DNA of 54,270 nt from Streptosporangiales bacterium. Its GTDB lineage: Bacteria > Actinomycetota > Actinomycetes > Streptosporangiales > WHST01. Under the pieces are notes generated by a model. That model had not been told where the DNA came from. It ran no database searches and saw only the letters and a list, made by a program, of their open reading frames with translations. The stretch lies in the NCBI GenBank assembly GCA_009379825.1, contig WHTA01000036.1:1-54270 (forward strand), given 5' to 3'. The translations under genes and the position numbers were made by a program. Position 1 is the stretch's first letter. Each line of letters opens with the position of its first letter. This document shows, in pieces, positions 1 to 54,270 of this stretch.

Positions 1-207
1 CGGCGGCTCAACCGGGTGCTCAACACCATCGTGCTCACCAGGATGCGCACCGACCCCGCCACCCGGGCCTACATCGACCGGCGCCTGGCCGAAGGCAAGA
101 CGACCAGAGAGATCCGCCGCTGCCTCAAGCGCTACACCAGCAGCCAGATCTTCCGCACCCTGGCAGCCGCACACCGTGCACCCGAACTCGCCGCGTCAGC
201 GGCTTGA
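1..207 (+). pseudogene. IS110-family transposase, C-terminal remnant
   Basis: The frame is open from the first base of the window and ends at TGA 205-207, so only the last 68 or so residues are visible. The sequence around residues LNTIVLTRMRTDP, then RRLAEGKTTREIRRCLKRY, is typical of the C-terminal tail of IS110/IS116/IS902 transposases (transposase_20 end). The gene enters from outside the window, so it is either partial by window edge or genuinely truncated. It marks the edge of a mobile-element scar, with an IS3 remnant immediately downstream on the other strand. Confidence 0.75.
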
Positions 208-242
208 CACGACATAGAAGCATCCCAGGTTCTCTGCCGCTC

Positions 243-491
243 TCATACGGGTTGCGGCTCGGGGTTGAGGGCAGCGTAGTGGGCGTCCTCGAACTCCACG
301 GGAGTCATCATGCCAAGCGACCCGTGGAGCCTGCGTTCGTTGTACCAATCGACCCAGCCGGCGGTGGCGTACTCGACGTCGGCGAGGGTCTTGTAGGGCC
401 CGTCGTGGAAGACCGTGGAGCGGACGCACTCGGCCTTGTAGAGCCCGTTGATTGTCTCCATGAGGGTGTCATCTCCAGAACGGCCAGCCAC
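243..491 (-). pseudogene. IS3-family transposase OrfB, C-terminal remnant
   Basis: The 82-residue frame contains DTLMETINGLYKAECVR, then WVDWYNERRLHGSLGMMTP, which is the last part of the rve integrase core and C-terminal tail of IS3-family OrfB transposases. The N-terminal two thirds, including the first two catalytic acidic residues, are absent. The conserved block upstream of DTLMET (usually GD.YDN) is already degraded around position 475-490, so the break is there. It is non-functional alone. The reading frame stops at 243. Confidence 0.8.
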
Positions 492-1065
492 TCAGCGATC
501 GTCAGGTGGCTCAGGCCATAAAACTCATCCGGGAGGCACGAAGTCTCGGGTTCCGTACGACTGCACAGATCTAGTCTCCTGACTCCGAGGTTGCAGACCG
601 CTGCCTGTGTCTAGGCGGGTAGTATCGCAAAGGCGGAGGCACAACTTCTTGCTGGATGTACTCGGGGCTCCGTCGACAGCACTGTACGCAACACTGGGCA
701 ACGTGTTCAGGTCTCACCGCGATCTCCTCGTGAACGCCGAATCAGCTCACCATCGCCACAGCGCCGAGGAGCGCGGCGAGTGTCGTGACCACGAACACCC
801 GCCGCTGTCCGCCAGCGCGAATGCGACGTCCACGCCAGTAGGCGTCGTACCGACGCGGACCATGGCTTCTCACTATCCAACCTGAAGGCGAGCTGCGCCC
901 CGGCACGAACGCACTGTGCAAGATCTGTTCAACCTGCCGCACGGTTGCCACGTCGGCGCCGCACTACCTCAACCGTCGCGGACACGACCAGCTCGATGGA
1001 ACGGTCGGCGATGTGCAGATGCTGGACGAGCCGCGTTGGGGGCACACAGCACCTGCGCGCGTCTG
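492..1065. other. Gap without a convincing gene
   Basis: This 570-bp stretch lies between the transposase scars and the SnoaL-like gene. A 69-codon minus-strand frame (742-951) ends in a hydrophobic stretch (FVVTTLAALLGAVAMV) and could be a fragment of a membrane protein, but it has no clear ribosome binding site and I recognise no family. The rest shows no coding pattern I trust. It is probably IS-associated debris. Confidence 0.4.
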
Positions 1066-1512
1066 CTACGCAGAAGGGTGGCGGGCGGCGCCTGCCAGCG
1101 GTGTGGTGTCGACGTACCGGGGCTCGTAGACGCGCTCCGCGAACTTCCAGCCGTCCGGGGTGCGTTGGTAGCGGTCGTGGTAGATGCCGTAGTTCAGGTG
1201 TGAGCTGCCGTTGCGCATAAGGCCGAACTCGGTCAGGTATGCGCGACCGGACGCGGTGTCGCCGGCGAGCTGGATCGTGCCTGGGTGCACGGTTTGCACG
1301 AAGTACTCCCACAGACCCTGCAGCCGCTCGACGCCGGCGCGGATCCCCTCGCGGCCGACGGTCTCGGCGTCGACTTCGGGGATCCGCACAACGCCGTCCT
1401 CGGTGAACAGCGAGGCGACGCGGTCGTAGTCGCGCACCATCACTGCGTCGGTGAACTCGCCACGCAGCGCCTCGATCTCGACACGGTCGGCGATGGCCTG
1501 GAGTTCGCTCAT
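1066..1512 (-). CDS. SnoaL-like / NTF2-fold protein
   Basis: A 148-residue protein of the SnoaL_4/NTF2 fold. It starts with a helix IADRVEIEALRGEFTDAVMVRDYDRVASLFTEDG, the usual first helices and strand of this fold, and ends with the strand pattern YHDRYQRTPDGWKFAERV. The family includes polyketide cyclases, dehydratases and many proteins of unknown role, so the substrate cannot be named. The start ATG at 1512 is preceded by a strong GAGGAGGAG ribosome binding site. It is divergent from the aldo/keto reductase at 1624, and the palindrome at 1567-1584 lies between the two genes. Confidence 0.8.
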   Translation of the reverse strand: MSELQAIADRVEIEALRGEFTDAVMVRDYDRVASLFTEDGVVRIPEVDAETVGREGIRAGVERLQGLWEYFVQTVHPGTIQLAGDTASGRAYLTEFGLMRNGSSHLNYGIYHDRYQRTPDGWKFAERVYEPRYVDTTPLAGAARHPSA

Positions 1513-1562
1513 CGGTCTCCTCCTCGCTCTGCCGACGCAGCCCGTCGGGATGTGAGGTCGGG

Positions 1563-1593
1563 TTGACTTCGAGTGCACTCGAAGCTGTTCCAT
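1563..1593 (+). promoter_or_regulatory. MerR-type promoter and operator for the aldo/keto reductase
   Basis: A perfect 18-bp palindrome, CTTCGAGTGCACTCGAAG, occupies 1567-1584. It sits inside a candidate promoter: TTGACT (1563-1568), 19-bp spacer, TTCCAT (1588-1593). A dyad within an over-long 19-bp spacer is the classic architecture of MerR-regulated promoters. The half-site resembles the CTTGAGT/ACTC-type sites known for NmlR/AdhR-like MerR regulators. The likely binder is the MerR protein at 2646-3113, cotranscribed with the reductase. The -10 hexamer is weak, as expected for an activator-dependent promoter. Confidence 0.6.
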
Positions 1594-1623
1594 CTCCGTG
1601 ACGGGAACGGCAAAGGAGCAGAC

Positions 1624-2634
1624 ATGGAACAGCGACGGCTCGGGGCCACCGGTCCGATGGTGTCGAGGTTCGCGCTCGGCGCGATGATGTTCGGCGGCGC
1701 CGCGGACGAGAAGGCCAGCCGGGAGATGCTCGACACCTACATGGGCGCCGGTGGCACGTTCATCGACACCGCGGACAACTACAACCAGGGCACCTCGGAG
1801 CGCTGGATCGGGCAGTGGGTGAAGGACCGCCCCGGCGTACGCGACCGCGTCGTGCTGGCCACCAAGGGCCGGTTCATGGTCGACGGCCAGCCAGGCGCCA
1901 GCCTCAGCCCGGCGTACCTGCGTACCGCGCTCGAAGCGAGCCTGCGCCGGCTCGACGTCGACCACGTCGACCTGTACCAGCTGCACGGACCGGACGCCGA
2001 CCACCCGCTCGAGGACGTGGTGGAGTTCCTCGCCGCCGCCGCGGGTGCCGGGCAGATCGGCTACGTCGGGGTGAGCAACTTCCCCGGCTGGCAGGTCGCC
2101 AAGCTGGCCCGGCTGCTCGCCGAGCACGGCGGGCCGCCGCTGGTGTCGCACCAGATCCAGTACAGCCTGCTGGTCCGCGAGGTCGAGTGGGAGATCCTGC
2201 CCGCGGCCATCGACGCGGGCGTCGGCACCACCTGCTGGGGCGCGCTCGGCCAGGGTTACCTCACCGGCAAGTACCACCGCGACCGTCGTCCCGCTGCCGG
2301 CACCCGCGTCGGCGAGAGCCCGGACGACGTCCTCGAGGCGTGGACCCGCCGCAACACCGACGAGGTCTGGGCCATCGTGGACGGCCTGCGCGAGGTCGCC
2401 GAAGGGCACGGCGTGACGCCGGCGCAGGCGGCGCTGGCCTGGGTGTCGGACCGGCCGGGCATCGGCGCACCGATCGTCGGCGCCAGGCACGCCGGCCAGC
2501 TGCGCGAGACGCTCCCGGCCGCCGACCTGCACCTCGACGACAGCGCGCGGGCACGCCTGGACGAGCTCACCGCGCCACGGGCGGCGGACTACCCGTACCC
2601 GTTCCTCGCCCAGATCAGCCATTGGCACAACTGA
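1624..2634 (+). CDS. Aldo/keto reductase
   Basis: A 336-residue NAD(P)H-dependent aldo/keto reductase of the (beta/alpha)8 fold. Visible family marks are FIDTADNY with the catalytic Asp and Tyr near residues 45-55, the catalytic Lys in VLATKGRF, the His in LYQLHGPD near residue 120, and GYVGVSNFPGW. The C-terminal region APIVGARHAGQLRE is the cofactor-binding segment. ATG 1624 is chosen because AAAGGAG lies 6-7 bases upstream; an upstream ATG at 1573 overlaps the operator. It probably forms an operon with the MerR gene, which begins 11 bases after the stop. The physiological carbonyl substrate is unknown. Confidence 0.9.
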   Translation: MEQRRLGATGPMVSRFALGAMMFGGAADEKASREMLDTYMGAGGTFIDTADNYNQGTSERWIGQWVKDRPGVRDRVVLATKGRFMVDGQPGASLSPAYLRTALEASLRRLDVDHVDLYQLHGPDADHPLEDVVEFLAAAAGAGQIGYVGVSNFPGWQVAKLARLLAEHGGPPLVSHQIQYSLLVREVEWEILPAAIDAGVGTTCWGALGQGYLTGKYHRDRRPAAGTRVGESPDDVLEAWTRRNTDEVWAIVDGLREVAEGHGVTPAQAALAWVSDRPGIGAPIVGARHAGQLRETLPAADLHLDDSARARLDELTAPRAADYPYPFLAQISHWHN

Positions 2635-2645
2635 GGAACTCGGCA

Positions 2646-3113
2646 ATGATGGACAGAATGAGCAGCGCAACACCGGACGACGACCTCGACGGCGTCGGCA
2701 CCTGTGCGATCGGCGAGGACCTCGCCGCCACGCCGATCACCCACCCGCTGACGGTGAGCGAGGTCGCGAACCGGATCGGGCTGTCCGCCCACACGCTGCG
2801 CTGGTACGAACGCATCGGACTGCTCGACCACGTCGAACGGGACAGCTCAGGCCACCGCCGCTACACGGCGACCGACGTGGAGTGGCTGCTGTTGCTGATC
2901 CGGCTACGGGCCACCGGGATGCCGGTGAAGGACATGCAACGGTACGCCGAGATGGTCCGTGCAGGCGAGCACACCGAGACAGAACGCCGGGTGCTGCTCG
3001 AAGCACACCGCGAACGGGTGGCGGCGCACATCGCCGAGCTCCAGCGCCACCTCGCCGTCATCGACCACAAGGTGAGCATCTACCGCCGCAACGACCACCT
3101 CGCCGCCAGCTGA
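2646..3113 (+). CDS. MerR-family transcriptional regulator
   Basis: A regulator of about 155 residues. After a 30-residue variable N-terminus the winged-helix DNA-binding domain reads LTVSEVANRIGLSAHTLRWYERIGLL, followed by the second helix-turn-helix GHRRYTATDVEWL and the LRATGMPVKDMQRYAEMVRAG motif. The C-terminus is a dimerisation coiled coil (HRERVAAHIAELQRHLAVIDHKV). No Cys pair suggests metal binding, so it belongs with the NmlR/YcgE-like group often paired with oxidoreductases. GAGGAA overlaps the stop of the reductase gene, so translation is probably coupled. Alternative ATG starts are at 2649 and 2658. Confidence 0.85.
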   Translation: MMDRMSSATPDDDLDGVGTCAIGEDLAATPITHPLTVSEVANRIGLSAHTLRWYERIGLLDHVERDSSGHRRYTATDVEWLLLLIRLRATGMPVKDMQRYAEMVRAGEHTETERRVLLEAHRERVAAHIAELQRHLAVIDHKVSIYRRNDHLAAS

Positions 3114-3176
3114 CGGCCCACCCGGCCAGCGTCGCCGGGTCGGGTACGGTGCTCGGTTGGAAGGCGTGGGTGAGAC

Positions 3177-3842
3177 GTGTTGGGCGTGGTGGATCCGCGG
3201 TTGTTGGTCGCGTTCGTCGCGATGTCGGCGTTGCTGTCCGTGGTGCCGGGGCCGAGTGTGCTGTTCGTGGTCGGGCGGGCGCTCGCGCACGGGCGGGCGA
3301 CCGCGGTGTACTCGGTGCTCGGCAACGCGCTCGGCGGGTACCTGCTGGTGATCGCGGTGGCTTGCGGGCTCGGCGCGATCGTGACGCAGTCGGTGGCGGT
3401 CTTCACGGCGATCAAGCTGGCCGGTGCGGCCTACCTCGTATACCTCGGCGTCTCTGCGATGCTCGCCGCCCGCAGGCGCGGGCCTACGGCGCCGATGGAT
3501 GCGGGTGAGCCCGCTGGCGTGCTGCACGGCGGCCGGGTGCGCCGACTGTGGGAGGGCCTGACCGTCGGCGTCACGAACCCGAAGAGCATCGTGTTCCTGG
3601 TGGCGATGCTGCCGCAGTTCATCGACCGCGAGGCCGGCCACGTGGTGCTGCAGATGCTGATCATCGGGTTGGTCGGCGCGCTCATCCAGGCGGGTACGGA
3701 CGGCGTCTGGGCGATGACGGCCGCGGCGGCGCGGAGCTGGTTCGCACGCAGTCCCCGCCGCATGCAGGCGATGCAGGTCTCCGGTGGCGCGGCCATGGTC
3801 GGGCTCGGCGTCAAGGTCGCCGTGTCGGGACGCCCCGACTGA
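3177..3842 (+). CDS. LysE/RhtB-family amino acid exporter
   Basis: A 221-residue inner-membrane protein with about six hydrophobic segments. The N-terminal signature LLSVVPGPSVLFVVGRALAHG is the conserved loop of the LysE/RhtB family. LWEGLTVGVTNPKSIVFLVAMLPQFI is the family's central motif. Members export amino acids or derivatives, driven by proton motive force; the exact substrate cannot be read here. The start is GTG 3177. It stands alone on the plus strand between the MerR gene and the DUF1203 gene. Confidence 0.85.
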   Translation: MLGVVDPRLLVAFVAMSALLSVVPGPSVLFVVGRALAHGRATAVYSVLGNALGGYLLVIAVACGLGAIVTQSVAVFTAIKLAGAAYLVYLGVSAMLAARRRGPTAPMDAGEPAGVLHGGRVRRLWEGLTVGVTNPKSIVFLVAMLPQFIDREAGHVVLQMLIIGLVGALIQAGTDGVWAMTAAAARSWFARSPRRMQAMQVSGGAAMVGLGVKVAVSGRPD

Positions 3843-3897
3843 GCTCGGCGTCGCCTACCTGCCAGCAGCACCCGTACGCGCGGGCAAGAATCGGCCC

Positions 3898-4386
3898 ATG
3901 ACCACGACAACGCAGACTAGGTTCCGCCTCCACGCCATCGCCCCGGAGAGTCTCCAACAGGTACGCACCACAGGTCTCGACGTGTCCGGACAACCGGTGG
4001 AGCACGTCGACGGGGAGGGCCTACCGCTGCGCCGCTGCCTCCGCAACTCCACGGCGGGCGAGAAGCTCATGCTCTTCGGGTACGAGCCTGCCCTGCCGCC
4101 CAGTCCGTACCGCGAGATCGGCGCGGTCTACGCACACGCAGAACCGTGCCAGGGGCCGGACCACACCGACCGCTACCCGAGCGACTGGCACGGCCGACCA
4201 CAGGTGTTCCGCGCGTACGACGACCGCGGCTGGATCCACCACCAGGCGACACGGGTCCATGACGGTACGAACCCTGAGCAGCAGATCGTGGAGATCTTCG
4301 CCCATCCCGAGGTGACCCAGATCCACACCCGCAACGTCGCCGCGGGCTGCTACATGCTCCGCATCACACGTCCCGACCGCGGGTGA
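3898..4386 (+). CDS. DUF1203 domain protein
   Basis: A 162-residue soluble protein matching the DUF1203 pattern: FRLHAIAPESLQQVR at the N-terminus, PLRRCLRNSTAGEKLMLFGYEP in the middle, then GPYREIGAVYAHAEPC-like sequence and HTRNVAAGCYMLRI at the end. The conserved Cys and His residues (PLRRCL, HAEPC, AGCY) could bind metal, but that is inference. No function is established for the family. ATG 3898 fits the family N-terminus; the frame is open further upstream. Confidence 0.8.
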   Translation: MTTTTQTRFRLHAIAPESLQQVRTTGLDVSGQPVEHVDGEGLPLRRCLRNSTAGEKLMLFGYEPALPPSPYREIGAVYAHAEPCQGPDHTDRYPSDWHGRPQVFRAYDDRGWIHHQATRVHDGTNPEQQIVEIFAHPEVTQIHTRNVAAGCYMLRITRPDRG

Positions 4387-4443
4387 GGGAGCTCCCTCGC
4401 GGGAGGGAAGGCGCGCCGACGGGTTCGCCAGAACACTGGTGGC

Positions 4444-5334
4444 ATGGGGCCACACAGGGGTCTGGTACGCGATCTGGTCGCCTTGTCACGACCGCGGTTC
4501 TGGCTGCTCTCCGCGGTGGCGCTGCAGCTGGGCTTCGTGTTGGCGACGCACCGGCTGCTGCCCCGCGGACCCGAGATCGTCGCCATGGCGCACGCAGCCG
4601 TGGTCGCCGGCCCGCTGCTTTGGCTGGCCGTGCTCTCCGTCAACGACGCCCGCGACCTGGCCGGTGACCGGCTCAACCCGCGCAAGGCCGACACGCCACT
4701 CGTCCGGGGACGCATCACGCCGCGTGCGGCCGTCCGTATCGGCGCCGTGGCAAGCGTCGCCGCCGTACTCGCAGCTGTGCCGCTCGGCGCTCCGTTCGCG
4801 CTCGGCACGGCCGTCGCCGTGCTCCTCGGGTGGGCGTACAGCATGCCGCCGCTACGGCTGAAGGCCAGGGTCGGCGCGGACGTGTTGGTGAACTCCTGCG
4901 CCGTCGGCCTCCTCGGGCCGCTGGGCGGCTGGGTCGCCGTGACGGGGACGGTTGCGGGGTTCCCGTGGCCGATGGGGGTCGTCGGGGTGCTTGCGGTGGC
5001 CGGGCTCTACCTGCCGACGACGCTCGTGGACCACGGCGCGGACCGCCGGGTAGGAGTGCGGACGACCGCTGTGGTCCTCGGCCGGCGCGCGACGTTCGAG
5101 CTCGGCTTCGCGCTCTGGACGGCCAGCGCCGTCGTGACCTTCGTGCTGGCCGCGGGCGACGTGGTCATCGACCGTTCGCTACTCCCCGCCCACCTGGTGC
5201 TGACGCCGATGCTGCTCGTGCTGTACCGGATGGTGTTGCGCGGGCGGCCGTCGTTCCCCGCGGTCATGGCCGTCGCCGGCGCGTACCTGCTGCCCTGCGC
5301 GATGTTCGTCGCGACCTACGTCGAGTCGATCTGA
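4444..5334 (+). CDS. UbiA-family prenyltransferase
   Basis: A 296-residue integral membrane protein with about eight or nine hydrophobic segments. It has both aspartate-rich prenyl-diphosphate-binding motifs of the UbiA superfamily: NDARDLAGD (an NDxxDxxxD motif near residue 73) and DHGADRRVG near residue 198. The family transfers isoprenoid chains to aromatic or sugar acceptors for quinones, haem, chlorophyll or lipids. No quinone-pathway genes lie nearby, so the acceptor is not known. It is one base away from the histidine kinase gene and may be cotranscribed with the two-component system. Confidence 0.85.
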   Translation: MGPHRGLVRDLVALSRPRFWLLSAVALQLGFVLATHRLLPRGPEIVAMAHAAVVAGPLLWLAVLSVNDARDLAGDRLNPRKADTPLVRGRITPRAAVRIGAVASVAAVLAAVPLGAPFALGTAVAVLLGWAYSMPPLRLKARVGADVLVNSCAVGLLGPLGGWVAVTGTVAGFPWPMGVVGVLAVAGLYLPTTLVDHGADRRVGVRTTAVVLGRRATFELGFALWTASAVVTFVLAAGDVVIDRSLLPAHLVLTPMLLVLYRMVLRGRPSFPAVMAVAGAYLLPCAMFVATYVESI

Positions 5335-5335
5335 C

Positions 5336-6601
5336 GTGTCGAGCCATCAGTTGGCAGAATCCGTTGGCATGGCCGTCCGTGCGCTGTTCGCCCCGCTGGT
5401 GAGCGGGTCGACGTACCGGCGGGCGGTGCACCTGTTGCTCGGCGGGGTGGTGCTTCTGCCGTATCTACTGCTCGGCTACATGTTCGCGACGTTGCTGTCC
5501 ACCGACCCGCAACCGTTGATCACGGCCCTGCTGCTCGCGGTGGCGGCAGTGATCGCAGCAGCGCCGGCGTTCCTCCGCGGAACCCGGACGCTGTCGACGG
5601 TGGCCGCCCGCTCGTTGCTCGACGTCGACCTGCCGCACCTGCCGAATGGCCGCCTGGCGTTGGAGGCACGGCTGCGCAGTGCGCTGTGGTTCGCCACGCA
5701 CCTGCTCGTCGGCGGGGTCGTGGCGGCCGCACTCATCATCATCGTGCCGATGGCCCTCATGTTCCTCACCGCCCAGCTCGGTCCCGCCGGCGAGTCGTTC
5801 AGGTTCGGCCCGTTCGATGCCGACGACCAGGCGGTTCTCTCGCTGCTCGGCTTCCTCGCCCTCGTCGGGCTCACCTACGCCGTCGCGGGTCTCGGCCGGC
5901 TCGCCGCCGTCATGGCCCCGGTGCTGCTCGGCCCCACGCCCGAGGAGCGGATCGCCGCGCTCGAGGCCGAAGCCGGTGAACTGGCGGAGCGGAACCGATT
6001 GGCGCGGGAGCTGCACGACTCGGTCGGGCATGCGCTGACGGTGGCCACGCTGCAGGCGGCGGCGGCGCGCGAGGTACTGAGCGCCGACCCGGAGTTCGCC
6101 AGGCGGGCGCTGGCGGCCATCGAGGACACCGGTCGTGCGGCGATGGCCGACCTCGACCACGTGCTCGGGCTGCTGCGCGACGGCCAGCCGTCCGACCAGG
6201 TGCCTGCCCGAACACTGGCCAACCTCACCGAGCTGCTGGCCGCGGCACGTAGCGCCGGCACCGAGATCACCGTGGACATCGCCGGCGAGCCGACCGAGGT
6301 GCCTGGGATCGTCTCCCGCGAGGCGTACCGCGTCGTGCAGGAGTGCCTCACCAACGCGACCAGGCACGCCCACGGCGAACCGGTGACCCTGCAGATCACG
6401 GTGACCGAAAGCACCGTCGGCATCACGGCGACCAACCCGGTACGCGGGGAGCAGGCCAGCCGCGCCGGTGGTCGCGGCATCACCGGCATGCGGGAACGCG
6501 TGCGGCTGCTTGGTGGCAAGATGACTGCCGGGCGCGAGGAGGGCAGGTGGCGGGTCAACGTACGGCTGCCGCTCGGCGGCAAGAGATGGGGGCCGACATG
6601 A
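5336..6601 (+). CDS. NarL-type sensor histidine kinase
   Basis: About 421 residues. The N-terminal half has several membrane segments (LLLGGVVLLPYLLLGYMF and others) in the style of the putative-sensor domain of actinobacterial kinases. The HisKA_3 phosphoacceptor box is ERNRLARELHDSVGHALT, with the phosphorylated His in HDSVGH near residue 227. The ATPase domain shows the N box VVQECLTNATRHA and G boxes GGRGITGMRERVRLLGG. GTG 5336 is one base after the prenyltransferase stop; ATG 5369 is an alternative. Its stop overlaps the response regulator start (ATGA), so the two are translationally coupled. The signal is unknown. Confidence 0.9.
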   Translation: MSSHQLAESVGMAVRALFAPLVSGSTYRRAVHLLLGGVVLLPYLLLGYMFATLLSTDPQPLITALLLAVAAVIAAAPAFLRGTRTLSTVAARSLLDVDLPHLPNGRLALEARLRSALWFATHLLVGGVVAAALIIIVPMALMFLTAQLGPAGESFRFGPFDADDQAVLSLLGFLALVGLTYAVAGLGRLAAVMAPVLLGPTPEERIAALEAEAGELAERNRLARELHDSVGHALTVATLQAAAAREVLSADPEFARRALAAIEDTGRAAMADLDHVLGLLRDGQPSDQVPARTLANLTELLAAARSAGTEITVDIAGEPTEVPGIVSREAYRVVQECLTNATRHAHGEPVTLQITVTESTVGITATNPVRGEQASRAGGRGITGMRERVRLLGGKMTAGREEGRWRVNVRLPLGGKRWGPT

Positions 6602-7251
6602 CCATCGACGTCCTGCTCGTCGATGACGAGGAGCTGGTCCGTACGGGTCTGCGCGCCATCATCGACGCGCAACCCGACCTCAACGTCATCGGTGAGGCGA
6701 CCGACGGCGCGGACGTGCTGCCGCTCGCCCGGCGCCTGCACCCGGACGTCGTGCTCATGGACATCAGGATGCCCGCCATCGACGGCATCCAGGCGACCCG
6801 GCATCTCCGGGCGAACATGTCCGAGCCACCGCAGGTCTTGGTGGTGACCACGTTCGAGAACGACGACTACGTGTACCAGGCGCTCCTCGCCGGCGCTGCC
6901 GGGTTCCTGCTCAAGCGCGCCCGCCCCACCGAGGTCGTCGAGGCGGTCCGGGTGGTCGCCAATGGCGAGTCGGTGCTCTTCCCGGCCGCACTCCAGCGCC
7001 TGGTCGCGACGTACGGCAGCTACCCCGACAGAAGCGCGCTCGGCACCGCACGGCTGACCGACCGCGAGCAGGAGATCCTCCGGCTGATGGCCGCCGGCCT
7101 GTCCAACACGGAGATCGCCGACCAGCTCGTGGTCGGGCTGGAGACGGTCAAGACGCACGTCGGCAACGTGCTGGCGAAGCTCGACGCGAGGGACCGGACG
7201 CAGGCAGTCATCGCCGCCTACGAGTCCGGCTTCGTCACGCCGTCGAGGTAA
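6598..7251 (+). CDS. NarL/LuxR-family response regulator
   Basis: A 217-residue response regulator. The receiver domain carries DVLLVDDEELVR (acidic pair), the phosphorylated Asp in VVLMDIRMP near residue 54, the conserved Thr in VVTTFEND and Lys in FLLKRARP. The C-terminal LuxR-type helix-turn-helix is LTDREQEILRLMAAGLSNTEIADQLVVGLETVKTHV, residues about 148-185. It is the cognate partner of the kinase just upstream. Targets are unknown; the prenyltransferase gene or its own operon is possible. A 13-bp palindrome GGTAACGGTTACC (7247-7259) overlaps the stop codon. Confidence 0.92.
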   Translation: MTIDVLLVDDEELVRTGLRAIIDAQPDLNVIGEATDGADVLPLARRLHPDVVLMDIRMPAIDGIQATRHLRANMSEPPQVLVVTTFENDDYVYQALLAGAAGFLLKRARPTEVVEAVRVVANGESVLFPAALQRLVATYGSYPDRSALGTARLTDREQEILRLMAAGLSNTEIADQLVVGLETVKTHVGNVLAKLDARDRTQAVIAAYESGFVTPSR

Positions 7252-7314
7252 CGGTTACCAGGCGCGGCCAACCCGTCACGGTCCGGCAACGACGTCACTG
7301 GCCGACGGTGCCCA

Positions 7315-7343
7315 TTGCCGCGCGGCGGCGCCCTGCCTACTAT
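7315..7343 (+). promoter_or_regulatory. Sigma-70-type promoter of the LVIVD gene
   Basis: TTGCCG (7315-7320) and TACTAT (7338-7343) are separated by exactly 17 bp, matching the housekeeping consensus of actinobacteria (TTGaca and TAnnnT). It would start transcription near 7350 and give a leader of about 170 nt before the ATG at 7521. Confidence 0.55.
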
Positions 7344-7349
7344 CAGCGG

Positions 7350-7520
7350 GTTTCCTGTTTCGTCCCGAAAGGGAAGACCGTGCGTCCCTGTGTCTTCCCA
7401 CCGGCCGGGGGGCCATTCCGGCTGCCCTCTCATCCCCGTGCAGCCGCCACCGGGCGGCTCGGGACGTCCTCCACGCCGTGAGATCGCATCAAGTCAGCTC
7501 TCGGCCCGAGGAGGGACCAC
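7350..7520 (+). promoter_or_regulatory. Long structured 5' leader of the LVIVD gene
   Basis: The predicted leader holds at least three inverted repeats: TTTCG/CGAAA around 7358-7370, GGGAAGAC (7371-7378) with GTCTTCCC (7392-7399), and GCCGCC/GGCGGC (7443-7458). The first two share bases near 7371 and could be alternative folds. I do not recognise a known riboswitch class. GAGGAGGGA precedes the ATG at 7521. Confidence 0.35.
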
Positions 7521-8828
7521 ATGCGACGTACAACCACCGTGGCCCTGGTCGCGGGTGCGATCATGGGCCTGGCCGCGGTCGCGCCGGCGGCATCGGCTGC
7601 GCCCGCCCCACCGTTCAACTCGTTCACCTACACGGACAACATGCATCCGCAGGGCTTCTCCGAGCGCGGGAACACCGCGAGCCCGTTCACCGCGAACTCC
7701 GATCTCGCGTTCTGGGGGAAGACCGCGTACCACGGCAACTACGACGGGTTCCGGATCCTCGACGTGACCGAGCCCGACAACCCGGTAGAAGTCAACGACT
7801 ACCAGGAGTGCGCGGGCAACCAGGGCGACGTGATCATCTGGGGCTCGGTACTCGTCCGGTCCTGGAACTCGCCCGCCCCCGAAGGTGCCACCTGTGACGG
7901 CGAGCCGGTACCCGAGGGCTGGGAGGGCGTACACGTCTTCGACGTCAGCGACCCCGCCGATCCGGACCTGCTGGCCTCGGTCGAGACCGAGTGCGGCTCG
8001 CATACCGCGACGGGCGTGCCAGACCAGGCGAACGACCGGCTGTTGGGGTACAACAGCGCGTCGAACAGCGACTGCCCGGGCCTGGACGTCATCGAGGTGC
8101 CGCTTGACGACCCGGATGGCGCGAACCTGATCCACGACTACCTCGACGTCGTGGCTCTCCGGCCGTGCCACGACACCGGCGTCATCTTGGGTGACGCGCT
8201 GAAGGCCGCGTGTGCGGGCGGCAACGGCTTCACCGTCTTCAGCATGGACCCGGCGGACGGCGGCTCGCTGGCACGTCCAGCGTTCCAGTACACGGTCGCA
8301 GTGCCGGGCGTCACGATCGGCCACTCGGCGGCGTTCAGCTGGGACGGCGGGACGATCATCTTCGGGCACGAGCCCGGTGGTGGCGGTCAGGCCCGGTGCC
8401 AGGAGTCGAGCGACACCGTGGACAAGACGCTGTTCTTCTTCGACACGGCAACCGGGGCCGAGGTCGGGTCGTTCGTCAACCCGAGACCCCAGACCGCCAC
8501 GGAGAACTGCACCTGGCACAACTACAACGTGGTGCCCACCAGCAAGGGCGACGTGCTGGTCTCCGCGCAGTACCAGGCCGGCATCAGCGTCGTCGACTTC
8601 TCCGACCCCGCACAGGCGAAGGAGATCGCGTACGCCGACCCCGCCCCGCTGTCGGAGACGGAGCTGATCCTCGGCGGCGACTGGTCCGACTACTGGTACA
8701 ACGGCCGGATCTACGAGTCCGACATCACCCGCGGCCTGTTGACCTGGCGGCTCAGCGACCGGGCCGTGGCCGGCGCGATGCGACTCCCCCACCTCAACCC
8801 GCAGACCCAGGAGTTCACGATCGGCTAA
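7521..8828 (+). CDS. Secreted LVIVD-repeat protein
   Basis: A 435-residue exported protein. Residues 1-28 form a Sec signal peptide: MRRTTTVALVAGAIMG, hydrophobic core, then APAASAAPA. The mature part has repeated short strands of the LVIVD type: FRILDVTEPDNPVEV, VHVFDVSDPADPDLL, ISVVDFSDPAQAKEI. These probably build a beta-propeller-like fold. Paired Cys residues (YQECAGN, EGATCDGE, TECGSH, NSDCPG) suggest disulphides outside the membrane. The function of such proteins is not established. Its TAA overlaps the convergent stop of the MerR gene at 8825. A strong GGAGGGA ribosome binding site supports the start. Confidence 0.85.
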   Translation: MRRTTTVALVAGAIMGLAAVAPAASAAPAPPFNSFTYTDNMHPQGFSERGNTASPFTANSDLAFWGKTAYHGNYDGFRILDVTEPDNPVEVNDYQECAGNQGDVIIWGSVLVRSWNSPAPEGATCDGEPVPEGWEGVHVFDVSDPADPDLLASVETECGSHTATGVPDQANDRLLGYNSASNSDCPGLDVIEVPLDDPDGANLIHDYLDVVALRPCHDTGVILGDALKAACAGGNGFTVFSMDPADGGSLARPAFQYTVAVPGVTIGHSAAFSWDGGTIIFGHEPGGGGQARCQESSDTVDKTLFFFDTATGAEVGSFVNPRPQTATENCTWHNYNVVPTSKGDVLVSAQYQAGISVVDFSDPAQAKEIAYADPAPLSETELILGGDWSDYWYNGRIYESDITRGLLTWRLSDRAVAGAMRLPHLNPQTQEFTIG

Positions 8829-9223
8829 CCGAGCTCGATGATCCTGCACGTCCCTACGGTGTCGTCGCTCGGGTTTCGCTCGGCCGCCGCACGGGTGCCG
8901 ACGAGCGCGTGCCGTAGCTGACGCAGCTCGGCGATGGAGCGGTCGACCTCGTCGATGCGTTCGTCGAGCAGCTGGACGACGTGGCGGCACGGCACCGTGC
9001 CGCCACGTCTGAGCTCGAGGATGTGCCGGATCTCGGCGAGCGAGAGCCCGCGGGCCTCCGCCTGCCGGACGAACCGCAACACCGTGATGTGGTCCTCGGT
9101 GTAGGTGCGGTAGCCGGCACTGTTGCGTGCCACCGGCGGGACGAGGCCCTTGGTCTCGTAGAGGCGGACGGCCTTGGCCGACAGGCCCGCGGCCTGCGCC
9201 GCCATGCCCACGGTCATCGTCAT
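8825..9223 (-). CDS. Metal-responsive MerR-family regulator
   Basis: A 132-residue MerR protein. The N-terminal DNA-binding domain reads VGMAAQAAGLSAKAVRLYETKGLVPP, then GYRTYTEDHITVLRFVRQAEARGLSLAEIRHILEL. C79 with H81 at the start of the dimerisation helix and C126 near the C-terminus are placed like the metal-binding Cys residues of ZntR, PbrR and CueR. It is therefore probably a metal sensor. It is divergent from the P-type ATPase, with a MerR-type promoter in between, so it likely activates that gene. AGGAGG lies before ATG 9223. The exact metal is not readable. Confidence 0.88.
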   Translation of the reverse strand: MTMTVGMAAQAAGLSAKAVRLYETKGLVPPVARNSAGYRTYTEDHITVLRFVRQAEARGLSLAEIRHILELRRGGTVPCRHVVQLLDERIDEVDRSIAELRQLRHALVGTRAAAERNPSDDTVGTCRIIELG

Positions 9224-9257
9224 GCTGGTCACCTCCTGCCCGTTCACGCTACCTGTG

Positions 9258-9289
9258 TTGACCCTTTCCCCGGGGCAAGGTCGTACGGT
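9258..9289 (+). promoter_or_regulatory. MerR-type promoter of the P-type ATPase gene
   Basis: TTGACC (9258-9263) and TACGGT (9284-9289) are 20 bp apart, too long for unassisted sigma-70 use. The spacer contains the dyad CCTTTCCCCGGGGCAAGG (9263-9280), symmetrical except for one base pair, closely resembling CueR/ZntR-type operators. Transcription would begin about 7 bases after the -10, at or next to GTG 9296, so the mRNA may be leaderless. Confidence 0.65.
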
Positions 9290-9295
9290 GCGACC

Positions 9296-11670
9296 GTGGC
9301 AGAGCAAGCGCGTATTCGCGCGCGGATCGCGGGGCTGCACTGCTCGCTGTGCACGGGCACGATCGAGAAGGCGCTGGGTCGCCTGCCCGGCGTCGACCAG
9401 GTCGCGGTGAGCCTCACGCACGAGCAGGCGCTGGTGACTACGACCCGGACGTCATCGCCCCGGAACGGATCCGCGCCACGCTGCGTGCCATCGGCTACCA
9501 GCTGTACGACCCGCGCAAGCTGCGGCCGTTCGACGAGGAAGAGGCCCAGCTGGTACGCGAGGGCCTGCGGTTGCTGGCCGCGATCGGCGCCGGCCTCGGC
9601 GCGGTCGGGTTGGTCGCAACGGTTACGGGGATCTGGTCGGTGCTCGTACCGGCCTCGGTGGTCGCATTACTCGTGCCCGTCGCGTACCTGATCCTGCGGC
9701 CCGCGGGCAGGGTGAGAGCGTTGCTCGGCGCGACCGGCATCGTCGCCCCAGGCGTGGCTGCGTTGGCGCTGCGTGCGACGGAGGTGCTGCGCGAGCCGCT
9801 GATCGGTTGGCTGGCCGGCGCACTGGCGGTCGCGATCGTGGGCGGTGTGGCGCCGCACATCCTGCGCATGGCGTACCAGGCGGTACACCGCCGGATACTC
9901 AACCAGCACGTGCTGTTGGAGGTCGGCGCGTTCGCCGGGCTGGTCGGCGGCGGCATCGGCCTGACCGGTGTGCTGCCGGGGTACCCGACGGCAGCGTTCT
10001 TCGCGGTCTCGGTGCTGGTGACGACGTACCACCTGTTCTCCGAGTGGCTGTCGCTGCTGGTCAAGACCCGCTCCAGTCAGGCGGTAAAGAAGCTGCTCGA
10101 CCTGCAGCCCGACCTGGCGTCGGTGGTTCGTGGCGGCACCGAGACCGAGGTGCCGGTGGACGATGTTCGCGTCGGCGACCTGCTACGAATCCGGCCAGGC
10201 GAGCGCATCCCCGTGGACGGGCGCGTGGTCGACGGCCACTCCACGGTCGACCTGTCGCTGGTCACCGGCGAACCCATCCCATGGAGAAGGGCCATGCCGA
10301 CACGGTGGTCTCCGGCGTGCTCAACGGCGCGGGCGCGCTGCTGGTGGAGACGACCACCGTCGCGGCGGAGAGCTTCCTCGCCCAGGTCGTACAGCACGTC
10401 GAGGACGCCCGTGCGCTCAAGCCGGGCATCCTGCACCTCGTCGACCGGATCATGCGGGTGTACACGCCCACCGTGCTGTCGATCGCAGCGCTCGCCCTGC
10501 TCGGCTGGCTGTTCGGCAGCTGGGTACTCACCGCCGACGCGGACGTACAGCGGGCGGTGTTCGCGGCGCTGACCGTGCTGGTGATGGGCTACCCGTGCGC
10601 GGTGGGGATCGCGGCGCCGCTGGCGATCGTCCGCGGCGCGTCCGCGGCCGCGGACGAGGGCATCGTGATGCGCACCGGCGAGGCGTTCCAGACGCTGCGC
10701 AACGTCAGCCACGTGCTGCTGGACAAGACCGGCACCCTCACCGTGGGCCGGCCCGTCGTGCAGCGCGCCGAGCCGGTGCCCGGCATGACGGCGGACGAGC
10801 TGCTCGCCCTGGCGGCCGCGGCCGAGGCACGGTCGGAGCATCCACTGGCCCACGCCGTCACCGCCGCCGCGCAGCAGCGGCGACTGCCCGTGCCGGCCCT
10901 GGACCCGGACGGGTTCCAGGCCACCGCCGGGTTCGGCGTGACCGCGTGGGTCGAAGGACAGCGGGTGCTCGTCGGTCGACCGGCCTTCCTCGCCGACGCC
11001 GGCATCGACCTCGGTGAGCTGGCCGGCGCGATCACCGCGCTCGAGAGCGAGGGGCACACCGTGGCCGCCGTCGCCCGCGGGACGCGTCCCGTGGGGTTGC
11101 TCGCACTGGCCGACGCCCTGCGCCCCGAGGCGCCCGCGACGGTGGCCGCCCTGCGGGCGGCGGGGCTGACCCCCGTCTTGGTCACCGGCGACAACCCACG
11201 TACCGCCAGCCACGTCGCCCGCCGCGTGGGCATCGACGACGTCCACGCCGAGGTCCGACCAGAGGGCAAGGCAGAGCTCGTCGGCCGGCTCCAGGCCGCC
11301 GGGTACGAGTCGCCATGGTCGGCGACGGGATCAACGACGCCCCCGCGTTGATGCGGGCCGACGTCGGGGTGGCGATGGGCGGCGGCACCGACATCGCCAC
11401 CGAGTCCGCGGACGTCATCGCCGTCCGCGACGACCTCACCCTCGTACACACCGCCCGCGACATCAGCCGTCGCTCCTACCGGCGGGTGCGGCAGAACGTC
11501 GCGCTGGCGTTCACGTTCAACGGCATCGGCATCCCGTTGGCGACCACCGGCCTGATCCATCCGGTGTGGGCGATGGTTGCCATGGCCGCCTCCGTGACCA
11601 GCCTGTTCGTCAACTCTCTCGGTGGCCGTCCCAGCGTGCTTGCGCAGGCATCAGCAGCGTCGGGCGATGA
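9296..11670 (+). CDS. Heavy-metal P1B-type ATPase (three frame breaks)
   Basis: A metal-exporting P-type ATPase of about 785 residues, read across three frames. Order: N-terminal HMA domain with [15 protein letters not shown]; membrane helices; actuator motif VTGEPIP; membrane motif [15 protein letters not shown]; phosphorylation site DKTGTLT; HP locus [18 protein letters not shown]; hinge [12 protein letters not shown]. The frame is lost near 9430, 10282 and 11305, each restored by adding one base (GG, CCCC and CC runs). The normal C-terminus is also unclear; a stop at 11668 would fit if one more indel is present. The metal-binding membrane motif is YPC rather than CPC, so copper cannot be assumed. 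GTG 9296 follows the MerR-type promoter. Confidence 0.8.
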
Positions 11671-12836
11671 GCGCGACCACCGACGCCAGTCCGACCACAG
11701 GCAGCAGGTACCCCGGGCCGAGCACGACGGAGTAGGCACCGATCACCACGCCGCGGTCGGCGGCGAACAGACCGGAGACCTCGGCCAGCTAGGTCAGCGC
11801 GGCCGGCGCGAACCCGGCCTCGAGGAAGATGCCGACCATCACTACAGGACCGGCGAACCCCCAGGACGCACCGTGGTTGGCCGCGATCAGTCCCCCGGAC
11901 GCGACGACGGCACCGCCGAGGGTGACCAGCAGCACCGGCTTCGTCGGCAGCCGGCCCACAAGGAACGCCCACCCGACGACGCACAGGCCGAACAGCAGGA
12001 CGTAGCCGCCGAGGATCAGCGACAGCCGGCCCTCGTGGCCCGCCAGCGCCCCGACGAACCGCTGCCCGGGTACCCGCCGTTCGCTGGTGAGCAGGAACGT
12101 GATCTGCGCCGCGACCCAGGTGCCGAGGATCGCGTTGACCACCACCCACGCCGGCAGGAACAGCACGAGCCGCCGGTCGGAGAGCACCTCGAGCCACCGC
12201 CGAAGCGACCGCCTGGCGGGGACCTCCGTACGGGCCGGTTCCCGGACGAAACACCGCCACCAGTGTGCCCGCCACGAGGTACGCACCGGCGATGGCAGCG
12301 AACGCCCACAGCCCCAGCCCCGCCCACAGCAGGGGTCCCGCCGCGGCTCCTACCGCGATCCCGCAGGCGGACGCCAGCTCGTAGAAGCTCATCTGCCGGC
12401 CGCGCCGCGGCCGGTCGGCGTCCGTCGCGTCCGCGAGCAGCCCGAGCGTCGCGGGCACGGCCATCGCCGCTCCCGCGCCGTCGACCAACCGTGCGACCGC
12501 AACGACCACGAGGACCAAGGCGAGCGGTGGCACGGCGTCGAGCAGCGACCCGGTCGGCGTCAGCAGCACCCCCACCGCGGCGAGGAACGGCGCCAGGACG
12601 AGGAACACGCGCCGGCCACGCCGGTCGCTGCTCGACCCCGCGAGCGGCGCGAACACCAGCTCCGCGAGGTACGTCAGCCCGGACAGCACGCCCAACGCGA
12701 GCGCCGTCACCGGCACACCACGGGCCCGCAGCTCGACGAAGTAGCTACCCACGACGAGCGCGCCCGCAGCGGCGCCGACCCGCAGCAGCAGCTGGCTGAC
12801 GATGACGGCCGGCAACCCACGCATGCCAGCCATCAT
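11651..12836 (-). CDS. MFS transporter (frame break and in-frame stop)
   Basis: A 12-helix major facilitator superfamily transporter of about 390 residues. The loop motif after helix 2 is FAPLAGSSSDRRGRRVFL, the hallmark A motif. The first frame runs to VAGTLVAVF; the rest continues in another frame from VREPARTEV. A TTT/AAA run at 12249-12251 with one base too many explains the shift. A TAG codon at 11789 interrupts ALT*LAEVSGLFAAD, after which the frame stays open to a natural-looking stop at 11651. It is either a pseudogene or two sequence errors. Its substrate is unknown. Start ATG at 12836 or 12833; it is divergent from the DUF3179 gene. Confidence 0.75.
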
Positions 12837-12861
12837 GAGGGACGCACCCCCTGGTGGAAGT

Positions 12862-12875
12862 GTGAGCGCGCTCAC
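12862..12875. promoter_or_regulatory. LacI-type palindromic operator candidate
   Basis: GTGAGCGCGCTCAC is a perfect 14-bp palindrome in the divergent MFS/DUF3179 spacer. It resembles operators of LacI/GalR-family repressors. No regulator gene adjoins it, and the only LacI gene in the window (18696) has a different candidate operator, so the binder may be elsewhere. Confidence 0.45.
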
Positions 12876-12910
12876 CGAGTCGGGCCGGTCCTCTTCGTTA
12901 CCGTCGGCGC

Positions 12911-13924
12911 ATGGACGGCCAGCCGGCTTCCGGGTCGAGCAGCCGACGCCAGTTCCTGAAGGGCGCGGCCGTGCTGGCGGGTGCCGCCGGCCTGGCCGGT
13001 GCGGGCGTGTGGCGCTTCGCCGGCGGCCGGGAGCCGGCTGCGACAGCGCCGACCGCGACAGCGCAGCCGTGGCTGGACCGGCTCGCGGACAACATCGTCT
13101 CCGGCGGACCGGGCAAGGACGGCATCCCGGCGATCGACGAACCGCGGTTCGTCCCCGCGCGGCGGACGGAGCTGCTTGGTGCCGACCCGGTGTTCGGGCT
13201 GGCGTATCGCGGGGTCGTACGCGCGTACCCACAACTCGTGCTGGTGTGGCACGAGATCGTCAACGACCGGATCGGCGCGCAGCGCCTCTCGGTGACGTAC
13301 TGCCCGCTGACCGGCTCGGCGTTCGCTGTGCAGGGCGAGGCCGGGACCCGGCCGCTGACCTTCGGTACCACCGGGCAGCTGGTCAACTCGAACCTGTTGA
13401 TGTACGACCGGGAGACCGAGTCGCAGTGGCCGCAGCTCGCCGGTACGGCCATCCGCGGCCGGCTGCGCGGCCACCGGTTGACCACCGTGCCGCTGCTCTG
13501 GACCACCTGGAGACACTGGCGCGAGACGCACCCCGACACGGTGGTGCTCTCCACCGACACCGGACACGTGCGGAACTACGGAGACGACCCGTACGGCACC
13601 TACACGCCACCGGGCGGCTACTACACCGGCGACGCCTTGCTGTTCCCCGTACTGCAGGAGAGCCAACGGTTCCGCCCCAAGGAGGTGGTCGTGGCGGTTC
13701 GGCTGGGCGACCATACTGCCGCGGTGCGGAAGCAGGCGATCGTGCGGCGCCGCAGGATCGAGTTCACCCTCGCCGACGTGCCCCTGGAGGCCGGCTGGGA
13801 CGACCGGCTCGCCACGGCGAGGATCCGGCGCATCGACGGCGGCAGCGCGTCGGCCGTGGACTTCTTCGACGTGATGTGGTTCGCCTGGTACGCGTTCCAC
13901 CCGGACACCGAGGTGATCGGGTGA
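12911..13924 (+). CDS. DUF3179 protein with Tat signal
   Basis: A 337-residue exported protein. The N-terminus SSSRRQFLKGAAVLAGAAGLAGAG is a twin-arginine signal (RRQFLK), so it is probably exported folded. The DUF3179 core shows GLAYRGVVRAYPQLVLVWHEIVND, SVTYCPLTGSAFA and LMYDRETESQWPQ. The Cys in TYCPLTG is conserved in the family. The function is unknown. The stop overlaps the GTG of the next gene (GTGA), implying a coupled pair with that membrane protein. Confidence 0.85.
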   Translation: MDGQPASGSSSRRQFLKGAAVLAGAAGLAGAGVWRFAGGREPAATAPTATAQPWLDRLADNIVSGGPGKDGIPAIDEPRFVPARRTELLGADPVFGLAYRGVVRAYPQLVLVWHEIVNDRIGAQRLSVTYCPLTGSAFAVQGEAGTRPLTFGTTGQLVNSNLLMYDRETESQWPQLAGTAIRGRLRGHRLTTVPLLWTTWRHWRETHPDTVVLSTDTGHVRNYGDDPYGTYTPPGGYYTGDALLFPVLQESQRFRPKEVVVAVRLGDHTAAVRKQAIVRRRRIEFTLADVPLEAGWDDRLATARIRRIDGGSASAVDFFDVMWFAWYAFHPDTEVIG

Positions 13925-14592
13925 CCTCACCTGTACGCCGGGTCGGCGACCTCGCCGACGCGACCGTCGCCGCCGTCCGGCTGACGCCGGCCCGGGTGGG
14001 CCGGGCGTGGGCCGGCCGGCGGCACCGCAGGCTCGGCCTCCTGACCGGCGTCGTCGTGCTGCTGCTCTACCTGCTCGCGATCGGCGACGTCACCGTCGCA
14101 CCGCACGCGACGGGACGCCCGGCGGTCACCGTGCCCGCGGACTGGCTGGCCAAGCTGACGGCGACGCGCGCGCCGTACCTCTTCGAGCCGGTGGCGGCCG
14201 TACGCGTGCCGTGGCTGGTCGTGTTCGTCAGCCCCGCGAACCTGTTGCTCGGCGGGCTGCTCGCGACCCTGCTCGCGGTCAACGTCGCGGTCGCGTCCCA
14301 CCTGGTACACACCCGCCCCTCGTGCCGCGCGACGGCGTTCGGCCGGCTGGTCGCCGTGCTGCCGGCCTTCGGCGTCGGCCTGGCCTGCTGCGCGCCGACA
14401 CTGCTGCTTGTGGTCGGTACCGGCTTCGCCGCGGCCCTCGCCCCTGTCGTCCTCCCGTTGCGCAGCTGGCTGTTCCCGCTGTCGGTGGCCCTGCTGCTGG
14501 CCAACCTGCTGTGGACGGTCACCCGCCCAGCTTCTCCGCCAGCGCGGCCAACAGGTCCGCCTGGCGCCCCGGTTCGACGGACGCGAGGTTGA
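13921..14592 (+). CDS. Membrane protein coupled to DUF3179
   Basis: A 223-residue protein with about five hydrophobic segments, including GLLTGVVVLLLYLLAIGDVTV near residue 40 and two C-terminal helices. A Cys pair lies in FGVGLACCAPTLLLVVG inside a predicted membrane segment, with a third Cys in TRPSCRAT before it. These could bind a metal or act in redox chemistry, but I do not recognise the family. The first codon GTG 13921 overlaps the DUF3179 stop. The last 24 codons overlap the convergent LLM gene and are Pro/Arg-rich, so the true end may differ. Confidence 0.65.
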   Translation: MTSPVRRVGDLADATVAAVRLTPARVGRAWAGRRHRRLGLLTGVVVLLLYLLAIGDVTVAPHATGRPAVTVPADWLAKLTATRAPYLFEPVAAVRVPWLVVFVSPANLLLGGLLATLLAVNVAVASHLVHTRPSCRATAFGRLVAVLPAFGVGLACCAPTLLLVVGTGFAAALAPVVLPLRSWLFPLSVALLLANLLWTVTRPASPPARPTGPPGAPVRRTRG

Positions 14593-15407
14593 GCGTGACG
14601 TGCATCTCGTCACCGCCGGCCGACTGCACCCGTTCGAGGTCGGCGAGTACCGCGTCGGTGAACATCGACGCGGTGCGCGGCGGGCCGTCCGGATAGAACT
14701 GCAGCGAGTTCACGATGACCGTGCCCGCACCGCCCGCGTCGCGGTACCAGCGGATCTTGTCGCGGGTCTCGTCCCAGTCGAGCGCGACGGTGATGCCCCC
14801 GTCCGCCAGGCGCGCGGCGCGCTCGATGGTGGTGCGGTTCATCGCGCCGAAGAGCAGCGGGATGGTGCCGCCCCACGGCTTCGGCCCGACCACCGCACGC
14901 GGGATCCGGCAGTACGCACCGTCGAACTCCACCGGGTCGGGCGCCCAGCAGGCACGCATGGCGGCGACGTGCTCCACGAAGCCGGCACCGCGGCGGCCGA
15001 GCGGTACGCCGGCCGCGGTGAACTCCTCGGGGATCAGCCACGACGCCTCCGCCACCCTGCCCGATGCCGACGTCCAGCCGGCCACCGGACAGCCGGTCGA
15101 GCGTGGCGAGCCGCTTGGCCAGCACGATCGGCGGCTGGAAGACCGAGTTCACCACCCCGGTCGTCAGGCGCACCCTGCTGGTGTGCGCGGCCGCCCACGT
15201 CAGCGCCTCGATCGGGTCCCACACGTGCGACTGCGGCAGCCCTTCCTTCAGCTCCGCCTCCGGCCGCACCGGCAACAACAGCCGTTCGGTGACGGAGACC
15301 GCGTGGTAGCCGAGCTCGTCGGCAGCTCGGGCGACGGTGGCGATGGCCTCCGGGCCGGCGTACGGGCCGAAGTGCGGCAGGCTCACACCGAGGCGTGGGA
15401 CGTTCAT
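14519..15407 (-). CDS. LLM-class (F420-type) oxidoreductase, frame break
   Basis: A luciferase-like monooxygenase-fold enzyme of about 295 residues. The N-terminal part reads LGVSLPHFGPYAGPEAIATVARAADELGYHAVSVTERLLLP, typical of F420- or FMN-dependent members, followed by VRLTTGVVNSVFQPPIVLAKRLATLDRLSGGRLDVGIG. The C-terminal part (IPEEFTAAGVPLGRRG, then PLLFGAMNRTTIERAARLADG) is in another frame. One missing base around 15040-15060 would join them. The cofactor cannot be decided by eye. ATG 15407 is preceded by AAGGAGC. It is divergent from the DGPF gene. Confidence 0.8.
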
Positions 15408-15460
15408 CGTGCTCCTTCGTCGATCGGTTACCGAGTGAGTCGTTGCCACTTGCCAGGTCT

Positions 15461-15489
15461 TGTCAATACCGGGCCGGCGGCGACGACTC
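15461..15489 (+). promoter_or_regulatory. Possible ECF42 promoter before the DGPF gene
   Basis: TGTCAA (15461-15466) lies 17 bp before CGACTC (15484-15489), and CGACGA overlaps at 15481. As I recall, ECF42 sigma factors use promoters with a TGTCGA-like -35 and a CGA/TC-type -10, and they autoregulate the DGPF operon. The match is one base off in the -35. Confidence 0.35.
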
Positions 15490-15524
15490 ACCGGTGAGAG
15501 ACCATGAGGAACGAGGAGGAGAAC

Positions 15525-15890
15525 GTGAAGTTCTTGCTGATCATGCACATGAACCCGAAGATCTGGGACACGCTCACCGAGGAGGAGCGCAACGAGGTGA
15601 TGAGCGGCCACGGGGCCTTCATGGACACCGTCAGGGAGTCCGGCGAGATGCTCGGCACGACCGCACTCGCCGACCCGTCGGAGAGCGCGGTCGTCCGTGA
15701 CGGTGCTCCGGTGGTGACCGACGGTCCGTACCTGGAGGCCAAGGAGTACCTCGGCGGCTACTACCTGGTCGACTGCGAGAACCGGGAGCGCGCGCTCGAA
15801 CTCGCCGGGCTGATCCCGGACGCCAAGGTCGACGGGCTCGGCATAGAGGTGCGCCCGGTCGTTTTCTCCGGTGACCCCGACGAAGCGTGA
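15525..15890 (+). CDS. YCII-related DGPF protein
   Basis: A 121-residue YCII-fold protein. It begins MKFLLIMHMNPKIWDTL and contains the hallmark VTDGPYLEAKEYLGGYYLVDC (DGPF motif as DGPY), and ends VEVRP-like (GIEVRPVV). Such proteins are the standard genomic partners of ECF42 sigma factors, and the sigma gene starts in its stop codon here. GTG 15525 is preferred because GAGGAGGA lies at 15513-15520; an ATG at 15504 lies upstream. Its biochemical role is unknown. Confidence 0.85.
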   Translation: MKFLLIMHMNPKIWDTLTEEERNEVMSGHGAFMDTVRESGEMLGTTALADPSESAVVRDGAPVVTDGPYLEAKEYLGGYYLVDCENRERALELAGLIPDAKVDGLGIEVRPVVFSGDPDEA

Positions 15891-16275
15891 CGACCACGGA
15901 GCTCGAGGACCTGTTGCGCGAGTTGGCGCCGCAGGTCCTCGGCACGCTGCTCCGCCGGTACGACGGGTTCGACGCGTGCAAGGACGCCGTGCAGGAGGCG
16001 CTGCTCGCCGCGGCGACGCAGTGGCCCGCCGACGGTGTGCCGGCCAGCCCGCGGGGCTGGCTGGTCACCGTCGCGTCCCGCCGGCTCGTCGACCAGGTAC
16101 GCGGTGAGCAGGCGCGTCGGCGGCGCGAGGAGGCCGTAGCCACCCGGCAGGCTGCCGACGCCGACCAGGTGGCGGCCCCGGGCGAGCCAGGGCCCGCCGC
16201 TACCGACGACGCGTTGACGCTGCTGTTCCTCTGCTGCCACCCGGCGCTGACGCCGGGGTCTCAGGTCGCCCTCAC
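15887..16275 (+). pseudogene. ECF42-type sigma factor, N-terminal part only
   Basis: Residues 1-130 match the start of an ECF42-type (SigJ-like, DUF6596-bearing) sigma factor. The sigma-2 region reads LAPQVLGTLLRRYDGFDACKDAVQEALLAAATQWP, then GWLVTVASRRLVDQVRGEQARRR, and LTLLFLCCHPALTPGSQVALT. The usual continuation (sigma-4 and the C-terminal TPR-like domain, some 280 residues) is missing. After 16275 the DNA instead encodes an SRPBCC protein in another frame. The stop of the fused frame is at 16675. It overlaps the DGPF gene by GTGA. As it stands it cannot bind the -35 element. Confidence 0.8.
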
Positions 16276-16665
16276 CCCTCCGCGCTCGTCAGGCGCTGGT
16301 GGGCGGGCCACCGGGGTACGGTCACGTCGGTGCGGATCGACCTGCGCGTCGGCGGCAGCTGGCGGTACGCGATGGACGCCGGCGGCACGGAGATCGTCTT
16401 CCGCGGGGAGTACCGCGAGATCGTGCCCGGCGAGCGGATCGTCTTCACCGAGATCTACGAGGCCGGCCCGGGAGCGACGAACGAAGGCCCGGGCGTGCTG
16501 TGCGCGTATACCCTCACCCCGCACGCCGGCGGCAGCACGCTCACCATGCTGGTCGACGCGCCGGACCAGGCCACCAGGGACGCGATCGTGGAGTCCGGCA
16601 TGGAGGCCGGCGTCCAGGAGGGCATGGACATCGCCGAGGAGCTGGCCGTCGAGCTCGCCGGCTGA
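16276..16665 (+). pseudogene. SRPBCC/AHSA1-family protein, N-terminus missing
   Basis: From 16276 the frame reads PSALVRRWWAGHRG, then VRIDLRVGGSWRYAMDAGG, EYREIVPGERIVFTEIYE and MEAGVQEGMDIAEELAVEL. This is the AHSA1-like SRPBCC fold from the end of its first helices to the C-terminal helix. The first strand and about 30-35 residues are absent. SRPBCC genes commonly accompany DGPF/ECF systems. An internal ATG or GTG (for example 16330) could start a shortened protein, but it would lack part of the ligand-binding cavity. Confidence 0.75.
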
Positions 16666-16667
16666 CG

Positions 16668-17414
16668 TCAGGTGACTGTGCGGCCGCCGTTGACGGGGAT
16701 GCGCTGGCCGGTGACGAACGCCGCGCGGTCGGAGGCGAGGTAGGCGACGGCTTCCGCGACGTCCTGGGCGACGCCGAAGTGGCCGGCTGGTACGTCGGCG
16801 AGGTACCGGTCCGCCGCCGCGGGCGGGACGTCGCCGTGGCGTTCTGTGGGGATCCAGCCCGGGTTCACCTGGTTGACGGTGATGCCGTCCGCCGCGAGCT
16901 CCCGCGCCCACGACCGGGTGAGGCCGAGCTGGGCGCCCTTCGCCGCGACGTACGCACTCGCCCCCGGCACGCCGAGCTCGAACACCTCGGAGCCGATCTG
17001 CACGATCCGGCCGCGCCCCTGCCGCCGCATCGCGGGCACGACGGCGCAGGCGAGCAGGAGCGGGCTCTTCACGAAGAACTCCAGCTGGTCGAGCATGTCG
17101 CGCCACCGCAGGTCCGACAGTGCGATGTCCGGCTGCGGGCCGGTCGCGTTCAGCACGAGCACGTCCACCTCGCCGAGCGTCTCCACCACGTCCGCGTGCA
17201 GCCGTTCGACGGCGGCGTCGTCGGTGACGTCGGCCCGGAACAGCTCGGCCCGGCCGCCCGCGGTCAGCACCTCGTCGCGTACGCGCGCGGCGGCCTGCTC
17301 CGACGCGGCGTAGTTCACCGCGACGGCGAACCCGTCCCTGGCGAGGGTACGGGCGATCGCCGCACCGAGCCCGCGGGACGCACCCGTCACCAGGGCGACT
17401 GGATGCTCACCCAC
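16668..17414 (-). CDS. SDR-family oxidoreductase
   Basis: A 248-residue classical short-chain dehydrogenase. The cofactor-binding motif is TGASRGLGAAIA (TGxxxGxG), followed by LNATG instead of the usual NNAG, the catalytic YVAAK near residue 158 and the C-terminal PVNGGRTVT. The Asn-Asn-Ala-Gly variation is mild. The GTG start at 17414 overlaps the last codons of the aminotransferase gene by 8 bases, so both are in one operon under the LacI-type operator. A sugar or cyclitol substrate is plausible from context but not shown. Confidence 0.85.
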   Translation of the reverse strand: MGEHPVALVTGASRGLGAAIARTLARDGFAVAVNYAASEQAAARVRDEVLTAGGRAELFRADVTDDAAVERLHADVVETLGEVDVLVLNATGPQPDIALSDLRWRDMLDQLEFFVKSPLLLACAVVPAMRRQGRGRIVQIGSEVFELGVPGASAYVAAKGAQLGLTRSWARELAADGITVNQVNPGWIPTERHGDVPPAAADRYLADVPAGHFGVAQDVAEAVAYLASDRAAFVTGQRIPVNGGRTVT

Positions 17415-18642
17415 GACGGCTCCCCAGCGTCTTCACCGCACGGCGCACTGCGCCGATCATGTGGTCGACCTGCTCGGCGGTGAGGTGCGGGTAGATGGGC
17501 AGCTGCACCTGGTGGTCGAAGTAGACGCGTTCCGCAACCGGGCACTCGCCGTACCCGTGGCCGAGTGCACGGAACTCCGCGAGCAGGTGGATCGGGAAGT
17601 AGCGCAGCACGATCTCGATGCCCTCGACCTCCTGCAGGTGCCGGATGAAGTCGTCCTTGTCGGCACCGACGACGTGCGGGTCGTAGAACAGCGTGTACAG
17701 GTGGTAGATGTGCGGCGCGTGCGGACGTTCGGTCTGTACGCCGATTCCGGGCACGCCGGCCAGCCCTTCGTCCAGACGCCGCGCGATGGCGCGTCTCGCG
17801 TCGTTCAGCTCGTCCAGCCGGCCGAGCTGCGCCACCCCGAGCGCTGCGCTGAGCTCGCTCATCCGGTAGTTGTTGCCGACCAGGTAGTTTCCGTCGACGT
17901 AGTCGCGGGTGTACGACGTGCGCACGTGTGCGTCCCGGTAGTACGCCGGCTGCCCGTAAGGGCCGATGCGCGGGTCGGCACGCTCCTCGGTCCGACCCCA
18001 GACGTGGATGGTCCCGAGGTCGCGGGCCATCTCCGCGTAGGTGTCGTCGGACGTGACGAACGCGCCGCCCTCGCCTGTGGTCATGTTCTTCACCGAGTGG
18101 AAGCTGAAGCAGCCGATGTCGCCGATCGTGCCGAGCTCGCGGCCCTTGTACGTCGCGCCCGGCACGTGCGCGCAGTCCTCGACGACGGTGAGCCCGTACC
18201 TGCGGGCGAGCTCCATCACCGGGTCCATCTCCACGGCTTGGCCGCCGTAGTGCACGACCCAGATCGAGCGCGTCCGCTCGGTGATCAGCGGCTCGATGGT
18301 GCTTGGGTCGATGTTGAGGGTGTCCGGGTCGATGTCGGCGAACCGGATCGTGCAGCCGCGGGCCTGCAACGGCCAGGTGGTCACCCAGAACGTCTGCGGG
18401 GTGGTGATCACCTCGTCGCCAGGCCCCAGCTGCAGCACCTGGGCGGCCAGGAACAACGCCGTCGTGCACGAGCTGGTCGCCTGCACGTGCCTGGCACCGA
18501 GCAGCTCGCCGAAGCGCCCCTCGAACTCGGCGTTGTGTGGCCCCATCGCCAGCGTGTCCTGGGCGAGCGCATCAAGGACCGCACGCGCCTCCGCCTCGCC
18601 CATCCGGTTCGAGATCCCGCTGTAGGGAACGACGTATGCCAT
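17407..18642 (-). CDS. DegT/DnrJ/EryC1/StrS aminotransferase
   Basis: A 411-residue PLP-dependent sugar aminotransferase-type protein. Visible marks: SSCTTALFLAAQVLQLGPGDEVITTPQTF (substrate and phosphate binding), VVEDCAHVPGATYKG (Asp binding the pyridine N), FSFHSVKNMTTGEGGAF with the Schiff-base Lys in HSVKN, and GNNYRMSELSAALG. Related enzymes aminate keto-sugars or keto-cyclitols. The start is ATG 18642; a GTG lies 9 bases upstream. It is divergent from the LacI regulator and followed by an overlapping SDR, which could supply the keto substrate. Confidence 0.9.
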   Translation of the reverse strand: MAYVVPYSGISNRMGEAEARAVLDALAQDTLAMGPHNAEFEGRFGELLGARHVQATSSCTTALFLAAQVLQLGPGDEVITTPQTFWVTTWPLQARGCTIRFADIDPDTLNIDPSTIEPLITERTRSIWVVHYGGQAVEMDPVMELARRYGLTVVEDCAHVPGATYKGRELGTIGDIGCFSFHSVKNMTTGEGGAFVTSDDTYAEMARDLGTIHVWGRTEERADPRIGPYGQPAYYRDAHVRTSYTRDYVDGNYLVGNNYRMSELSAALGVAQLGRLDELNDARRAIARRLDEGLAGVPGIGVQTERPHAPHIYHLYTLFYDPHVVGADKDDFIRHLQEVEGIEIVLRYFPIHLLAEFRALGHGYGECPVAERVYFDHQVQLPIYPHLTAEQVDHMIGAVRRAVKTLGSRRG

Positions 18643-18655
18643 GACATCCACGATA

Positions 18656-18671
18656 TCTGAAGCGCTTCAGA
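18656..18671. promoter_or_regulatory. LacI-family operator
   Basis: TCTGAAGCGCTTCAGA is a perfect 16-bp palindrome centred on CG, exactly the form of LacI/GalR operators. It lies between the divergent aminotransferase (start 18642) and LacI gene (start 18696), placing it within both promoters. Confidence 0.75.
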
Positions 18672-18695
18672 AAAGGTAGGGCATAGACTCTGGGC

Positions 18696-19802
18696 ATGCC
18701 CGCCGAGCGGTACCGCCGACCCACCCTGGACGACATCGCGGAAGCGGCCGGCGTCTCGCGTACGACGGTCTCCAACGCGTACAACCGGCCCGACCAGCTG
18801 TCCGCGGACCTGCGCGCCGAGGTGCTACGTACGGCGAAGCGGGTGGGTTACGCGGGACCCAACCCGGTGGCGCGCAGCCTCGCCAGGCGCCGTTCCGGTG
18901 CGGTCGCCGTACTACTCGACACCAACCTGTCGGACGCGTTCTCCGACCCTGCCCTGTCGCTGACGCTCGACGCATTCGCCACCGTGCTGGCGCCGGACGG
19001 GCACGCGATGGTGCTCCTGCCCGGCCGCTCAGGCGAGGCGGTCGCGGACGGCGACGGCAACGGCGGCCCCGACGCGGAGCAGACCCGCGGTGTGCAGGCC
19101 GACCTCGCGATCGGCTGTTCCCTCGCGGACGAGGCTTCCGCGCTCGGCATCGTCCGCGACCGGCGGCTGCCCCTGGTCACCATCGACGGCCCGAAGCGGC
19201 GCGGCGCGTTGCTCGTGGGCACCGACGACAGAGCCGGCGCGGCGGCCGCTGCACGGCACCTGGTCGAGCTCGGGCACCGCAGGATCGGCATCCTCGCCAA
19301 CCGGGGCGCGACCGGCACCCCGGGCGGGCGGGCCGATCTCGACCTGGCGGCACGCAGCCCGTACCGGGTGGACCGCGAGCGCGCGGCCGGCTACCTGGAC
19401 GTACTGACCGCGGCGGGGATCCCGCCGGCCGACGTCCCGCTCCAGGAGGCGTCAGGCACGTCGCGGATCGACGCCGCCGCCGACGCCGAGGCGTTGCTGT
19501 CCGCCGAGCCGCAGCTCACCGGCCTGCTGTGCATGTCGGACGAGCTCGCGCTCGGCGCCGTCCACGCCGCGCAGCGGCTCGGCCGCAGCGTTCCGCGTGA
19601 CCTGTCGATCGTCGGGTACGACGACACCCCGGCGGCACGCTTCACCGAGCCCGCGCTCACCACCGTCCGCCAGGACCTCGCCGCGAAGGGCCGGCTGGCC
19701 GGCGAGCTGGCGCTGCGCCGGCTGGCCGGCACCCGCACCGCCCAGCCGGCCACCCTCGGCGTCGAGCTGGTCGTGCGCGGCAGCACCGGCCCAGCCGGCT
19801 AG
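18696..19802 (+). CDS. LacI-family transcriptional regulator
   Basis: A 368-residue repressor. The helix-turn-helix and hinge read PTLDDIAEAAGVSRTTVSNAYNRPDQLS, then KRVGYAGPNPVARSLARRR. The periplasmic-binding-like effector domain follows, with LVELGHRRIGILANRG, and DLSIVGYDDTPAARFTEPALTTVRQDL near the end. It probably represses the divergent aminotransferase/SDR operon and itself through the palindrome at 18656. The effector is likely a sugar or cyclitol, by family. Start ATG 18696. Confidence 0.93.
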   Translation: MPAERYRRPTLDDIAEAAGVSRTTVSNAYNRPDQLSADLRAEVLRTAKRVGYAGPNPVARSLARRRSGAVAVLLDTNLSDAFSDPALSLTLDAFATVLAPDGHAMVLLPGRSGEAVADGDGNGGPDAEQTRGVQADLAIGCSLADEASALGIVRDRRLPLVTIDGPKRRGALLVGTDDRAGAAAAARHLVELGHRRIGILANRGATGTPGGRADLDLAARSPYRVDRERAAGYLDVLTAAGIPPADVPLQEASGTSRIDAAADAEALLSAEPQLTGLLCMSDELALGAVHAAQRLGRSVPRDLSIVGYDDTPAARFTEPALTTVRQDLAAKGRLAGELALRRLAGTRTAQPATLGVELVVRGSTGPAG

Positions 19803-19845
19803 CGCCGGTCCCTGCGCTCCGGCGACACGGACCGAGCCTGGTGGC

Positions 19846-20862
19846 TCAGGCCGCCCTGAGGGTGGGGACGACCTCGCGGGCGAGTAGGTCGACGGAGTCG
19901 AGGGCGTGCTCTACCGGCATGCCGGGCCACTGGGTTCGTAGCAGGAAGTGGTCGACGCCGAGGGTGTCGCGCCACTTGAGCAGCGCTTCCAGGCAGTCAT
20001 CAGGCGAGCCGACGATGAAGCGCTGCCGCGCCAGGTCCTCGTACGGGCGCTCGAACGAGCCCTCGCCGGTGATGACCTTGTCCTGACCCCACTGCGCGTA
20101 GACCTCGTACTTGCGTTCCAACCACGGCCGCGCCAGCTCTTCCGCGGCGCTACGGGTGGGCGCGCAGAAGACCTCACGCATCAACGGCAGCTCGGTGACC
20201 TCGCCCTTGCCCTCGGCCGCGCGGGTCTCGCGGAACAACCCGAGCTGCCGCTCGATGGTCTCGACGGTCGCGTGCGGGTTGATCATCCAGGTGTCCGCGA
20301 GCTTGGCGGCACGGGCGACGGCGGGGTCGCTGTTCGCCGCCATCCACAGCGGCGGTCGCGGCCGCTGCACCGGCAACACGTTCAGCCGCACGCCGTCGAG
20401 ACGGCACCACGGCAGGTCGGCCGACACCTCGTCGCCGGTCCACAGCTCCTGGACGAGACGCAGGTTCTCCTGGAACCTGCGCACCTTCTCCCCGCCGTCG
20501 ATGCCGAACGCGTCGTACTCGACCTTCCTGTACCCGAGGCCGACGCCGAACACCAGCCGGCCGCCGGTGATGATGTCCAGGCTCGCGTACGACTCCGCGA
20601 CGTCCACCGGGTTCTGCAGGGCGAGCAGGTTGATGCCGATACCCACCTGCATGTCGCCGGTCTCGGCGGCGAGCCTGGCGAGGTACGGCAGCGGCTGGAT
20701 GTGCGAAAGCGACTCGCTCAGATAGTGGTGCCCGGCGAACACCGAGTCCCACCCGTGGTCGCGGCCGGCCCGCGCGAGCCGCAACTGGTCGTGCAGCCCA
20801 CGCACGAGGTCGCTGCCCGGCTGGTTCTGGTTGGTCAGGAAGAGCCCGACGCGCACTGTCAT
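19846..20862 (-). CDS. LLM-class flavin-dependent oxidoreductase
   Basis: A 338-residue bacterial-luciferase-like protein. It opens VRVGLFLTNQNQPGSDL and has FAGHHYLSE, PLPYLARLAAETGDMQVGIGINLLALQNPVDVAE, SLDIITGGRLVFGVGLGYRKVEYDAFG and a C-terminal FIVGSPDDCLEAL. These are group features of FMN/F420 monooxygenases that act with a separate reductase. It is the last gene of the minus-strand operon starting at 26096, 125 bp behind the MmgE/PrpD gene. ATG 20862 follows GGTCTCCTC and is the family start. Confidence 0.9.
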   Translation of the reverse strand: MTVRVGLFLTNQNQPGSDLVRGLHDQLRLARAGRDHGWDSVFAGHHYLSESLSHIQPLPYLARLAAETGDMQVGIGINLLALQNPVDVAESYASLDIITGGRLVFGVGLGYRKVEYDAFGIDGGEKVRRFQENLRLVQELWTGDEVSADLPWCRLDGVRLNVLPVQRPRPPLWMAANSDPAVARAAKLADTWMINPHATVETIERQLGLFRETRAAEGKGEVTELPLMREVFCAPTRSAAEELARPWLERKYEVYAQWGQDKVITGEGSFERPYEDLARQRFIVGSPDDCLEALLKWRDTLGVDHFLLRTQWPGMPVEHALDSVDLLAREVVPTLRAA

Positions 20863-20867
20863 GAGGA

Positions 20868-20954
20868 GACCTTCCGGGTGAGCCTCGTAGCGAGCATGGA
20901 GCGGGTGGGCGGCGGGTCGACCGTACGTGAGCGAGGAGCGGAGCCCGGAAGGTC
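20868..20954. repeat. Intercistronic inverted repeat
   Basis: GACCTTCCGGG (20868-20878) and CCCGGAAGGTC (20944-20954) are perfect complements 65 nt apart, between the MmgE/PrpD stop and the LLM start. The interval contains further partial complementarity (GAGCCTCGTAGCGAGC against GAGCGAGGAGCGGAGC). The start region ATGACAGTG of the LLM gene also recurs near 20964-20973. It could be a processing or stabilising hairpin, or a small duplication. Confidence 0.45.
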
Positions 20955-20987
20955 GACGGGGAGCACTGTCATATGAGGACTCCTCGC

Positions 20988-22367
20988 TCAGCCGCGGACG
21001 ATGTCGGCGAAGGTTGCGGCGTCGTCGCAGTCGTCGAGTGTCTCGACCGCGTCGAGCACGCGGTCGGCAACCTCGCCGGCCGACACCAGTGCCATGTTGT
21101 CGCGGAACTTCGTGACGACGTCGTCCTTGGTCAACGGCCGGTCGGCGCTGCCGCGGTTGATCTGCTCCCGGTGCCGCAGCGTGCGGCCGTCGGTGGTCTC
21201 GATGATCACCTCACCGGAGTAGTGCCGCGGGAAGCCGCTGTCCGGGTCGGTCGCGTAGTCGACCCGGCTGGCGAGGTCGAGCACCTCCCGGTCGGCGAGC
21301 ACGTCGTCCTCGAGCTCGGCGAGCGTGAACTGCCCGTGCGTCAACGCGGCGGCCACGCAGAACTGCACGCTGAACTTCGCGTCGTAGTCCGAGCGCGGGG
21401 CCAGCTTGTTCTGCACCGGCTCACACACCGTCTTGACCTCGCCCTCGGAGATCAGGCACCGCACCGACTTGATGTCGTCGGGACGCAGCCCGTGCTCGGA
21501 CCCGAGCGTCAACGCGGCGTCGATGAACGCGTGGTTGAAGTGGCAGCATGGGAACGGCTTGACGGCGACCTCGAGCGTCGCCCAGTCCTTGCCGAGGCCG
21601 GCGGTCGCGAGCGCGAGGTCGCGTTCCGCGTCCGGCAGCAGGTGCGTTGCGAACAGCCCGAACCGGCCCTCGTACACCTTGTCAGGCGCGGCGAAACCCT
21701 GCCGCGAGTACGCCGCCGCGGTGATGCCGCTCACCCCGGCCCAGCCCGGGTGCATCCGCTTGGTCCACGCGCCGTCCTCGAGGAACTCGAGCAGTCCGGT
21801 CGCCATGCTGCCGACCAGACCCTGGGCCCCGGCGATGCCGTCGGCGGACTGGCCGTCCAGGCGGGCCGCGAGCGCCGCGCTGCCGAACGCACCGATCAGG
21901 CCGGTCGGGTGGAAGCCGATCTGGTGGAAGCCGCCACCTGCCACCCGGCCGAGCCGGGCCGCGACCTCGATGCCGAGCACGTGGCCGAGCAACAGGTCCC
22001 GGCCGGACAGGTGCCTGTGCGCACTCAGCCCCAGCGCCGTCGGGAACGCGCTCGCCGAGGTGTGTACGACGCTCGGCACGTGCGTCTCGTCGAAGTCGAG
22101 CCCGTGCACGAGGATCCCGTCGACGAGCACGGCGTCGCGCAGCCCGAACCGTTGCGGGTGCGCGATCACCGGTACGTCGCCCGTGCCGAGCGACGTCGCC
22201 GCGGCGACAGCGCGCTTGGCGAACTCGTAGCGGCTGGACGCGAACGCGACCCCGATGGAGTCGAGCGCGAGCAGCTTCGCGCGGTCGACGACGTCCGCGG
22301 GGAGGTCGTCGAACCTCAGGTCTGCCGCGAACTCACCGATGGTCCTTGCGATTGACGTGCTCGTCAT
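20988..22367 (-). CDS. MmgE/PrpD family protein
   Basis: A 459-residue protein of the MmgE/PrpD family (2-methylcitrate dehydratase, cis-aconitate decarboxylase, iminodisuccinate epimerase). Features: LALDSIGVAFASSRYEFAKRAV near the N-terminus, LVHGLDFDETHVPSVVHTSASAFP with the conserved Asp and His residues, GWAGVSGITAAAYSRQGF, VKPFPCCHFNHAFIDAAL, and KFSVQFCVAAAL. The neighbours (CoA transferase, carboxylate symporter) make a hydroxy- or unsaturated dicarboxylic acid substrate likely, but the reaction type is not decidable. It is the fifth gene of the operon. Confidence 0.88.
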   Translation of the reverse strand: MTSTSIARTIGEFAADLRFDDLPADVVDRAKLLALDSIGVAFASSRYEFAKRAVAAATSLGTGDVPVIAHPQRFGLRDAVLVDGILVHGLDFDETHVPSVVHTSASAFPTALGLSAHRHLSGRDLLLGHVLGIEVAARLGRVAGGGFHQIGFHPTGLIGAFGSAALAARLDGQSADGIAGAQGLVGSMATGLLEFLEDGAWTKRMHPGWAGVSGITAAAYSRQGFAAPDKVYEGRFGLFATHLLPDAERDLALATAGLGKDWATLEVAVKPFPCCHFNHAFIDAALTLGSEHGLRPDDIKSVRCLISEGEVKTVCEPVQNKLAPRSDYDAKFSVQFCVAAALTHGQFTLAELEDDVLADREVLDLASRVDYATDPDSGFPRHYSGEVIIETTDGRTLRHREQINRGSADRPLTKDDVVTKFRDNMALVSAGEVADRVLDAVETLDDCDDAATFADIVRG

Positions 22368-22404
22368 CCGACGACTCCTCCCGTGGTGTGATGGTTCTAC
22401 GCGC

Positions 22405-23613
22405 TCAGATCGTGCCGGCGGCTACCAGCGCCTTGCGTTCCTCCTCGCCGATGCCGAGCAGCCCCTGGTACACGTCGTCGTTGTGCTCGCCCAGGTCAGG
22501 GCCGAGCCACCGCAGCTTTCCGGGGCTGCCGGACAGCTTGGGCACGACGTTCTGCATGGAGAACTCGCCCAGCTTGCGGTGGGTCAGCGTGGCGATCGCT
22601 TCGCGGGCGGCGAAGTGCGGGTCGGCGAGCATGTCCTCGGCGGTGTAGATCAGGCCGGCGGGGACACCGGCGGCGTGCAGCCGGTCGAGCGCCTCAGACG
22701 CCGTCAGCTGCCTGGTCCACGCGGCGATCAGCTCGTCGAGCTCGTCCTGGTGGTCACCGCGACCGCGATGCGTGACGAACGTGCCCTCGGTGCCGAGCTC
22801 CGGACGCCCCATCGCCTCGCAAAACCGCACGAACACCGTGTCGCGGTTGGCGCCGATGATGATCTGAGCGCCGTCGGCGGTCGGGTACACGTTGCTCGGC
22901 GCGATGCCGGGCAGGATGGAGCCGGTACGTTCCCGCCGGACGCCGGCATGCTGCCACTCCGGCACGAGCGCCTCCATCAGCGCGAACACCGCCTCGTAGA
23001 TGGCCGTGTCGACGACCTGCCCCCGTCCGGTGCGCTCGCGCTCGAGCAGTGCCATGACCGCACCGTACGCAGAGAACGCGCCGGCGAGCGAGTCCCCGAG
23101 CGACATGCCGATCCTGGACGGGCGCCGGTCGGGCTCGCCGGTGAGGTAGCGGACGCCGCCCATCGCCTCGCCCACCGACCCGAAGCCCGCCCGGTCGGAG
23201 TACGGCCCGGTCTGCCCGTAACCGGTCACCCGGACGACGACGAGCCCCGGGTTGGTCTTCGCGAGCTCGTCGTACCCCAGTCCCCAGCGTTCGAGCGTTC
23301 CTGGACGGAAGTTCTCCACCAGCACGTCGGCGGTGCCGATCAGCCGACGAATCAGGTCCTGACCTTCCGCCGCCCGCAGGTTGCAGGTGACCGACTTCTT
23401 GTTCCGCGCGATGACCGGCCATGCCAGCGACACGCCGTCCGGGCTGCTGCTGCCCCAGTCGCGCATCGGGTCACCGTGCTGCGGATCCTCGACCTTGATG
23501 ACCTCGGCACCGAAGTCCCCGAGGAGCTGGCCGCAGAACGGCCCCGCGATCAACGACCCTGCCTCGATGACGCGGAACCCGTCCAGCGGCCCGGTCCGAT
23601 CCTCGTCACTCAC
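22405..23613 (-). CDS. CaiB/BaiF-type (family III) CoA transferase
   Basis: A protein of about 402 residues. It starts GPLDGFRVIEAGSLIAGPFCGQLLGDFGAEVIKVEDP, the family III signature with the CoA-contacting region. The catalytic Asp is expected in SLGDSLAGAFSAYGAV near residue 165. ENFRPGTLERWGLGYDEL and VVVRVTGYGQTGPY are also typical. It would activate an acid by moving CoA from another acyl-CoA. GTG 23613 is chosen because GGAGG lies 10 bases upstream; a TTG at 23622 is too close to it. The first codons overlap the end of gntR by 8 bases. Confidence 0.9.
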   Translation of the reverse strand: MSDEDRTGPLDGFRVIEAGSLIAGPFCGQLLGDFGAEVIKVEDPQHGDPMRDWGSSSPDGVSLAWPVIARNKKSVTCNLRAAEGQDLIRRLIGTADVLVENFRPGTLERWGLGYDELAKTNPGLVVVRVTGYGQTGPYSDRAGFGSVGEAMGGVRYLTGEPDRRPSRIGMSLGDSLAGAFSAYGAVMALLERERTGRGQVVDTAIYEAVFALMEALVPEWQHAGVRRERTGSILPGIAPSNVYPTADGAQIIIGANRDTVFVRFCEAMGRPELGTEGTFVTHRGRGDHQDELDELIAAWTRQLTASEALDRLHAAGVPAGLIYTAEDMLADPHFAAREAIATLTHRKLGEFSMQNVVPKLSGSPGKLRWLGPDLGEHNDDVYQGLLGIGEEERKALVAAGTI

Positions 23614-24268
23614 CTGCTGCAATCCTCCTTGGTGTTCGTGCTACCGAGTCGACGGTGCGTCGTGCCGCGCGCAGGTGCGACACCATCACCGCTTCCGCCC
23701 ACGTGCCGTCGTGTGCGGTGATCGCCCGGACGAGCTCGCGGTGCTGCGTGAAGCTGCGGGCCAGCTCCTGCTCGTCGTAGTGGTGGAACGTGTGGCGTAC
23801 CAACGAGATCGCGATGACGCTCTCCAGCAGCCGTGGCAGCAGCATGCTGCCGGAGGCCTGGTGGACCGCCGTGTGGAACTCCATGTTGAGGTCGGTGATC
23901 TCGTTGCTCGCGTCGACCCGCTTGGCGGCGACCGCCTCCATCGCTTCGCACAGCGACGTGAGGTGTGCGACGTCCGTGTCGTCGCTCGCGGCGGCCTTCC
24001 GTGCGGCGAACCCCTCGAGCAGCGCCCGCAGCTCGAAGATGTCCGCCACGTCGGAGCGTGCGAGCCCGGTGACCTGTGCCCCGCGGTTCGGGGACAGCTC
24101 CACGAGACCGTCGCCGTGCAACCGCCTGAGCGCGTCCCGTACGGGAGTGCGACTGGTGCCGAGGGCGGTGGCCAGCCTCGCCTCGCGCAGCCACTCGCCG
24201 TCCGCGAACTCTCCGGTGAGGATCTGCTCGCGCAGTTGCTCGTAGACGCTCCTGATCGCCTGGTTCAC
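23606..24268 (-). CDS. GntR-family regulator (FCD type)
   Basis: A 220-residue regulator. The N-terminal winged helix reads AIRSVYEQLREQILTGEFADGEWLREARLATALGTSRTPVRDALRRLHGDGLVEL, followed by FELRALLEGFAARKAA. The C-terminal FCD domain has DLNMEFHTAVHQASG, with the metal-binding Asp/His pattern usual for organic-acid effectors. The GTG 24268 start overlaps the symporter stop and follows GGAGGAAG. As an operon member it probably controls its own operon; two FadR-like half-palindromes lie upstream of the first gene (26150-26180). Confidence 0.9.
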   Translation of the reverse strand: MNQAIRSVYEQLREQILTGEFADGEWLREARLATALGTSRTPVRDALRRLHGDGLVELSPNRGAQVTGLARSDVADIFELRALLEGFAARKAAASDDTDVAHLTSLCEAMEAVAAKRVDASNEITDLNMEFHTAVHQASGSMLLPRLLESVIAISLVRHTFHHYDEQELARSFTQHRELVRAITAHDGTWAEAVMVSHLRAARRTVDSVARTPRRIAAGE

Positions 24269-25797
24269 CGTTGGACTTCCTCCAGGGGTGGCGTGTCCAA
24301 CGCCTCTGCGGTGACGTACTTCCGGGTGTCGCTGTCCTCCACCTCGCGGTGCGGCAGCACGAACGACCCGACCACGCTGATGACGATGTTCAGCCCGAGA
24401 CCGATCAGACCACCGGGAATGCCGTGCCAGTCCTCCGCACCGGCGAGCGTGAGACCACCGGCGAGGAGCGCACCGACGAGCATCCCGGTGAACACCGGCC
24501 ACGCCGACAGCCGACGCCAGTACATGCCGAGGATGAACCCGGGCGCGAGCTGGACGATCAACTCGAACTTGAGCACGAAGATCTCGTACAGCGTGCTCGG
24601 TGGGTTCCAGGCGATCACCAACAGCAGGCCGATCCCCACGATCCCGGCGACCTTGCCTACCAGCACCTGTTTGCGCTCTGGCGCGTTGGGGTTCACGTGC
24701 CTGGTGTAGATGTCCTTCGAGATCATCGAGGAGAAGCTGAGCAGAGCCGAGTCCGCGGTCGACACGATGGCGGCCACGACGCCGCCGAAGAACAGGATCA
24801 TGATCACGTAGAAGAAGAGGTTGATCCCTGCGACCTGGTTCGCGATCCGGCCGACGAGCTGTTCCGACTCCGCCTCGGACAGACCCGGCATCAGCTGGAT
24901 GCCGATGATGCCGATGACGAACACGACGCCCGTCGTGACGAACGGCATCCACGCCATCCCCGCGAGCGACCGCTTCAGCGTGCGCTCGCTCTTGGCGGCG
25001 TAGATCCGCTGGATCGCCTGCGGGTACATGGCGGCACCGAAGCCGATCATCACGATCATGGAGAGCCAGTTGATCGAGACGTCGAGGTTCGGCACACCGA
25101 TCTTCTCCGGCTGCGTCTGCCTGAGGTGCTCCGTGACGCTGCCCAGGTCACCGCCGACGAGATAGAAGGCGCCGAAGAGCAGCGTGCAGATACCCACCAG
25201 CAGCGCGATGCCCTGCATCACGTCGGTGAGAGCCACCGCGCGCATGCCACCCACCCAGGAGTACGCCAGCATGACTACGACGAACCCGACCACGCCGATC
25301 TGGTACGGCACCGTGTCACCGGTGAGACCGGAGACTGCGTGCCCCATGGCGACGAGCTGCTCGAGCAGGTAGTTGCCCAGGCCCCACAGCATCAGCAGGG
25401 TCGCGAGGATGGCCGTGGCGGACGACCGGAAGCGGTGGCGGATCCAGTCCGTGGGCGTCACGAAGCCCTCGCGCTTGGCGATGACGTAGAGCCGCGGCGC
25501 GAACAGCAGGTACACGGCGATGATGCCGATCATGAACGGCACCGACTGCCACCACGAGAAGCCGGCCCGGTAGGCGGCTGGCGCATAACCGACGACCGCG
25601 TTGCCGCTGTACTGCGTCGCGTAGAGCGTGAAGAACAGCGCGACGAAGCCGAGCCCGCCGCCGGCCAGGTAGTAGCCCTTCATGGTCTTACGGGCGCCCG
25701 GGCGGTACCGGCCGGCGAAGTAGCCGATGACCAGCATGAGTACCGCGTAGGTAATGAGTACCGCGATGCCGCTGGCGCCTGCGAACGCGAGTTCCAT
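24265..25797 (-). CDS. Sodium:solute symporter (SSS family)
   Basis: A 510-residue membrane protein with about 13 hydrophobic segments. It shows the SSS features YYLAGGGLGFVALFFTLYATQYSGNAVVGY near the N-terminus, SWVGGMRAVALTDVMQGIALLVG, and AAIVSTADSALLSFSSMISKDIY with the Na+-site Ser/Thr residues. It would couple substrate uptake to sodium. Genes beside it suggest a carboxylate. Its ATG overlaps the stop of the small membrane protein gene (ATGA), as in other SSS transporters with a short partner. Confidence 0.92.
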   Translation of the reverse strand: MELAFAGASGIAVLITYAVLMLVIGYFAGRYRPGARKTMKGYYLAGGGLGFVALFFTLYATQYSGNAVVGYAPAAYRAGFSWWQSVPFMIGIIAVYLLFAPRLYVIAKREGFVTPTDWIRHRFRSSATAILATLLMLWGLGNYLLEQLVAMGHAVSGLTGDTVPYQIGVVGFVVVMLAYSWVGGMRAVALTDVMQGIALLVGICTLLFGAFYLVGGDLGSVTEHLRQTQPEKIGVPNLDVSINWLSMIVMIGFGAAMYPQAIQRIYAAKSERTLKRSLAGMAWMPFVTTGVVFVIGIIGIQLMPGLSEAESEQLVGRIANQVAGINLFFYVIMILFFGGVVAAIVSTADSALLSFSSMISKDIYTRHVNPNAPERKQVLVGKVAGIVGIGLLLVIAWNPPSTLYEIFVLKFELIVQLAPGFILGMYWRRLSAWPVFTGMLVGALLAGGLTLAGAEDWHGIPGGLIGLGLNIVISVVGSFVLPHREVEDSDTRKYVTAEALDTPPLEEVQR

Positions 25798-26096
25798 CAG
25801 GACTCACCGCCCTCGGTCGCCGACTTGTCGGCAGCCTCGGCCGCCGTCTCGCGCGGCTCGGCCACCGACCACCACCGCAGGCAGGCCAGGCATACGGTCG
25901 CGGACAGGACCACGGCCGCGATCCCGGCGATGATCAGCCAGAACGGCACGCCGAACCAGAGCGGGTCGATGGTGCCTTCGCGCAGGTACAGCGGCACGCC
26001 CACGACGACGCTGAGAACGATCACCACCCAGAGCCAGGGACGCCGTATCGGTTCGCGTGTCGCCTCGTCCGGCGGCCGACGTGTGGGAGCGGACAT
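25797..26096 (-). CDS. Small membrane protein, likely symporter partner
   Basis: A 99-residue protein with two hydrophobic helices: PWLWVVIVLSVVVGVPLYL near residue 20 and FGVPFWLIIAGIAAVVLSATVCLACLRWW near residue 50, and charged ends. Short two-helix proteins sit ahead of many SSS transporters (YhdT with PanF, DUF485 with ActP). This fits that pattern but I do not assign a named family. ATG 26096 has AAGGAGG 5-6 bases upstream. It overlaps the symporter start by ATGA. Confidence 0.75.
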   Translation of the reverse strand: MSAPTRRPPDEATREPIRRPWLWVVIVLSVVVGVPLYLREGTIDPLWFGVPFWLIIAGIAAVVLSATVCLACLRWWSVAEPRETAAEAADKSATEGGES

Positions 26097-26423
26097 GGGT
26101 GCCTCCTTGCATCCCCCGCGGACGACAGTGTGAGCCAGGCCACCGCAGATCGTACACAATCCGAGGCACGTCGTACAGACCTCACCGTCGCCCGAGGACA
26201 GGACGAGATCGCGATACTCCCATAGAAATATCGGCTCTGGCCCGGTTAGGGCAGGTGTCGCGCCACCAGTCGCCATCCCTCAGGGGGACATATTGAACAC
26301 AATTCTGCGTCCGCCTGACCTGCGGTCTGGCGAGCCAAACGCACCGTGATCACATCGCGATCCGCGCCACGGACGCCTCAACGGCCGGCGGCGCTCCCGG
26401 CACGCCGACTGGGTGGCGGAGCT
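26097..26423. promoter_or_regulatory. Upstream region of the symporter operon
   Basis: This 327-bp gap between the operon and the helicase stop must hold the operon promoter. Two copies of TCGTACA on the plus strand (26150-26156 and 26171-26177) are 21 bp apart, two helical turns. On the operon strand the first gives TTGTGTACGA, which fits the TnGT-n-ACnA layout of FadR-subfamily GntR sites. I see no other gene in the gap. Confidence 0.35.
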
Positions 26424-29400
26424 TCACTTCCTGACCCGTGCCGCCACCCGGTCGACGGCAGCGTCCGGCTCGAGGTACGCCTCCCAGCCGGGAACGCGCA
26501 CGACCGGACGTCCCATCGCCTTCACCCGGGCGTCTCTCCACGCGAGCTGACGAACGACGCGCACCGGGTCGTGGCCGGGAGCGAGCTCGGTCACCTCGAC
26601 GTCCAGCATGGTCCCCTGCGGTCCGCGGATCGTCAGCGTCGTCGCATAGCCCTCCACCGAGCCACCGACCTTGGCCGCGATCCCCCGATCCGCCAACGCC
26701 GCCACCGCCGCCACCGCAGGTGTGGGCTCTGCGGCGGGCGCCACTCCGTCACCGTCGGCCGCATTCGCCAGGGCGACCAAGGTCGTCGCACCCAGGCGCT
26801 GCAGCTCGACCCGGTCGCCGAACACGACGAGATGCCGTTGCGCCCGACTCACGGCGACGTTGACCAGGTTGCGCTCCTTCTCCAACCAGCCGACCGTCCC
26901 CGCGGACGCCTCCTTCGACAGCACCGCGGAGAACAGCATGGTGTGGCGAGCCGCTCCCTGGAAAGTGTGCGCAGTTCCTATCTTCACCTTTTCGAACCGA
27001 CCGTCCGGTGCAGCACGGCGCAACCCGCGCCCGATCTGGCCCGCCTGGGCCCGGAACGGCGTGACCACGCCGATGGCTTCCGGCGGCACCTCGGCTCGGC
27101 GGATCCAGTCGACGATCGCAGCGGCTTCCGCCTCGTTCACCGAGCTCTGCCCGGCGGGTCCTGGCGCCGTCGTCCCGATGACGTCCCGCCATTCCAGACC
27201 ACGAGGAGATCGGTCCTCGACGTCGACCTCGGTCAGTACCCGCAGCCGGCCCTCGTAGAACTGCTCGTTACAGAACCCGATGATCTCTGGATGGCACCGG
27301 TAGTGCTCGTCCAGCAAATAGGGACCGCCGGGCACCCGAGCAGCGAACGCGGTGAAGGCGGAGTCCTCGCCGTGGGTCTGGTGCACCTCGACCAGCGCCT
27401 CATGGGTCGTGCCGTGCTGCGCGGCGATCCGATGTAGCTGCGCGCTAGCTGTGGTGACGACGGGCGCGACCTGGTGTGGGTCGCCGATGACGACCAACCG
27501 CTTCGCCCGGTAGGCCAGCGGCAGTACCTGGGCCAGGTTGCACTGGCTCGCCTCGTCGATGACCACGAGGTCGATGCTGCCCGCCCGGCAGTCGAAGTTC
27601 CCGCGTACCGACAGGGCGGACGTAGCCCACCCCTTGACGGCCCGCATCACCTCCCCCATTGCCGACCGGTTGGAGCTGTCGTCACCCAGGACATCCACCA
27701 ACCGCTGGAGCGCTTCCCGCCCGGCCGCGTATCCCTGGACGAGCCGACCCACGACCACGTCTCTCGACACGTCCTGCCAGGCCGCCTCCGCCGCCGTCAG
27801 GTCCGCACACATCCGCTCGACGTCTACCTCGCGCAGCTTCACCTCGGCGGCAGCCTGGTACCGCTCCTCGGCCGCTGCCCAGCCGGTCAGGTCCGCGATC
27901 GGCACTGCGCTGTCAGCCAGTCCGACGCTGCGGAGGCACCTGCGTGCTCGCCACCCGGCGAGCCGGCGCCACCGCGTACCAAGCGCGCGTTCCGCCCGCC
28001 GCCGCAGCGCGGTGTACTGGATGTCCGCCGGGGACTGCCCGTCCGGCCAGACCAACCGCCTCGCCCGGTCTCGGGCCGTCGCCGCGTCGAGCAGGCGCTG
28101 GGCACCCTGCAGGTACGACCGCAGCTCCCTCCGCAACTGGTCGAGCTCCATCCGCGGCGGCTGCAGGTCGCCTGGGTCGCCCGACGGTGCCTCGCCCACA
28201 CCCTCGGCGAGGAGGGTCTCGAGCTGAGACCTGAGGCGCGTCTGCTTCTCCTTGTTGCCGGTCCGCAGCAGCAGAGCGGGATGGACGGCCTTCGCCTTGT
28301 CCTCGATGACGTCGTCGACCGGGGCATTGTTGGTCGAGGCGAGCAGGACCGACTCCTCCCTCAGCCAGGCCTCCGCCACGATGCCCGCAACGATCTGGCT
28401 CTTCCCCGTGCCCGGTGGACCGGTGATCACCGTCAACGGCGCCGTCGCGGCCGAGGCGAGTGCCTGTTGCTGCGCGTCGTTCAGGGTGATCGCGCAGGAC
28501 TCGGCCACGCCCGTGCACTCTGGTGGCTGCTCGAACAGGAACCTTGCGGCACTCCGGTCGACGTCGGTCGCCTCGGCCATCCAGTTCAGGTCCTTGATGA
28601 GGTTACGGGCCGGGGCGTCCATCAAGCCACGGCAGGCCATGGCGAGGTTGAAGATGCCGGGCACCTGTGGTCGAAAAAGCTCACCAGTCGACGTACGGTT
28701 GAGCAGCGCAGTCGGGTCAAGCCCTCCGACCGGAAAGCCGAAAGCGGCAGCGAGCGTCTCGGCCAAGGCAGTCAGTGCGACAGCCTTCCCGAAGTCGAGC
28801 ACAGCATCGGGGATCGCCGCCTCGATGGCCTCCCGATTCTCCGCCCGCCACCACCTGCGGTCGAGGAGCTTGGTGTTGATCTGGGGCACCACACTGGCGA
28901 GCGGTACACCGGCGCCGCCCGGTTCGTCGAGCTGGCGCAGGAAGAGCGGAGCGACGTACGGGACGCCACCGCCATCGGTCACGACGACGACCGGCCAGCC
29001 GTAGTACACGGCCTCGAATTCGCCAAGTTCCTCGAACAGCGGTGTGAGCTCGGGCGAGGCCGGCAGCAGCTGGTCGTTTCCGCTGAGGACGCTCTCGATC
29101 CACAGGTCAAGCGGCGTCCACAGGTGCTGGTCCCGCTGCCGGACGGGATCGGGCAAGCTCTCCCACTCCACACATGCAGTGAGGTAGCGCACCAGGGTGG
29201 ACCAGTGCCGTGACGGCTTCGGCCGCGGCGCTGCCCCACCGGCCGAGGTCGACCGTGGTGCGGAACGGGCAGCGCCCGTCGCCGCCCGCCCGACCCGGTC
29301 CTCTGGGCGCACACCGCCGCTCACCGTGCCGCACGGGTCACAGACGATGTGCCAGCGGCCACCGTCCAGGGGCTTCCCCAGCACCATCGTCTCGACCGGC

Positions 29401-29492
29401 AGGAACACGTCGCACTGCGCGCACCGGTTGTTCCGCTTGCTCCGAAACCGCCGGTGTTCCTCGAAGCCCGGGCGGCGAACCACACTGGCCAT
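26424..29492 (-). CDS. SF1 DNA/RNA helicase with possible C-terminal nuclease domain
   Basis: A protein of about 1022 residues. The N-terminus has a Cys-x2-Cys ... Cys-x2-Cys element (RCAQC, CDPC), a likely zinc ribbon. The Upf1-like helicase core follows: TLNDAQQQALASA, Walker A GPPGTGKSQ near residue 356, a long coiled-coil insertion, Walker B VVIDEASQCN near 640, GDPHQVAPV, DEHYRCHPEI, GTAHTFQGAARHTML and NVAVSRAQRHLVVFGD. The last 100 residues (ALADRGIAAKVGGSV, TMLDVEVTEL, GRPVVRVPGWEAYLEP) look like the small PD-(D/E)xK/REase domain seen at the end of related helicases, though the acidic/Lys triad is not clear. ATG 29492 is chosen; a GTG at 29531 is possible. It stands alone. Confidence 0.82.
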   Translation of the reverse strand: MASVVRRPGFEEHRRFRSKRNNRCAQCDVFLPVETMVLGKPLDGGRWHIVCDPCGTVSGGVRPEDRVGRAATGAARSAPRSTSAGGAAPRPKPSRHWSTLVRYLTACVEWESLPDPVRQRDQHLWTPLDLWIESVLSGNDQLLPASPELTPLFEELGEFEAVYYGWPVVVVTDGGGVPYVAPLFLRQLDEPGGAGVPLASVVPQINTKLLDRRWWRAENREAIEAAIPDAVLDFGKAVALTALAETLAAAFGFPVGGLDPTALLNRTSTGELFRPQVPGIFNLAMACRGLMDAPARNLIKDLNWMAEATDVDRSAARFLFEQPPECTGVAESCAITLNDAQQQALASAATAPLTVITGPPGTGKSQIVAGIVAEAWLREESVLLASTNNAPVDDVIEDKAKAVHPALLLRTGNKEKQTRLRSQLETLLAEGVGEAPSGDPGDLQPPRMELDQLRRELRSYLQGAQRLLDAATARDRARRLVWPDGQSPADIQYTALRRRAERALGTRWRRLAGWRARRCLRSVGLADSAVPIADLTGWAAAEERYQAAAEVKLREVDVERMCADLTAAEAAWQDVSRDVVVGRLVQGYAAGREALQRLVDVLGDDSSNRSAMGEVMRAVKGWATSALSVRGNFDCRAGSIDLVVIDEASQCNLAQVLPLAYRAKRLVVIGDPHQVAPVVTTASAQLHRIAAQHGTTHEALVEVHQTHGEDSAFTAFAARVPGGPYLLDEHYRCHPEIIGFCNEQFYEGRLRVLTEVDVEDRSPRGLEWRDVIGTTAPGPAGQSSVNEAEAAAIVDWIRRAEVPPEAIGVVTPFRAQAGQIGRGLRRAAPDGRFEKVKIGTAHTFQGAARHTMLFSAVLSKEASAGTVGWLEKERNLVNVAVSRAQRHLVVFGDRVELQRLGATTLVALANAADGDGVAPAAEPTPAVAAVAALADRGIAAKVGGSVEGYATTLTIRGPQGTMLDVEVTELAPGHDPVRVVRQLAWRDARVKAMGRPVVRVPGWEAYLEPDAAVDRVAARVRK

Positions 29493-29533
29493 CTCCGACC
29501 CCCATACCGTGACGTCCTGCCGCGATGACACGT

Positions 29534-29551
29534 CGTAGTCGATCGACTACG
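29534..29551. promoter_or_regulatory. 18-bp palindrome upstream of the helicase gene
   Basis: CGTAGTCGATCGACTACG is a perfect 18-bp palindrome 42 bp upstream of the helicase ATG. Its position suits an operator overlapping the promoter. I see no regulator gene nearby. Confidence 0.45.
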
Positions 29552-29782
29552 GAGACACCGTAGGAGTGATCCCTCCGCAGCACGCCAGAAAACGGCGTGG
29601 AGCCGCCGATGGCCACCGTGCGTAATGCTCGGTGAAGCGACTCGCCAGCCGGTACCGGTGAACCCGGGGAGGGCCTGCCGCAGGTACGACGCTCGCGAAC
29701 GTGGCGCGTAAGGTCGTGGTCGCCACCGGCTGTCTCCCTTCGGTGTTGCGGTGTCCGGCCGCACCGAGAAGAAGGACCGACC

Positions 29783-31162
29783 ATGCCCAGCCCGGATCTG
29801 CCCACCTTTCCCGCCGGCTTCGCGTGGGGCGCCGCCACGGCCGCGTACCAGATCGAAGGGGCGGTCGACGCGGACGGGCGCGGGCCGTCGATCTGGGACA
29901 CGTTCAGCCACACCCCGGGCAAGGTGGCGAACGGCGACACCGGCAACATCGCCTGCGACCACTACCACCGGTACCGCGAGGACGTCGCGCTGCTGGCAGG
30001 GCTGGGCGTCGACGCGTACCGGTTCTCGGTGGCGTGGCCGCGGATCCAGCCGCCCGGCAAGGGACCGGCGAACCAGGCCGGCCTGGACTTCTACCGACGA
30101 CTCGTGGACGAGCTGCTGGCGACGGGGATCCGTCCCTGCGCGACGCTCTACCACTGGGACCTGCCGCAGGCGCTGGAGGACACCGGCGGCTGGCGGGTGC
30201 GGGAGACGGCGGAACGGTTCGCCGAGTACGCGGCCCTCGTACACGCGGCGCTCGGCGACCGGGTATCGCAGTGGATCACGCTCAACGAGCCGTTCTGCAG
30301 CGCGTTCACCGGCTACGCGATGGGGCGCCACGCGCCCGGCGCGCGCGAGGGTCACGGGGCGCTGGCCGCAGCGCACCACCTGCTCGTAGCGCACGGCCTC
30401 GCCGTCGACGCCATGCGTGCCGACGGGCACGGCGCGGAGCTCGGCATCACGCTGAACCTCAACCACGTCACCCCGGCGACCGACACACCCGCGGACGTCG
30501 CCGCGGCGACCCGCGCCGACCTGCTCGCCAACCGCGTCTTCACCGAGCCGCTGCTCGCCGGCCGGTACCCGGAGGACGAAGCGGACGTGTGGGGTCCGAT
30601 CACCGACTTCGGTTTCCGCCGCGACGGCGACCTCGCGGTGGTCGGCGCACCGGTCGACTTCCTCGGCGTGAACAACTACTTCCCCGGCTACGCCAAGCAC
30701 GTCCCCGACGTCGAACCCGACCCGGCGAGACGCACCGCCGACGACATCGGCGTGCTGGAGAACCCGCCGGCCGAGCTGTCCCGTACGGCAATGGGTTGGC
30801 CGGTGGAGGCCGACGGGCTACGCCGGTTGCTGACCTGGCTCACCACCAGGTACGAGAACGTGCCGCCGGTCTACGTCACGGAGAACGGCGTCGCGTACCC
30901 CGACACGGTCGTCGACGGCGCTGTGCACGACGCCGACCGCATCGCCTACCTGGACAGCCACCTGCGTGCCGTGCATGCCGCGATCACCGAAGGGGTCGAC
31001 GTGCGCGGGTACTTCTGCTGGTCGCTGCTGGACAACTTCGAATGGTCGTTCGGCTACGCGAAGCGGTTCGGTCTGGTGCACGTCGACTACCCGACCGGTC
31101 GCCGACTGCCGAAGGCGAGCTACCACTGGTACCGCGAGGCGATCGCCTCGGCACGTCGTTGA
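29783..31162 (+). CDS. GH1 beta-glucosidase
   Basis: A 459-residue glycoside hydrolase family 1 enzyme without a signal peptide, so probably cytosolic. N-terminal signature [29 protein letters not shown]; acid/base Glu in TLNEP near residue 168; nucleophile Glu in VYVTENG near 370; substrate-binding [26 protein letters not shown] near the end. It hydrolyses beta-glucosides or related short glycosides imported into the cell. It stands alone between the helicase and the convergent AA_synth gene. ATG 29783 is the family start, preceded by GAAGGA. Confidence 0.93.
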
Positions 31163-31183
31163 GCCGAGCCGCGGGGGGAACCT

Positions 31184-31771
31184 CTACTCCGTGAACGACG
31201 CGAGAAGCGCGTCCACCTCGGCCTGTGACGGGCCCTCGGCGCGCGCGTTGGGACGCGGACCGGTTGCGTAGCCGACGAACACGACCAGCTCGTCGGGGCG
31301 CGGCGCGTCGGGGACGGTGACCGGAAGGCTGTCCATCGCGTCGAGATCCCAGCCCTCGTCGAGCGGGCCGAAGACGAGGTCGATGGGTGTGCCGGCAGCA
31401 CCGACCTTCGCGTTGCCCGGGATCAGCACCTTGCCGCGCCGCAACGTAGCCCGCATAGCCATACCGAGCTTGGGGTGGATCAACGCCGCACCGTGCTCGA
31501 GATCGCCGTTCACGCCGATGAGCGCTGCTTTGCCGTACGCACGGAGGGTGGCCGCGTCACCCAGGCGCGCCAAGGCACGTTGGGTGAGAGCCTCGCCGAG
31601 CGCGACCGACAGCTCCACGAGCGGCGCGATGTCGGTCGACGCCTGACCTGCCAGGGGGTTACGAGCGACGGCACCCACCACCACCCGGGTGAGCACAGGG
31701 GTCACCGAGCGACCGTGCTCTTGGTGCACCTCCTCCTCGAACTGCACGTACTTACGGATCTCCGTCTGCAT
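31184..31771 (-). CDS. AA_synth-family protein
   Basis: A 195-residue protein matching the so-called amino acid synthesis family. Characteristic parts: RVVVGAVARNPLAG near residue 30, YGKAALIGVNGDLEHGAALIHPKLGMAMR with a conserved Glu-His near 92, and GWDLDAMDSLPVTVPDAPRPDELVVFVGYATGPRPNAR near the end. Despite the family name, a catalytic role is not established. It is divergent from the acyl-CoA ligase, which suggests a role in the same pathway. ATG 31771. Confidence 0.8.
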   Translation of the reverse strand: MQTEIRKYVQFEEEVHQEHGRSVTPVLTRVVVGAVARNPLAGQASTDIAPLVELSVALGEALTQRALARLGDAATLRAYGKAALIGVNGDLEHGAALIHPKLGMAMRATLRRGKVLIPGNAKVGAAGTPIDLVFGPLDEGWDLDAMDSLPVTVPDAPRPDELVVFVGYATGPRPNARAEGPSQAEVDALLASFTE

Positions 31772-31832
31772 CGCGATACCTTCCGCCGTGGTTCCGGACG
31801 AGCTCGAGCAGGCAAGACGGTACGTGATCGCC

Positions 31833-31852
31833 GGGGCGCTGAACAGCGCCCC
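31833..31852 (+). promoter_or_regulatory. GC-rich hairpin upstream of the ligase gene
   Basis: GGGGCGCT (31833-31840), loop GAAC, AGCGCCCC (31845-31852), then TTAT. The perfect 8-bp stem lies 50 bp before the ligase ATG in the divergent spacer. A second small stem (GGGCGA/TCGCCC) follows at 31865-31878. It may be an operator or an attenuator. Confidence 0.4.
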
Positions 31853-31902
31853 TTATGGAGTGACGGGCGATCTCGCCCTAGGGTGCTGCAGGAGGTGAGC
31901 GG

Positions 31903-33511
31903 ATGAACGAGAACTTGCCCCCCGATCACTGGGAGGTCTGGCACGCCTCCCTGTCCCCACTGCGATTCCTGCTGAGGAGTGCCGGCGTCTGGGCGACCCG
32001 CACCGCGGTGGTCGACGGCGAGCGCAGCTGGACCTACGCACAACACCTCGACCGCATCGAACGAGCTGTTGGCCTGCTCGCGCAGCGGTACGGCGTCCAT
32101 AGCGGCGCCCGGGTGGCGACGCTGCTGCCCAACACGGCTGCCCACCTGGAGCTGCACTACGCGGTGCCGGGCGCCGGAGCGGTGCTCGTACCGATGAACA
32201 CCCGCCTGGGTCCGGCCGAGTACGCCGACATACTCGAGCACAGCGGGAGCCGTGTACTCGTCGCCGACAGGGCGTACGAAGACCGCCTGTCGAAGGCGCT
32301 GGAATCGGCGGATGCACCCGAGGTCCTGTGGGTGGAAGCCGATCGCGGAGACCACTCCTACGACGCACTCGTCGCGACCGCCGAACGCGCCGCACTACAG
32401 GTGCCAGCGGACGAGGACACGCTGCTCTCGCTGAACTACACGTCGGGAACCACCGGTCGACCCAAGGGCGCGATGACGACCCACCGCGGCGCCTACCTGC
32501 ACACCCTGGGCGTCGTCGCCGAAGCACGACTCGACCCGTCCAGCGCCTACCTGTGGTCGCTGCCCATGTTCCACTGCAACGGTTGGGCCTACCCGTGGGC
32601 GGTGACCGCTGCCGGCGGCCGCCACATCTGCCTGCGGCAGGTCACCGGGCAGGACATGTGGGAGGCGATCCCGACACAGGGTGACTCACCTGTGTGCCGC
32701 ACCGACGGTGCTCGTGACACTACTCAACGCCGACGCCGCCGAACCGGTCGACGACGGCCTCCAGGTCTTCGTCGGTGGTGCACCGCCAGCACCCAGTCTC
32801 ATCGCCCGCGCCGAGGCCCTCGGCGTCGCTGTAACGCACCTGTACGGGCTGACCGAGACATACGGTCCGCTGGCGGTCTGTGCGTGGAACCCCGACTGGA
32901 ACTCGCTGGACGACCAGGCGAAGACGCAGCTGCGTGCGCGCCAAGGTGTCGCGACCGTCGTGACCGAACCGCTGCGCGTCGTGGACGAGGACATGGCAGA
33001 CGTACCGGCCGACGGCGAAACGGTGGGCGAACTCGTGATGCGCGGCAACAATGTCATGGCCGGCTACTACCGTGATCCGGAGGCGACGCGCGCAGCCTTC
33101 GCCGGTGGCTGGTTCCACTCAGGCGATCTGGCCGTGATGCACCCTGATGGTTACGTGGAGATCCGCGATCGGCTCAAGGACGTCATCATCTCGGGAGGCG
33201 AGAACATCTCGAGCGTGGAGGTCGAGCGGGTGATCCTCGAGTACCCGGACGTCGACGAGGTAGCCGTGGTGGCGGTACCCGACGACCACTGGGGCGAGGT
33301 TCCCGTCGCCTACCTCACCAGCCGGAGCACCACCGAGCTGGATATCGGGGCACTGCGGGATTTCCTGCGTGCACGCATTGCACACTTCAAGGTGCCGAAG
33401 GAGTTCCGCCTGGTGCAAGAGCTACCGAAGACAGGGACGGGGAAGATCCAGAAGTACGTCCTCCGTTCCCGCGCCAGTGCCGATCGCGAAGATCCTACGG
33501 AGGTCGGATGA
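31903..33511 (+). CDS. AMP-forming acyl-CoA ligase (frame break)
   Basis: A ligase of about 536 residues in the acyl-CoA synthetase (ANL) superfamily. P-loop SLNYTSGTTGRPKGAMTTH near residue 178; SLPMFHCNGWAYPW; then after a frame change near 32683 THLCAAPTVL, HLYGLTETYGP, GWFHSGDLAVMHPDGYVEIRDRLKDVIISGGENIS and catalytic Lys in PKTGTGKIQKYVL. Removing one G from GGG near 32681 joins the halves as Q-V-T-H-L. It makes acyl-CoA from a free acid; the FHCNGW motif is common in medium-chain ligases. AGGAGG precedes ATG 31903. It is followed by an overlapping SDR gene. Confidence 0.85.
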
Positions 33512-34212
33512 GCAACCGGATCGTCGTCGTCACCGGCTCGGCCGGCGGTATCGGCAGCAAGCTCGTCGACGCGTTCACCGCGCTCTCCGACACCGTGACG
33601 GGCCTGGACTACGTAGACGGTTCGACGTCGCCGACCCGGCCGGCTGCCGCAAGGCAGTCGCCGAGATCCTCGCCCGGCACGGCCGCGTCGACGTGCTGTG
33701 CAACAACGCCGGTGTCGGCGCCGCGGGTGACGCCGTCGAGGCAACCGCAGAGGACTGGCAGCGAGTCTTCGCCGTCAACGTGTACGGCGCGGCCCACATG
33801 ACCGCCGCGGTGCTCCCTGCCATGCGGGAAGCCGGTCGGGGTGTCATCGTGAACACCTGCTCGGTCGCCGCGACAGTCGGCCTGCCCGATCGGGTGGTGT
33901 ACTCAGCATCGAAGGGCGCATTGCTCGCACTGACCCGGGCCGTCGCCGCAGACGAGATACACCACGGCATCCGGGTGAACGCCGTGTCACCGGGAACCCG
34001 TCGACGGCCCATGGGTGCGGCGCAACGCCGAGGCGGCGGACGACGCCGAGTGGTTCATGGCCGCGATGCGCCAGCGGCAGCCCACCGGTGAGCTCATCTC
34101 GGCCGCAGCAGTGGCCCGTGCGGTCACCTACCTCGCCGACCCTGCCGTCGACCTCACCGGTGTCGACCTAGCGGTCGATGGCGGCCTCACCAACCTGCAC
34201 ATACCGTCCTGA
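33508..34212 (+). CDS. SDR-family oxidoreductase (two frame breaks)
   Basis: A classical SDR of about 235 residues, read in three pieces. Piece 1: RIVVVTGSAGGIGSKLVDAF (cofactor site). Piece 2: FDVADPAGCRKAVAEILARHGRVDVLCNNAGVG, catalytic Ser region NTCSVAATVGLPDRVVYSASKGALLAL with YSASK, and RVNAVSPGT. Piece 3: VDGPWVRRNAEAADDAEW and GVDLAVDGGLTNL. One G too few near 33619 and one C too many near 33998 explain both shifts. ATG 33508 overlaps the ligase stop (ATGA). Confidence 0.82.
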
Positions 34213-34245
34213 TCGGCCGCGGCAGGGCGCAGCCATCGACTAGGT

Positions 34246-34270
34246 GCTACGAATCGGCCCGACTCGTAGC
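34246..34270 (+). terminator. Hairpin after the ligase/SDR operon
   Basis: GCTACGA (34246-34252) pairs with TCGTAGC (34264-34270), and the inner TCG/CGA can pair after one mismatch, giving a stem of about ten base pairs. It lies 34 bp past the SDR stop. No T-tract follows, as is usual in high-GC actinobacteria, so termination is inferred. Confidence 0.45.
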
Positions 34271-34383
34271 GGCATGTGCACGGGCGGCCACTCATCCTGC
34301 AGGTCTCGAATTGATAACGACGAACCCGGCTATGGTCGTCCGGGAACGCAGAGCCGTCCTCTCCGCCCCAGGAGGATGCCCTC

Positions 34384-34950
34384 ATGCCCCGCCGTACTGC
34401 AGCTGGCCGCCATGCGAAGAGCCCGCCCTCGTCGCACGCCGGACGGCGTGGGCTCCCCGTACCGGCCCGGCGCATGCTGGTCGGCGGGCTGGTCCTGCTC
34501 GCCTTCGCCGCCGTGTACCTGGGGTGGAGCAGCCGCCCCATAGTGGACGCAGGGCGGTCGCCGAGCGCAGCTGTGACGACCCCGAGCACCACCATCGAGA
34601 CCACACGCAGTGACCGGCCCGATCGATCCACCCAACGGCCGGCTGCACCGACGACCAGCGCGACGTCGGCGACTCCCGACGAACCGCGCACCCCACGCAC
34701 GAGCCCCACGCGTGCCCACAAGACTCCCGACGAACGCAGCGACGACCGGCAGCCCAAGCGCGCACCGACGCCGCAGCAGAGCACCCGCGCGAAGCTGGAG
34801 CGGTCACCGAACTCCGCCGGGGAGTCCACGGCGTCCACACCGACGAGCACCTCGTCCTCCTCGCCGACGCACACGCCGGAGGTGTGTAAGACACCGGACT
34901 CGCTCGAGGACCTGCTGCGGCGGCTGACCTGCCCGACCGGGAAGGACTAG
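34384..34950 (+). CDS. Membrane-anchored Ser/Thr/Pro-rich protein
   Basis: A 188-residue protein of unknown function. A basic N-terminus (RRTAAGRHAK, AGRRG) is followed by one hydrophobic helix RMLVGGLVLLAFAAVYLGW near residue 35. The following 120 residues are rich in Thr, Ser, Pro and Arg with little predicted structure, ending VCKTPDSLEDLLRRLTCPTGKD, with two Cys. The layout suggests a type II membrane protein with an extracytoplasmic stalk and a small disulphide-closed tip. AGGAGG lies upstream of ATG 34384. It faces the convergent dehydrogenase operon. Confidence 0.65.
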   Translation: MPRRTAAGRHAKSPPSSHAGRRGLPVPARRMLVGGLVLLAFAAVYLGWSSRPIVDAGRSPSAAVTTPSTTIETTRSDRPDRSTQRPAAPTTSATSATPDEPRTPRTSPTRAHKTPDERSDDRQPKRAPTPQQSTRAKLERSPNSAGESTASTPTSTSSSSPTHTPEVCKTPDSLEDLLRRLTCPTGKD

Positions 34951-34968
34951 GCAGCGGCCGACGCGGCG

Positions 34969-35958
34969 TCAGTGCTGCGGGTCCAGGGCAACCTTGATCG
35001 TCTCCGGCGAGCCGACCAGAGCAAATGCGCGCCGCCATTCGGTGAGCGGCACGAGGTCGCTGACCAGTCCGTCCAGCCGTACCGAACCGGCGGCGACGAG
35101 GTCCATCGCCCGGCGCCAGGACGCCGGCGTGCTGCCGAACCCGGAGGACACCTCGAGCTCCTTGTACAGGATGAGGTCCCACGGCACCTCGAGGTCCGAG
35201 CCCCGGATCCCTACCTGGACGATCCGGGCCCTGCGCCGGGCGGCCCGCAGAGCCGCGGCGATGCCTCCGGCAGCGCCGGAGCACTCGACGACCACGTCGA
35301 AGGTTTCCTCGTCCGGAGGGTCCGTCGTCACCTGGGCGCCGAGGTCAGCGGACACGTCCAAGCGCCGCCGGTCGGCAGGCAGGCCGGCGCAGGTGACCCG
35401 CGCTCCCTGTGCGGCTGCCAGCTGCACGGCGAGCAGCCCGAGGGCGCCGGGGCCGATCACCAGGACCCGGTCGCCCGCCGCGATCCTGGACGGGTCGAGC
35501 AGACAGTTGCACAGGCACGCCAGCGGCTCGCACAGGACGCCCAGCACCGGCTCGAGCCCCGGTGGCAACACGTGCAGGTTGAGTGCGGGCAGCACCACCT
35601 CGGGCGCGAAGCCGCCATCCTCGAACGACCCGAGCGAACGCCGTGACCGGCACAGGTTCCGTCGACCGTCGCGGCATTCCCGGCAGGTCTCGCATGCGGA
35701 GAAGTAGGTCTCGCACGCGACCTGGCGACCGATCCACGTGGGCGAGACACCGGAGCCGACCTCGGTCACGATCCCGGTGATCTCGTGGCCCATGGTCACC
35801 GGCGGCTCGCAGGGATACTCGTCCGCGGCGAGGTGCAGGTCGGTGCCACAGACACCTGTCGCGGTCACTTCGAGCCTGACGAGTCCCGCGTCGAGGGCAC
35901 GTGCCGGCCGGTCGACCAGGTCGATGGCCGCGGGCCCCAGCTTGGTCAGTGCTCTCAC
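34969..35958 (-). CDS. Zinc-dependent medium-chain alcohol dehydrogenase (MDR)
   Basis: A 329-residue zinc MDR enzyme. Catalytic zinc ligands: GVCGTDLH (Cys near residue 37) and MGHEITG. The structural zinc loop is ETCRECRDGRRNLC. Cofactor-binding GPGALGLLAVQLAAAQGARV follows. It resembles threonine, sorbitol or butanediol dehydrogenases, oxidising a secondary alcohol with NAD(P)+. GTG 35958 overlaps the stop of the quinone-reductase-like gene. It is the last gene of the long operon. Confidence 0.88.
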   Translation of the reverse strand: MRALTKLGPAAIDLVDRPARALDAGLVRLEVTATGVCGTDLHLAADEYPCEPPVTMGHEITGIVTEVGSGVSPTWIGRQVACETYFSACETCRECRDGRRNLCRSRRSLGSFEDGGFAPEVVLPALNLHVLPPGLEPVLGVLCEPLACLCNCLLDPSRIAAGDRVLVIGPGALGLLAVQLAAAQGARVTCAGLPADRRRLDVSADLGAQVTTDPPDEETFDVVVECSGAAGGIAAALRAARRRARIVQVGIRGSDLEVPWDLILYKELEVSSGFGSTPASWRRAMDLVAAGSVRLDGLVSDLVPLTEWRRAFALVGSPETIKVALDPQH

Positions 35959-36936
35959 GGCGCACCGTGGAAGTCGAGGAGCACCTTGCCTCGCTTGCCG
36001 CTGCCGGCCATGTGATCGAACGCGGCATGCACGTCCGCGGCACGGAAGGTGCGGTCCACCACGGGACTGATCCGTCCGGCCGACAGATGTGGCACCACCT
36101 CGCGCTCGAACGCGCGGACGGCCGCTGCCTTCTCCTCGACCGGGCGCGCCCGCAGTACCGTGCCGACGAGGTGGGCGCGACGCACCATCAAGGTACGCAG
36201 GTCGATCTCGGTGACTCGGCCGGCACCGACGCCGACAACCGCGATCCGGCCGCGCGTCGCAAGCAGCTCGAGGTTGCGCTCGAGGTTCACCGCGCCGACC
36301 AGTTCGAGCACCACGTCCGCTCCGCGCCCTCCGGAGACGTCGGCGACCCGGGCGGCCACCTCGTCGGCAGCGGCGGGGACCGCACCGAGTCGGGTCAACA
36401 GCTCGCGCCCGGCGTCGCCGCGCGTCACCCCGACAACGGTCGCACCGGAGACGACGGCGATCTGTACCGCGGCAGTACCGACACCGCCGGTCGCGCCGTT
36501 GACCACGAGCACCTCGCCGGGCGCGAGCGCGGCCTGACTACGGATCGCGTCGTGTGCGGTGACAAAGGCCTCGGGGACGGCCGCAGCGTGCACCTCGTCG
36601 AGCACTTGGGGCACCCGGGTGACACAACGCTCGTGCACGACCACCCGGTCCGCCAGCCGCCGCCGGACACGAGACCCATCACCCGGTCACCGGGCTGGAC
36701 ACCGAGGACCCTTTCGCCCACCGCGGTCACCGTGCCGGCAACCTCGAGGCCCGGGATGTCACGAGGTGCACCTGGCGACGGTGGGTAGTTCCCGTCCCGC
36801 TGCTGCCGGTCGGCCGGGTTGATCCCGGCGTAGGTCACGGCGACCAGTACCTCTTCGCCCACCGGTGCGGATCGTCGCGTTCCACCAGCGAGACGACCTC
36901 GTTGCCTCCGGCACCGGTGTACACCACAGCGCGCAT
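35955..36936 (-). CDS. Quinone oxidoreductase-like MDR (two frame breaks)
   Basis: A zinc-free MDR enzyme of about 327 residues, in three frames. Start MRAVVYTGAGGNEVVSLVERDDP at ATG 36936 with AGAGGAG upstream; then PVGEEVLVAVTYAGINPADRQQRDGNYP and GLEVAGTVTAVGERVLGVQPGDRVMGLVSGGG; then ADRVVVHERCV, VLVVNGATGGVGTAAVQIA and AGSGKRGKVLLDFHG. Single missing bases near 36867 and 36658 restore the frame. The family reduces quinones or enones with NADPH. The last codons overlap the next dehydrogenase by GTGA. Confidence 0.82.
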
Positions 36937-36974
36937 GGCTCTCCTCTTTCCTCCTGGCTGGACCGGACGACTGC

Positions 36975-37712
36975 TCAGGCCATGTGCAGGCCGCCATTGA
37001 CGTGGATCACCTCGCCGGTGACGAATGCCGCGTCCTCGCTGCACAGGAACGCCACCACCGCGGCGACCTCCTGGGGGCGGCCGAACCGGCCCAACGGTGT
37101 GCTGCGCAACAGGTGGTCACCCTGCGCGCTGCGCAAGCCATCCGTCATCGTTGTCTCGATGATCCCCGGGGCCACCGCGTTTGCCCGCACCTGCGGACCC
37201 AGCTCCCACGCGAGACTGCGCACGAACGAGAGCAGCGCGCCCTTGGACGCCGCGTAGTGGGCATGGTTGCGGCTGCCGCGGTGCCCGGCCATCGAGGTCA
37301 GTGCCACCACGGAGCCGCCGGGACGCAGGTGCGGGATCGCCGACCTGACCAAGTAGAACGCGCCGTCGAGGTTCACCGACAGGCACTCGCACCACTGCTC
37401 GTCGGTCATCTCGGTCACCGCGACCTCTGGATAACGGCCGACCCCGACCACGACGTGGTCGAACCCGCCGTAACGCGCCACCGCAGCCGCTACCGCGTCA
37501 TCGTTGCTCGCCCGCGACGCGGCGTCCAGCTGCACCGGCAGCACGCGCTCCCGGCTTCCGGACGGCTCGAGTGCGGCCGCCAGTTCGTCGACGGCGGCCC
37601 GGTCTAGGTCGGCGAGCACCACACGCGCCCCACGTCCGTGCAACCGGTGTGCGATCGCACTGCCGATACCGCCGGCCGCGCCGGAGAGCAGGACCGTCTG
37701 CTGGGATGTCAC
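36975..37712 (-). CDS. SDR-family oxidoreductase
   Basis: A 245-residue intact SDR. Cofactor site SGAAGGIGSAIAHRL, DLDRAAVDEL (an Asp at the end of strand 2 favours NAD+), VGVGRYPEV in place of the usual NNAG, catalytic ALTSMAGHRGSRNHAHYAASKGALL and C-terminal HVNGGLHMA. GTG 37712 is one base past the stop of the zinc dehydrogenase gene (37714). It would oxidise a hydroxyl in the same pathway; the NNAG replacement is a small oddity. Confidence 0.87.
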   Translation of the reverse strand: MTSQQTVLLSGAAGGIGSAIAHRLHGRGARVVLADLDRAAVDELAAALEPSGSRERVLPVQLDAASRASNDDAVAAAVARYGGFDHVVVGVGRYPEVAVTEMTDEQWCECLSVNLDGAFYLVRSAIPHLRPGGSVVALTSMAGHRGSRNHAHYAASKGALLSFVRSLAWELGPQVRANAVAPGIIETTMTDGLRSAQGDHLLRSTPLGRFGRPQEVAAVVAFLCSEDAAFVTGEVIHVNGGLHMA

Positions 37713-37713
37713 G

Positions 37714-38745
37714 TCAGGTCCCCACAGTCGCAGTGTTCGGGATCAGTACGGCCTTGCCGACCGCGCCGTCGGCGGTTGCCTCGAGCGCCGTAACGGCGTC
37801 CGCGAGCGGGTAGGTCGTGACGAGCGCACGGAGATCGGTCGCATCCGTGAGGTCGCGCACGGCATCCTCGTAGTCGGCGCGCAGGGATGCGTACGAGCCG
37901 ACGACACGCACCTCGCGTCGCACCAGCAGACTCGCGTCGAACCGTGGCGGCTCGGCGAACAGTGCCACCACCATCACCGTGCCGCGCAGGGCGACCTCCT
38001 CGATCGCCTGTTGCAGAGCGGCGGCACTGCCCGAGGCCTCGACCCAGACTTCGGGGACGAACGGCAACCGCCCCGCGCCCGCGGTCACAGCTGTCAAACC
38101 CAACCGGCGGGCGAGCGGCAACCGTACCGCCTCGTCACGGCCGGCTCCTGTGACGACGACCTCGACACCGCGGCGCCGCAACAGCCAGGCCGACAGCAGG
38201 CCGATCGGTCCTGGCCCCGACACGACGGCGCGGGTGCCACCGCGGAGGCCGCCGAGCTGGCTGACGGCGCGCGTCGCGACCGAGGTCGGCTCGAGCAGGA
38301 CCGCCAGCTCGGTGGGCAGGTCGTCAGGGACGACGACGAGTCGTCCGGCCGGCACCACGAGCTGTTCTGCGGCACCGCCATCCCTGGAGAGGCCGACGAC
38401 GGATCTGGCGGGGCACAGGTGGCACGCACCGCGCGCACAGACACTGCATGTCCCGCACCCATCGATGCTGATCGGGACCGCGCGCCGCCCGACCAGACCG
38501 GGATCGACGCCGGCACCGACCTCGCGCACGACGCCGACCACCTCGTGGCCGAGTACCACCGGCGTACGCACCCATTCGTACCCGCGATCCTGGCGCCACG
38601 CGTGCACGTCGCTGCCGCAAAGACCACAGGCCTCGACCGTCATGGCCACCTCGCCGGAGGCGGACGCCGGCCGGCCGATAGTGGAGACCCCCGTATCCGC
38701 CGGCTCGGTTCCCGCCTTGACCAGAGCCTGCTGCTCAGACGCCAA
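37714..38745 (-). CDS. Zinc-dependent alcohol/polyol dehydrogenase
   Basis: A protein of about 343 residues in the zinc MDR family. EACGLCGSDVHAWRQDRGYEW carries the first catalytic Cys; VVLGHEVVGVV the Glu-His; the structural zinc loop is CGTCSVCARGACHLC. SGPGPIGLLSAWLLRRRGVEVVVTG binds cofactor. It resembles butanediol, sorbitol and threonine dehydrogenases. The start is uncertain: the only in-frame candidate near the family N-terminus is TTG 38745, overlapping the livF stop; a base error could hide an ATG near QALVKAG. Confidence 0.82.
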   Translation of the reverse strand: MASEQQALVKAGTEPADTGVSTIGRPASASGEVAMTVEACGLCGSDVHAWRQDRGYEWVRTPVVLGHEVVGVVREVGAGVDPGLVGRRAVPISIDGCGTCSVCARGACHLCPARSVVGLSRDGGAAEQLVVPAGRLVVVPDDLPTELAVLLEPTSVATRAVSQLGGLRGGTRAVVSGPGPIGLLSAWLLRRRGVEVVVTGAGRDEAVRLPLARRLGLTAVTAGAGRLPFVPEVWVEASGSAAALQQAIEEVALRGTVMVVALFAEPPRFDASLLVRREVRVVGSYASLRADYEDAVRDLTDATDLRALVTTYPLADAVTALEATADGAVGKAVLIPNTATVGT

Positions 38746-39439
38746 GGTAGGCCTCTTTGACGACAGGGTCGTCACGCAGGTCGCTCGCCGTGCCGCTGCG
38801 CGTCGTCACGCCCTTGTCGATGATCGTGGCGTGGTCTGCCACCAACAGCGCATGTTGCACCTGTTGTTCCACGATCAGCACCGAGACGTCCTCGGCCGCG
38901 ACCTGCCGTACGAACTCGAACATCGACTTCACGACGACCGGCGCCAGACCGAGCGACATCTCGTCGATCAGCAGCAGTCGGGGCTGTGCCATCAGGCCGC
39001 GCCCGACCGCACACATCTGTTGCTCGCCTCCGGACAGTGAGCCGGCTGGCTGGTCCCGCCGCTCGGCCAGTCTCGGGAACAGGTCGTAGACGCGGTCCAG
39101 GGTCTTCCGGTACGACGTGCTCTTGCGCCGCTGGTACCCACCGACCAGCAGGTTCTCCTCGACGGTGAGCGTGCCGAACAGCTTGCGCCCTTCGGGGACG
39201 TGCACGATGCCACGGCGAACCCGTTCCTCCGGGGAGCACCCGGCAAGGTCGGAGCCGTCGGACCTGACCCGACCCGACCGCAGCGGGAGCACGCCGCTGA
39301 TGACGCGTAGCGTCGTCGTCTTGCCGGCCGCGTTGGCCCCGATCAACGCGGTGATCCCGCGGTCTGGCAACGTCAAGCTGACGTCCTCGAGGGCCAGGAA
39401 CTGGCCGTAGTACACCCTGGCGTTCTCGACCTCAAGCAT
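38735..39439 (-). CDS. livF: Liv-type ABC transporter ATPase LivF
   Basis: A 234-residue ATP-binding subunit. Walker A GANAAGKTTTL (G-x4-GKT), Q-loop region, signature SLSGGEQQMCAVGRGLMAQPRLLLIDEMSLGLAP with Walker B. The short form and the YYGQFLALEDVSLTL opening mark it as LivF. It energises import through LivH/LivM. ATG 39439 with GGAGAAGG upstream; it overlaps the livG stop by 8 bases. Confidence 0.92.
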   Translation of the reverse strand: MLEVENARVYYGQFLALEDVSLTLPDRGITALIGANAAGKTTTLRVISGVLPLRSGRVRSDGSDLAGCSPEERVRRGIVHVPEGRKLFGTLTVEENLLVGGYQRRKSTSYRKTLDRVYDLFPRLAERRDQPAGSLSGGEQQMCAVGRGLMAQPRLLLIDEMSLGLAPVVVKSMFEFVRQVAAEDVSVLIVEQQVQHALLVADHATIIDKGVTTRSGTASDLRDDPVVKEAYLGV

Positions 39440-40165
39440 CGGCCTTCTCCTCACCCAGGTACGCACTCACGACCGCCGGGTCGCTGAGGACTGCACCGGG
39501 CGATCCCGTGGCGATCACCGCACCCCGGTCGAGCACCGTCACCCGGTCACTGACCGAGGTCAAGGCGTCGACCAGGTGCTCGATCATCAGGATCGTCACC
39601 CCTCGCTTCCTGACCTCCTCGACGAACGGCAGCACCTCCACGACCTCTCGGCTGTTCAGCCCAGCGAGAACCTCGTCGAGCAGGAGCAGCTTCGGTTGCG
39701 TGGCGAGCGCCCGAGCCACCTCGACCCGCTTGCGTTGGGCCAGCGTCAACGAGCCGACGTCACGATCGGCGAGGTGGCCGATGCTCAGCTCGTCGAGGAG
39801 CGCAGTGACCGTCCGCCTGGCTGCGGCCGTCCCTTGGTCCTGACCAGGACGGGGACCATCACGTTCTCCGCCACCGTCATGTTCGTGAACGGGCGCACCA
39901 CTTGGAAGGTCCGGCCGATGCCCTTGCGGCAACGGTCGACTACGCCGGACCACGTGATGTCGTCGCCGGCGAGGGTGATACGCCCGCTGTCCACCTTCAC
40001 CAGGCCGGTGATCAGGTTGAACAGTGAAGTCTTGCCCGCCCCATTCGGGCCGATGATGCCCAGGATCTCGCCCTCGTCGACGTGCAGCGAGACCCCGGCC
40101 ACCGCCTGCACACCGCCGAACCGTTTCGAGACGTCGTGCACGTCGAGCATCGTCGTTGCGGTCAT
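39432..40165 (-). CDS. livG: Liv-type ABC transporter ATPase LivG (frame break)
   Basis: About 244 residues. MLDVHDVSKRFGGVQAVAGVSLHVDEGEILGIIGPNGAGKTSLFNLITG with Walker A and the LivG-specific GIGRTFQVVRPFTNMTVAENVMV. After a frame change near 39836 it goes on ARRTVTALLDELSIGHLADRDVGSLTLAQRKRVEVARALATQPKLLLLDEVLAGLN, with signature and Walker B. The signature reads SLTLAQRKR rather than LSGGQQ, a known LivG variant. One G added to the GGG run joins the halves as RTKGTAAARR. ATG 40165 overlaps livM. Confidence 0.88.
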
Positions 40166-41186
40166 GACGAGGCCACCTCCTGCCGGTGCGGCCGGTTCTC
40201 GTCCTGATCGCCGGCACCGGTACGGCTGCGGGCAGCGCGGACCCGGCGCACCAACCCACCGATCGCGGCCACCAAGCCGCCTGGCATGGTCCGGACCACG
40301 ATGATCAGGGCTACGCCGTAGATCAGGAAGTTGAGGCCCTGGTGCTCGGCGAACGAGCTGCGCAGATACTCGCCGATCGGAGTCATCAACACGGCACCGA
40401 TGATCGGGCCGAGTACGGTGCCCATGCCTCCGATGATCCCGTTGAGGGCCGGCTGCAGGGCGTACTGCGTGAACGAGAAGCTCGTCTCCGGGTCGATGAT
40501 GAAGAAGTACTGCGCAGCGAACGCGCCGAAAGCACCGGTGAGGACGGAGCTCAGCACCAGCGCGAACACCTTGAGCGGACCCGACCGCACACCGAGTGCC
40601 CGCACGGCTTCGTCGTCGCTGCCGGAAGCGCGCAACTGGTAACCGATCCACGAGTAGTACACGAGCACGGAGGCCAGCACCACGATTGCCGTCATGGCTA
40701 GCACGATCCAGTAGTAGGGCTGCCGGTCGAAGAACGACATGTACAGCCATCCGGGCCGCGACGGCACCTTCAGGCCCTCCGAGCCACCGGTCAGGTCACG
40801 GGCGTACACCGCGAGCAGCCGGAGCACCTCGACGAACGCCAGCGACGCCAAGGTGAAGAACGGGCCGCGCAGCCGCAGCAGCGGAATCGCCAGCAGCAGA
40901 CCGCCGAGGCCGGCCACGACCGCGGCAGCCAGCATGCCCAGCCACGGGTTCACGTGTACTCGAGCAGTAGCAGCACCGACGCGTACGACCCCAGACCGAA
41001 GAACGCAGCGTGCCCGAGCGACAGCGCACCGCCGAAGGCGGCGATGTTCCATGCCACGGTCAGACCGACGAACATCACCACCAGGATCATGGTGTGCAGG
41101 AAGTACTGGTCGGTGACCACGAGCGGCAACGCGGCAAGCGCCGCGAGCACGCCGATCCCGACGAGTACCCAGAGCCGTCGACTCAT
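40162..41186 (-). CDS. livM: Liv-type ABC permease LivM (frame break)
   Basis: An inner-membrane permease of about 342 residues. The N-terminal piece has three helices and the conserved FVGLTVAWNIAAFGGALSLGHAAFFGLGSYASVLLL. It hits a TGA just after LLLLEYT; the next frame gives HVNPWLGMLAAAVVAGLGGLLLAIPLLRLRGPFFTLASLAFVEVLRLL and ends with RTMPGGLVAAI. One missing C near 40952 restores the frame (EYHVNPW). The stop overlaps the livG start, the start overlaps the livH stop (ATGA). Confidence 0.88.
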
Positions 41187-42070
41187 TTCAGCCCCACCTC
41201 TTCGGATCCGGCACCGGCGCCGAACAGGCCCTGTGGACGCAACAACACGACGACGATGAACAGCACGAAGAGCACCACCTGCTGCAGTGCGGGGGCGATG
41301 TACGTTCCGGCCAGCGTCTCCACGCCGCCGAGCAAGATGCCGCCCACCACCGCACCGACCATGTTCCCCATCCCCCCGATGACGACCACGATGAACGCGA
41401 TCAACGTCATGTGCACGCCGAACAGCGGGAACACCGACGTGAACGGGGTGAGGAGGCTGCCTGCCACGCCGGCGAGCACGGCGGTGAGCCCGGTCGCCGC
41501 GAGGTAGAACCGCTTCACCGGAACGCCCATCAGTACCGCGGTGGAACGGTCCTCTGCGATCGAACGCAACACCTTGCCGGTGAGCGTCCGGTTCATCAGG
41601 TGGAACAGTGCGGCGACGAGCAGCAAGGCACCGCCGAACGCGATGAGCCGGGGCACCGAGATGGCGATCTCCGCCACCTGCAGCACCGCACCGGAGGTCG
41701 CGGAGTTGACCGACCGGTGCTCACCGTCCCAGAGATAGAGCGCCAGGTTCTGCAGCACGATGGACACCCCGACGGTCATGAAGATCTTCATGACCGCCGA
41801 GGAACCCTGGATCGGTTGGATAACGACACGCTGGAGTACCAGCCCGACCAGGAACATCACGGGCGTCACGATCAGCAGCGAGACGTACGGATCCACACCC
41901 CACAACGCCCAGAGCCAGAAGGTGAGGTACATCCCCGCCATCACGAGCTCGCCGTGCGCGAAGTTGATGATCCGCACCACGCCGAACATCAGGTTGAGAC
42001 CGACGCTGACCAGAGCGTAGACGCCGCCGAGCAGCACCCCAGCCACCAGGGTCTGGATCAAGGTCTGCAT
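41183..42070 (-). CDS. livH: Liv-type ABC permease LivH
   Basis: A 295-residue intact permease with about eight helices. MQTLIQTLVAGVLLGGVYALVSVGLNLMFGVVRIINFAHGELVMAGMY is the LivH N-terminal signature. The cytoplasmic EAA-like loop is LRSIAEDRSTAVLMGVPVKRFY, and IGGMGNMVGAVVGGILLGGVETL is a late family motif. It pairs with LivM to form the channel. Substrates of this transporter type range from amino acids to urea, amides and aromatic acids. Confidence 0.93.
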   Translation of the reverse strand: MQTLIQTLVAGVLLGGVYALVSVGLNLMFGVVRIINFAHGELVMAGMYLTFWLWALWGVDPYVSLLIVTPVMFLVGLVLQRVVIQPIQGSSAVMKIFMTVGVSIVLQNLALYLWDGEHRSVNSATSGAVLQVAEIAISVPRLIAFGGALLLVAALFHLMNRTLTGKVLRSIAEDRSTAVLMGVPVKRFYLAATGLTAVLAGVAGSLLTPFTSVFPLFGVHMTLIAFIVVVIGGMGNMVGAVVGGILLGGVETLAGTYIAPALQQVVLFVLFIVVVLLRPQGLFGAGAGSEEVGLK

Positions 42071-42098
42071 GAGGTTCCCAATCGCAGCCGGTGGCCGA

Positions 42099-43341
42099 TC
42101 ACTTCGCCAGTACGGGTTCCTTGGTCGCGACGCGTTTCGGCCAGACGGTCTCGAGTGTGCCGTCACGCCACTGCATGACGTAGGGGTTGGCCAACGAGTT
42201 CTGGCCGTTCTCGTCGAAGTCGACGCCCCATCCGGTGGCCGTGGTCCCGGCCTTCTTGGTGTACTCGCCTGCGGCCTTGCCGAATGCACCCGTGCTCGTG
42301 TCACCGCCGGTCTGCTCGAGGATGTTGAAGACGGCGTTGGCACCCATGTAGTTGGTGAGTGAGTGGCCGCTGGCCGGCTCCTCGCCGTACTCCTCCCGAT
42401 AGGCCTTGACGAACTTGTCGAGGCCAGGCGTCGCCTCCCGCTTCACCGCGTACTGGGTGAAGTCCACGTTGAAGATACCTTCCGCGGCGTCCCCAACGGT
42501 CTTGCCGAAGCTCTTCAGGGTGTGCCCACCACCGGTGCCGATGAACGCGGGCACGACGACATTGTTCTGCTTCATCTGCCTGGCCAACAGAATGGCATCC
42601 GACGCGTACGACACTGCGATGACGATGTCGGGCTTCGCCTTCTTCAGCCGCAGTACGACCGAGGACAGGTCGGACGCCTCGGCGTTGTACGGCGCGAACG
42701 AGATGTCGGTGATACCCGCGTCCTTGGCCTCCGTTCTCGCGGAGCGAGCCACCGAGGAGCCGTACGACGAGTCCTCGTGCACGAGTGCGACCTTCAGATC
42801 GGACACGTCCTTGTCGACTGCACCGGCGACCCAGTCGGTGATGAAGTCCACCTGAGTGGACGCGAACCTGTCTGCCGGCGGGTTGGTGCGCCACACGCTG
42901 TCGTAGTCCCGGGTGCTGTAGTCGGTGGTGATCGCGCCCAGCTCGGCGTAGGTTCCGCGGCCCCTGGCGTACACCTCGGACGCGGCAAGCGCCAGTGAGG
43001 AGGAGTAGGTACCGATCGCCAGGTCGAGGCGCTCCTTGGTGAGCAACCGCCGGGCCTCCGACGTCGCCGCGTTCACGTCGGGGACGTCTGCCTTGACCAG
43101 TTTGACGTCCCTGCCGTCGATCCCACCGTCGGCGTTGCGCAGCTTCGCCGCGATCTTGGCACCGCGCCAGCTCTCCTCACCGAGCAGCGCCAGCGGGCCG
43201 CTCGTCGGGTAGAGTGCGGCGATCTCAACCGGTCCGTCGTCGCCCGAACCCTGGCCGCCTCCGCAGGCGGACCATCGCGGCGGCGCTGGCCAGCGCGGCG
43301 AGCCGTCTGACGGATGGCACCGGGCGGGCTGTGGATGACAT
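42099..43341 (-). CDS. Liv-type substrate-binding lipoprotein (frame break)
   Basis: A type I periplasmic-binding protein of about 414 residues. ATG 43341 (AAGGAG upstream) opens RPVPSVRRLAALASAAAMV, a signal peptide; after one missing base near 43265 the frame gives A-C-GGGQGSGDDGPVEIAALYPTSGPLALLGEE, the lipobox Cys and the start of the mature domain. Then MNAATSEARRLLTKERLDLAIGTYSSSLALAASE, VALVHEDSSYGSSVARSA and a C-terminal GWGVDFDENGQNSLANPYVMQW. It delivers the ligand to LivH/M; the ligand is unknown. Confidence 0.87.
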
Positions 43342-43389
43342 CGTTGACTCCTTACTCCTGTTTGCCGGCGCTGCGAGAACGCGCTCGGG

Positions 43390-44142
43390 TCAGGCAGCTG
43401 TCCAGCCGCCGTCGACCGTGAGCAGTTGCCCCGTCACATAACTGGAGGCGGCCGAGACCAGGAACACAACGGGGCCGCACAGGTCCGTCGGCTGGCCGAA
43501 CCGCTGCATCGGGACCCGCTGCGAGAGACGTGCCCGCGCCTCGTCGTCGCGGAACAAGTCTTCGGTCAGCTGGGTGCGGAAGTAGCCAGGGGCGACCGCG
43601 TTGACCCGGATGCCGTACACCGCCCATTCGACAGCGAGAGTGCGCACCACGCCCATCACGCCGCTCTTGGTCGCCGCGTAAGCGGCGACGTTGGGCAGCC
43701 CGAGCTGCGAGGTCAGCGAGGCGACGAAGACGTGCGAGCCCGGCAGCTCGGCGGCCAGCTGGCGCCGGCCGACCTCCTGGCTGAGCGCGAACGGTGCCGT
43801 GAGGTTGGTCGCGACCACCCGGTCCCACTCCGCGGCCGCGAACTCCACCGCGGGCGAACGATGCTGGACGCCGGCGGCGTGCACGACGCCGTCGAGCACC
43901 CCACCGAGCAGCTCCTCGCCGCGGTCCACCAGGCGCGGGAGACCGTCTCGATCCGACACATCGACGGCCAGCTGGTGCAGGTCTCCCTCGCTGCCTTCGT
44001 CGGCACCCCTGGCAACGGCGAGGACGCGGGCACCTGCTGCAACGAGGCCCTCGGCCATCGCCTTGCCAAGCCCCCTGCTGCCGCCGGTCACCAGGAACCG
44101 GCGGCCGTCGAGGGCGAACTCGTCAGGCCGGAAGCTCGTCAT
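43390..44142 (-). CDS. SDR-family oxidoreductase
   Basis: A 250-residue intact SDR. TGGSRGLGKAMAEGLVAAGARVLAVARG binds cofactor, VHAAGVQHRSP replaces NNAG, catalytic ASLTSQLGLPNVAAYAATKSGV with YAATK, NAVAPGYFRTQLTEDLF and VDGGWTAA. The pattern is that of gluconate 5-dehydrogenase-like or 3-ketoacyl reductase-like SDRs; a secondary alcohol substrate fits the operon. ATG 44142 has GAGGAG upstream. Confidence 0.88.
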   Translation of the reverse strand: MTSFRPDEFALDGRRFLVTGGSRGLGKAMAEGLVAAGARVLAVARGADEGSEGDLHQLAVDVSDRDGLPRLVDRGEELLGGVLDGVVHAAGVQHRSPAVEFAAAEWDRVVATNLTAPFALSQEVGRRQLAAELPGSHVFVASLTSQLGLPNVAAYAATKSGVMGVVRTLAVEWAVYGIRVNAVAPGYFRTQLTEDLFRDDEARARLSQRVPMQRFGQPTDLCGPVVFLVSAASSYVTGQLLTVDGGWTAA

Positions 44143-44158
44143 CGTATGCTCCTCGTCG

Positions 44159-45625
44159 TCACAAGAACCACTGTGCGACGGTCTTGGTGCGCGTGTAGAA
44201 CTGGAGCGCGTCCAGGCCCTGCTCCTTGAACGGCGACCCCGAGTCGCGGAACCCACCGAACGGATGGTGTACGTCCCACCCCGTGGTGGGTTGGTTCACC
44301 GACACCTGACCGGTCTCGACGCCCTCCACGAACCGCTCGGCAGCACCGAGGTCGTTGGTGAAGACCGAGCTGGACAGGCCGTACGACGAGTCGTTGACCG
44401 CTTGCAGTGCCTCCTGCTCGTCGGCGACCTCGTACACCGCCAGCACCGGGCCGAACACCTCGTCCTGCCAGATCCGCTGGCCGGGTTCCGCCCGCAGTAC
44501 GGTTGGCGCGACGAACGCTCCGTACTCAGGGGCGCCCGCAGGCGCCGCCGAGCCACCGGTGAGGACGTGGGCCCGCTCGGCCACGGCACGTTCGACGTGT
44601 TCGACGACCTGGTCACGATGTTCCCGGCTCACCACCGGGCCCATCGTCACGCCCTCGGCCAGACCGCTGCCGACCCGGATTTCTCCGGCCAGTTCGACCA
44701 GCCCGGCCACGAGCCCGTCAGCGACGTCGCGCACCGCGACGCGTGCGGTAGCAGTGCACCGCTGACCCGCTTGGGCGAACGCCCCGGCGGCGATCGCCCG
44801 GGCAGCGGCGTCCAGATCGGCCGTGGCGAGGACCGCCGTGGCGTTCTTGCCACCCATCTCGGTCTGCATCCGAATCTGCCTACCGGCCAGCTGCCGCTGC
44901 AGATGCAGGCCTACCGGGGTGGAACCGGTGAAACTCACCGCGCGAAGGGACGGATGGTCGAGCAGGCTGTCGCCGATCTCCGCGCCGCGGCCGGTAACGG
45001 TGTTCAGTACTCCGTCGGGCAGTCCGGCCGCCTGCAGGATCCTGGCCAGCTCGAGCACGATCAAGGGCGTGTTCGTCGCGGGTTTGACCACGTCCGCGTT
45101 ACCGGCGGCCAGGGCCGGCGCGAGCTTGCGCGCGGGGGTGAGCAGCGGGTCGTTCCACGGGGTGATGAGCAGGACCACGCCCAGCGGTTCGTGCCGGACC
45201 GACGCAAGGGTGCCCGGGCGGGCGTCCGGGAGCAGCTGACCGAACGGGAGCCGGCACAACCCGGCGTAGTACTCGAAGAAGTCGGCCGCCTTGACCACCT
45301 CGACGGCCGCCTCGGCGCGAGTCTTACCCATCTCGCGCACCACCAGCTCGGTGAGCCGACCGGCGTCGGCACGCAGCCGGTTCGCAGTCTCCCTGAGCAC
45401 CTCACCGCGCGCGATGTGGCCCGCGCTGCGCCAGCTCGGCGCCGCGCGCTCGGCGGCGTCGAACACCCGCTGCAGCTCGGCCGGTCCCATAGCCGGCACC
45501 CGGCCAACCACGCGCCTCAGATCGGCCGGGTCGAGTACCTCGATGGGGTCACTGGAGCCGTCGACTACCAGCTCACCTGCGACGAGGGTGCCGGTCGTCT
45601 CGACGGATGCGGCTGGCGTGCTCAT
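44159..45625 (-). CDS. Aldehyde dehydrogenase (ALDH superfamily)
   Basis: A 488-residue NAD(P)+-dependent aldehyde dehydrogenase. Catalytic and binding residues are all present: N158 in ITPWNDP, K181 in VVKPATNTP, the SFTGSTPVG turn near 231, general base E256 in EMGGKN, and the nucleophile C290 in GQRCTA. It oxidises the aldehyde made by one of the alcohol dehydrogenases to an acid, which the upstream ligase could activate. ATG 45625 overlaps the stop of the iron alcohol dehydrogenase gene. Confidence 0.93.
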   Translation of the reverse strand: MSTPAASVETTGTLVAGELVVDGSSDPIEVLDPADLRRVVGRVPAMGPAELQRVFDAAERAAPSWRSAGHIARGEVLRETANRLRADAGRLTELVVREMGKTRAEAAVEVVKAADFFEYYAGLCRLPFGQLLPDARPGTLASVRHEPLGVVLLITPWNDPLLTPARKLAPALAAGNADVVKPATNTPLIVLELARILQAAGLPDGVLNTVTGRGAEIGDSLLDHPSLRAVSFTGSTPVGLHLQRQLAGRQIRMQTEMGGKNATAVLATADLDAAARAIAAGAFAQAGQRCTATARVAVRDVADGLVAGLVELAGEIRVGSGLAEGVTMGPVVSREHRDQVVEHVERAVAERAHVLTGGSAAPAGAPEYGAFVAPTVLRAEPGQRIWQDEVFGPVLAVYEVADEQEALQAVNDSSYGLSSSVFTNDLGAAERFVEGVETGQVSVNQPTTGWDVHHPFGGFRDSGSPFKEQGLDALQFYTRTKTVAQWFL

Positions 45626-46823
45626 CAGGGGGCTGCCGGTGCGGTCACGGTGAACGCCTGCGCAAGGTCACCGCTGCGCATGGCACCCAGCAGCCGGCCG
45701 ACCCGCGTACGGTCGATCGGCTCGGGGTTGGTGGGCCGCGGGTAGAGGTCGACCGTGCGCGCGGCCATCTCCTCCTCCCGCCCGACGGGGATGCCGACTT
45801 CGTCGAGGCTGGTCGGCTGGCCCACCCTGACCGCGAGGGCGACCACCCGTTCTGCGGCGTCCCACAGGCGGTCGCTCTCCCCCGACGTGAGCGCGAGCGC
45901 CAGCCGCTTCGCGCGACCGGGGTCCAGGTTCTGGTTGTAGGCAAGGCAGTACGGGAGCGCGAGCGCGCACGTGGTGCCGTGCGGCAGCGGTTGCTCGTGG
46001 TTGATCGCGTAGGCGAGGCTGTGGCCGAGCACGGCGCCGGCATTCAGTGCGAGACCACCGTGGTACGCCGCATGCAGGACCCGGCCCGCCGCTTCGCCGT
46101 CCCCGTCGTACGCGGCCGGCAGGTCGGCGGTGATGATCCTGATCGCCTCGTACGCGTGCAGCTCGGTGAGCGAGCTGCTCGCCGACGACAACAGCGACTC
46201 GACGGCGTGGGCGAGCGTGTCCATGCCGGTAGAGCCCTTGACCGCAGGCGGCAGGCTCGCCACAAGGGCGGGGTCGAGCACGGCCAGGTCGGGGAGCAGA
46301 CGCGTACTGGACACGGCCCGCTTCTCACCCCCGCTGGTGACCATCGCGATCCTGGTCGCCTCAGCGCCGGTACCGATCGTCGTGGGTACGAGCACGAGTG
46401 GAGCGCAGCTGTGCGGCTCGACGGCACCGAGCCAGTCACTGCACTCTCCGGTGTTGACGGCGAGCAGGGCGATCATCTTGGCCGCGTCGAGCACGCTCCC
46501 GCCGCCGACGCCGAGCACGGCGACGATGTCGCTCGCGCGGGCCCGCGCCGCCGCCCGGTCGACCTGCTCCGCGGTCAGTTCGGGCCCGAACTCGCTGACG
46601 ACCACAGGAACGAACCCGGCGCTGTCCAGCGAAGCCAGCACCGAGCGAAACGCAGCGGTGTCCGCCACCGCGGCGTCCACGGCGACGAGTATCCGACCAG
46701 CCGCCGCCGGCAGTGCCGCACCGAACCAATCGCCGATCGAGGTGGCCGCGCCGGTGCCGGCACGGGTCACCCGGGGGGCCAAGAAGTCGACAGCGGCCAG
46801 GCTTGGGAGTCCGCTCCGGACAT
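45625..46823 (-). CDS. Iron-containing alcohol dehydrogenase (frame break at 5' end)
   Basis: About 399 residues, a group III (metal-dependent) alcohol dehydrogenase. DFLAPRVTRAGTGAATSIGDWFGA at the start; NAD-binding VLGVGGGSVLDAAKMIALL; VLVPTTIGTGAEATRIAMVT; metal ligands in GMDTLAHAVESLL, VLGHSLAYAINHEQPLPHG (Asp and His residues). The frame open at its 5' end has only a TTG at 46782, but ATG 46823 with AAGGA upstream would fit if one base is missing near 46810 (MSGAGLPSLAAVDFLAP). It is the first gene of the long operon, behind the operator region at 46869-46996. Confidence 0.87.
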
Positions 46824-46868
46824 CGGTGTCCTTCCGCCGCGGTCACAGACCTCACCGCCGGCTTCGAT

Positions 46869-46996
46869 TTGGATCCAGTTTCAGGGAAGTGTGAATGACA
46901 CTCGCCAGCTACGTCAACACTTGTTCCAGCCTTTATAAGGCAATCCATCGCCTCGGCTGGCTGGATGGCGCGACGAGATGGCAACTATTGGATCCA
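46869..46996. promoter_or_regulatory. Two TGGATCCA operator candidates between Fe-ADH and gntR
   Basis: TGGATCCA palindromes occur at 46870-46877 (context TTTGGATCCAG) and 46989-46996 (context ATTGGATCCAC), 119 bp apart. Both lie in the 221-bp spacer upstream of the Fe-ADH operon and just past the gntR stop. The flanking T/A bases extend the dyad. The same motif recurs before the E1 gene, so they are likely sites for the GntR at 47045-47746. Confidence 0.5.
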
Positions 46997-47044
46997 CATA
47001 GGCCTCTTCGTCCGGGTCGAACGGTGCCCGCCCAGCACGGCGGC

Positions 47045-47746
47045 TCAGCTCCCCGCCGCCGGCGGAAGGCTCCGGTTGAAGATCTCCGGATGCCGGTCGA
47101 GGGCGATGCGGGTCCGCGCGATGTGGGTCCCGATGATCCGTCCAGCCAGCTCCGCATTGCGGGTGCTGATGGCATGCAGGAGCAGCCGGTGCTCGGCATT
47201 GGTCACCTCGCGCCAGTCCTCACCGGTCAAGGTGACGAACGCACGCCGGTAGTGCTGGGTGGAGTTCCACAGGCGCTCGACGATCGACCGCAGATGTACG
47301 CTGTGGCAGCCGGCATAGCTGAGCAAGTGGAACTCGCGGTCGAGCACCAGGAACTCCACGGTATCTACGCCGGCCTCGATCTGGTCGAGGATCGCCTCCG
47401 CTCGGTCGAGGTGCTCAGCGGTGAGGTTCGGGACGCTGTCAGCCAACACGATCGGTTCGATCGCCGCCCTGGCGTCGTAGAGGACTCGCAGCTCCTCGGC
47501 GTCGAGGTGGGTGACCCTTGCGCCCTTGTTCGGCTCGAGACTCACCAGCCCCTCACCCTCAAGCGTTCGCAGCGCTTCGCGCACCGGGAGCCGACTCGCA
47601 CCGAGACGCGCGGCGAGTGACTCCTGCCGGATCGGCTCACCGACCCCGAACTCACCCTCCAGGATCGCGGCGCGCAGGTAGTCGGCGACCCGGCGGCTCG
47701 CTCCCGCGTTCGCCCGCTCGGTGTCGGCCTCGGCCGCCTCACTCAT
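47045..47746 (-). CDS. GntR-family regulator (FCD type)
   Basis: A 233-residue regulator. Winged helix RRVADYLRAAILEGEFGVGEPIRQESLAARLGASRLPVREALRTLEGEGLVSLEPNKGARV, then an FCD effector domain with ELRVLYDARAAIEPIVL, FLVLDREFHLLSYAG and HRLLLHAISTRNAELAGRIIGTHI. The Asp/His pattern suggests a metal-bound organic acid effector. It lies between the long dehydrogenase operon and the VOC gene and probably controls both divergent units. ATG 47746 with AAGGGTGG upstream. Confidence 0.9.
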   Translation of the reverse strand: MSEAAEADTERANAGASRRVADYLRAAILEGEFGVGEPIRQESLAARLGASRLPVREALRTLEGEGLVSLEPNKGARVTHLDAEELRVLYDARAAIEPIVLADSVPNLTAEHLDRAEAILDQIEAGVDTVEFLVLDREFHLLSYAGCHSVHLRSIVERLWNSTQHYRRAFVTLTGEDWREVTNAEHRLLLHAISTRNAELAGRIIGTHIARTRIALDRHPEIFNRSLPPAAGS

Positions 47747-47827
47747 GCGTTCCACCCTTCAGCTTGGCCGTCGGTGACCCGGAACATCATGTCCACTGCG
47801 CGGCGGACACGACCGCCCTCGGTCCGG

Positions 47828-48352
47828 TCATTCGGCCGGCCTGGCCGGATGCCACAGGATCGTCGCAGCGTCTGCCTCGTACCGCTTACCTGCGGGGTAG
47901 CTGACCAGCTCGAGCTGCATCCCCCAGGGCGTGAGGAAGTACACCCAACGCTGCCCGGTGCTCGCGCCGCTGCTCGCGGTCGGCTCGCCGAGCACCCGAA
48001 CACCTCGTTCGCGCAGGTAGGCCACCGCGGCGTCGAGGTCGTCGACGTAGAAGGCGAGGTGGTGACCACCGACATCGCTGTTCGACGGCGGAGCTGCCGA
48101 CTGGTCGGCTGCCTCGTACTGGAAGATCTCGAAGTTCACCCCGGTGGCGCAACGGAAGAACCGCAGATCACGCATCACCGTACGTGGGTGCACGTTGAGG
48201 TGTTCACACATCCAGTCATCATCGGACGCGAACGGTCCGAGCGAGTACACCCGCTCGCAGCCGATCACGTCCACGAAGAACCGTTCCGCCTCGTCGAGAT
48301 CGGGCACGGTGAAGCCGATGTGCTCGGTTCCGGCCAACCCTGAAAGCGCCAT
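47828..48352 (-). CDS. VOC-family (glyoxalase-fold) protein
   Basis: A 174-residue vicinal-oxygen-chelate protein with two beta-alpha-beta-beta-beta units. First unit EHIGFTVPDLDEAERFFVDVIGCERVY, then NFEIFQYEAAD; second unit GGHHLAFYVDDLDAAVAYLRERGVRVLGEP, then WVYFLTPWGMQLELVSYPAGKRY. The metal-binding His/Glu pattern is present (EHIGF, FEIF, HLAFY, LELV). It could be a dioxygenase, isomerase or lyase-type enzyme acting on the pathway substrate. GGAGG lies before ATG 48352, overlapping an operator-like TGGATCC at 48368. Confidence 0.85.
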   Translation of the reverse strand: MALSGLAGTEHIGFTVPDLDEAERFFVDVIGCERVYSLGPFASDDDWMCEHLNVHPRTVMRDLRFFRCATGVNFEIFQYEAADQSAAPPSNSDVGGHHLAFYVDDLDAAVAYLRERGVRVLGEPTASSGASTGQRWVYFLTPWGMQLELVSYPAGKRYEADAATILWHPARPAE

Positions 48353-48367
48353 CACCAGAACCTCCTT

Positions 48368-48440
48368 TGGATCCTATCTTGCGCCAGCTTCGGCACGAAC
48401 TCCAAGCAGTCGCCCGAGAGGGATTGAATATGTATCCAAT
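48368..48440. promoter_or_regulatory. Operator candidates between VOC and E1 genes
   Basis: TGGATCCT at 48368-48375 is one base off the TGGATCCA dyad seen at 46870 and 46989. ATTGAATATGTATCCAAT at 48423-48440 is an imperfect 18-bp dyad with ATTG/CAAT ends, sharing the ATTGGAT half-site. Both sit in the divergent spacer, suiting coordinated control by the GntR regulator. Confidence 0.5.
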
Positions 48441-48489
48441 CTGGCGGTTTACTGACCCCAGTCGCCGTACCAAGGAAGGACGGACTCCC

Positions 48490-50677
48490 ATGCCTCGTCG
48501 GACGAAGCTCGAGCCCGGCCCCGACTGGGTGGAGTTGCGCACCACAGCACAAGACTGGGACGACGCCGATCCTGCTCTGCTGGCCACCATGCTGACCCAG
48601 CTGCACCTGATCCGCGCCTTCGAGGAGACCGTGCTGGACCTGGCCGGCGAGAGCCTGGTCCACGGTCCGGCGCACTCCAGCATCGGCCAGGAGGGCGGGG
48701 CGGTCGGTTCGATGGCACGACTGTTGCGCAGCACCGACAGCGTGAACGGTTCACACCGGGCACACCACCAGTTCCTGGCGAAGGCTCTCGACCACGTCGC
48801 CGGGTCGCTCGATCCGACCGCGCCGATCGGCGGCGACGTCCAGGGCCTACTCCAACGGACTCTCGCCGAGATCCTCGGCCTCAGCCAGGGGTTCTGCGGC
48901 GGGCGCGGCGGATCCATGCACCTGCAGTGGCGAGAAGCCGGTGCACTCGGCACGAACGCGATCGTCGGTGGTGGCGTACCGCAGGCCGTCGGGAACGCAT
49001 GGGCGCAACGGCACGCGGGCACCAACGACGTCACCATCACCTACTTCGGTGACGGCGCGATGAACATCGGCTCCACGCTGGAGAGCATGAACCTCGCCGC
49101 CGCCTGGCGACTACCGGTGTGCTTCTTCGTCGAGAACAACCTCTACGCGGTGTCCACGCACGTCGACGAGGCCACCGGAGAGACGCGGTTGTCCGCCAGG
49201 GGGCCCGGTTTCAACATCCCCGCCTGGCGGGTCGACGGCATGGACCCGCTCGCCGTGCACCTCGCCACACAGGAGGCGGTCGAACACATGCGCACCGGCG
49301 GTCGACCGACCCTTGTGGAAGCGGAGGTCTACCGCTACCTCCACCAGAACGGCCCCTACCCAGGCAGCGCCTTCGGCTACCGGAGCAAGGACGAGGAGCA
49401 AGCTTGGCGTGACCGCGACCCGGTCGTGCGGGTCGGCCGCGAGCTGGTCAGGCGCGGGCTGCTCGACGAACCCGCCGTCGAGGGTGTGCGCAAGGCTGCG
49501 CAGGCGGCGATGAGCGCGGCGGTCGATGCGCTCGTGGAACCCGCACCGGACGACGCACCAGGCGGTGGCCGCCGCATTCGCCCTGATCTGTGGCCCGATC
49601 CACACTTCGTCGACGTCGGTGTCCGCGGCGATCTCACCGAACTGAGCGGCGCACGCACGCTCGAACACGACACCTACCACGGCGAGGTCACCGAACGCAG
49701 CTTCGTCGAGGCGATCGCCGCCGTTCTCGACCGCCGGATGACGACCGACGAACGGATAGTCGTGCTCGGTGAGGACATCCACCGCCTCCGCGGCGGCACC
49801 AACGGCGCGACGAAAGGGCTGGCCGCGAAGTACCCCGACCGCGTGCTCGGCACCCCGATCAGAGAACGCGTTCACCGGAGCGGCGGGCGGTATCGCACTC
49901 GACGGCCGGTTCCGCCCGATCGTGGAACTCATGTACGCCGACTTCCTCTGGGTCGCCGGCGACCAGCTGTTCAACCAGATCGGCAAGGCCAGGCACATGT
50001 TCGGCGGCACCGAGCCGGTGCCGCTGGTGCTGCGCGCGAAGGTCGCGATGGGCAACGGATACGGCTCCCAGCACTCGATGGACCCCGCCGGCGTCTTCGC
50101 CACCTGCCCCGGCTGGCGGATCGTCGCACCGTCGACCCCGTTCGACTACGTAGGGCTGATGAACACGGCGCTGAGCCTGGACGACCCGGTGCTCGTGCTC
50201 GAACACGTCGATCTCTACAGCACCCCTGGCGAGGTGCCTGCCGATGATCTCGACTACCAGTTGCCGTTCGGTGCAGCCGGGGTACGTCGGCAGAGTTCCG
50301 ACGTGACCGTGCTCACCTACCTCTCGATGACCTCCGCTGTGCTCAAGGCGGTCGAACAGGCAGGGATCGACGCGGAGGTCGTCGACCTGCGCTGGCTGGA
50401 CAAGGCGAGCCTGGACTGGGCAACGATCGAGGCCTCGGTACGCAAGACGAACGCGGTGCTCATCGTGGAGCAGGGGGCTTCCGGGACGTCGTACGGCGGC
50501 TGGCTGGCCGACGAGATCCAACGTCGACTGTTCGACTGGCTGGACCAGCCGGTGCAGCGGGTCACCGGCAGCGAGTCCGCGCCGAGCATCTCGAAGGTGC
50601 TCGAGCGCGCCGCGATCGCCGGGACCGACGGCGTGGTGGACGGGCTCGGTCGGGTGCGCGAGGGGATGGGACGCTGA
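48490..50677 (+). CDS. Fused E1 alpha-beta of a 2-oxoacid/acetoin dehydrogenase (frame break)
   Basis: A thiamine-diphosphate enzyme of about 728 residues, with E1 alpha and beta in one chain. Alpha part (to about 340): LHLIRAFEETVLDLAGESLVHGPAHSSIGQE, GGRGGSMHL, and the ThDP motif FGDGAMNIGSTLESMNLAAAWRLPVCFFVENN near residue 187. Beta part: MTTDERIVVLGEDIHRLRGGTNGATKGLAAKYPDRVLGTPI, then in the next frame ENAFTGAAGGIALDGRFRPIVELMYADFLWVAGDQLFNQIGK. A missing C near 49862 (ATC AGC GAG) joins them. The first residues GPAHSSIGQE and the alpha-domain order resemble acetoin and branched-chain E1s; the substrate is unproven. E2 begins in its stop codon. Confidence 0.85.
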
Positions 50678-51856
50678 TGGCCGTCGTCATCCGGATGCCC
50701 GAAGTGCTGGCCGGCGCCAGCGAGGCGACGATCTCGACCTGGCTGGTCAGCAAGGGCGCAACCGCTGCCGCCGGGGAGAAGCTGGCCGAGATCGAGACCG
50801 AGAAGGCAGTCGTCGAGCTGCCGCTTGAGCACTCCGGTGTGATCGGTGAGCTCCTGGTGGACGAAGGTGCCAGCGTGGCGGTCGGTACACCGATCGCCGT
50901 CATCCTCGACTCCGCGGACGAGCAGGTCGACGGGGCGGAAGTGCCACCCGGCCCACCGCCTGCCCCGGACCCAGCTGCCGACCGGGAACCACAACCGACA
51001 TCCGACGCCACCCGGCTGTTCGCCAGCCCACTGGTACGCCGGCTGTCGAACGAGCACGGGGTCGACCTCGCCATGCTGAACGGTACCGGGCCGCACGGGC
51101 GGATCGTCCGCCGCGACCTGGAGGCACACCTGGCCGCGCGGGAACGCGCCATAGCCCCGGCTGCCGTGCAGCCGGGGCTATGGCGTCCAGGTGCCGCACA
51201 CTCCGATGCGGCGCGCGATCGCCCGCCGGCTCACCGAGTCGCAGGCGGCGGTGCCGCATTTCTACCTGCGTGGACGGTGCCGGGTCGACGACCTGCTCGC
51301 CCTGCGGGCGCAGATCAACGAAGCCCAGCCCACCAAGGTCAGCGTGACCGACCTCGTCGTCCGTGCGGTCGCCGTCGCCCACCGCGCAGTGCCGGCGGCC
51401 AACGCGATCTGGACCGAAGAAGCGACGGTCCGGTTCGACACTATCGACGTGGCGGTGGCGGTCTCGACCGACACCGGCTTGCTCACCCCCGTCGTACGGG
51501 ACGTCGCCGCGAAGTCGGTGTCCGCGCTGGCAACGGAGATCGCCGACCTGGCCGGCCGCGCCCGAGGTGGTGGGCTGCGGCAGCACGAGCTCGAGGGCGG
51601 CAGCTTCACGGTGTCGAATCTGGGCATGTACGACGTCGAGGAGTTCGCCGCGATCATCAACCCGCCGCACGCCGGGATCCTCGCCGTCAGCGCCGCACGC
51701 CCCGAACCGGTGGTGGCGGACGGAGATGTCGTGGTCCGCACCATGATGGCGGTGACGCTGTCCGTCGACCACCGGGTGCTCGACGGCGCCGTCGCCGCCA
51801 ACTGGCTCCGCGCGTTCGTCGAGGCGATCGAGAACCCACTCGCACTGCTGGTCTGA
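50677..51856 (+). CDS. E2 dihydrolipoamide acyltransferase (frame break)
   Basis: About 393 residues. The lipoyl domain has the lipoylated K43 in EIETEKAVVELP; the E1/E3-binding domain is ASPLVRRLSNEHGVDLAMLNGTGPHGRIVRRDLEAHLA near residues 115-150; then a linker, and the catalytic domain TPMRRAIARRLTESQAAVPHFYL, ending with the active-site VDHRVLDGAVAANW. The frame slips at GGGG near 51174-51177; removing one G gives QPGYGVQVPHTPMRR. A perfect 18-bp inverted repeat lies exactly there (51147-51185). ATG 50677 overlaps the E1 stop. No E3 gene is visible in the window. Confidence 0.87.
51147..51185. repeat. 18-bp perfect inverted repeat inside the E2 linker
   Basis: CGCCATAGCCCCGGCTGC (51147-51164), loop CGT, and its exact complement GCAGCCGGGGCTATGGCG (51168-51185). 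This is far stronger than expected by chance in coding DNA. It falls in the flexible linker and spans the frame break. Confidence 0.75.
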
Positions 51857-51877
51857 CTCCGCGACGGCGGCCGCGCC

Positions 51878-53542
51878 TCACAGGTAGTACCGGCGCGAGA
51901 GCGCGACCTGCTCGGCCGGTTCGCTGGTCAGCAGGTAGCCGTCGAGCGACACGGCGGCGGAGGCGGCGTCGACCTCGACGGTGCCGAGGCGGCCGTGGTG
52001 GATCATGCTGGTCAGGTCGACCGCGCGGGTGTTCTCGACGGCCACGCGCATCCGGCGGGTGGGCAGTCGGTCGTGTCCGTCGGCGACAGCGGCGGCGCTC
52101 ACGTACGCCACCGACAGGTCGGCGGCGGCGCCGCCGTGCCCGCCGAGGTGGCGGCCGAGCACCAGCGGCTCGGACTGTTCGATCGACGCGTTGGGGTCAC
52201 CGGTGACGCCCCAGGCGGGGAAGCCGGACTTCAGGACCAGCTCGGGGGTGGTGCCGAACCTGGCGGCGTCCCACAGCACCAGGTCTGCGCGCCGGCCGAC
52301 CTGCACGGTGCCGACGTCGTGGCTCAGCCCGTGCGCGACCGCCGGGTTGATCGTCAGTTTCGCCAGATAGCGCATTACCCGGGCGTTGTCGTGCCGGTCG
52401 TGCTCCGGGCCGCGCTCGGCCTTCATCTTCCCGGCGAGTGCGAACGTGCGCCGCACCGTCTCACCGGCGCGGCCCATGCCTTGGGCGTCCGACGACGTGA
52501 TCGGGATGACACCCAGATCGTGGAGCACGTCCTCGGCCGCCATGGTGCTGCCCCGCACCCGCTCAGCCGCCCGCTGCTCACTCGCCTCGCGGTCGATCGC
52601 GCATCCATGGACGGCCATGATCATCGGTAGGTGCTCCGCGACCGCGTCCCGCCCGTACGGCAGCGTCGGGTTCGTGGACGAACCAATGACGTTGCGTACT
52701 CCGGCCATCTGCAACACGTCGGGGACGTGCCCACCGCCGCACCCCTCGATGTGGAAGGCATGCACGACGCGGCCACCGATCACCACCAGCGTGTCGGCGA
52801 CCGACCCGGACTCGTTCAACCCATCGGTGTGCAGCGCGACCTGCACGTCGTACTCGTCCGCCACCGTCAGCGCCGTGTCCAGCGCCCGCGGATGCGCCCC
52901 CAGGTCCTCGTGCACCTTGAACCCGCACGCCCCACCGGCGACCAGTGCCTCCACGAGCGGTTCCGGACGCGACGACGCACCACGGCCCAGGAAGCCGACG
53001 TTGACCGGCCAGTCGTCGAACCCCGCCATCGCCGTCCGCAGCGCCCACGGCGAGTTCACGCCCACTCCCCACACCGGCCCGAACTCCTGACCGATGACCG
53101 TGGTCACCCCACTCGCCAACGCCTCCGCCAACACCGGCGGACTGATCAGATGCACATGCGTATCGATGACGCCCGGCGTCACCAGCAGCCCGTCAGCGTC
53201 GACGATCGTCGTGCCGGTGCCGACCACGACGTCGACCCCGTCCACGGTGTCCGGGTTCCCGGCCCGGCCGATCGCAGCGATCCGCCCTTCCCTGACCCCG
53301 ATCGAGGTGCGCACCACGCCGAGCAGCGGGTCCAGCACCAGGCCATTGACGACGGCGATGTCACAGGTCTCGGTGGCGGCGGCGGCCTTGAGGTGCAGCC
53401 CATCGCGCGCAGTCTGCGCGAAGCCGACGCTGAACTCGTCGCCGGGCCGCTCCGCGTCCGCCTCCACCTCGACGACCAGGCCGGAGTCGCCGAGCACGAC
53501 CCGGTCGCCCTGGTAGAACCGCGCCGCACCCGTCGTGCTCAT
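51878..53542 (-). CDS. ureC: Urease subunit alpha, atypical flap
   Basis: A 554-residue urease alpha-like amidohydrolase. Nickel ligands line up: H129 and H131 in DTHVHLISP, carbamylated K209 in GACGFKVHEDLG, H238 in VALHTDGLNESG, H264 in HAFHIEGCGGGHVPD and D352 in ITSSDAQGMGRAGE. The flap reads MAVHGCAID: it keeps the His (H312) but has V311 where urease has the Cys of MVCHHLD. N-terminal GDRVVLGDSGLVVEVEAD and IAVVNGLVLDP are normal. It is likely a diverged urease or urease-like enzyme. ATG 53542 overlaps the stop of the ureB frame (ATGA). Confidence 0.85.
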   Translation of the reverse strand: MSTTGAARFYQGDRVVLGDSGLVVEVEADAERPGDEFSVGFAQTARDGLHLKAAAATETCDIAVVNGLVLDPLLGVVRTSIGVREGRIAAIGRAGNPDTVDGVDVVVGTGTTIVDADGLLVTPGVIDTHVHLISPPVLAEALASGVTTVIGQEFGPVWGVGVNSPWALRTAMAGFDDWPVNVGFLGRGASSRPEPLVEALVAGGACGFKVHEDLGAHPRALDTALTVADEYDVQVALHTDGLNESGSVADTLVVIGGRVVHAFHIEGCGGGHVPDVLQMAGVRNVIGSSTNPTLPYGRDAVAEHLPMIMAVHGCAIDREASEQRAAERVRGSTMAAEDVLHDLGVIPITSSDAQGMGRAGETVRRTFALAGKMKAERGPEHDRHDNARVMRYLAKLTINPAVAHGLSHDVGTVQVGRRADLVLWDAARFGTTPELVLKSGFPAWGVTGDPNASIEQSEPLVLGRHLGGHGGAAADLSVAYVSAAAVADGHDRLPTRRMRVAVENTRAVDLTSMIHHGRLGTVEVDAASAAVSLDGYLLTSEPAEQVALSRRYYL

Positions 53543-54060
53543 GCCTCCCCCTCGCTCATCAGCCCGGCCTCGCGGGCCCGCCGGAACGCCGCCTGCCGCA
53601 CCGCCTCGTCATCCAGCGGCCCGTCCACCAGACCGGAGAACCCGACCGCGACACGCTCGCCACCAATCGACACCAGCTCCACCGACCGCCGCTCCCCTGG
53701 CGCGAACCGGACCGTGGCACCACCAGGCAGCGCGAGCCTGCGCCCGTAAGCGGCGGCCCGGTCGAACCGCAGCCGCGGGTTCACCTCGAAGAAGTGGAAG
53801 TGCGACGTGATGCTGATCGGCACCTCCCCGGTGTTCATGACGTCCACGCTCACCAGGCCCGACCGTTCCCGCGCGGCGTCGTACGGCCGGCGCTGCGCGG
53901 CGGCCGAGGACAGCACGGTGCCGGGAGGCAGCTGTCCGGCCGCGACCGCGTCGAGCTCATCACCGGCCGCCGGACCCGGGGCCGGACCGAACGGGTCGGT
54001 CACCACGACCAGACGCGACCCGTCGTCGAACACCGCCTCGACGCTGACGTGACGAAGCCG
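53539..54060 (-). pseudogene. ureB: Urease beta with a gamma C-terminal stub, 5' end lost
   Basis: The frame holds the end of urease gamma (VSVEAVFDDGSRLVVVTDPFG, matching the UreA tail) joined to beta: PPGTVLSSAAAQRR, VSVDVMNTGEVPISITSHFHFFEVNPRLRFDR, LPGGATVRFAPGERRSVELVSIGGERVAVGFSGLVDG. So it is a gamma-beta (UreAB) fusion missing the first 70-80 residues of gamma. Upstream of about 54055 the DNA changes to a symporter-like frame, so the true start is gone. An ATG at 54141 gives an open frame but adds unrelated residues. The C-terminal half is intact and overlaps ureC. Confidence 0.75.
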
Positions 54061-54134
54061 GAGACCATGCTGGCCACCGCGCCGACGGCGTTGCCGCGCC
54101 GCCAGAAGATGCCGAGCATCAGCGTCGGCGCTAG
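54045..54134 (-). pseudogene. Sodium:solute symporter fragment
   Basis: In a third minus-strand frame the DNA encodes LAPTLMLGIFWRRGNAVGAVASMVSGFVTS, which is a membrane segment followed by a short basic loop typical of SSS-family transporters (LxxGLFWRRxxxxGAxxGxxxG). Only about 30 residues are present, cut on both sides. Urea or allantoin transporters of this type often adjoin ureases, so the fragment probably belongs to a transporter that once lay between this site and ureA. Confidence 0.55.
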
Positions 54135-54162
54135 TGGGCATCTCCGGAAGTTCGTCGGGGGC

Positions 54163-54270
54163 TCAGGTCCAGGCGGTCGGGTCGGCGAGGTAGAGACCGC
54201 AGGCTGTGTCGAGGGCCTCCTCGGCGGTACCGCCCATGGAGCCGGTGGGTAGGTATGAGTCTTCGTAGTC
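54163..54270 (-). CDS. C-terminal end of an unidentified protein
   Basis: The minus-strand frame enters from the window end and reads DYEDSYLPTGSMGGTAEEA, then LDTACGLYLADPTAWT and a stop at 54163. Only 35 residues are visible. The tail is coding in style but I do not recognise the family with confidence. An amide- or urea-related enzyme would fit the neighbourhood but that is guesswork. Confidence 0.4.
   Translation of the reverse strand, partial: DYEDSYLPTGSMGGTAEEALDTACGLYLADPTAWT

Follow-up and report, generated by a model that had tools for sequence, protein, structure and literature searches.

What does the palindrome do that precedes two genes of a Streptosporangiales genome, one for an aldo/keto reductase (AKR) and one for a MerR regulator? 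The locus lies in a stretch of 54,270 nucleotides, called the window here. We propose, with a probability of roughly 0.78, that the palindrome serves as operator for the MerR-family regulator encoded next to it, which would switch the AKR-merR operon by the MerR mechanism in response to a carbonyl or another electrophile. The features of the locus are as follows.

1066 to 1512, minus strand: SnoaL-like gene (SnoaL_4, domain search), divergent; nothing ties it to the unit.
1563 to 1568, plus strand: -35 element TTGACT, read directly; 119 of 120 related sites have TTG in the corresponding position.
1567 to 1584, unstranded: candidate MerR-type operator CTTCGAGTGCACTCGAAG, a perfect 18-bp palindrome, read directly; conserved beside MerR relatives.
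1588 to 1593, plus strand: -10 element TTCCAT, read directly; weak, with no A at position 2.
1613 to 1618, plus strand: Shine-Dalgarno-like AAGGAG of the AKR gene, read by eye; a leadered transcript is expected.
1624 to 2634, plus strand: AKR, DepB/AKR18-like, 336 aa (Pfam PF00248; best PDB matches 7utf and 8hwn).
2646 to 3113, plus strand: MerR-family regulator, 155 aa, NmlR-like without a Cys54 equivalent, with an N-terminal extension holding Cys20 (profile and structure-database searches, alignment).

The initial annotation described an 18-bp palindrome in a 19-bp spacer between TTGACT and a weak -10, and direct reading gives the same picture. All nine base pairs of the palindrome match. 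The spacer runs from 1569 to 1587 (19 bp), and the palindrome occupies its upstream part, taking in the final two bases of the -35 element and leaving 3 nt before the -10, which agrees with TATAAT at three of six positions. The dyad thus lies inside a spacer of 19-20 bp, as in MerR-type promoters, where, according to the accessible part of PMC9909328, the hexamers are out of place because of the long spacer, and the regulator, once activated, realigns them by kinking the dyad. Downstream, the AKR gene starts with an ATG at 1624 and its stop codon ends at 2634, and the MerR ATG follows at 2646 on the same strand. The gap is 11 nt, and AKR and merR likely form one operon; both reading frames are open. 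The one promoter-like pair given by a promoter scan is at 2622-2650, at the AKR/MerR junction.

Is the palindrome rare in itself? This was ruled out, as the window holds five perfect palindromes of 18 bp. The word CTTCGAGTGCACTCGAAG, with up to 3 mismatches allowed, occurs once in the window, against a mean of 0.00 in 100 shuffles, and once in the 6.15-Mb genome. It is conservation and context, not the palindrome alone, that put the site beyond chance. A link to viruses was dropped, as the 22-mer had 0 matches in viral contigs.

The conservation was followed from the MerR protein only. Among the loci referred to here as named, which are the best 80 of 542 confirmed ones (77 titled Streptomyces), 78 have the site upstream of MerR at 15 or more of the 18 positions, and 69 of these 78 also hold an AKR, located after MerR. 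The two counted as lacking the site are L071 and L081, the latter with a degenerate version (14/18). At L027, L032, L038, L045, L049, L052, L067, L068 and L088, site and MerR are present and no AKR was detected, two other AKR queries included. A match was present in 219 genomes of the order, and in the best 28 of these loci (L099-L126) site and AKR go together: 22 have both, and the other 6 have neither. Note that, for lack of independence among the relatives, the events are fewer than these counts suggest. Within the genus, the congener G001 has the gene order of the window, AKR before MerR, at its locus L097, with the site TTGACTTCGAGTGCGCTCCAACCTCCAGCAT and a 19-bp spacer, and its MerR is 76% identical to that of the window. 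A third genus member, whose genome is 77% complete, gave no MerR at E<=1e-20; its one promoter-pattern match at 2 mismatches is at a locus without MerR, AKR or SnoaL (L176) and is probably due to chance. The congener has also a second NmlR-like MerR (L098, about 989-1010) whose near-palindrome is accompanied by TTGACC and, at 19-bp spacing, TAGCTT, and this arrangement faces what appears by eye to be a short-chain dehydrogenase. What is observed is the sequence anatomy, and that site, spacing and gene partners are conserved. This supports a MerR-type operator and promoter ahead of an AKR-merR operon, as the initial annotation had it, within a unit that recurs in many relatives.

How strict is the promoter arrangement? 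The 120 sites were chosen irrespective of the -10, and all except one fit one of two registers, each giving a 19-bp spacer. In the first (88 sites), TTG and the palindrome are followed by 4 nt and TAGCGT (once TAGGTT), and in the second (31 sites), which the window uses, TTGA and the palindrome are followed by 3 nt and xAxxxT. Every one of the 119 register-matched sites has xAxxxT at the offset predicted for it, and none has the motif anywhere else between offsets 0 and 9. An in-frame start codon is found 6-7 nt past the -10 in 100 of the 119 (69/88 and 31/31), which predicts leaderless mRNAs under a MerR switch. The window is an exception to this pattern, having a leader with AAGGAG and the enzyme gene first. 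Against our main reading, its -10 is without the A2 kept in all 119 relatives, which may mean a very weak promoter or one in decay. The MerR might then be essentially a repressor, or TTCCAT in a decayed promoter might give no useful activation. The congener's -10, CAGCAT, keeps A2 as well, and an integrase remnant lies near the unit; however, the dyad is still perfect and both genes have kept their frames, and we consider either case unlikely.

Can the operator type be found from the promoter alone? A degenerate 18-mer was matched in 22 of 296 class genomes, compared with 3 of 296 for its reversed control. All 21 loci besides the window hold a MerR relative, and 18 hold an AKR. At one of them (L127), the MerR is distant (36%), neither register fits and no AKR is present, and the match is probably another regulator's site. 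L130 and L133 have site and MerR and no AKR, also when searched with two other AKR queries. The full promoter pattern was found in 192 of 297 order genomes, and its reversed control in 0. The window's own site is absent from these matches, being one -10 base (A2) off, and its genome (G000) is counted through a second site. A version of the pattern with a 21-bp spacer matched 1 of 296 class genomes, a sample different from the 297 order genomes; the two samples have 28 genomes in common, of which 17 match with the 19-bp spacer and 0 with the 21-bp one. Thirty full-pattern loci, which are not a random draw, were inspected with flanks of about 1.5 kb: 14 have AKR and MerR, 10 AKR only, 4 MerR only, and 2 neither. 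A site with no AKR found was thus seen at 9 of the 80 named loci, 3 of the 21 pattern loci and 6 of the 30 full-pattern loci (4 with MerR, 2 with neither). The operator type goes mostly with AKRs, often without an adjacent MerR, but not strictly. With so fixed a promoter grammar, targets can be looked for from sequence alone, and a guess made by eye has become a well-supported regulatory unit.

Then is the linked MerR really the protein that binds the site? The window's genome has 14 other MerR-like matches at E<=0.001, and one of these proteins could bind the window site while the linked MerR acts elsewhere. The 10 of 30 loci with the pattern near an AKR and without MerR fit such a paralogue. 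But the paralogues are only 26-38% identical to the window MerR, and both genus genomes with a linked MerR keep the site before the operon. Moreover, 6 of 6 order loci with MerR and without AKR are also without the site, an argument tempered by the 4 full-pattern loci where MerR and site occur without AKR. Taken together, we regard binding by a different paralogue as decidedly unlikely, and the adjacent MerR is kept as the candidate regulator.

Does this regulator have further targets? On another contig of the window's genome (C16:20907-20937; L174, L163) there is a full operator-promoter copy, TTGACTTCGAGTACGCTCCAACTCCTAGCGT. It is less symmetric than the window site and stands 7 nt upstream of the start codon (ATG) for an F420-dependent LLM oxidoreductase (TIGR03560). 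In the congener, a second pattern match (C188:6560) precedes an AKR. The reversed control at up to 2 mismatches had 0 matches in the three genomes of the genus. The site at the F420-dependent oxidoreductase is probably controlled in trans by the same MerR, and a small regulon is likely because the genome holds this second copy. Just upstream of the second site is an AKR with a different inverted repeat (L163, about 1440-1485), TCAAC, 4 nt and GTTGA, before TAGCGT; an ATG follows a few nt later, and by eye this looks like another MerR-type promoter.

How might the switch work? Regulator binding, activation, the inducer and the second target are what we infer here, and the course of induction follows the general MerR mechanism. 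A MerR dimer would sit on the palindrome between the two hexamers of the AKR-merR promoter, in the 19-bp spacer. When no inducer is present, the over-long spacer would misplace the hexamers and the operon would be off or low. Once the inducer is present, MerR would kink and untwist the DNA so that RNA polymerase could engage both hexamers. AKR and MerR would then be produced together, and the AKR would reduce the inducing compound or related ones. A response to carbonyls or electrophiles, much as the initial annotation suggested, is plausible; from the relatives of the AKR and the kin of the regulator, a reactive carbonyl or another electrophile is the most likely inducer.

What is known of the enzyme? 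It belongs to the AKR superfamily (Aldo_ket_red, 244.8 bits), and its residues 1-326 of 336 align with 7utf (E 1.4e-86), which with DepB (8hwn) is the closest solved relative. DepB of Rhizobium leguminosarum is described, in the available portion of PMC9427786, which names 7UTF, as a broad aldehyde and ketone reductase acting on acrolein, methylglyoxal and 4-oxo-2-nonenal, and as part of a deoxynivalenol pathway. The AKRs of the window and L097 are 64% identical. For eight representative AKRs linked to MerR in other families, identity is 50-80% to one another and only 32-39% to these two. Closer sequences are found among 13 AKRs from other families (L149-L161, which, the window aside, are all the class-sample sequences at E<=1e-90), three representatives of which are 48-53% identical to the window and L097 enzymes; the 13 loci gave no MerR match and no convincing site. 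More distant MerR relatives adjoin yet other AKRs. The simplest reading of these sequences is that the regulator-operator unit changed its enzyme partner. In a MerR tree of 41 rows, the window and L097 are grouped (99/98), and we claim no history because the tree leaves 20 of its 38 internal branches open and its bootstrap had not settled.

The initial annotation also placed the divergent SnoaL-like gene under the same site. Its start at 1512 on the minus strand is only 54 bp from the palindrome, and this nearness is what would favor a shared operator. However, SnoaL was not found at L097, nor in that congener genome at E<=1e-28. A SnoaL match is present in 45 of 297 genomes, window included, and 19 of 19 relatives inspected have no such site, AKR or MerR within flanks of about 1.5 kb. 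The promoter scan, which covered spacers of 16-18 bp only, gave no hexamer pair on the SnoaL strand. Control of SnoaL by this operator is thus unsupported and very unlikely; we dropped the gene from the unit, and it is probably a bystander. Two other neighbors may be recorded: an integrase-core (rve) fragment at 243-491 of the window (minus strand), close to the contig edge, which is an insertion-element trace near the unit, and a further MerR-like gene at 8906-9223 (minus strand, 34% identity).

To which family does the regulator belong? It has the MerR winged helix-turn-helix (PF13411 64.4 bits, PF00376 51.7, PF09278 31.4, all above cut-off). The best NCBIfam match is NmlR, with a score of 88.4 bits that is far under the cut-off of 175 (NF041849), and the best PDB matches are the HiNmlR structures 5e01, 5d8c and 5d90; 5e01 is named HI_0186, and we take all three to be HiNmlR. 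Cys54 of HiNmlR was taken as position 56 of the 5e01 chain, which is numbered with extra residues, the offset being our own reading, and it aligns with Arg86 of the window MerR. This column has Lys in 96, Arg in 36 and Cys in 0 of 132 aligned sequences. Of the columns of the two other HiNmlR cysteines in the stretch, one holds Leu, Met or Ile and never Cys across the 132 sequences, and the second has Cys in a single order locus. In the part of PMC4776306 that was available, Cys54 of HiNmlR and Cys52 of AdhR are called absolutely conserved in the NmlR/AdhR clade, and changing the Cys to Ala in either protein is reported to have blocked the formaldehyde response. A linked thiol-dependent aldehyde dehydrogenase (adhC/adhA) was not among the scanned neighbors SnoaL, AKR, LysE and DUF1203. 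The initial annotation likened the site to NmlR/AdhR operators; for the protein, resemblance to HiNmlR stands, and membership of the clade is not supported. Could the protein still be a true NmlR/AdhR, sensing aldehydes through the conserved cysteine? The best matches and the long spacer holding a dyad are in accordance with this, but the score is under the family cut-off and the sensing column is Lys or Arg throughout, and we hold it to be highly improbable. Judged by sequence, the regulator is NmlR-like in build and not NmlR by the defining residue, and we do not file it as NmlR because that residue is Lys or Arg in all 132.

Could another cysteine serve? Metal-responsive MerR proteins (CueR, ZntR and MerR) carry a metal-binding Cys pair. 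The window MerR has a single Cys, residue 20 in the N-terminal extension, which is common to L097, and the lack of a metal-type pair is thereby borne out. The C-terminal [2Fe-2S] cysteines of SoxR are missing as well, and the SoxR score is 29.5 bits against a cut-off of 116.9. One or two Cys are found in the extension at 76 of the 80 named loci (best 80 of 542), a count that depends on the start codon chosen. In 21 of the best 28 order loci, position 98 carries the Cys instead. Of the 131 MerR proteins extracted, 17 have no Cys at all. As none of these cysteines is shared by all, the common mechanism may be something other than thiol sensing.

How does the unit compare with known systems? No paper on an actinobacterial MerR-AKR operator was found in titles and abstract openings, a search mostly outside subscription journals. 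Compared with CueR, ZntR and SoxR, the window MerR with its one Cys has neither metal pair nor Fe-S cysteines, and compared with the BmrR type its 155 aa hold no large drug-binding domain. The promoters of these regulators, in the available text of PMC9909328 and PMC5045206, likewise place the dyad in a 19-20-bp spacer. For the enzyme, DepB/AKR18 is the nearest solved relative, and deoxynivalenol is not indicated as a substrate of the window AKR. By protein sequence, the nearest characterised regulators are NmlR of Haemophilus and Neisseria and AdhR of B. subtilis, which are linked to carbonyl-clearing genes in the accessible sections of PMC4776306, as here. The window differs from them in having Arg86 for Cys54/Cys52, an AKR partner which is not adhC/estD, and the N-terminal extension with Cys20. 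We tentatively suggest, as a possible though not the favored outcome, an actinobacterial NmlR-like branch partnered mainly with AKRs through the 19-bp promoter, with Lys or Arg at Cys54, in which the inducer would be sensed otherwise and distant AKR subfamilies swapped while operator and regulator were kept; the extension Cys, the position-98 Cys or direct ligand binding free of Cys might, equally tentatively, do the sensing. The unit offers a clean test of how a MerR protein akin to the aldehyde sensors can work when it lacks the cysteine thought essential in them.
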